DNA of 34,190 nucleotides from the NCBI GenBank assembly GCA_025937085.1, contig JAICSC010000005.1:1-34190 (forward strand), read 5' to 3'. Below the pieces are notes generated by a model. The model saw only the letters and a list, made by a program, of their open reading frames with translations. It ran no database searches and was not told the DNA's origin. Position numbers and translations under genes: made by a program. Within the stretch, counting starts at the first letter, position 1. The number at the start of each line of letters is the position of its first letter. This DNA comes from Nocardioides sp. (GTDB lineage Bacteria > Actinomycetota > Actinomycetes > Propionibacteriales > Nocardioidaceae). Below are positions 1-34,190 of this stretch, in pieces.

Positions 1-48
1 CCCCCGCTTCGCTCCTCCGTCGAACAACGCCCCGGGGACCCCGAATGA
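1..48 (+). CDS. 3' end of an upstream CDS (truncated by window edge)
   Basis: Open frame from base 1 to TGA at 46-48, overlapping the next ATG (45-47) as ATGA; too short for product assignment. Confidence 0.3.
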   Translation, partial: PPLRSSVEQRPGDPE

Positions 49-1451
49 CCGAGAGCGTCGTCAGCGTCGGGATCGACCTGTTGGCGCAGGCCGTCGCGGA
101 CCAGGCCGCACCGGTCTTCCGCGTCGACTGGCGCCCGCCCCTCCCGGACACCGAGCAGGACCTGGCCACGGTCGCGCTGGACCCGCTCCGACCCGACGCG
201 AACGCCCGTGCGCTGGAGCGCGTGCTCGGCGTCCAGGCCCTGCTCGTCGACGTTCTCCCGGCCCACGAGGCGGTCGGCCTGGAGAGGGGCGAGTTCCTGC
301 ACGCGGGTCCACCGATCACCTGGGAGCGCGCCTCCGGACCGCTCCGGGGGGCGCTGATGGGCGGCGCCGTGCTGGAGGGGCTGGTCGACACCCCCGACGA
401 GGCGGCCGCGCTCTTCGAGGGCGGGCTGCACGTCCGGCTCGAGCCCTGCCACCACCGCAGATCCGTCGGCCCGATGGCCGGGGTCGTCACGCCGAGCATG
501 TGGATGTTCGTGCTCGAGGACCCAGCGACCGGCGCCCGCGCGCACTGCACCCTCAACGAGGGCCTCGGCAAGGTCCTCCGGTACGGCGCGTACGCGCCCG
601 AGGTGCTCACCCGGCTGCGCTGGATGGGCGACGTCCTGGGACCGCTGCTGCAGCGCGCCGTCCGCGCGGCGGCCGAACCGGTCGACGCGACCGCGATCCT
701 CGGGCAGATGCTCCAGATGGGCGACGAGGCTCACAACCGCAACCGCGCCGGAACCCTGATGTTACTGCGTGACCTCGGACCCGCTCTGGTCTCCTCCGGG
801 GCCGACCCCGCTGACGTCGCCGAGGCGCTGCGGTTCGTCGGCGGCAACGACCACTTCTTCCTCAACGTCGCGATGCCGGCCTGCAAGCTGGCCCTGGACG
901 CCGGACGCGACGTACCCGGGTCGACCATGGTCGTGGCCATGTCGCGCAACGGCACCGACTTCGGGATCCAGGTCTCGGGCACCGGTGACGAGTGGTTCAC
1001 CGGACCCGCCCAGGTGGCCGACGGCCTCTACCTCGGCGACTACGGCCCGGACGACGCCAACCCCGACATCGGTGACTCGGCGATCACCGAGACCGCGGGC
1101 CTCGGCGGGTTCGCGATGGCCACCGCACCCGCGATCGTGAGGTTCGTCGGCGGCTCGGTACCGGACGCACTCGCGACGACCCGGCGGATGGGCGAGATCA
1201 CGCTCGGAGAGAACCCGCGGTGGAGCGTGCCGGTGCTGGAGTTCGCCGGGGTCCCGACCGGCATCGACGTGACGAAGGTCTGCCGCACCGGCATCCTCCC
1301 CCAGATCAACACCGGGATGGCCGGCCGCGTCGCCGGGATCGGTCAGGTGGGTGCCGGTCTGGTGACCCCGCCGGAGGAGATCTTCCCGAAGGCACTGACC
1401 CGGCTCGCGGCACTCACCCGGGAGCGGGCGGACGCCAGAACGCCTTCTTGA
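45..1451 (+). CDS. DUF1116 family protein (YlbE/YahG; AllG-like oxamate carbamoyltransferase subunit family)
   Basis: 468 aa ORF with family-like segments (PITWERASGPLRGALMGG, LQMGDEAHNRNRAGTLMLLRDLGPAL, GGNDHFFLNVAMPACKLALD). Confidence 0.8.
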   Translation: MTESVVSVGIDLLAQAVADQAAPVFRVDWRPPLPDTEQDLATVALDPLRPDANARALERVLGVQALLVDVLPAHEAVGLERGEFLHAGPPITWERASGPLRGALMGGAVLEGLVDTPDEAAALFEGGLHVRLEPCHHRRSVGPMAGVVTPSMWMFVLEDPATGARAHCTLNEGLGKVLRYGAYAPEVLTRLRWMGDVLGPLLQRAVRAAAEPVDATAILGQMLQMGDEAHNRNRAGTLMLLRDLGPALVSSGADPADVAEALRFVGGNDHFFLNVAMPACKLALDAGRDVPGSTMVVAMSRNGTDFGIQVSGTGDEWFTGPAQVADGLYLGDYGPDDANPDIGDSAITETAGLGGFAMATAPAIVRFVGGSVPDALATTRRMGEITLGENPRWSVPVLEFAGVPTGIDVTKVCRTGILPQINTGMAGRVAGIGQVGAGLVTPPEEIFPKALTRLAALTRERADARTPS

Positions 1452-1743
1452 TGTCGACGTTGCCGGTCGGGCGCAGCGGGGTGCCCTCCTCGAGGTAGCA
1501 CGGGCGGGCGTCGACCTCGTGGCTCGGCGGCAGCGACCCGTCGGCGCGGACCACCCGCCACCACGGCACCGGGCCGCCGTGCTGGGCCATCACCGAACCG
1601 ACCAGGCGCGGCCCTCCGCCGCCGGCGACCTGCCCGACCACCTCCGCGATCGCGCCGTACGTCGTGACCCGGCCGCGCGGGATCTGCTCCACGCAGCTGA
1701 GCACGAGCTCGACGTACTGCTCGTGGTCGAGACGGGGAGTCAT
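1414..1743 (-). CDS. MGMT-like/alkyltransferase-like (ATL) DNA-binding protein
   Basis: MTPRLDHEQYVELVLSCVEQIPRGRVTTYGAIAEVVG...GPVPWWRVVRADGSLP; the Cys of the MGMT PCHR motif is Trp (PWWR). Start ATG at 1743-1741. Confidence 0.85.
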   Translation of the reverse strand: MTPRLDHEQYVELVLSCVEQIPRGRVTTYGAIAEVVGQVAGGGGPRLVGSVMAQHGGPVPWWRVVRADGSLPPSHEVDARPCYLEEGTPLRPTGNVDIKKAFWRPPAPG

Positions 1744-2267
1744 CGACGGGCGCCCACGCCGCGTGGGGAGACCGCCGCCCCGGCCACCACGGCCGCGATC
1801 ACTGAGGCGGTGAGACCGGTCAGCCAGAAGAAGGACGGGGTGCCGTGACCGGTGTAGGCCCGGGCCACGACCCAGACCACCAGCGCGGCCACCCAAGCCA
1901 GTACGCCGCGGGTCGCCCACAGCAGCGCGAGCTCCGGATGGACCGGGAGCGAGGGCGGCCCGTAGGCCAGCACCGTGGCGGCGACGTGGGCGCAGATCAA
2001 GGCCGCGGCGACGACCAGCACCGTGCCCGGCATCTCCCCACGCAGCTGCAGCCCCCACCAGAAGATCACCAGGCCCATCGTGATCGACAGCGACAGATGC
2101 TCGGGGCGGAACGGCGAGAGCAGTGCCCCCAGCGCCACCAGGACCACGAGGGCGACCGGCGGGGTGTAGCCGGTCCACGACCCGGCCAGCAGCGCCACCA
2201 TGACGCCGAGCACGATCAGGGCCCGCAGGGCCCACACGCTCGGCTGGGCGCCGGCGCCGCGGATCAT
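1740..2267 (-). CDS. hypothetical multi-pass membrane protein
   Basis: Several hydrophobic segments; ATGA overlap with the upstream DUF58 gene stop (2264-2267). Confidence 0.65.
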   Translation of the reverse strand: MIRGAGAQPSVWALRALIVLGVMVALLAGSWTGYTPPVALVVLVALGALLSPFRPEHLSLSITMGLVIFWWGLQLRGEMPGTVLVVAAALICAHVAATVLAYGPPSLPVHPELALLWATRGVLAWVAALVVWVVARAYTGHGTPSFFWLTGLTASVIAAVVAGAAVSPRGVGARR

Positions 2268-3571
2268 GACGCGCCCACCCGGGGGAGCTGGCCCCGACGG
2301 GCCAGGCGGCGCAGGACCTCCTCCAGGGTCCGCGGGCCGTTCCACGGCACGACGGGACAGCCGGCCCCCGACAGTCGGGCGAGGAGATGGCTGCGGTCGA
2401 GAAGGCGCATCCGCCACGCCAGGTCCGAGACATCCGCGTCCGAGTCCGGATGGACCGACGGAGTGCTGCCGGGCGGCAGTGGGTCGACCACGATCACCGG
2501 GAGGCCACGGCGTACCAGACGCACGGTCGCGGTGGCGAGGGGTTCTGAGAGCATCGGGCTGATCACGACCACGACGGTGCCGGCGGTCGTCCGGAAGTCG
2601 ATCTGGTCGATCGACACGTCGCGCGGGACGCCCGGCCGGATCCGCGACAGCACGGTCAGGATCCGGCGCAGGTGGCGGGTGCCCGTCCCGTACCCGGCGT
2701 ACTCACCATCGGGGCTGAGCACGCGCAAGGACACCCGGTCGCCTCCGCCGAGGTACTGGTCGGCCAGCGCGGCCGCGGCCCGCACGGTGACGTCGAGGCT
2801 GCTCTCGGTCGACCCGACACCCTCGGACAGCCCGTAGTCGGCCATGGCGTCGACGATCAGGAGCACGGCCGCGTCCTCCTCGGCCCGGGTGGACTCGACG
2901 TGGAGGTTCCCCAGCTTGAGCGAGACCCGCCAGTTGATCCGCCGTAGCCGGTCGCCGGGGTGGAACCTGCGGATGGAGGAGAACTCCGTCCCGTCGCCGT
3001 CGCGCCGGGAGCGGTGCGCACCGATCAGGCCGATCGGCTGCGGAGCCTCGCCCCCCGCACGCAGATGCATGAGCGTGGGCAGGACGGCCACCTCGCGACC
3101 GATGAAGGGGACCGGACCCCAGCGGTACCCGGCCCACGGCGTGGTCAGGGCGACCTTCTCGGAGCCGACCAGCCGGCTCCCCCAACGGCGCGGCGACAGC
3201 TCGATCGGCGCGATTTCCTCGCCCGGCCGGAGCAGGTGCCCGAGTGCACCGTCATGGGGGTGGACCGCGATGAACGGCTGAGGGGACACGACTCGGACGA
3301 GGTGCTCGACGTCCTCCAGTCCCGAGGCCTCCAGCCGTGCCCGCGTGCCCTGGCCCTCGTACAGCTGCCGGTGGCCGAGGGTGGTGAACACCGTGGGCTC
3401 GCGGGTCGGACGGTGGACCAGACCGAGTGCTCCCACGACCACCAGCGGGGCGACCAGGACCACCAGGGCGGGCCGGCCCATGGCCAACGCAAGCCCGATC
3501 CCCACGCCGCCCAGGGTGAGCGCGCGTTCCAGGCTGCTGGTGGGGTGCCAGCGCGTGGTCGGGTCCGTCAC
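2264..3571 (-). CDS. DUF58 domain-containing protein
   Basis: GDRLRRINWRVSLKLGNLHVESTRAEEDAAVLLIVDAM typical of DUF58; next to MoxR ATPase. Confidence 0.9.
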   Translation of the reverse strand: MTDPTTRWHPTSSLERALTLGGVGIGLALAMGRPALVVLVAPLVVVGALGLVHRPTREPTVFTTLGHRQLYEGQGTRARLEASGLEDVEHLVRVVSPQPFIAVHPHDGALGHLLRPGEEIAPIELSPRRWGSRLVGSEKVALTTPWAGYRWGPVPFIGREVAVLPTLMHLRAGGEAPQPIGLIGAHRSRRDGDGTEFSSIRRFHPGDRLRRINWRVSLKLGNLHVESTRAEEDAAVLLIVDAMADYGLSEGVGSTESSLDVTVRAAAALADQYLGGGDRVSLRVLSPDGEYAGYGTGTRHLRRILTVLSRIRPGVPRDVSIDQIDFRTTAGTVVVVISPMLSEPLATATVRLVRRGLPVIVVDPLPPGSTPSVHPDSDADVSDLAWRMRLLDRSHLLARLSGAGCPVVPWNGPRTLEEVLRRLARRGQLPRVGAS

Positions 3572-4557
3572 GTCGTCTCGAGGGCGCGCGGCGTCGGGAC
3601 CTCGGCGAGCACGGCATCGACGACCCGCGGACCGCTGGCCTGGGTCATCCAGAGCTCCGGCTTGACCGTGATCCGGTGCGACAGCACCGCCCGGGCCACG
3701 GCCTTCACGTCCTCGGGGATCACGTAGTCACGGCCACGGATCACCGCGAACCCGCGGGCGGCCAGCGCGAGACCGAGGGACCCTCGCGGGGACGACCCGG
3801 TGAGCACGTCCTTGTGGTCGCGGGTCGCGGTCGCGAGGTCGACGCAGTAGCGCGCCACCGTGTCGTCGAGGGTCACCGTCTCCACCGCGGCCTGCATCGC
3901 GCCGAGCCCGGCCGCGTCGGTGACCTCGTCGAGGTCGACCTCCTCCTGGCGACGGGCCAGGCGCCGGGTCACCACGTCGTGCTCCTCGTCGGCCGTCGGG
4001 TAGCCGAAGCTCACCCGCATCAGGAACCGGTCGAGCTGGGCCTCGGGAAGGGGGTAGGTGCCCTCGTACTCGATCGGGTTCGCCGTCGCCAGGACGTGGA
4101 AGGGCTCGGACAGCCGGAACGTCTCGCCCTCGACCGTGACCTGGTGCTCCTGCATCGCCTCCAACAGCGCCGACTGCGTCTTGGGCGGGGTCCGGTTGAT
4201 CTCGTCGGCCAGGAGCAGCCCGGTGAACAGCGGACCACGGCGGAACTCGAAGGTGCCTTCCTTCTGGTTGTAGAGGAACGAGCCGGTGATGTCGGCTGGG
4301 AGCAGGTCCGGCGTGAACTGCACCCGCGCGAAGCCGAGGCCGAGGACCCGCGCCAGGCTGCGGGCGGCCAGGGTCTTGCCCAACCCGGGGAAGTCCTCGA
4401 GGAGCACGTGGCCCTTCCCCAGTACCGCGGACAGCACCAGAGTCAGTGGATGGCGCTTCCCGACCACGGCTCGCTCGACCTCGTCGAGCACCGCACGCGC
4501 CCGCTCCGAGGTCTCCGTCACCGAGAGGACGCCGGTGGGTGTCACGGGCTGGGTCAT
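3568..4557 (-). CDS. MoxR family AAA+ ATPase
   Basis: GHVLLEDFPGLGKTLAARSLA (Walker A), LLLADEINRTPPKTQSALLEAMQE (Walker B); likely start MTQPVTP at 4557. Confidence 0.95.
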   Translation of the reverse strand: MTQPVTPTGVLSVTETSERARAVLDEVERAVVGKRHPLTLVLSAVLGKGHVLLEDFPGLGKTLAARSLARVLGLGFARVQFTPDLLPADITGSFLYNQKEGTFEFRRGPLFTGLLLADEINRTPPKTQSALLEAMQEHQVTVEGETFRLSEPFHVLATANPIEYEGTYPLPEAQLDRFLMRVSFGYPTADEEHDVVTRRLARRQEEVDLDEVTDAAGLGAMQAAVETVTLDDTVARYCVDLATATRDHKDVLTGSSPRGSLGLALAARGFAVIRGRDYVIPEDVKAVARAVLSHRITVKPELWMTQASGPRVVDAVLAEVPTPRALETT

Positions 4558-5045
4558 GGGGTCAGCTCCTCGATCCGTCGGATGCACTCCTCGATCTCGG
4601 CCCGCTGCAAGGAGCGCGGCGGGCCGTCGATGACCCCCGTGAGCGTAGGCCCGAGCCGTCGTCGTACGTCGGGATCGCCACGCGAGAGGCCCAGCTGCGA
4701 CAGGCGGTCGTCGGTCATCCGCGTCAGCCGCGCCTGAAGCAGCGGGTCGACCTGGCGGGCGGTCAGATGGTTCTCGAGCAGCCGCAGGTTCCCGGCGAGC
4801 CCGGCATCCTGCCCGGCCGTCGTGGTGGTGTAGTCGCTCATCGGCGACCAGTCGGCGGGATCGGTCCCGGAGCTGTCGCTGAGCATCCCGAAGATGGCCA
4901 CCACCGCGCCCACCAGGAGCAGGGTGGGCACGGGGCGCGGACGGGTGTCCTCGATCAGGGCGAAGATCGTCAGCCCGGCGATCCCTCCCACCACCAGGAG
5001 CCCGCGCACGGCCCAGCGACGGGCTCCGAGGTTCCGCCTCACCAT
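4554..5045 (-). CDS. small membrane protein of the MoxR/DUF58 operon
   Basis: 163 aa with two N-terminal hydrophobic segments; ATGA overlap with MoxR gene. Confidence 0.6.
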   Translation of the reverse strand: MVRRNLGARRWAVRGLLVVGGIAGLTIFALIEDTRPRPVPTLLLVGAVVAIFGMLSDSSGTDPADWSPMSDYTTTTAGQDAGLAGNLRLLENHLTARQVDPLLQARLTRMTDDRLSQLGLSRGDPDVRRRLGPTLTGVIDGPPRSLQRAEIEECIRRIEELTP

Positions 5046-5100
5046 GCCTTCACCGTGCCCTCACCGTGCCCTCACCGGGCCCTCACCGGGCGCTCATGGG
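5046..5100. repeat. 11-bp tandem repeat array, about 5 copies (GCCCTCACCGG/T)
   Basis: GCCTTCACCGT GCCCTCACCGT GCCCTCACCGG GCCCTCACCGG GCGCTCATGGG; fills the spacer between two minus-strand CDSs. Confidence 0.9.
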
Positions 5101-5822
5101 GAGCTCACCCCGACCCCCAGCGAGGCATGGATCGCGCGCAGGGCCTCGATCGCCGCATCACGCCGGGTCTCGTCGATCTCGTGGTCGGAGAAGCGTGCCT
5201 CGCGGTAGAGCGCCTCCAACCGGGCGACAGCGGTCTGGTCCGCCGAGACCGCGTCGAGGAGGCGCAGCGTGAACTCCGAGGACGTCTCCCAGGGCTTCCG
5301 CGCGGCGTTGACCCGCTCGGCATGCTCCTCGAAGCGGTCCCAGCAGGCGACGATCGCGTTCCGTGGGTGACCCCCCAGGAGCAGCTCGAACTGCTCGTCA
5401 GCGCCGCGCCGGATCTCCTCGACCAGGGGCTCCGGGTCGTCGAGGACGTCGAAGTCCACCGGCACGGGTCGCGGCGGCCGGCGTCGCGCACGGAGGTTGC
5501 TCAGCGCCTCCTCGACCCACCGGAAGGCTCGGTAGAGCAGCCACAGAGCGCAGAGGGCGAACGCGACGCGCAGCATCCAGCCGACCGCGGTGAAGATCGG
5601 GTTGCTGTGGAGGAGGCCCTGCTGATGGTGGTTCCTCGGCAGCCCCGGCGGGGTCGGGATCGAGAGGGTCGGGGTGATCGGGTGCACGCTCGGGTCGTGC
5701 AGGGGGCCGGTGAAGATGCGATCGGGGCCGCTGCGAGCGGCGAACATCACCATCAGCAGCATCACGCCGACAGCCAGCACGGTCAGGGCGACCGCGCTCA
5801 TGCCCGCCTTCCTGGCTGTCAC
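5094..5822 (-). CDS. DUF4129 domain-containing membrane protein
   Basis: Membrane segments followed by IVACWDRFEEHAERVNAARKPWETSSEFTLRLLDAV...VARLEALYREARFSDHEI, typical of DUF4129; operon context. Confidence 0.8.
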   Translation of the reverse strand: MTARKAGMSAVALTVLAVGVMLLMVMFAARSGPDRIFTGPLHDPSVHPITPTLSIPTPPGLPRNHHQQGLLHSNPIFTAVGWMLRVAFALCALWLLYRAFRWVEEALSNLRARRRPPRPVPVDFDVLDDPEPLVEEIRRGADEQFELLLGGHPRNAIVACWDRFEEHAERVNAARKPWETSSEFTLRLLDAVSADQTAVARLEALYREARFSDHEIDETRRDAAIEALRAIHASLGVGVSSP

Positions 5823-5917
5823 GGCTGCACCGTAACCGCCGGTACGGGCTCATTGGTAACGGCGCGGTCACGGTTGTCCCGGCCTAGCCCGGACGCCCCC
5901 GGGACCGGCCCTGCCCT

Positions 5918-5960
5918 GGACGACGACGAGGCCCCCGCGTGGGGCGGGGGCTCGTCGTCC
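5918..5960. terminator. strong hairpin downstream of the serine protease gene
   Basis: GACGACGAGGCCCCCGC / GCGGGGGCTCGTCGTC stem with one bulged G; 3' of the minus-strand gene ending at 5979; no U-tract. Confidence 0.55.
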
Positions 5961-5978
5961 GGGAGGCCTGGAGAAGGG

Positions 5979-6893
5979 TCAGAGGATGGGGTTGAACGGC
6001 TCCGTGCCGTGGACCAGCTGGAGGCCGTCGATGCCGGAGTGGGCCTGCGCGAAGGCGAGCTCCTTGGCCAGGTCGCCGATGTTGTTGGACGCCGGGAGCG
6101 GAGCCAGGCCGAGCGTGGACAGCACGCCCACCGCCTTGCCGCCCGCGGACATGAAGCCCGAGCCCGAGTCGCCGGGGATCCCGGGGGTGAGGGTGTAGAG
6201 CGGGTGGCTCCACCCGCCGTCCGCCGCCTGGTCCCCGAGGCTGATCCCGGTGTGCGGCGACAGCATCGACACGCCTCCGCGGAGGCTGGAGTTCCCGTAG
6301 GTCCACACCCGGTCACCGGTCGCGGTGCCGTCGGTGTCGATGCCCGTGGGACCGCCCCAGAAGGGGACACTCGGGTTCACCTGTGAGACGTCACCCGCGT
6401 CGATCCGGACCAGGGCGAGGTCGTTGTAGGCGCACGTGTTGGCGTCGGTGGTGCCGATCCGATGCTCGGTGATCCACGAGCTGTAGGCCAGCGTGCCGTG
6501 ACCGACGACGGTGCCTTCACTGGCGGGGTTGCCGTCGTTGGTGAGGTCGACCCTCGTGCCGAGGGGGACCGAGTCGGTCTGGCACCCGTTGGTGTCCGTC
6601 GACGACCCGGTGCCGGCGCAGTGTGCGGCGTACCCGAGATAGGTGTTCCCGGCGGCATCGGTGAACACGAAGTTGCCGGTGCACTGGGCACCCGCGGTGT
6701 ACATCATCGTGCCGGGGTGGATGGTCGCGCTGGCGGCGGGCGCCCAGGCGGCGCGGGGACCGAGCAGCGGGTCGGACGTGGTGCGGGCCTGGGCGGGCGC
6801 GCTGGTCGCCAGCGCCGTCGCCAGGGCCGCAGTGGCCAGCGCGGCGACCGCCATCGATACCCTGCGTGCGAGCCGGGACGGGGATCGGGTCAT
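5979..6893 (-). CDS. secreted trypsin-like (S1 family) serine protease
   Basis: Signal peptide MTRSPSRLARRVSMAVAALATAALATALATSAPAQA; catalytic-type motifs YAAHCAG, NDLALVRI, GDSGSGF. Confidence 0.85.
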   Translation of the reverse strand: MTRSPSRLARRVSMAVAALATAALATALATSAPAQARTTSDPLLGPRAAWAPAASATIHPGTMMYTAGAQCTGNFVFTDAAGNTYLGYAAHCAGTGSSTDTNGCQTDSVPLGTRVDLTNDGNPASEGTVVGHGTLAYSSWITEHRIGTTDANTCAYNDLALVRIDAGDVSQVNPSVPFWGGPTGIDTDGTATGDRVWTYGNSSLRGGVSMLSPHTGISLGDQAADGGWSHPLYTLTPGIPGDSGSGFMSAGGKAVGVLSTLGLAPLPASNNIGDLAKELAFAQAHSGIDGLQLVHGTEPFNPIL

Positions 6894-7026
6894 GAGGATG
6901 GGGCCTCCAGAGTCCTGCGCCGGGGGGACGGCGTCACGGGGATTCGTCAGGAGGTCCAACGCCGTACCCGGCGCCGGGTTACGGACCGGTAGCCGGCCGG
7001 GTCGGGCTCAGGCCTGAGTCCAGGTC

Positions 7027-8247
7027 TCAGTACGCCGGCTGGCTCGGGTCGATCTGGTCGACCCAGGCCGAGACGCCACCGCCGACGTGGATCGCGTCGG
7101 CGTACCCGGCGCCCTTCACGACGGCGAGGGCCTCGGCGGAGCGGACGCCGGTCTTGCAATACAGCACGACCTGCTTGCCGGAGTCGACGCCGGGCAGCTC
7201 ACCCAGCGCGTGACCGTTCAGGAACTCGCCCTTGGGGATCAGCACCGATCCCGGGATGCGGTTGATCTCGTACTCGTTCGGCTCACGCACGTCGACCAGC
7301 ACGAAGTCCTTCCCGCCGTTGTCGCGCTCCTTGAGCAGGTGTGAGAGCTGGGTGACCGAGATGGTCGACCCGGCGGCCGCCTCCGAGGCCTCTTCCGAGA
7401 CCGCGCCGCAGAACGCCTCGTAGTCGACCAGCCCGGTGACGGTGGGGTTCTCGCCGCACAGTGCGCAGTTCGGGTCCTTGCGGACCTTGAGCTTGCGGTA
7501 CTCCATCTCGAGGGCGTCGTAGATGACGAGCCGGCCGGCGATCGGCTCGCCGATGCCGATCAGCAGCTTGATCGCCTCGTTCACCTGGATCGAGCCGATG
7601 CTCGCGCAGAGCACGCCCAGGACGCCGCCCTCGGCACAGCTCGGGACCATGCCCGGCGGCGGTGGCTCGGGGTACAGGCAGCGGTAGCAGGGCAGGTCCT
7701 CGCCGGCGACCTCGCTCAAGGTCGGCGCGAACACGCTGGCCTGGCCGTCGAAGCGGTAGATCGAGCCCCAGACGTAGGGGATCTTCAGGAAGTACGCCGC
7801 GTCGTTGACCAGGTAGCGGGTCGCGAAGTTGTCGGTGCCGTCGACGATGAGGTCGTAGCCCTCGAAGATCCGCATCACGTTGTCGTTGTCCAGCCGCTCG
7901 TCGTGGACGACGACGTCGACCAACGGGTTCACCTCGGCGATCGACTCCTGCGCCGACAGCGCCTTCGACTTGCCCACGTCGGACTGACCGTGGATGACCT
8001 GGCGTTGGAGGTTCGACTCGTCGACCACGTCGAACTCGACCAGGCCGAGCGTGCCCACGCCGGCCGCGGCCAGATAGAGCAGGGCCGGGCTGCCCAGCCC
8101 ACCGGCTCCGATCACCAGCACCCGGGCGTTCTTCAGGCGCTTCTGACCGTCCATCCCCACGTCAGGGATGATGAGGTGCCGGCTGTAGCGGCGGACCTCG
8201 TCGATGGTGAGCTCGGCGGCCGGCTCGACCAGCGGCGGGAGGGACAC
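7027..8247 (-). CDS. moeZ: adenylyltransferase/sulfurtransferase MoeZ (ThiF/MoeB domain + rhodanese)
   Basis: RYSRHLIIPDVGMDGQKRLKNARVLVIGAGGLGSPALLYLAAAGVGTLGLVEFDVVDESNLQRQ; rhodanese VLYCKTGVRSAEAL; probable GTG start at 8247. Confidence 0.93.
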   Translation of the reverse strand: MSLPPLVEPAAELTIDEVRRYSRHLIIPDVGMDGQKRLKNARVLVIGAGGLGSPALLYLAAAGVGTLGLVEFDVVDESNLQRQVIHGQSDVGKSKALSAQESIAEVNPLVDVVVHDERLDNDNVMRIFEGYDLIVDGTDNFATRYLVNDAAYFLKIPYVWGSIYRFDGQASVFAPTLSEVAGEDLPCYRCLYPEPPPPGMVPSCAEGGVLGVLCASIGSIQVNEAIKLLIGIGEPIAGRLVIYDALEMEYRKLKVRKDPNCALCGENPTVTGLVDYEAFCGAVSEEASEAAAGSTISVTQLSHLLKERDNGGKDFVLVDVREPNEYEINRIPGSVLIPKGEFLNGHALGELPGVDSGKQVVLYCKTGVRSAEALAVVKGAGYADAIHVGGGVSAWVDQIDPSQPAY

Positions 8248-8376
8248 GGCGTACTCCTCGGGTGAACGGACGGCGTCTATCACATGGAGCAACAGGCGCT
8301 CGGCCCTCCATGTTCCCGAGCCAGGTCGGCCCGCACGCGCACGTCCGTCATCCGGACGGGTCGATAGGGTGCCACC

Positions 8377-9036
8377 GTGGGCACGACCCAGCAGTCGAGC
8401 GACCAGAAGCCCCGGGGCGGCAGGCTCCCCCGACGGGAACGTCGCGCCCAGCTCGTCGACTCGGCTCTCGAGGTGTTCGTTGCCCAGGGGTACCACGCCG
8501 CGGCGATGGATGACATCGCCGAACGCGCCGGTGTCTCCAAACCCGTGCTGTACCAGCACTTCCCCGGCAAGCTCGACCTCTACCTCGCCCTGCTCGACGC
8601 CGCCTGCGACGAGGTGATCGACAACTGCCGCCAGGCGCTCGCCGCGACCCACGACAACGAGACGCGGGTGGCGGCCGCGATGGCGGCGTTCTACTCCTAC
8701 GTCGCCGGTGAACGCGGCGCGTTCCGGCTCGTCTTCGAGTCCGACCTGACCAGCGAGCCCGCCGTGCGTGAGCAGGTCGAACGCGTCACCTCGGAATGCG
8801 CGTCGATGATCGCCGACGTCATCCACGACGACACCGGACTGCCACCGGAGCAGTCGCGGCTGCTGGCGGTGTCGCTGGTGGGAATGGCCCAGGTCAGCGC
8901 GCGGTTCTGGATCTCGGAGTCCAGGGCGGGGTCCAGTGGGGAGTCCGGCGGCCTGACCCAGACGCAGGCCATCGACCTCGTCAGCGGCCTGGCCTGGCAC
9001 GGCATCCGCGGGTACCCCCTCACCGACGAGCACTGA
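8377..9036 (+). CDS. TetR/AcrR family transcriptional regulator (Rv3208-like)
   Basis: N-terminal HTH: ALEVFVAQGYHAAAMDDIAERAGVSKPVLYQHFPGKLDLYLALLD; GTG start. Confidence 0.92.
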   Translation: MGTTQQSSDQKPRGGRLPRRERRAQLVDSALEVFVAQGYHAAAMDDIAERAGVSKPVLYQHFPGKLDLYLALLDAACDEVIDNCRQALAATHDNETRVAAAMAAFYSYVAGERGAFRLVFESDLTSEPAVREQVERVTSECASMIADVIHDDTGLPPEQSRLLAVSLVGMAQVSARFWISESRAGSSGESGGLTQTQAIDLVSGLAWHGIRGYPLTDEH

Positions 9037-9068
9037 ATCAGCGACGAGCCCTGGATCACTGACGAGCA
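9024..9068. repeat. 18-bp degenerate tandem repeat (about 2.5 copies)
   Basis: CGACGAGCACTGAATCAG CGACGAGCCCTGGATCAC TGACGAGCAATGACC; begins inside the TetR 3' end. Confidence 0.75.
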
Positions 9069-9093
9069 ATGACCGCTTCACCCGAGGAGAACG

Positions 9094-9315
9094 ATGGAAG
9101 TCAAGATCGGAGTCCAGCACGCACCCCGCGAGCTGGTCGTCGAGACCAACGACTCGGCCGAGGAGATCCAGGCCGCGTTGGACAAGGCCCTGGCCGACGA
9201 CGCGACCCTGGTCGTCCGCGACACGCGCGGTCGCCTGATCCTGGTCCCCGCCCGCACGATCGCCTACGTGGAGATCGGCAGCGGCGTGAGCGGCCAGGTC
9301 GGCTTCCGAGGCTGA
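9094..9315 (+). CDS. DUF3107 family protein (Rv3208A/TB9.4-like)
   Basis: MEVKIGVQHAPRELVVETNDSAEEIQAALDKAL...LVPARTIAYVEIGS...VGFRG. Confidence 0.92.
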   Translation: MEVKIGVQHAPRELVVETNDSAEEIQAALDKALADDATLVVRDTRGRLILVPARTIAYVEIGSGVSGQVGFRG

Positions 9316-9411
9316 GCCGGGGCCGGAACCCGAGCAATGGAGCGCGGGCCGGTCACGGCCGGTCACGAAAGGTGTCGCAGGAGGTTTGAAGCGTGAGCAA
9401 CGGGGGCACGA

Positions 9412-9440
9412 GTTGAACCACCCGCAGCCCCCGCGGGTAT
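9412..9440 (+). promoter_or_regulatory. candidate SigB/SigF-type stress promoter (-10 GGGTAT)
   Basis: GTTGAA at 9412-9417, 17-nt gap, GGGTAT at 9435-9440; GlsB start ATG at 9457 with AGGAGG RBS. Confidence 0.35.
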
Positions 9441-9456
9441 GACCTAGGAGGTTGCC

Positions 9457-9708
9457 ATGTTCTGGTTGTTCGTGATCGTGATGGGCATCATCGTCGGGCT
9501 GCTCGGCAAGTGGGTCGCCCCGGGCGGCAAGGACAACACCCCCTTGTGGCTCACGGTCGTGTGCGGCATCGCGGGCGTGGTCATCGGCTACGGCCTCTTC
9601 GGTCACACTTCCGGCGTCGACTGGATCGCCTTCATCATCTCCATCATCCTGGCCGCGGTCTTCGTGGTCGTCGCGACCACCGTGACCGGGCGTCGTACCA
9701 GGGCATGA
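9457..9708 (+). CDS. GlsB/YeaQ/YmgE family stress response membrane protein (copy 1)
   Basis: MFWLFVIVMGIIVGLLGKWVAPGGKDNTPLWLTVVCGIAGVVIGYGLFG. Confidence 0.88.
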   Translation: MFWLFVIVMGIIVGLLGKWVAPGGKDNTPLWLTVVCGIAGVVIGYGLFGHTSGVDWIAFIISIILAAVFVVVATTVTGRRTRA

Positions 9709-10040
9709 CCGCAACGACGATCGCCCCGCTGCTGGTCAGGTGCGGACACCACTGGAGCCTCGGCGGGATCCTGTTCCTGATCATCGGCGGTGCCGTCGTC
9801 GGCATCCTCGGCAAGATGGTCGCCCCGGGCGACCGGGACAAGATCCCGTTCTGGCTCACCATCCTGTGCGGCATCATCGGCATCTTCGTCGGCAACTGGC
9901 TGTACGTCGACGTGCTCGGCGGGCGCTGCACGACCAGCGGCATCGACTGGCTGCGCCACATCGTGCAGGTCATCGCCGCGGCCGTGATCGTGATGGTGGC
10001 CGCCAGCCTGACCGGCCGGTCCCGAGGCCGGCTGCGCTAG
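9705..10040 (+). CDS. GlsB/YeaQ/YmgE family stress response membrane protein (copy 2)
   Basis: ILFLIIGGAVVGILGKMVAPGDRDKIPFWLTILCGIIGIFVGNWLYVDV; ATGA overlap with copy 1. Confidence 0.85.
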   Translation: MTATTIAPLLVRCGHHWSLGGILFLIIGGAVVGILGKMVAPGDRDKIPFWLTILCGIIGIFVGNWLYVDVLGGRCTTSGIDWLRHIVQVIAAAVIVMVAASLTGRSRGRLR

Positions 10041-10070
10041 CAGAACCCCGTCACCCGAAGGCTCAGCAGC

Positions 10071-10772
10071 TCACGCGGAGAGACCCAGCTCGGCCATCCG
10101 CTCGTTGTGCCGCTCGGTGATCCGGGTGAACATCCGTCCGATCGCCGCCAGGTCCAGGCCGGGCCGGTCGATCCCGCCGGCGAGCAGGGCGCTCAGCGCG
10201 TCCCGCTCGGCGGCGACCCGCTGCGCCTGGGTCAGCGCCTCACCCATCAGCCGGCGCCCCCAGAGCGCCAACCGCCCGGAGAGCCTGGGGTCGTCGGCGA
10301 TGCCCTGGCGGATGTGGCGGACCGCGAAGTCGGCCTGACCCGCGTCGTCGAGCGAGGCGATGATCAGGTCGCGGGTGCCCGCGTCGAGGTACGCCGCGAT
10401 CTCGCGGTAGAAGTCGGCGGCGAGCCCGTCCCCGACGTACGCCTTCACCAGTCCCTCGTGCCAGTCGGCGGGCGCCGTGTGCGCATGGAACTGGTCGATC
10501 GCGGCCTGGAACGGCGCCATCGCGTCGAACGGGTCGGAGCCGAGCTCCCGGATGCGGTCGTGAAGGCGCGCGACGTGTCCGAACTCTAGGCTCGCCATCG
10601 CGCCCATCTCGACCTTGTCGCGGACGGTCGGTGCCAGCTTCGCGTCGTCCACGAGCCGCTCGAACGCCGACAGCTCGCCGTAGGCGACCGCGCCGAGGAG
10701 ATCGACCACGGCGAGGCGGTACTCGACGTCCTCGAACACCAGCCCGGGCTCGCCCGGCCGGAATTCAGACAT
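10071..10772 (-). CDS. ferritin-like fold-containing protein (Rv3210c-like)
   Basis: VVDLLGAVAYGELSAFERLVDDAKLAPTVRDKVEMGAMASLEFGHVARLHDRI; likely start MSEFRPG. Confidence 0.8.
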   Translation of the reverse strand: MSEFRPGEPGLVFEDVEYRLAVVDLLGAVAYGELSAFERLVDDAKLAPTVRDKVEMGAMASLEFGHVARLHDRIRELGSDPFDAMAPFQAAIDQFHAHTAPADWHEGLVKAYVGDGLAADFYREIAAYLDAGTRDLIIASLDDAGQADFAVRHIRQGIADDPRLSGRLALWGRRLMGEALTQAQRVAAERDALSALLAGGIDRPGLDLAAIGRMFTRITERHNERMAELGLSA

Positions 10773-10879
10773 GGGCACACGCTACCGATAGACTGGCGGT
10801 GTCCCCGCGAGAGCGGTGAGGACGCGCGCCGGCACTGATGCGGCGCTGGATGTGCGCGGCAGACGCCGGGTTTCGAGCC

Positions 10880-10902
10880 GAGTTACGAGCAGAGTTACGA
10901 GC
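10880..10902. repeat. 12-bp-period direct repeat GAGTTACGAGCa x2
   Basis: GAGTTACGAGC at 10880-10890 and 10892-10902, upstream of the helicase. Confidence 0.8.
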
Positions 10903-10968
10903 CTTCGTCCGCCGCTGGACGACTGGCTCGAGAAAGGCTCGGGCTCGAACGAAAGCGAACTGAAAACT

Positions 10969-12438
10969 GTGACCACCTTCCGAGAGCTCGGGGTGCTCCC
11001 CGAGATCTGCGACGCGCTCGAGCGCGGCGGCATCACCACTCCCTTCCCGATCCAGGAGATGACCCTTTCGGTGGCCCTGATGGGCACCGACCTCATCGGC
11101 CAGGCCCGGACGGGCACCGGCAAGACCCTGGCCTTCGGCATCCCGATCCTTCAGCGCAGCGTCGCGCCCGGCGACCCGGACTACGCCGAGGTCCCGCAGG
11201 GCAAGCCGCAGGCCCTGGTCGTGGCCCCCACCCGCGAGCTCGCGCTCCAGGTCTCCGGCGATCTCGCGCTGGCGGGCGCCGACCGCGGCTTGCGCGTGCT
11301 GACGGTGTACGGCGGCGTCGGCTACGAGCCGCAGCTCGACGCATTGTCTGCCGGTGTCGACGTCGTGGTCGGCACGCCGGGTCGCCTGATCGATCTGTGC
11401 AACCGCCGGAGCCTCGACATCTCCCACGTGCACGCTCTCGTGCTCGACGAGGCCGACGAGATGCTCGACCTCGGGTTCCTGCCCGACGTCGAGAAGCTGC
11501 TGTCGATGACCCCGGAGACGCGGCAGACGATGCTGTTCTCGGCCACCATGCCGGGCGCGATCGTGGCCCTGGCGCGCACCCACATGCGTCACCCGATGAA
11601 CATCCGGGCCGAGCACAGCACCGACAGCGCCATCGTGCCCGCGACCGCGCAGTTCATCTACCAGGCCCACGACCTCGACAAGCCGGAGATCATCGGCCGC
11701 ATCCTCCAGGCCGACGACGCGGACAAGATCCTCGTCTTCACCCGCACCAAACGGCAGGCGCAGCGGGTGGCCGACGACCTCTCCGAGCGCGGCTTCAGCT
11801 CGTCGCCGCTGCACGGCGACATGGCCCAGATCGCCCGTGAGCGGGCGCTGACCAAGTTCCGCGACGGCAAGCTGCGGGTGCTGGTCGCCACCGACGTCGC
11901 GGCTCGCGGCATCGACGTGCAGGGCATCTCCCACGTCATCAACCACACGTGTCCCGAGGACGACAAGGTCTACGTCCACCGGATCGGCCGCACCGGCCGG
12001 GCCGGTGCCACCGGCACCGCGGTCACGTTCGTCGACTGGGCCGACCTCCACCGCTGGAAGATGATCAACAAGACGCTGGACCTGCCGTTCGACGAGCCGC
12101 AGGAGACCTATTCCACCTCCGAGCACCTCCTCCACGACCTCGGCATCCCGACCGGCGTCAAGGGCCGGATCGCAGAACCACAGCCGGAGCGTCCCGCAGG
12201 CCCGGCGCGGTCCGGGGACGGCGAACGTCGCGAACGCAGCCGCCGCGATGAACCTGCTCGAGCGCGCAACCGCCAGCGCACCCGCACCCGCGGCGGGAAG
12301 CAGATGTCGGCCGATGCCGAGCAGAACGCCCCTACGACCGAGTCGGCGCCGGCCGCCTCCGAGCGGCCCGCGGGTCAGTCGCGTCCCCGGCGGCGCCGCC
12401 GCCGCAGCCCGGGCTCGAGCCCCGCGCCGCAGGCCTGA
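10969..12438 (+). CDS. DEAD/DEAH box RNA helicase (RhlE-type)
   Basis: PIQEMTLSVALMGTDLIGQARTGTGKT, VLDEADEMLDLGF, LFSATMPG, HRIGRTGRAG; probable GTG start at 10969, ORF open from 10816. Confidence 0.93.
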   Translation: MTTFRELGVLPEICDALERGGITTPFPIQEMTLSVALMGTDLIGQARTGTGKTLAFGIPILQRSVAPGDPDYAEVPQGKPQALVVAPTRELALQVSGDLALAGADRGLRVLTVYGGVGYEPQLDALSAGVDVVVGTPGRLIDLCNRRSLDISHVHALVLDEADEMLDLGFLPDVEKLLSMTPETRQTMLFSATMPGAIVALARTHMRHPMNIRAEHSTDSAIVPATAQFIYQAHDLDKPEIIGRILQADDADKILVFTRTKRQAQRVADDLSERGFSSSPLHGDMAQIARERALTKFRDGKLRVLVATDVAARGIDVQGISHVINHTCPEDDKVYVHRIGRTGRAGATGTAVTFVDWADLHRWKMINKTLDLPFDEPQETYSTSEHLLHDLGIPTGVKGRIAEPQPERPAGPARSGDGERRERSRRDEPARARNRQRTRTRGGKQMSADAEQNAPTTESAPAASERPAGQSRPRRRRRRSPGSSPAPQA

Positions 12439-12456
12439 GGCCCGGCCCGGCCTGGC

Positions 12457-13152
12457 TCAGGCGACGACGACGACCTTCGTCCCCACGGGGGCGAAGGTCC
12501 ACAGGGCCACGGCGTCGGGCAGGTACTGCCGGATGCACCCGTGCGACTGAGGGGTGCCCAGCTCCGCGCGCGTCTGCTGCGGAACGCCGTCCTTGGTCGG
12601 GATCGTGTGGAAGCCGATCGCGGCGCCCGTCGGCCCGCGGGTGAACCGCACGAAGTACTGCATCACCCCGGAGTCGTCGACGCCGACCGCCCAGCGTGAC
12701 CGGGAGTAGACCGAGTAGGTGCCCGGCTGCAGGTTGGACGTGACGCTGCCCGAGACCAGATAGGTCCGCCGTACGTCGTCGCCCTTGCCCAGCAGCCAGA
12801 CCCGCTGGCTGGACTGGCTGAACACGACCCGGCGCCCGCTTCCGCTGTCGGCGGGGATCGCGGTCTCGGCCTTCGCGTCGGGGTGCGAGGTGTTCTTCGC
12901 CGAGTCCGTGCTCGCCTGCGCGCCGACGGACGACTCGGTGCCGCTCTGCGGCGTGAGGGACGGCGTTGCGGTCGCGTCCGGGACGGCGCTGCGGGTGTAC
13001 GACGCGGGCCTGGCGGCCGCACCGGCCAAGGCCGTTCCGGTGGCGAGGACGCCGAGCCCGGCCAGGGCTGCGACGGCCGAGACCGTGACCGAGACGGCGA
13101 GCGCGACGATCCGCGCGTAGCGTGGCCGCACCTGGCGGCGGTGGTCGCTCAA
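12457..13152 (-). CDS. exported L,D-transpeptidase (YkuD domain)
   Basis: IGFHTIPTKDGVPQQTRAELGTPQSHGCIRQYLPDAVALWTFAPVGTKVVVV; N-terminal hydrophobic segment; probable TTG start overlapping the ParA stop (TTGA). Confidence 0.85.
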   Translation of the reverse strand: MSDHRRQVRPRYARIVALAVSVTVSAVAALAGLGVLATGTALAGAAARPASYTRSAVPDATATPSLTPQSGTESSVGAQASTDSAKNTSHPDAKAETAIPADSGSGRRVVFSQSSQRVWLLGKGDDVRRTYLVSGSVTSNLQPGTYSVYSRSRWAVGVDDSGVMQYFVRFTRGPTGAAIGFHTIPTKDGVPQQTRAELGTPQSHGCIRQYLPDAVALWTFAPVGTKVVVVA

Positions 13153-13958
13153 CGGCCGCCCTTCCTCGGACTCCGGCTGCGCCGGAGGAGGTTCGCGGCG
13201 ACCTCGCGGTACGCCCGGGCTCCCTTGCTGCTGCGGCTGGTCGCCAGGATCGACCGCCCGGCGGCGGGCGCCTCGGCGAACCTGATCGTCTTCGGGACGG
13301 GGGGTTCGAGCACCTCGAGCCCATAGGTCTCCGAGATCGTCTCGAGCACGGTCCGGGCGTGGTGGGTGCGGCCGTCGTACAGGGTCGGCAGGACTCCCCA
13401 GACCTCGAGGTCGCGGTTGGTGAACCGGCGTACGTCGTGCACGGTGTCCAGCAGCTGCCCGACGCCGCGGTGCGAGAGCGTCTCGCACTGGAGCGGGATC
13501 AGCACACCCTGCGCCGCGGTCAGGGCGGCCACCGTCATCACGCCCAACGACGGTGGGCAGTCGAGCAGGACCCAGTCGTAGGCGCGATCGCCCGACGCGG
13601 TGAGGTCCTCCAGCGCGCCCCGGAGCACGTGCTCGCGTCCGGTGCGGGTCAGGAGGTCGGCCTCCGCACGCGCCAGCTCGATGGTGGCGGGCAACAGGTC
13701 CACGCCGTCGGCGGTGGCGAGGATCACCTCGGACGGATGGAGCCCCTTGGTCAGCACATGGTGCACCGAGAGCTCGAGGTCCTCCGGGTCGATGCCCAGC
13801 GAGAACGTCAGGCACGCCTGCGGATCGAGGTCGACCAGCAGCACCGACTGCCCGAGCTCGACCAGGGCCGCACCGATCGAGGCGACCGACGTCGTCTTGG
13901 CGACGCCACCCTTCTGGTTGGCGACCGCCAGAGTGGTCGGCGCGTGTGTGGTGGACAT
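13149..13958 (-). CDS. ParA family ATPase (Rv3213c-like)
   Basis: TLAVANQKGGVAKTTSVASIGAALVELGQSVLLVDLDPQACLTFSLG; DWVLLDCPPSLGVMT. Confidence 0.93.
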   Translation of the reverse strand: MSTTHAPTTLAVANQKGGVAKTTSVASIGAALVELGQSVLLVDLDPQACLTFSLGIDPEDLELSVHHVLTKGLHPSEVILATADGVDLLPATIELARAEADLLTRTGREHVLRGALEDLTASGDRAYDWVLLDCPPSLGVMTVAALTAAQGVLIPLQCETLSHRGVGQLLDTVHDVRRFTNRDLEVWGVLPTLYDGRTHHARTVLETISETYGLEVLEPPVPKTIRFAEAPAAGRSILATSRSSKGARAYREVAANLLRRSRSPRKGGR

Positions 13959-14019
13959 CGCCTCCCATCATGCCCGACCGAACTTGCCCGGAGCGCACAT
14001 CGGCGGCTTGGCTGGTCGC

Positions 14020-14832
14020 ATGTCGTCCACCGAGTCCTCCTCGGGTTCCGCGACCGGAGCCCGCCCGATCGCCCTCGTGACCGGCCCGACCGCAGGCCTC
14101 GGCCGCGTCCTCGTGGACCGGCTTGCCCGGCGCGGCTACGACCTGGTACTGGTCGCCCGCGACGAGGCGCGGCTGAAGGCGGTCGCCGACGAGCTCACCA
14201 CGGCGTACGGCGTGTCCTGCGAGGTCCTGGTCGCCGACCTGGTCGATCGCGAGCAGCTGAAGCTCGTCGAGGACCGCGTCTCCGCCCTCGACTCGCCTCA
14301 CCTCGCGCCGGTCGACCTGCTGGTGAACAACGCCGGCTTCGGGCTCAAGCGGAAGTTCCTGCAGAACACTGTCGAGCAGGAGCAGGCGCATCTCGACATC
14401 CTGGTGACCGCGCCGATGCGGCTCACCCACGCCGCGCTGCGGCAGATGACCGAGCGCCACACCGGCGGGATCATCAACGTCTCGAGCGTCGCCGGCACCC
14501 AGCCGCGCGGGTCCTACAGCGCCGCCAAGGCGTACCTGAACCGGTTCGGCGAGTGGGCTGCGCACGAGTACGCCGAGGACGGCGTCCAGATCATGACCCT
14601 GCTGCCCGGCTTCACCCGCACCGAGTTCCACGAGCGGATGGAGGTCGGACGGGACGCCGTCCCGCGACCGCTGTGGCTCGACGCCGACCGCGTGGTCGAC
14701 GAGGCGCTCGCCGACTTCGACGCCGGCCGGAGGGTGTCGATCCCCAGCAAGCGCTACAAGGTGATCGCCACCGCGAGCAAGCACCTCCCGGTGCGCGTGC
14801 TCCAACGCTTCCAGGCGCTGGGCAGGCGGTAG
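14020..14832 (+). CDS. SDR family NAD(P)-dependent oxidoreductase
   Basis: ALVTGPTAGLGRVLVDRLARRG, LVNNAGFG, INVSSVAGTQPRGSYSAAKAYLN. Confidence 0.92.
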   Translation: MSSTESSSGSATGARPIALVTGPTAGLGRVLVDRLARRGYDLVLVARDEARLKAVADELTTAYGVSCEVLVADLVDREQLKLVEDRVSALDSPHLAPVDLLVNNAGFGLKRKFLQNTVEQEQAHLDILVTAPMRLTHAALRQMTERHTGGIINVSSVAGTQPRGSYSAAKAYLNRFGEWAAHEYAEDGVQIMTLLPGFTRTEFHERMEVGRDAVPRPLWLDADRVVDEALADFDAGRRVSIPSKRYKVIATASKHLPVRVLQRFQALGRR

Positions 14833-14836
14833 GCCG

Positions 14837-15454
14837 TCAGCGGTAGGCCAGCACGAACGCGTGCACAGCGTCGGCGACCAGCTGCACCGCGATCGCGCTC
14901 AGCAGCAGGCCGGCGATCCTGGTGACCAGGAGGATCCCCGAGTCCCGCAGCAGCCGCAGGATCGGGACCGAGAAGAACATCGCCGCCCAGATGCACAGAT
15001 GGACCGCGATCACGGCCAGCGCGACCGCCGTGAAGTCGCCACCGTCGTGCACCCGCCTCGAGAACACCATCGTCGCCACGATCGCGCCCGGACCGGCCAG
15101 CAGCGGCGTGCCGAGGGGTACCAGCGCGACGTTCGTGTCGCCGTGTCGGACCGGGTCGTCCCCGCGCCCGGTCAGCAGCTCGAGGGCGACCAGGAGCAGG
15201 AGAAGCCCGCCGGCGCACTGGAGGGCCGGCAGCGACACGTGGAGGTAGGCCAGGACCCGCTGGCCGAAGAAGGCGAACACCGAGATCACCAGGAACGAGA
15301 CGAGCACCGCCTGTCGCGCCGCGCGGCGTACCCGGTCCGGCTCGAGGCCACCGGTCAGCGACAGGAACAGCGGCACGGTGCCGACCGGATCCATGATCAC
15401 GAACAAGGTGACGAACGCACTGGCGAACAGCGTGCCGTCGAGGATGCTGCCCAC
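14837..15454 (-). CDS. MarC family integral membrane protein
   Basis: LFVIMDPVGTVPLFLSLTGG...NVALVPLGTPLLAGPGAIVATMVF. Confidence 0.92.
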   Translation of the reverse strand: MGSILDGTLFASAFVTLFVIMDPVGTVPLFLSLTGGLEPDRVRRAARQAVLVSFLVISVFAFFGQRVLAYLHVSLPALQCAGGLLLLLVALELLTGRGDDPVRHGDTNVALVPLGTPLLAGPGAIVATMVFSRRVHDGGDFTAVALAVIAVHLCIWAAMFFSVPILRLLRDSGILLVTRIAGLLLSAIAVQLVADAVHAFVLAYR

Positions 15455-15491
15455 CCCGGCAGATTAGGGGCTCCCCTCGGGCGCGGGCACC

Positions 15492-16136
15492 TCACCAGGC
15501 CGGCGCGGGCCCTCCGAAGGACATCTCCACCAGCGGTGGACCGATCCCCGACACGTCCCGCAGGATCCACTCGTCGCGCAGCAGCAGCATCGCCGACGCG
15601 GGGCGCAGGACCATCCACAGCCAGCGGCCGTGCGCCTCGCCCGCGACCACCGAACGGTCGAGCTCACCGCCCGACCCGGACGCCGTCGAGACCGCCCACA
15701 GCGGCACCGACTGGCTGCCGATCCGGACGCGCGCCGCCGGCGAGCCCACGCCGATCTCGGGCCCGGGGTCGAGGTGGGTCGTGCCGGCGCACCTCGCGCC
15801 GAGCCCCGTGCCGGACTCCTCGCTGATCACGAACACGTCCACCGGTCCGTCCAACGCGCTGGTTCCCGAGCTGCAGGTCAGCGTCGCCCGGGCGTCGCCC
15901 TCGGCGACGACGCCGAAGTCGCTGACGCTCCACCCCGGGCTCATCGGCCAGGGCAGGTACGTCGGGAACTCACCCGCGGTCGAGAGCACCTCCACGAACC
16001 CGTCGTACGTCGCCTCGTCGGGTCGATGCAGCACCGGCGTCGGACCGTGGTCGGGGCAGAGCAACCCGCCGGCGTCGTCGTCGGTCGAGCCCTCGAGGGG
16101 GGCTGGGCAGCGCGGGCACTCCGTCCGGAGCGGCAT
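15492..16136 (-). CDS. DUF6758-like family protein
   Basis: MPLRTECPRCPAPLEGSTDDDAGGLLCPDHGPTPVLHRPDEATYDGFVEVLSTAGEFPTYLPWPMSPGWSVSDFGVV; CPxC plus C-DHG zinc-ribbon-like N-terminus. Confidence 0.7.
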   Translation of the reverse strand: MPLRTECPRCPAPLEGSTDDDAGGLLCPDHGPTPVLHRPDEATYDGFVEVLSTAGEFPTYLPWPMSPGWSVSDFGVVAEGDARATLTCSSGTSALDGPVDVFVISEESGTGLGARCAGTTHLDPGPEIGVGSPAARVRIGSQSVPLWAVSTASGSGGELDRSVVAGEAHGRWLWMVLRPASAMLLLRDEWILRDVSGIGPPLVEMSFGGPAPAW

Positions 16137-16190
16137 GGGGTCAACGGTCCCGAGCCGGCGCCGCCAGGTCAAGGGTTCAGCAGCCCCAGC

Positions 16191-16763
16191 TCAGCAGTTC
16201 CAGCGCAGCACGACCGGCGTCTCGCGCTCCCAGCCGAGGACCGACACGGTGGCGGTGTCGAGACGCAGGTGGCGACCTTCGGCGACCGCCAGCTCGAGCC
16301 AGCGGGCGGCCAGCGCCCGGAGCGCATGACCGTGCCCGAAGAGCAGCACGCGGCCCTGCGCCGCCCGGCATCGCGCCACGACCCGGTCGAGGCGCGTCGA
16401 GACCTGCCCGGAGGACTCGCCGCCGGGGACCGGGCCCTGCCAGATCGTCCAGCCGGGAAGGCTCTCGCGGATCTGCTCGGTGGTGAGGCCCTCGAGGTCG
16501 CCGTACTCCCACTCGGCCAGGTCGTCGTCGACCTCCGCCTCCGGGTGTCCGCACAGGCGGGCGGTCTCGCGCGCTCGCTCACGCGGCGACGTGAGCACCA
16601 GCGTGAACGCCCTGGGGTCCTCACAGTCGTCGATCCGGCCACGAAGGCTCTCGGCCACCCGTCGCCCGTCCTGCGTCAGCGGCAGGTCGGTGGTCGAGGT
16701 GTGCCGGCCGTCCCGGCTCCACTCGGTCTCCCCGTGCCGGACCAGCCACACCTCGTCAGCCAT
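16191..16763 (-). CDS. histidine phosphatase family protein (Rv3214-like)
   Basis: VWLVRHGETEWSRDGRHTSTTDLPLTQDGRRVAESL; VLLFGHGHALRALAARWLEL. Confidence 0.92.
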   Translation of the reverse strand: MADEVWLVRHGETEWSRDGRHTSTTDLPLTQDGRRVAESLRGRIDDCEDPRAFTLVLTSPRERARETARLCGHPEAEVDDDLAEWEYGDLEGLTTEQIRESLPGWTIWQGPVPGGESSGQVSTRLDRVVARCRAAQGRVLLFGHGHALRALAARWLELAVAEGRHLRLDTATVSVLGWERETPVVLRWNC

Positions 16764-16822
16764 CAGTGTCCTCCATGGGCGTCATGCTGCCAGCCGACAC
16801 CGGCCGTGCCACGATTCCGCCC

Positions 16823-17986
16823 ATGGCGACGCCCCCCGACCTCGTGGCCCCGGCGTACGCACGAGCCAGGTTGGCGGCTGCGGCCGGGTTCTTCACGCAG
16901 GGGTTCGTGTTCATCAGCCTGACCACCCGGCTGCCGAAGGTGCAGGACCACTGGCACTACAGCGACACGACGCTCTCGTTGCTGCTGCTGATGATGGTGT
17001 TGCTGGCCGGGCTCGGCAGCGTCGTCGCCGAGACCGCGTGCCAGCGCGTGGACAGCGCCGCGATCCTGCGGACCGGGCTGCTCGGGATCGCGGTCGCGGT
17101 CCCGGTGTTCGCGGTGGCGCCGGACCGCGCCGTCTTCATGGCGTCGATGGCGGTGTACGGCGTCTCGCTCGGCGCCGTGGACGCCACCACCAACATGCAG
17201 GCGGTCGCGCTGGAGCATCTCTACGAGCGGCCGATCCTTCCGTCGTTCCACGGTTCCTGGACCCTCGGCGGCTTCCTCGGCTCGGCCGTGGCGCTCGCGA
17301 TGGGTCACCTGCCGGTCTCGGCCACCGGTGTGGTGGCGATCCTTCCGCTCGCGGTCGCCTTCGCGCCGTTCCTGCGTCGCGCCCAGCAGCAGGTGAGCGC
17401 CCGCCCGCAGGTGCACGTGCCCTGGCGGCCGATCGTGCTGGTCGGGCTCGCGATGGTGCTCTTCTACATGGTCGACACCGCGGCGTTCACCTGGGGGCCG
17501 CAGTACCTCGACAAGGTCTTCCCGACCCCGTCCGCACTCGTCGCCCTCGCCGTCTTCCCGTACCTGCTCGCCAGCGGGGCCGTCCGGCTCTCCGGAGACG
17601 CGCTCGTCGCTCGGTACGGCGCGGTGCCGGTGCTGCGCATCGGCGCCGCGGTGGCCTGCGTCGGGCTCGCGGTCACCGTGTTCGCCCCGGTCTGGCCGGT
17701 GGCGGTGCTCGGCTTCCTGGTGATGGGCGGTGGCGTGGCCGTGGTCGCGCCGCTGAGCTTCTCGGCCGCCGCGCGGATCGCCGGTGAGGACGAGCCGGAT
17801 CCGGTGCTGAGGCACGCGCGGGTCGATGCGGTGATCGGCCGCTTCAACCAGTTCAACTACGTCGGGTCGCTGCTCGGCGCCGTGATGACCGGTCTCGTCG
17901 GAGCCGGCAACCTGCGGCTCGGTTTCGCGGTGCCGATGGTGCTGGTGCTCGGGATCATGCCCCTCGCCCGGGCCTTTGCCCGCTAG
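16823..17986 (+). CDS. MFS transporter
   Basis: Multiple TM segments; FFTQGFVFISLTTRLPKVQDHWHYSDTTLSLLLL. Confidence 0.88.
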   Translation: MATPPDLVAPAYARARLAAAAGFFTQGFVFISLTTRLPKVQDHWHYSDTTLSLLLLMMVLLAGLGSVVAETACQRVDSAAILRTGLLGIAVAVPVFAVAPDRAVFMASMAVYGVSLGAVDATTNMQAVALEHLYERPILPSFHGSWTLGGFLGSAVALAMGHLPVSATGVVAILPLAVAFAPFLRRAQQQVSARPQVHVPWRPIVLVGLAMVLFYMVDTAAFTWGPQYLDKVFPTPSALVALAVFPYLLASGAVRLSGDALVARYGAVPVLRIGAAVACVGLAVTVFAPVWPVAVLGFLVMGGGVAVVAPLSFSAAARIAGEDEPDPVLRHARVDAVIGRFNQFNYVGSLLGAVMTGLVGAGNLRLGFAVPMVLVLGIMPLARAFAR

Positions 17987-18516
17987 CCCTGGCTCGGGCC
18001 GGACCAGTTCTTGTCCGGCCGCGGCACCGGACGCCCGGGCTGCTCGCCGCCGCGGGCATCGAGGTAGCTCTGCTTCGGCACCATCACCTTGCGGCGGAAG
18101 ATGCACACGACCGTGCCGTCCTGGTTGTAGCCGATGGTCTCGACGTGGACCACCCCGCGGTCGTCCTTGGACGTCGACTCCCGCTTGTCCAGCACCGTGG
18201 TCTCGGCGTACAGCGTGTCGCCGTGGTACGTCGGGGCGACGTGCCGCAGCGACTCGACCTCGAGGTTGGCGATGGCCTTGCCGGAGATGTCGGGCACGCT
18301 CATCCCGAGCACCAGCGAGTAGACGTAGTTGCCGACCACGACGTTCTTCCCGAACTGGGTCGTCTCCTCGGCGTAGTGCGCGTCCAGGTGCAGGGGGTGG
18401 TGGTTCATCGTGAGCAGGCAGAACAGGTGGTCGTCGTACTCGGTCACCGTCTTGCCGGGCCAGTGCTGGTACGTCGCCCCGACCTCGAACTCCTCATAGC
18501 TGCGGCCGAACTGCAT
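17983..18516 (-). CDS. MaoC family dehydratase
   Basis: FEVGATYQHWPGKTVTEYDDHLFCLLTMNHHPLHLDAHYAEETTQFGKNVVVGNYVYSLVLGMSV. Confidence 0.9.
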   Translation of the reverse strand: MQFGRSYEEFEVGATYQHWPGKTVTEYDDHLFCLLTMNHHPLHLDAHYAEETTQFGKNVVVGNYVYSLVLGMSVPDISGKAIANLEVESLRHVAPTYHGDTLYAETTVLDKRESTSKDDRGVVHVETIGYNQDGTVVCIFRRKVMVPKQSYLDARGGEQPGRPVPRPDKNWSGPSQG

Positions 18517-18599
18517 GCGCCTCATCCTGCCGCAGGGTCAGGGGCGACTCGACGGCCGAGCCAGTGGGATACCTCACCAGGCTGTGCCAGCATCGGGCC

Positions 18600-19457
18600 G
18601 TGGAGGTCCTCTGCTCCGGATACGGGCTGGTCGAGTCGCCGCGGTGGCACCAGGGGCGGCTGTGGTTCAGCGACTGGACGGGTGGGCGCATCGTGGCGGT
18701 CGACGACGCCGGGGCGACCGAGGTGGTCGTCGAGCACCGGTCACTCCCGATGTGCTTCGACTTCCTGCCCGACGGGCGGCTGGTCCTGGTCTCCAACCAG
18801 GAGCGGGCTCTGCTCACGCTCGAGGACGACGGCACGCTCGCGGCGTACGCCGACCTCGGGAGCCTGTCGGAGTTCGGCTGCAACGACATCGTGGTCGACG
18901 GACGCGGCAACGCCTACGTCAACAGCGGCAACTTCGACTTCGCCTCCGGACCTCCGCCGGGCGACGTGCAACCCGGTCTCGTCGGGGTCGTGACACCGGA
19001 CGGGGCGTCGCGCGTCGTGGCTGAGGACATCGCGTTCCCGAACGGGATGGCGGTGACCGCCGACGGCCTCACCCTGGTCGTCGCCGACTCCTACCGCCAC
19101 CATCTGCTCGGCTTCGACATCGCCGACGACGGATCGCTGTCCGGGCGACGGGTCTGGGCCGAGCTGGGTGACGACAACCCCGACGGCATCTGCCTGGACG
19201 CCTCGGGCGCGGCCTGGTACGCCGACGTCCCCCACCAGCACTGCGTCCGCGTCGCCGAGGGGGGCCAGGTCCTCCAGACCGTCGACCTCGACCGCGGCGG
19301 CTTCGCCTGCATGCTCGGCGGCACCGACGCGCCGTACCTCTACGCCGTCAGCGCCGTCTGGCCCGGCGTCGCTGGGCTGATGACGCACACCGACTGGGAC
19401 GGCCAAGCCCTGCGCGTCCCGGTCGAGGTGCCGGGCGCCGGCTGGCCGGCTCACTGA
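18600..19457 (+). CDS. SMP-30/gluconolactonase/LRE family protein
   Basis: GYGLVESPRWHQGRLWFSDWTGGRIVAVDDAG; IAFPNGMAVTADGLTLVVADSYRHHLLGFDI; GTG start. Confidence 0.9.
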   Translation: MEVLCSGYGLVESPRWHQGRLWFSDWTGGRIVAVDDAGATEVVVEHRSLPMCFDFLPDGRLVLVSNQERALLTLEDDGTLAAYADLGSLSEFGCNDIVVDGRGNAYVNSGNFDFASGPPPGDVQPGLVGVVTPDGASRVVAEDIAFPNGMAVTADGLTLVVADSYRHHLLGFDIADDGSLSGRRVWAELGDDNPDGICLDASGAAWYADVPHQHCVRVAEGGQVLQTVDLDRGGFACMLGGTDAPYLYAVSAVWPGVAGLMTHTDWDGQALRVPVEVPGAGWPAH

Positions 19458-19467
19458 CGAGACTGAA

Positions 19468-19524
19468 CTCAAGACGTCATACGAAGTGCGCCCCATAGGC
19501 CTCGTTTCGTATGACGTCGTTGAG
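19468..19524. terminator. inverted repeat between convergent genes; probable bidirectional terminator
   Basis: CTCAAGACGTCATACGAA (19468-19485) versus TTCGTATGACGTCGTTGAG (19506-19524), 20-nt loop. Confidence 0.65.
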
Positions 19525-19535
19525 GCTCCCCGAGC

Positions 19536-19727
19536 TCAGGAACCCCCGCCGCCGGCCTTCCGGCGGTGCATCTTCGGGCCGGCGCCTCCCCGGACCTCCG
19601 AGCCGTGCGCCTTCTCGCGCAGAGGCGCGTCCTCGTGGACGCCCTTCGCCTTGGCGTTCTTGCGGTCCAGGGCCTCCCGCATCTTGGCCTTCACGTCGTC
19701 GAGGTCGGGGTTCGGGTCCTGGCTCAT
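19536..19727 (-). CDS. DUF5302 domain-containing small protein
   Basis: MSQDPNPDLDDVKAKMREALDRKNAKAKGVHEDAPLREKAHGSEVRGGAGPKMHRRKAGGGGS. Confidence 0.85.
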   Translation of the reverse strand: MSQDPNPDLDDVKAKMREALDRKNAKAKGVHEDAPLREKAHGSEVRGGAGPKMHRRKAGGGGS

Positions 19728-19769
19728 GCCCTCCACCATGCCATCCACCCGGTGGCAGGGTCGAGCGGG

Positions 19770-20195
19770 TTACCGGACGGGCGCGGCCTGATCCGGCGCC
19801 TGCTGCTGCCCGGGCTGCTGGGAGACACCACCCTGGCTGTAGCCCAGCCGAGCCGCGGTCTCACGAGCCGCGTCGGTGACGGGTACCGCGACGACCGCGG
19901 TGCCGTACGCGCAGAGCTCGGTCCACGTCTCCCCCATCTCCGAGGTGTCGAAGCGCATCGCGACGATGGCGTTGGCGCCGCGGTTGCGGGCCTCGTCGAT
20001 CATCCGCCCCATCACCTCGTTGCGGCTGTTGACCAGGTTGGAGGTCATCCCCTTGAGCTCGCCGCCGACGAGCGACTTGAACCCCGCGCCCATCTGCGAG
20101 AACGCGTTGCGCGACCGCACCGTGAGTCCGAAGACCTCTCCGCACACCTGACGGATCTCCCACCCGGGGATGTCGTTCGATGTCACCACCAGCAT
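19770..20195 (-). CDS. YbjQ/UPF0145 family (heavy-metal-binding domain) protein
   Basis: MLVVTSNDIPGWEIRQVCGEVFGLTVRSRNAFSQMGAGFKSLVGGELKGMTSNLVNSRNEVMGRMIDEARNRGANAIVAMRFDT. Confidence 0.93.
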   Translation of the reverse strand: MLVVTSNDIPGWEIRQVCGEVFGLTVRSRNAFSQMGAGFKSLVGGELKGMTSNLVNSRNEVMGRMIDEARNRGANAIVAMRFDTSEMGETWTELCAYGTAVVAVPVTDAARETAARLGYSQGGVSQQPGQQQAPDQAAPVR

Positions 20196-20255
20196 GGGGC
20201 CTCCAAGGTCGCTCGTCGTACGCCGCTGTCACGGACGCAGGCACAGCGTAGGTGG

Positions 20256-21299
20256 TCACTCCCAGGTGACGGGCACGCCATGCGGTGCCATCCGGCCGAG
20301 GTATGTGCGCTCACCTCCGTCGGGCCACGCCTCGGCGCACACCCAGAGCTCATGCTCGGCCCCAGGCGTACGTCGCGTGGGCTCGGCGAACAGATGGACC
20401 AGCGGCGAGTCGTCGGTCGCCGTCGCCCCCAGTGCAGCCAGCCGTGCCGCGACCCGCTCCTGCTGGTCGCGCGGGACGTACTGCCACATCACGCTGTGCC
20501 AGAGCACGGTCATCGCGCCCGGCACGAGGGTGAGCCGTTCGGCGTACGACGCGGCGTCCGCCTGCTCGACCTGCACCGGACGGGTGCGCGCCAGCTCGAT
20601 CGCACCCGCGAGGCGTGCCTGGCGCTCGGTCATGTCCGGCCAGACGTAGGAGGTCAGGGTCAGCCGACCGTCCTCGCTGGTGACATCGATCGGATGCACG
20701 TCGCAGCCGCCGCGATCGACGACGGTCAGGCCCTGCCCGAGGGGCAGGGCTGCGCCCTTCCACGCCCCCTCGAGCGCGACCGGGCTCTGCGGATCCCCCC
20801 ATGCCCCGCCTGCGTCGTCGGTGCAACGGAACCGGTCGGCCCGGAGGTTGAGCCCGCCGCTCGCCCCGATCTCGAACAACCGCACCGGCAGCGGCCATCG
20901 CGCCCGCATGCGGATGAGGCCACCGAGCAGTGCTGCCGATCGGCCGACCTCGTTGGTCTGCGGCGCGCGGTCCAGGAGCGGGCGGACGTCGTCGTACCGC
21001 CGGTCCAGGAAGTCCACGACCGCCGAGACGCCCTCCGAGACCCATGCACCACCTGCGGTCGGGTAGAACGCCGCCAGCTCACCCGCCTGCCCGGCCAGGA
21101 CGAGCCGGTGGACACTCCCGGCCAGGCGAAGTGCGAGCCCGGACGGCCCGGGGTCGTCCTCGTGCCCCTCCAACACCCTCGCGGTCGGACCTCCCGCCGC
21201 CACGTCGTCGGCCAACGCCGCCAGGAGCTCGCCGTACATCGGCGACCCGAGGGCGTCGCACGCCTCGGCCTGGGTCCGGAGCGCGGCGACGAGGTCCAT
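20256..21299 (-). CDS. DUF2332 domain-containing protein
   Basis: PLPVRLFEIGASGGLNLRADRF; PIDVTSEDGRLTLTSYVWPDMTERQARLAGAIELAR. Confidence 0.88.
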   Translation of the reverse strand: MDLVAALRTQAEACDALGSPMYGELLAALADDVAAGGPTARVLEGHEDDPGPSGLALRLAGSVHRLVLAGQAGELAAFYPTAGGAWVSEGVSAVVDFLDRRYDDVRPLLDRAPQTNEVGRSAALLGGLIRMRARWPLPVRLFEIGASGGLNLRADRFRCTDDAGGAWGDPQSPVALEGAWKGAALPLGQGLTVVDRGGCDVHPIDVTSEDGRLTLTSYVWPDMTERQARLAGAIELARTRPVQVEQADAASYAERLTLVPGAMTVLWHSVMWQYVPRDQQERVAARLAALGATATDDSPLVHLFAEPTRRTPGAEHELWVCAEAWPDGGERTYLGRMAPHGVPVTWE

Positions 21300-21303
21300 C
21301 CGG

Positions 21304-22536
21304 TCAGGCCTTCAGGGCGTAGTCCTCGAGCAGTCGCCGGCCGATGATCATCCGCTGGATGTCGGCGGTGCCCTCGCCGATCAGCAGCATCGGGGCCTCG
21401 CGGTACAGCCGCTCGATCTCGTACTCCTTGGAGAAGCCGTAGCCACCGTGGATGCGGAACGAGTCCTCGACCACCTGGGCGCAGTACTCCGAGGCGAGGT
21501 ACTTGGCCATCCCGGCCTCGAGGTCGTTGCGCTCGCCCTTGTCCTTCAGCCGGGCGGCCTTGACGACCAACGCGTGCGCGGCCTCGATCTTGGTCGCCAT
21601 CTCCGCCAGCCGGAACAGCACGGCCTGGTGGTCGGCGATCCGCTTGCCGAAGGTGTGGCGCTGCTGGGCGTAGGCCACACCCAGCTCGAAGGCCCGGTTC
21701 GCGACGCCGCAGCCGCGGGCGGCGACGTTGACGCGGCCGACCTCGACGCCGTCCATCATCTGGTAGAAGCCCTTGCCCGGCTCGCCGCCCAGGATCTGGT
21801 CGGCGGAGATTCGATGCCCTTCGAAGACCAGCTCCGTGGTGTCGACGCCCTTGTAGCCCATCTTCTCGATCTTGCCGGGCACCGTCACGCCCTGGGCGGT
21901 CTCCCCGAAGCCCTCCTGCTTCTCCACCAGGAAGGTCGTCATGTTCTTGTAGACGCTGTCGGCACCCTCGTCGGTCTTGACCAGGACGGCCACCAGGTTG
22001 GCCGAGCCGCCGTTGGTCACCCACATCTTCTGACCGTCGATCACGTACGTCGTGCCGTCCCCGTCGTCCATCTGTCCGCCGTCCGCCTCCGCGTCGAGCA
22101 CCGCCTTCGTCGTGATCGCGCTGACGTCGGAACCGCATCCCGGCTCGCTCATCGAGAAGGCACCACGGATCTCGCCGGTGGCCATCTTCGGCAGGTACTT
22201 CCGCTTCTGCTCATCGGTGCCGTGCTGAAGGAGCATGTAGGCGACGATGAAGTGGGTGTTGATGATGCCGCTGACGCTCATCCAGCCGCGGGAGATCTCC
22301 TCGACCGCGAGCGCGTAGGTCAGCAGCGACTCGCCCAGCCCGTCGTACTCCTCGGGGATCGTCAGCCCGAAGATGCCGAGCTCCTTCATCCCCTCCACGA
22401 TCTGGGTGGGGTACTCGTCGCGGTGCTCGAGCTCGGTCGCGACCGGGAGGATCTCGCGCTCGACGAACCCGCGGACCGCCTTGAGGATCTCGGACTGGTC
22501 GTCGGTGAGACCGTCGGTCTGGCACAGGCGACCCAT
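21304..22536 (-). CDS. acyl-CoA dehydrogenase family protein
   Basis: IRGAFSMSEPGCGSDVSAITTKAV; FGKRIADHQAVLFRLAEMATKIEAAHALV; GGYGFSKEYEIERLYREAPMLLIGEGTADIQRMII. Confidence 0.95.
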   Translation of the reverse strand: MGRLCQTDGLTDDQSEILKAVRGFVEREILPVATELEHRDEYPTQIVEGMKELGIFGLTIPEEYDGLGESLLTYALAVEEISRGWMSVSGIINTHFIVAYMLLQHGTDEQKRKYLPKMATGEIRGAFSMSEPGCGSDVSAITTKAVLDAEADGGQMDDGDGTTYVIDGQKMWVTNGGSANLVAVLVKTDEGADSVYKNMTTFLVEKQEGFGETAQGVTVPGKIEKMGYKGVDTTELVFEGHRISADQILGGEPGKGFYQMMDGVEVGRVNVAARGCGVANRAFELGVAYAQQRHTFGKRIADHQAVLFRLAEMATKIEAAHALVVKAARLKDKGERNDLEAGMAKYLASEYCAQVVEDSFRIHGGYGFSKEYEIERLYREAPMLLIGEGTADIQRMIIGRRLLEDYALKA

Positions 22537-22568
22537 GGTGGCTCCTTCCGGTGGGGGCCCCGCGCACG

Positions 22569-24728
22569 CTACCCGGAGCGGCCGCCGTCCGGCGCGTGTC
22601 CGCCTGTGGCATCGACCACTCCCATCCGTCGCGCCAGCGACGCGGCCAGATAGGTGGCGTACTCCGGGGTGACATGCTCCTTGTCGCGCAGCGTGATCAT
22701 GCCGCCGACGACGGACGGACACATCCCGCCATGGCAGAACCACCGCATCGCGCCCACGAACCGCACGCCCTGGTCCTGCGCCGCTGCCCGGAACGCCATC
22801 TGGACCCGGTGCGCCCCACCCCGCCGGTGGAAGAGACAGTCGCCGAGATCCACCCCACCGCGCGTCGACAGGCAGACGCCCGGTTCGCGCGGCAGCAGCG
22901 GTGTGTCACCGAGGACCACGACGTGCCCAGCGTCCGCCGACAGCTGCCGCAGCATCTCGCCGACCCCGGACCGGGTGGCCTCGAGGTACGCCGTGCGGTC
23001 GCTGTCGTGGAGTCCGATGCGGGTGCCGTCGGGCAGCTCGACCGGGGAGGCGCCGCGGGAGGAGACCACGACCCAGTCGGGGTGCAGGTCGGCGATGGTC
23101 GTCATCGCCCACTGCTTGAACGCCTGGCAGGCGTCCCACGCCCGACCGGTGGCGGTGTCGACCTGGTCGTACGACGAGACCGAGCAGCCGCTGTAGACCA
23201 GGGTGTAGACCCGGTACCCGTCGCGACGCCCGATCTCGTCGAGCGCCGGCGACCAGGCGCGGGCGTGGGAATCCCCGAACACCACGATGCTCCGGTGCGC
23301 CGAGGGGTCGCCGGCCGGGCACAGGCGCGTCGTACCGGTGCGATAGTCGCAGTCACCGAGCGGGGCGGTGTCCTTGCGGATCCCCAGCAGCGACGGGGTG
23401 AGCCGGCTCGGCACCGCCTGGTGCTCCTGGGCGGCCAGGACGGACGCCTCCACCAGCGCGACCTTCGGGTTGCCGCTGAGGTGGTCGCCCTTGAAGTCGC
23501 TGGTGGTGATGGCCGGGTTGTCCCCGCCGCCGCCGAGCTGCTGGTCGACGTAGCCGCGGCCGACACCGGCGACGCCGAGGACGAGCACCAGGGTCGCCGG
23601 GTAGAGGAGCAGCGCCCGGCTCGGGCGTCGCCAGGTGACTCCGCGGCGGAACGGCGTCTCCACCCAGCGGTAGGTCGCCGCGCTGAGGACGAAGGTGAGC
23701 ACCAGCAGCGCGACCAGCGTGAGATGGGGCAAGGGGCGGCGGTGCCAGTGGGCCTCCGCCAGCACCAGGACCGGCCAGTGCCAGAGGTACAGCGAGTACG
23801 ACCAGTCCCCGACGACCTGTGCCGGGCGCAGTGACAGGAGGCGCCGAACCGCTGAGGGGCCGCAGGCCCCGGAGACGATCAGCAGCGCGGCTCCCGCGAT
23901 CGGCAGGGCGATCGCGTAGCCCGGGACCTGGGTGTGGGCGGTGAAGGCGAGGACCGATACCGCGATCGCGGCCAGACCCACGAGCGACAACCCCTCGGTC
24001 GCGATGCGTGGGAGTGCCCAGGTACGTCGTGACAGCACCACCGCGACGGCGCTGCCCGCGCCGAGCTCCCAGGCCCGGGCGGCCGTCGAGAAGTAGGCGG
24101 CGGTCGGGTCGTGGTAGGTGAACCACACGGAGTAGGCGAGCGACGCGGTCGACAGCAGCACGATCGTGGCGAGGACGAGCCACCAGATGCGGGTGGACCG
24201 CCGCCGGTGTGCCAGCCAGACGCAGCCCAGCAGCACCAGTGGCCAGACCAGGTAGTACTGCTCCTCGACGGCCAGCGACCAGTAGTGCTGGAGCGGCGAC
24301 TGACCCTGACCCTGCGCGAAGTAGTCGGTCGCGACCGACGAGAAGCGGAGGTTGGCGGCGAAGAGCGACGCCCAGGTGGCGTCCTTGACCACCTCGAGGG
24401 CCCGGAGCAGCGGCAGTACCACCAGCGAGCCCACCACCGTGACGACCAGGATCACCGAGGCGGCGGGCAGGATCCGCCGGGCCCGCCGCGCGTAGAACCC
24501 GGCCAGCGAGATGTGCTGGTCGCGTTGTGCCTCGCGCAGCAGCAGCGTGGTGATCAGGAAGCCCGAGATGACGAAGAAGACGTCGACACCGACGTACCCG
24601 CCGGACAGGGTCGTGAACCCGGCATGGTCGACCATCACGATCCCGACCGCGAGCGCGCGCAGCCCCTGGATGTCGGGCCGGAAGCCGCCTACGCCGCGCG
24701 TCGGTGTGGCGGCCGTGGTGGACGACAT
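22569..24728 (-). CDS. acyltransferase-3 (OafA/YrhL-like) with C-terminal SGNH domain
   Basis: FRPDIQGLRALAVGIVMVDHAG...GGYVGVDVFFVISGFLITTLLL; SIVVFGDSHARAWSPALDEIG; true start MSSTTAATP at 24728. Confidence 0.93.
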   Translation of the reverse strand: MSSTTAATPTRGVGGFRPDIQGLRALAVGIVMVDHAGFTTLSGGYVGVDVFFVISGFLITTLLLREAQRDQHISLAGFYARRARRILPAASVILVVTVVGSLVVLPLLRALEVVKDATWASLFAANLRFSSVATDYFAQGQGQSPLQHYWSLAVEEQYYLVWPLVLLGCVWLAHRRRSTRIWWLVLATIVLLSTASLAYSVWFTYHDPTAAYFSTAARAWELGAGSAVAVVLSRRTWALPRIATEGLSLVGLAAIAVSVLAFTAHTQVPGYAIALPIAGAALLIVSGACGPSAVRRLLSLRPAQVVGDWSYSLYLWHWPVLVLAEAHWHRRPLPHLTLVALLVLTFVLSAATYRWVETPFRRGVTWRRPSRALLLYPATLVLVLGVAGVGRGYVDQQLGGGGDNPAITTSDFKGDHLSGNPKVALVEASVLAAQEHQAVPSRLTPSLLGIRKDTAPLGDCDYRTGTTRLCPAGDPSAHRSIVVFGDSHARAWSPALDEIGRRDGYRVYTLVYSGCSVSSYDQVDTATGRAWDACQAFKQWAMTTIADLHPDWVVVSSRGASPVELPDGTRIGLHDSDRTAYLEATRSGVGEMLRQLSADAGHVVVLGDTPLLPREPGVCLSTRGGVDLGDCLFHRRGGAHRVQMAFRAAAQDQGVRFVGAMRWFCHGGMCPSVVGGMITLRDKEHVTPEYATYLAASLARRMGVVDATGGHAPDGGRSG

Positions 24729-24857
24729 GGCGGGTTTTCCCTCGTGAGACTGTGGCGGACGGGCCACGGGTGGCACATGGTGTACGCCGACCACCCGCGA
24801 GCCGGGCACTCCCGGGAACGATGTGTCGCTCACCGGAGCCGCGGTTATCCTACTGAG

Positions 24858-25955
24858 ATGTCCGCCCCTCCCCCGAAACCGCGGCATCGCGAGTCGCGGC
24901 AGGCATGGGGGCCGTGGTGGCTCCCGGCGGTCGCCGTCGTCGTTCTCCTGACCGGCATGGGGGTGCTCCTCGGAACCGTGCGCGGCGACGGGACCGCAGG
25001 CCTGGGCCGGGTGGCGAATGCCGACGGCGGCACGACGGCACGTGGGGCCGATCGTCCGGCCGACACGGCCTCGGGACCGGCCACGAGGTCGAGCAAGGTC
25101 TCGCGCAGCAACCCCCGCCCGGCGCCGTACCACGTGGTCAGCGGTGCGGTGATCCGGCACAAGACGGCCGCTCAGCTGCGCGCCGAGCGGGCGCTGCTGA
25201 TCGCCTCCCGGTCGTTCTCGGTCACGATCGGGACGTTCAACGTGCTGGGCAGCAACCACACGGCTCGCGGGGGTGACCACCCTCGCTACCCGAGCGCAGG
25301 AGTCCGCTCGGTGGGTGCGGCGAACCTGATCCGCCGGCACGGGGTGGACGTGCTGGGCGCCCAGGAGCTCAAGCCCGACCAGCTCAACGCGCTGAAGCGG
25401 ATGACCGGGATGGCGGCCTGGCCGGACTTCGGCTTCGGGTCGCGCAACACCGACGACAACATCCTCTACGACCCCTCGAAGTTCGAGTTCGTCTCGGGCA
25501 CCAGCTTCTCGCTCCGGTTCATGAACGCCGTCCGGCCGCAGACGGTCCTGCTGCTGCGCGACCGGGCCACCGGTCGCGAGGCGTACTTCGTCAACATGCA
25601 TGCCTCCGCGGTGACCGCGCCGCGGTACGCCGCCTCCCGCAACGCCGGCCATCTGCTCGCTGCGGCCGAGATCAACAAGCTCAGGGCCGCGAACCCCGGG
25701 ATCCCGATCTTCCTCACCGGCGACATGAACGACCGGGCCGGCTTCTTCTGCCGGTTCGTGCCGCGCACCGGCATGGTGGCCGCGGTCGGTGGCAACGACA
25801 CGGGCGGCTGCCATCCCGCGCCGCATCTCGCCGTCGACTGGATCCTCGGCACCCCGGACGTGACGTTCTCGAACTACTGGGAGGACCGCAGTCCGATCGG
25901 GCGGGTCAGCGACCACTTCTTCGTCAGTGCGGTCGCCCACGTGCCCGGTCGCTGA
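24858..25955 (+). CDS. exported endonuclease/exonuclease/phosphatase (EEP) family protein
   Basis: N-terminal TM anchor; IGTFNVLGSN, GAQELKPDQ, FLTGDMNDR, VDWILG, RVSDHFFV catalytic-type motifs. Confidence 0.87.
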   Translation: MSAPPPKPRHRESRQAWGPWWLPAVAVVVLLTGMGVLLGTVRGDGTAGLGRVANADGGTTARGADRPADTASGPATRSSKVSRSNPRPAPYHVVSGAVIRHKTAAQLRAERALLIASRSFSVTIGTFNVLGSNHTARGGDHPRYPSAGVRSVGAANLIRRHGVDVLGAQELKPDQLNALKRMTGMAAWPDFGFGSRNTDDNILYDPSKFEFVSGTSFSLRFMNAVRPQTVLLLRDRATGREAYFVNMHASAVTAPRYAASRNAGHLLAAAEINKLRAANPGIPIFLTGDMNDRAGFFCRFVPRTGMVAAVGGNDTGGCHPAPHLAVDWILGTPDVTFSNYWEDRSPIGRVSDHFFVSAVAHVPGR

Positions 25956-26005
25956 GCAGCAGGTGGAAATCGGTGGATGCAGGCTGAGCTCCCGAGCCCG
26001 GTCGA

Positions 26006-26025
26006 GAACTACAGATCTGTAGTTC
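26006..26025. promoter_or_regulatory. 20-bp perfect palindrome, candidate operator
   Basis: GAACTACAGATCTGTAGTTC, AT-rich in a GC-rich background, 82 bp upstream of the next ATG. Confidence 0.5.
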
Positions 26026-26107
26026 ATCGGAACCGGTTGCCGCCCCCCAGTGTGACTGGTGTGATTGCTGGGAATTGACCCCCCGTCACGTCCAGGAGCG
26101 CCCCGTC

Positions 26108-27553
26108 ATGCAGCCACCCCTCGCCCGACCGCACCCACGCCGTTGGGCCCTGGGGTCGGGGGCGGCCGGCGTCGGCCTCACGGCTCTCGCGCTGCTGGTC
26201 ACGAGCACCGCCCCGTCGGACGCGACTCACCCGCAGGACGAGGTGGCCTCCGTGGTGTCGGCCCACGTGCCGAACGCCAAGAAGACCTCCGGAGCCGGGG
26301 TGGACACCATCCGCATCACACAGGCCAACCTCAAGTCCGGCGAACGAGCCGACCGGTTCCAGTCGGACGTCTCGACCGTGCTGTCCGGCCATCCCGACTT
26401 CATCACCTACAACGAGGTGCCGTTCCGGCAGGACACCGTGCTGGCACCGCCCCCGGGCTACGCCATGTGGCGCACCTCCGGGCAGTACCAAGGTGAGACA
26501 CCGGTGGCCTGGCGAGCCGACGAGTGGGTCGCCATCGCCCACGGCACCCAGCGGCTCAGCAACCGCAAGGGCCGCCTGAAGTGGCAGCACGTCGATTGGG
26601 GCATCCGGTACGCCAACTGGGTGACGCTGCGCAGCCTCGACGGCAGGACGGTCTCGGTCATCTCCGCCCACCTGGCACCGGTCATCTCGATCACGGAGGG
26701 CCTGCAGCCCCGGGAGGTGCGACACCTCGGCAACCTGGTGGACACGCTGGCCGCGGCCGGCCCCGTCCTGGTCGGCGGCGACTTCAACATGCCGTACGAC
26801 GGCAGCAGCTATCTGCGGTCCCTGTTCGACACCTTCCAGATGGTCCCCAGCTACGACGCCCTGGGCGCTCACTTCGCGACCGGCGACCACCACGGGGCGA
26901 CCATCGACTACCTGTTCCTCCGCCAGGACCCGCTGGCCCCCGTGCTCACCTTCACCTCCCAGCACGCCACCGAGCTGTACTCCGACCACGACGCCGTGAC
27001 CGCCGACCTGACCTGGAACACGGCCGCCCCCGGTAGCGCCTACCGGGTCGTGCCCGGCATCGTGGTCAGCCACCCCAACGGCACGCACCGCGATCGGCGG
27101 GTCGTGCTGCGAACCATGATCCAGGCGATCGACCACGCGCCGGAAGGCGCGGCCGTGCACCTGACCACGACGAAGCTGACCACACCGGCCATGGTCCGGG
27201 CCCTGAACCGGGCCTTCCAGCGCGGCGTCCACGTGCAACTGATCATCCGCGCCCGCACGCTGTCCCCGGCCGCCAAGCACTTCCGTCACCTGCTCGGTCA
27301 CCGCAAGCACGCGTCGTCGTTCGCCATCGGTTGCCGCAGCCACTGCCGCGCCATGGTCAAGCGGCGCCACCTGGCCGCCACCGAGCTGCTGGTCAGCGCC
27401 GTGGCGACGACCCCGGCTGTCTGGATCCACTCCGACCGCGGGTTGACGGTGAAGGCCAACCGTCACCTGACCACCGCGGTCGTGACCGCCCGCCAGGGCG
27501 CCTACGACCGCGCGTTCCGGCGCTTCTTCCGCCTGGCCGACCGGCCGATCTGA
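26108..27553 (+). CDS. exported EEP family protein with degenerate PLD-like C-terminal domain
   Basis: Signal-like N-terminus; ITQANLKSGE, TYNEVPF, VISAHLAP, GGDFNMPYDG, TIDYLF, YSDHDAVTADL; C-terminus aligns by eye to the N-terminal half of the PLD protein at 30478-31863. Confidence 0.85.
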   Translation: MQPPLARPHPRRWALGSGAAGVGLTALALLVTSTAPSDATHPQDEVASVVSAHVPNAKKTSGAGVDTIRITQANLKSGERADRFQSDVSTVLSGHPDFITYNEVPFRQDTVLAPPPGYAMWRTSGQYQGETPVAWRADEWVAIAHGTQRLSNRKGRLKWQHVDWGIRYANWVTLRSLDGRTVSVISAHLAPVISITEGLQPREVRHLGNLVDTLAAAGPVLVGGDFNMPYDGSSYLRSLFDTFQMVPSYDALGAHFATGDHHGATIDYLFLRQDPLAPVLTFTSQHATELYSDHDAVTADLTWNTAAPGSAYRVVPGIVVSHPNGTHRDRRVVLRTMIQAIDHAPEGAAVHLTTTKLTTPAMVRALNRAFQRGVHVQLIIRARTLSPAAKHFRHLLGHRKHASSFAIGCRSHCRAMVKRRHLAATELLVSAVATTPAVWIHSDRGLTVKANRHLTTAVVTARQGAYDRAFRRFFRLADRPI

Positions 27554-28605
27554 AACCACGCGCGAGGCTGCGCGGGCTCGGCCGTGCGGGCGCGGCCGTG
27601 CTCGGCGCGGACGTCGGCCAGCAGCGTCGCCACCAGCTCCACCGCGACCTGGGCGACCTCACGGTCGGTCACGGTGTCCGGCGTACGTCGGTCCGGGAGC
27701 TCGTCGGGTACCAGCAGGTGTGAGAGGTCGCCGCGCACGTCGAAGCCCCGCCTGCGCACGAAGGCGACAGCGCGCGCCGACCGCCGGCGACAGTCCTGGA
27801 CCTGCTCGGGAAGCGGCCAGTACTTCTCGCCACCACGCGGCACGAGCCGCTCGTCTGCCAGGAACGTCCGGATCCAGACCCCGCGGTCGAAGGCGCGGTC
27901 GAAGCCGACCAGGTGCCGGTTGACCCGACGCAGCGTCTCGGCCTCGACGACGCCCATCGAGACGTTGGGGAAGCTGTCGCGGGTGTCGTAGAGCACCGGG
28001 TCGACGCCGATCGTCTCGGCAAACGTCGTCCACAGCTGGTGGCGCGGCGCCGCGGTGTCGACGGGAAGCACGTGGATCCGTTCCGCCGGCACGGCTTCGA
28101 CCCATCGTCGTAGCACCAGCCGGAGGTCCAGGGCGCGCCAGTTCCAGACCACGGTCGGGCGCTTGGACACCCGGGTGGAGTACTCCGACATCGGGATCGT
28201 GCTCTTGTTCTTCAGGCTCTCCTGCCAGCTGGCGGTGAAGAGGTCCAACGCGTTGCGTGCGGTGACGATCACGTGCACCTCCGCCGGAGCCAGGTCCTCG
28301 ACCAACCGTCGGGCCTGGTCGCCCGAGGCGGAGGCCAAGAACTCGTGGCTCACCAGGCCGGTCCCCGATGCCTCGCGCAGCTCGGCCCGGATCCGGTCCC
28401 ACGCCGTCCGCTGCGCCCGAGGGAGGGTGTCGATGTGGGGACCCTGACGGATGATTCGGCTGGCCCAGAGGTGGTCCCGCCTCTCACGGCCGGGCAGGAC
28501 GACGCCGTCGCGCTTCAGCTGCGGACGCGACGACCACGCGATGGTCTGCAGGTATGACGTCCCGGTCTTGGGCAGGCCGATGTGGAGGTAGACCCGCTCG
28601 ACCAT
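27502..28605 (-). CDS. sulfotransferase family protein
   Basis: VYLHIGLPKTGTSYLQTIAWSSRPQLKRDGVVLPG (5'-PSB-like PAPS loop); VHVIVTARNALDLFTASWQESLKN. Confidence 0.85.
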   Translation of the reverse strand: MVERVYLHIGLPKTGTSYLQTIAWSSRPQLKRDGVVLPGRERRDHLWASRIIRQGPHIDTLPRAQRTAWDRIRAELREASGTGLVSHEFLASASGDQARRLVEDLAPAEVHVIVTARNALDLFTASWQESLKNKSTIPMSEYSTRVSKRPTVVWNWRALDLRLVLRRWVEAVPAERIHVLPVDTAAPRHQLWTTFAETIGVDPVLYDTRDSFPNVSMGVVEAETLRRVNRHLVGFDRAFDRGVWIRTFLADERLVPRGGEKYWPLPEQVQDCRRRSARAVAFVRRRGFDVRGDLSHLLVPDELPDRRTPDTVTDREVAQVAVELVATLLADVRAEHGRARTAEPAQPRAWFQIGRSARRKKRRNARS

Positions 28606-28829
28606 CAGAGGCTCTCGTTGAACTTCTCGATCGCCGCCTCGATCTTGTCCTGGTCGCGCGACGACAACGGGACCACCAGCTCGGTCACCACGTCGACGAT
28701 CTCGGCCAACCGCAGGTTGTGCCGTCGCAGCTCGAGCACGTCCGCCTCCAGGTCCGCGACCCGTCGGGGCAGGTCGCGACGCGCGCGCCCGCGCTTGACG
28801 ATCTCCTTCAGTCCCACTGCTTCTCTCAC
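28605..28829 (-). CDS. small coiled-coil protein (DUF6752-like)
   Basis: VREAVGLKEIVKRGRARRDLPRRVADLEADVLELRRHNLRLAEIVDVVTELVVPLSSRDQDKIEAAIEKFNESL; GTG start after GGAGAG; TGATG overlap with the sulfotransferase start. Confidence 0.65.
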   Translation of the reverse strand: MREAVGLKEIVKRGRARRDLPRRVADLEADVLELRRHNLRLAEIVDVVTELVVPLSSRDQDKIEAAIEKFNESL

Positions 28830-28875
28830 TCGTCTCTCCGGCCTACTCGTCTCGGGCCTACCGGTCTCAGGCCCA
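28829..28875. repeat. 15-17-bp degenerate tandem repeat (3 copies)
   Basis: CTCGTCTCTCCGGCCTA CTCGTCTCGGGCCTA CCGGTCTCAGGCCCA; spans the stop-to-start junction of two minus-strand genes. Confidence 0.7.
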
Positions 28876-30417
28876 CTGGGCGACCAACCGGCCGACCGCC
28901 ATGGCTCGGTCGGGCGACACCTCCGCTTCCCGCTCCTCCAGCTCCTCGGTCCGGACGACCCGCCCGCCGTGCCGCTCGAGCCGGCGCTGCATCTGGGCGA
29001 GGTCGACCGGCAGCAGCCGGGCCGGGGAGGCGCCGCCACCGGTCCAGACTTCCAGGTACAGACGCCCCCCGTCACGCAGGGCCAGCGACGCGAACCGCGC
29101 CAGCGACTCTCGCCCGTAGCCGTTGGTGGCGTCGGCGACATGCTGGGCGAGCATCGCGCGAGGCGCCGGCGCGTGGGCCAGTCGCGCTCCCTCCCCCAGC
29201 ACCGAGCGCAGATCGGTCAGGTTCAGCTGCCTGACGCCGAGCGTCAACCCCCGTTCGGCGGCGGCCGAGGCGGCCCCGTCGAGCGAGCCAGGCACGTAGT
29301 CGTACGCCGTCACGGACCGGCCCTGGCGCGCCAGCCACAGCGCGTCGCGGCCACGCCCGGCGCCGACGTCGAGGACCTGCGTCTCGGAAGACTCCTCCTC
29401 GTGGAGGAGCTGGGCCAACGCCGAAACGCCCTTGGGGGGCGGCTGTCCCCGGAACCGACTGAAGGCGCGCTGCCAGTCCCGGCGGAAGGCCGACCCTCCG
29501 CGGAACCAGCCGTTGAGCTGGTCGACGGTGTGCCGCGGGGTCCGGAAGCGGAATGCCGGGTCGGGCACCCGCCAGGCGTCGCCGTAGCAGGCCCTCAGGA
29601 GCTCTTCGGGTCGGGCCGGCGCCGGGAACTCCCGACCGCTCAGCGTCACCGTCGAACGAGGGCGGATCCACTCCGGCCGGAAGTCCTCGCCGACCTCACC
29701 CATGAGGTAGAGCCGTCCGCTGTCCATGAAGCCGCCGAAGACGTCGAGCCCGCGGCGGGTGCCGTCGTCCTCCACGAGATCCACCCGGAAGGCGGCCCCG
29801 CTGTACCGGTAGGTGTGCAGCCCCTCGCGGCGCAGCAGCCGTTGCAGCTGGAACGACTCCAGGATGACGTCGCACGGGTGTTGGTGGCGGCTGACGTAGC
29901 CGAGGTCCGCATCGGAGTCGTGGCCCAGGAAGTCACCCTCACGCACGGCCCCCAGGAGGGTGCCGTAGGCCAGGAAGGGTTCAACGCCGGCGCGTTCCAG
30001 ACCTGCCAGCACGATGGAGATGGCGTCGAGCAGGGGCCGCATGTCCCGCTGGGAACGTCCTTCGAAGGTGGCGGTCATCTTCCCGGACTTGTCCATGCCC
30101 AGCGGGGCCCCGGCCGCGTTGACGACCGAGATCCGGCGATCCGCGGAGCCGAACCGCAGCTCGGAGTCGTACAGCACGCGTCCGGCCACGTGCGTGCGAA
30201 CCGTCACCGTCGTCGAGCCGTCGAGGTACTGGCGCAGCGGCCTCGGCCACCCGAAGCGACGCCACGGAAGGAACGGCAGGTCGGCATCCCGGCCCGTCCA
30301 GAAGGACCACACCCGCTGCCCGTCGAACAGCACGTCGAGCGGCTCGTTGCCGATCGCCCAGAGCAGCATCCCCTTCTCGTCGACGGACCGGACCCGCACC
30401 TTCGCCCACCTCGTCAC
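28867..30417 (-). CDS. LicD-like (fukutin/FKRP-type) transferase fused to class I SAM-dependent methyltransferase
   Basis: EPFLAYGTLLGAVREGDFLGHDSDADLGYVSR (LicD-type); TQVLDVGAGRGRDALWLARQGRSVTAYDYVPGSLDGAAS (SAM motif I); GTG start at 30417. Confidence 0.8.
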   Translation of the reverse strand: MTRWAKVRVRSVDEKGMLLWAIGNEPLDVLFDGQRVWSFWTGRDADLPFLPWRRFGWPRPLRQYLDGSTTVTVRTHVAGRVLYDSELRFGSADRRISVVNAAGAPLGMDKSGKMTATFEGRSQRDMRPLLDAISIVLAGLERAGVEPFLAYGTLLGAVREGDFLGHDSDADLGYVSRHQHPCDVILESFQLQRLLRREGLHTYRYSGAAFRVDLVEDDGTRRGLDVFGGFMDSGRLYLMGEVGEDFRPEWIRPRSTVTLSGREFPAPARPEELLRACYGDAWRVPDPAFRFRTPRHTVDQLNGWFRGGSAFRRDWQRAFSRFRGQPPPKGVSALAQLLHEEESSETQVLDVGAGRGRDALWLARQGRSVTAYDYVPGSLDGAASAAAERGLTLGVRQLNLTDLRSVLGEGARLAHAPAPRAMLAQHVADATNGYGRESLARFASLALRDGGRLYLEVWTGGGASPARLLPVDLAQMQRRLERHGGRVVRTEELEEREAEVSPDRAMAVGRLVAQWA

Positions 30418-30476
30418 CAGCCCGTCACCAAGCCCGTCACCAGCCCGTCACCAGCCCGTCACCAGCCCGTCACCAG
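30410..30476. repeat. 11-bp tandem repeat array (CCCGTCACCAG), 6 copies
   Basis: CTCGTCACCAG CCCGTCACCAAG then four exact CCCGTCACCAG; fills the spacer between two minus-strand CDSs. Confidence 0.95.
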
Positions 30477-30477
30477 C

Positions 30478-31863
30478 TCAGTCCATGTCGACGTGTGCGT
30501 AGGGGTCGACGGGGCCGAGACGACGTGCGCTGGTGGTCATCGGCACGCTCTTGGGGAAGTTGTTCAACCAGTACTCGATGTAGCCCTGGTAGCGGAGGGT
30601 CGCGTGGGTACGCCGGATCACGCCCATGTTCTCGTCGGACCCGGTCGCCAGGGCCGAGAGGTTCGCCGAGCCCTGGACGGTGACGTGCGCCCCCCGGTTG
30701 TGACCTAGGTGTCCGTTGATGGTGAGCACCTTCAGGTGGAAGTAGTTGTCGAACTCACCGTCGCCGTTGAAGTCCTGCACGAGATGCTTGATCGGCACGG
30801 CTCCTCGGCGCCCGCTGGGATCGGTCAGCAGACGATGGATGTCGCGGCCGAGCACGGTGTAGCCGACCCGGATGTCGCAGCCCGCCTGCCACAGCTGCCT
30901 GATTCGCTGTGCCGCCCGCATGCCGAGGGCGCCGCGCATCACGTCGGGGGCCATCCGGATGATCGTCCGCCCGTGCTCGCCGGCGCCCTTGGCACCCCAG
31001 CAGCGCACCTTGTCGAGCAGCGCCATCCGCGGGTCGCGGTGGAAGTTCCGCCCGCGCTCCGGAGCGAACGACAAGGTCACGCTGCCCGCCCTCATCTTCT
31101 GGTACTGGCGAGGGGCGGGCCGGTCACGGAGCATCTGGCCGAAGATGTGCCGCCCGAAGCGGTACAGCTTGCGGCTGTGGATCGCGTAGACGTCGTTCCA
31201 CTGGTTCGTCGAGGCGGCCGCGGTCAGGTTCATCGAGCCCTCCATCACCACCTTGTGGGCACCGCCGGTGTGGGAGAACAGGAAGAACTTCGAGTGCGCC
31301 TGACCCCGGGAACCACGGCACGAGTGGACGCAGACCATGGCGTGGCTGCGCCGCCGCTTGGGCAGCTTCATGTTCCGGTTGTTCTGGTGGAGCCCCGCCC
31401 GCAGTCGCCGGAACGACGGGTTGGGGACCTCTGTCATGTTGTTCTGATCCATGATCGCCAGGACGCGCACCCCGCGCTGCTGGGCCCGGAGCAGGTAGGT
31501 GACCACCGAGCGCGACATGATGTTCCAGGACATGATCCGGATGATGCTCTTCTTCCGGGCGTGCTGGATCGCGGCCTGGACGACGTTGAGGGCGCGGTAC
31601 TTGGTGGGGCCGTCGCCGAGCGGGTTGTTGAACGTGGGTCCGTAGTCGGGCTGGAAGCGGTGGACCTTCTTCGTCCCGCTGCGGGCTGCGGCCTGGCCGC
31701 TGCCGACGCCCAGTGCTCCGGTCGTCCTCGCTGTCACGGTGCGCGTCGCCGCGGTGGTGCCCGTGGTCCGGTCCCCCGCCGGCGACGCAGTCGCCGATGG
31801 AACGGTCACGATGGTCGCGGCCAGCAGAGCAGCGCTCCACCCCGCGATCGACCTAGCGCGCAT
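30478..31863 (-). CDS. exported phospholipase D-like domain protein
   Basis: Signal peptide MRARSIAGWSAALLAATIVTVPSATASPA; two HxK motifs with trailing G-S-x-N: AHSKFFLF...EGSMNLT and FHLKVLTI...QGSANLSALA. Confidence 0.88.
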   Translation of the reverse strand: MRARSIAGWSAALLAATIVTVPSATASPAGDRTTGTTAATRTVTARTTGALGVGSGQAAARSGTKKVHRFQPDYGPTFNNPLGDGPTKYRALNVVQAAIQHARKKSIIRIMSWNIMSRSVVTYLLRAQQRGVRVLAIMDQNNMTEVPNPSFRRLRAGLHQNNRNMKLPKRRRSHAMVCVHSCRGSRGQAHSKFFLFSHTGGAHKVVMEGSMNLTAAASTNQWNDVYAIHSRKLYRFGRHIFGQMLRDRPAPRQYQKMRAGSVTLSFAPERGRNFHRDPRMALLDKVRCWGAKGAGEHGRTIIRMAPDVMRGALGMRAAQRIRQLWQAGCDIRVGYTVLGRDIHRLLTDPSGRRGAVPIKHLVQDFNGDGEFDNYFHLKVLTINGHLGHNRGAHVTVQGSANLSALATGSDENMGVIRRTHATLRYQGYIEYWLNNFPKSVPMTTSARRLGPVDPYAHVDMD

Positions 31864-31982
31864 GTGGGCCACCTGTCGTCGTCCTGTCTGTCGGTCTTGG
31901 TCGGCCCGACGACGCACCACACCCCGTGAACCGCCGCCGAGCATACCGCTGTGTTGCCGCAGTTCTGCTCTGGCCGGCCGCG

Positions 31983-32393
31983 TCAGCCGCGGCACACCCG
32001 CACCGAGTGGAGGTACTGCTCGTCGTGCACGAGGTCCCTCGAATGATGGATCCGGCCGCCGAGGACGGCGTACCAGTGGTTGTCGAAGCGCACCATCCGT
32101 TGGCCGGAGGAGCAGCCGAGCCGGTCCGCGCGCGTTTCGTTCGTGCCCTGCACGCATCCCCGGTAGTTGTGCGGGAGCTTGGCACCGGCCTGCCAGACCT
32201 CGCCACAGGCGGGGAGGTCGCTCGCCGTGCTGCCGCTCGTGGTCTGGCTCGCTGAAGGGCTGCTGCTGCCTGCGGTGGACTGTCCGGCGCTCGGGTCGAC
32301 GGCCGACGACGAACCCGAGCCGCATCCCGCGAGCACTCCAGCCGCCGCCACCATCGCGACGGCTCCCCCGACGAGTCGCATCATGTCCGCCAT
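31983..32393 (-). CDS. small lipoprotein
   Basis: MADMMRLVGGAVAMVAAAGVLAGCGSGSSS lipobox; Ser/Thr linker; Cys-containing C-terminal domain. Confidence 0.75.
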   Translation of the reverse strand: MADMMRLVGGAVAMVAAAGVLAGCGSGSSSAVDPSAGQSTAGSSSPSASQTTSGSTASDLPACGEVWQAGAKLPHNYRGCVQGTNETRADRLGCSSGQRMVRFDNHWYAVLGGRIHHSRDLVHDEQYLHSVRVCRG

Positions 32394-32526
32394 GGTAAAG
32401 GACCAGGCGACCGGAACCGGTACCGACGCGGAAGTCGGCGGAGCATCGGCGGGCCACCTGCAGGGGCCCTTTCCGGCATGCGCGAGCCACCGTCTCTCGC
32501 GGCAGTACGACGGGTAGCCTCCGATC

Positions 32527-33870
32527 GTGACCTCCACGCCGACCCGTGTCTTCGTCGCACGGCTCGTCGGACTGCCGATCTTCGACCCCCAGGGGGACCA
32601 GGTCGGCAAGGTTCGCGACGTGGTGGTCGCCATCCGCTCGGAGGGCAACCAGCCGCGGGTGCTCGGCATGGTCGCCGAGGTCTTCGGCAGGCGTCGGATC
32701 TTCGTGCCGATGACCAGGGTGACCCACATCGACAGCGGGCAGGTGTACACCACCGGCCTGCTGAACATGCGGCGCTTCGAGCAGCGGCCCACCGAGACGC
32801 TGGTGATCGGCCAGCTGCTGGACCGGACCGTGACGATCACGTCCGGCGCGGAGGGCGCACAGGGCAATGGCGAGGCCGATGGGCTGCGCGGCACCGTGTA
32901 CGACGTCGCCATGGAGCAGGTGCGCACCCGGGACTGGGTGCTCAGCCGAGTGGCGGTGCAGGAGCCCGGCAAGGGCCTGCGCCGCAAGGGACAGACCCAC
33001 GTCGCCGAGTGGCGCGACGTCGTCGGCCTGGTCGGGCGCGAGCCGACCCAGGGTGCGACCCACCTGATCGCCGCCCTCAACGAGATGCGGGCCGCCGACG
33101 CCGCCAACGTGATCCACGACCTGCCGCCCGAGCGCCGTACCGCCGTCGTCGCGGCGATGGACGACGAGCGGCTGGCTGACGTGCTCGAAGAGCTCCCGGA
33201 CGAGGACCAGGTCGAGATCCTCGAGCACCTCGACAGCGAGCGCGCCGCCGACGTCCTGGAGGAGATGTCCCCCGACGACGCCGCCGACCTGATCGCGGAC
33301 CTGCCACCGGACACCGCCGCCAGGCTGCTGGACCTGATGGAGCCCACGGAGGCGGAGGACGTGCGGCGGCTGTTGTCCTACGCCGAGGAGACCGCCGGCG
33401 CCATGATGACGCCCGAACCGGTGATCCTCGGTCCGGACGCCACGATCGCCGACGCGCTGGCGCACATCCGCAACGCCGAGCTGCCACCGTCCCTCGCCTC
33501 GATGGTCTATGTGTGCCGACAGCCGCTGGAGACCCCGACCGGCAAGCTGCTCGGCGTGGCGCACTTCCAGCGGCTGCTGCGCGAGCCTCCATCGACGTTG
33601 GTGGCCGCGGCGCTCGACCAGTCGATGGACCCGCTGCACCCGGAGGCCACGATCGACGAGGTGGCCGCCCACCTGGCGACGTACAACCTGGTCGCCGCGC
33701 CGGTGGTCGACGAGGACGGCCACCTGCTCGGTGCGGTCACGGTCGACGACCTGCTGGACCACATGCTCCCCGAGAACTGGCGTGACCAGCCGCTGGGCGG
33801 ACACCATCCGGCTCCGCTGTCGCCGCAGGGGGCGCGCCATGGCACCGCGCCGGAGGCGCGCCATGGCTGA
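32527..33870 (+). CDS. MgtE_N/CBS domain protein with PRC-barrel-like N-terminus, lacking the transporter TM domain
   Basis: MTSTPTRVFVARLVGLPIFDPQGDQVGKVRDVVV; MRAADAANVIHDLPPERRTAVVAAMDDERLADVLEELPDEDQVEIL; CBS segments EETAGAMMTPEPVILGPDATIADAL. Confidence 0.88.
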   Translation: MTSTPTRVFVARLVGLPIFDPQGDQVGKVRDVVVAIRSEGNQPRVLGMVAEVFGRRRIFVPMTRVTHIDSGQVYTTGLLNMRRFEQRPTETLVIGQLLDRTVTITSGAEGAQGNGEADGLRGTVYDVAMEQVRTRDWVLSRVAVQEPGKGLRRKGQTHVAEWRDVVGLVGREPTQGATHLIAALNEMRAADAANVIHDLPPERRTAVVAAMDDERLADVLEELPDEDQVEILEHLDSERAADVLEEMSPDDAADLIADLPPDTAARLLDLMEPTEAEDVRRLLSYAEETAGAMMTPEPVILGPDATIADALAHIRNAELPPSLASMVYVCRQPLETPTGKLLGVAHFQRLLREPPSTLVAAALDQSMDPLHPEATIDEVAAHLATYNLVAAPVVDEDGHLLGAVTVDDLLDHMLPENWRDQPLGGHHPAPLSPQGARHGTAPEARHG

Positions 33871-34190
33871 GCGGCGCGGGAGCCGGCTGGACACCCCCAA
33901 GGAGCAGCGCCGCACGCTGATCCGGACCCCGTCGTACGACCGCGACGCGTTCGGCGTGTTCGCCGAGCAGTTCGCTCGCTACATGGGCACCGCGAGGTTC
34001 CTGCTCTGGATGACGGTGTTCGTGGTCGGCTGGATCGGCTGGAACGCGCTGGCGCCGCACGGGCTGCGCTTCGACAACTACCCGTTCATCTTCCTCACCC
34101 TGATGCTGAGCCTGCAGGCGTCGTACGCCGCTCCGCTGATCCTGCTCGCGCAGAACCGGCAGGAGGCCCGTGACAAGGTGGTGGCCGAGC
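33863..34190 (+). CDS. DUF1003 domain-containing membrane protein (3' truncated by window)
   Basis: MAERRGSRLDTPKEQRRTLIRTPSYDRDAFGVFAEQFARYMGTARFLLWMTVFVVGWIGWN...SLQASYAAPLILLAQNRQEARDK; overlaps previous CDS end. Confidence 0.9.
   Translation, partial: MAERRGSRLDTPKEQRRTLIRTPSYDRDAFGVFAEQFARYMGTARFLLWMTVFVVGWIGWNALAPHGLRFDNYPFIFLTLMLSLQASYAAPLILLAQNRQEARDKVVAE

Follow-up and report, generated by a model that had tools for sequence, protein, structure and literature searches.

The window analysed here, a stretch of 34,190 nucleotides from Nocardioides sp., is one entire contig of a draft genome. At positions 26108–27553 of its forward strand lies a gene whose translation gives a protein of 481 amino acids, with an ATG start and a stop codon at 27551–27553. 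Residues 1–60 (26108–26287) read as a signal-peptide-like N-terminus and a variable linker, with a basic start followed by a hydrophobic stretch; this region as a whole is weakly conserved among orthologues. The initial annotation of this DNA had called the protein exported; the N-terminus is indeed of the exported type by sequence, and export itself is to be taken as a prediction. There follow an EEP (endonuclease/exonuclease/phosphatase) domain at approximately residues 66–302 (26303–27013) and a half-domain of PLD type, which we term the pseudo-PLD half-domain, at approximately residues 317–481 (27056–27550). The C-terminal part had been placed from 27031 onwards, and the PLD-type domain instead begins at about residue 317 (about position 27056). 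That two unrelated phosphodiesterase folds are fused in one chain, the EEP site being intact and the HKD half degraded, is upheld by the results below.

The surrounding locus is bordered on the left by a conserved gene for an acyl-CoA dehydrogenase (21304–22602, reverse strand) and on the right by a conserved gene for a PRC-barrel/MgtE_N/CBS protein (32527–33870, forward strand). Between them, in addition to the fusion, the window encodes a membrane acyltransferase with Acyl_transf_3 and SGNH domains (22569–24848, reverse strand, start approximate), a second, single-domain EEP protein (24858–25955, forward strand), a sulfotransferase-like protein (27502–28605, reverse strand), a protein combining a LicD-like domain with a SAM methyltransferase (28867–30417, reverse strand) and a secreted-type PLD of two domains (30478–31863, reverse strand), each of which has its HKD motif (AHSK/GSMN in one, HLK/GSAN in the other). 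In most of the 23 loci compared, these same genes and the fusion lie between the two borders, and the LicD-like and methyltransferase domains are found in one protein. The sulfotransferase-like product carries a GLPKTGTSYLQ motif recognised by eye and is kept in the locus, and it gave no Pfam match and no meaningful match in the PDB. Paralogues of it are seen in four loci (L040, L042, L045 and L054), and a single locus stretch can contain as many as six or so. In three loci of N. luteus type (L057, L058, L060) the fusion stands alone between the two border genes, and the sole PLD of these genomes is distant (28–29% identity). The gene content, with three exported-type phosphodiesterases beside LicD-like, acyltransferase and sulfotransferase-like genes, suggests that the locus is a surface-polymer modification island. 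A search with PADLOC gave no match to a defence system, the match of the neighbouring PLD to NCBIfam DrmC fell far below the cut-off, and a comparison with the phage protein families of PHROGs gave no match for the fusion.

The EEP core, described as intact in the initial annotation, is so on the evidence of both conservation and fold. The catalytic positions N74, E103, H188, D225, N227, D267, D293 and H294 are invariant across 15 orthologues. In the AlphaFold model, blocks of this domain are mostly at pLDDT 70–95, and a fold search of the PDB with the model returned solved EEP structures (3mpr, 5e-15; 3g6s, 4e-13); a sequence profile of the domain matched 3g6s at 1.4e-5. The Pfam family Exo_endo_phos (PF03372) scored 20.3 bits on the fusion protein, the curated cut-off being 24.5. 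Known enzymes of the EEP family (3g6s and 3mpr, and the TDP2 and nocturnin folds) share this catalytic domain and carry its catalytic residues, but, unlike the Nocardioides fusion, they have no tail of PLD fold.

We next consider the tail. Residues 306–481 align with the N-terminal half of the 30478–31863 product with a Smith-Waterman score of 75; shuffled sequences gave a mean of 31.6 (s.d. 5.1, maximum 53) and none of 1000 reached 75. The score against the C-terminal half was 37, a value reached by 116 of 1000 shuffles. BLASTP aligned the tail with the neighbouring PLD over 177 amino acids (24% identity, E 8e-4), and PLDc_2 (PF13091) matched residues 337–385 with an E-value for the domain alone of 3.8e-4, below the Pfam cut-off. 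When a profile of 23 orthologous tails was compared by hhalign with the N-terminal half of the PLD family, a probability of 99.4 (E 9.6e-22, 163 columns) was obtained, and 30 column shuffles of this comparison gave a probability of at most 2.3. The same profile gave 1.9 against the C-terminal half, which is accordingly rejected as the source of the tail. The resemblance to the N-terminal half that had been noticed by eye thus holds.

The AlphaFold model of the full-length protein has low confidence in the tail. Modelled alone, the tail reached pLDDT 93.4 and pTM 0.90, from an alignment of 17 rows made up of orthologues and seven PLD N-terminal halves, the latter of which could bias the model toward the PLD fold. 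Its best fold matches in the PDB were NucT, Zucchini, PPK1, Nuc and FAM83, in agreement with a C-terminal PLD fold, and weaker matches were to sugar-binding domains of TrmB type. An independent check came from a profile of EEP-PLD orthologues containing no PLD sequences, which matched NucT at 1.2e-3 and Nuc at 1.7e-3. We conclude from these alignments and the model that the tail of the 26108–27553 product is a half-domain of the PLD fold.

The catalytic residues of this fold have been lost. The H-x-K of the HKD motif is missing at the catalytic site in all 26 homologous tails; HxK strings occur elsewhere in only three of these proteins, at the wrong position. It is retained in 18 of 20 N-terminal halves of locus PLDs, scored by a strict pattern, and in 7/7 paralogues, and in the alignment H190, K192, N212 and N223 are 100% conserved among the PLD relatives. 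In the tails, Pro predominates in place of the H, and Thr, Ala or Ser in place of the K. The initial annotation had described the change as HSK to HLA. The loss of the HKD site stands, but HLA is only one possible register in the 26108–27553 protein. The multiple alignment sets Ala423 and Thr425 (27374–27382) against His190 and Lys192 of the neighbouring PLD, and His421 is not common to the relatives. GSxN is also lost, in line with the reported loss of GSMN, and the degradation of the H-x-K site proved to be common to all 26 tails checked. The fusion protein has a single PLD half; HKD enzymes use two halves or a homodimer to form one active site. Because the degradation extends across the whole clade and is accompanied by no stop codons, a pseudogene or local decay is rejected. 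The CxxxC pair, said to be kept, is present as C409 and C413 (27332–27346); across the 26 homologues it is all-or-none, 14 having both cysteines and 12 neither, and the pair is therefore a probable disulfide. A369, R372 and G373 of the tail are 100% conserved. No new surface motif that could stand in for the lost site is strongly conserved, the best positions being R444 (0.73) and P423 (0.62). We conclude that the tail, judged by its residues, is catalytically dead and that this loss predates the split of the Nocardioides lineages.

A survey of EEP plus PLD architectures revealed a conserved family, with orthologues of the fusion in 57 of 200 genomes of Nocardioides, the genus of the window and of its named relatives, and one divergent copy elsewhere. 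The latter, found by a search at the level of the family, is an EEP plus pseudo-PLD protein from another genus (genome G081, L075:8958-10391, reverse strand) that is approximately 29% identical to the window protein, and its tail is also without HKD. Outside the genus, no EEP-PLD architecture was found in order-wide (298 genomes) or class-wide (395 genomes) searches, which used a single sequence, are less sensitive and could miss distant copies. In the tree, all 26 dead tails, including the divergent copy, form one clade (100/100), and the locus PLDs form a separate clade (99/98); the AU test (p 0.42) does not decide for or against a sister relation between the two. The description of the tail as half of the neighbouring PLD finds no support in this topology, since the dead tails are one old clade outside that of the locus PLDs. 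The neighbouring PLD is thus a cousin and not a demonstrated donor, and direct donation is not supported by the tree. The simplest reading of the sequences is that the dead tails had a single old origin.

Taken with the intact EEP domain, these features make it fairly probable that the product is an exported, active EEP phosphodiesterase with a non-catalytic pseudo-PLD accessory module, which would hold the enzyme to its substrate or to a surface or serve in protein assembly. The protein would be exported, and its metal-dependent EEP domain would cut phosphate esters. The tail, having lost catalysis, would be retained for its fold, either to keep the EEP domain attached to the substrate or the cell surface, or to assemble it with another protein. 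Since the locus contains LicD-like, acyltransferase and sulfotransferase-like genes and two other phosphodiesterases, the likeliest substrate may be a glycopolymer on the bacterium's own surface that contains phosphodiesters, an assignment that we put forward tentatively. More speculative still is a remodelling system of Nocardioides in which the dead PLD half, turned into a module for glycopolymer binding or for assembly, docks the EEP domain, beside the two other phosphodiesterases, on a phosphodiester-containing surface polymer. We found no description of such a system in the literature, and nothing usable on EEP-PLD fusions or on Nocardioides teichoic acids.

The chief rival to an accessory module of this kind is that the pseudo-PLD half serves for dimerisation: as in Nuc, or like the two halves of an ordinary PLD, it would pair with a second copy of itself or with the active locus PLD, and so bring the active sites of EEP and PLD together. 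As a rule PLD half-domains act in pairs, as described for Nuc (PMC6008594). Furthermore, 33 of the 34 genomes with a close PLD of the locus type (>300 bits) carry the fusion, compared with 57 of 200 overall, and the PLD shares its locus with the fusion in 20 of 23 cases. However, this co-occurrence is confounded by common ancestry and synteny, and the three genomes of N. luteus type carry the fusion without a close PLD. Obligate pairing with the locus PLD is therefore unlikely; homodimerisation is unaffected. Overall we regard dimerisation as rather unlikely.

A binding role for the tail also has to be weighed against the idea that it is what remains of a formerly active fusion, slowly decaying and with no present function. 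The complete loss of catalytic residues would fit this, as would the rates of change: by the NG86 method, omega was 1.3 to 7 times higher in the tail than in the EEP domain for each pair examined, and in some pairs tail rates resembled those of the signal/linker region. In close pairs, tail omega was 0.30–0.60 against 0.07–0.34 for the EEP domain, and in the two most distant pairs it was near 1; NG86 ignores the strong GC bias, so that these values are probably inflated. Nevertheless, omega was below 1 in all close pairs, the fold-core residues are invariant, and the tail is present in every orthologue found, each of the 57 matches reaching at least 90 residues into it. The tail tree shows approximately 25 amino-acid changes per column and not one stop, although under neutrality roughly 50–130 stops would be expected, as estimated from codon content; none of the 57 orthologues has an internal stop. 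The faster evolution of the tail relative to the EEP domain points to a modest constraint, but by these sequence comparisons the constraint is real, and we consider a functionless relic improbable.

Far less credible is that the tail acquired a different enzymatic activity. A partly conserved R-l-D-x-N-R stretch at the former GSxN position could be read in this way, but it is absent from the N. luteus group and from the window protein, which has IHSDRG there. Finally, chance or compositional similarity to PLD, to which the pairwise identity of only 24% and the Pfam match under the curated cut-off might point, can be set aside on the strength of the shuffles and the hhalign comparisons, together with the PLD fold matches and the hits of the orthologue-only profile.

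Several known systems resemble the tail in part. Over its whole length it is homologous to the N-terminal half of the two-domain secreted PLD-like proteins of Nocardioidaceae, and shares with them an NP-x-G lead-in, an A-x-x-RGV helix and CxxxC; it differs from them in lacking the second half, the H, the K and GSxN, and in being fused behind an EEP domain. Nuc and NucT (PDB 1byr and 6ehi) are the solved structures closest to the tail by sequence profile and rank near the top by fold; like the tail, each is a single PLD half-fold. Both keep HKD and are active nucleases, in contrast to the tail, from which HKD is missing; Nuc forms a dimer (PMC6008594). The vertebrate FAM83 proteins, whose DUF1669 domain is a fold match to the tail, likewise have a single, dead PLD-like half; their catalytic histidine is lost, and the non-catalytic domain acts as a partner anchor that binds casein kinase 1 (PMC6008594). 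FAM83 is of an unrelated lineage, and its domain has no enzyme of a different fold joined to it. The C-terminal domains of the archaeal transcription regulators TrmB and TrmBL2, which gave weaker fold matches, also have a PLD-like fold that lacks HKD; in TrmB this domain binds sugar. By analogy, the observed fold and catalytic loss may reflect a FAM83-like binding role. The pseudo-PLD domains that we found in the literature are those of vertebrate FAM83, and the Nocardioides fusion would add an exported-type case from bacteria, present in at least 57 sampled genomes, where a single polypeptide joins the dead PLD domain to an intact enzyme that has another fold and acts on the same type of bond. 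Since active cousin PLDs are present in the same locus in most genomes, the role of the PLD fold after catalytic loss is directly testable.

In Nocardioidaceae, relatives of the EEP domain are joined to the peptidoglycan-hydrolase domains NlpC/P60 and M23 (L023, L024, L025, L071 and L074), and EEP-only relatives are found on plasmids of Nocardioides and Pimelobacter. These may be proteins with which mobile elements open the cell wall, in which case a wall-polymer substrate would be favoured over nucleic acid.
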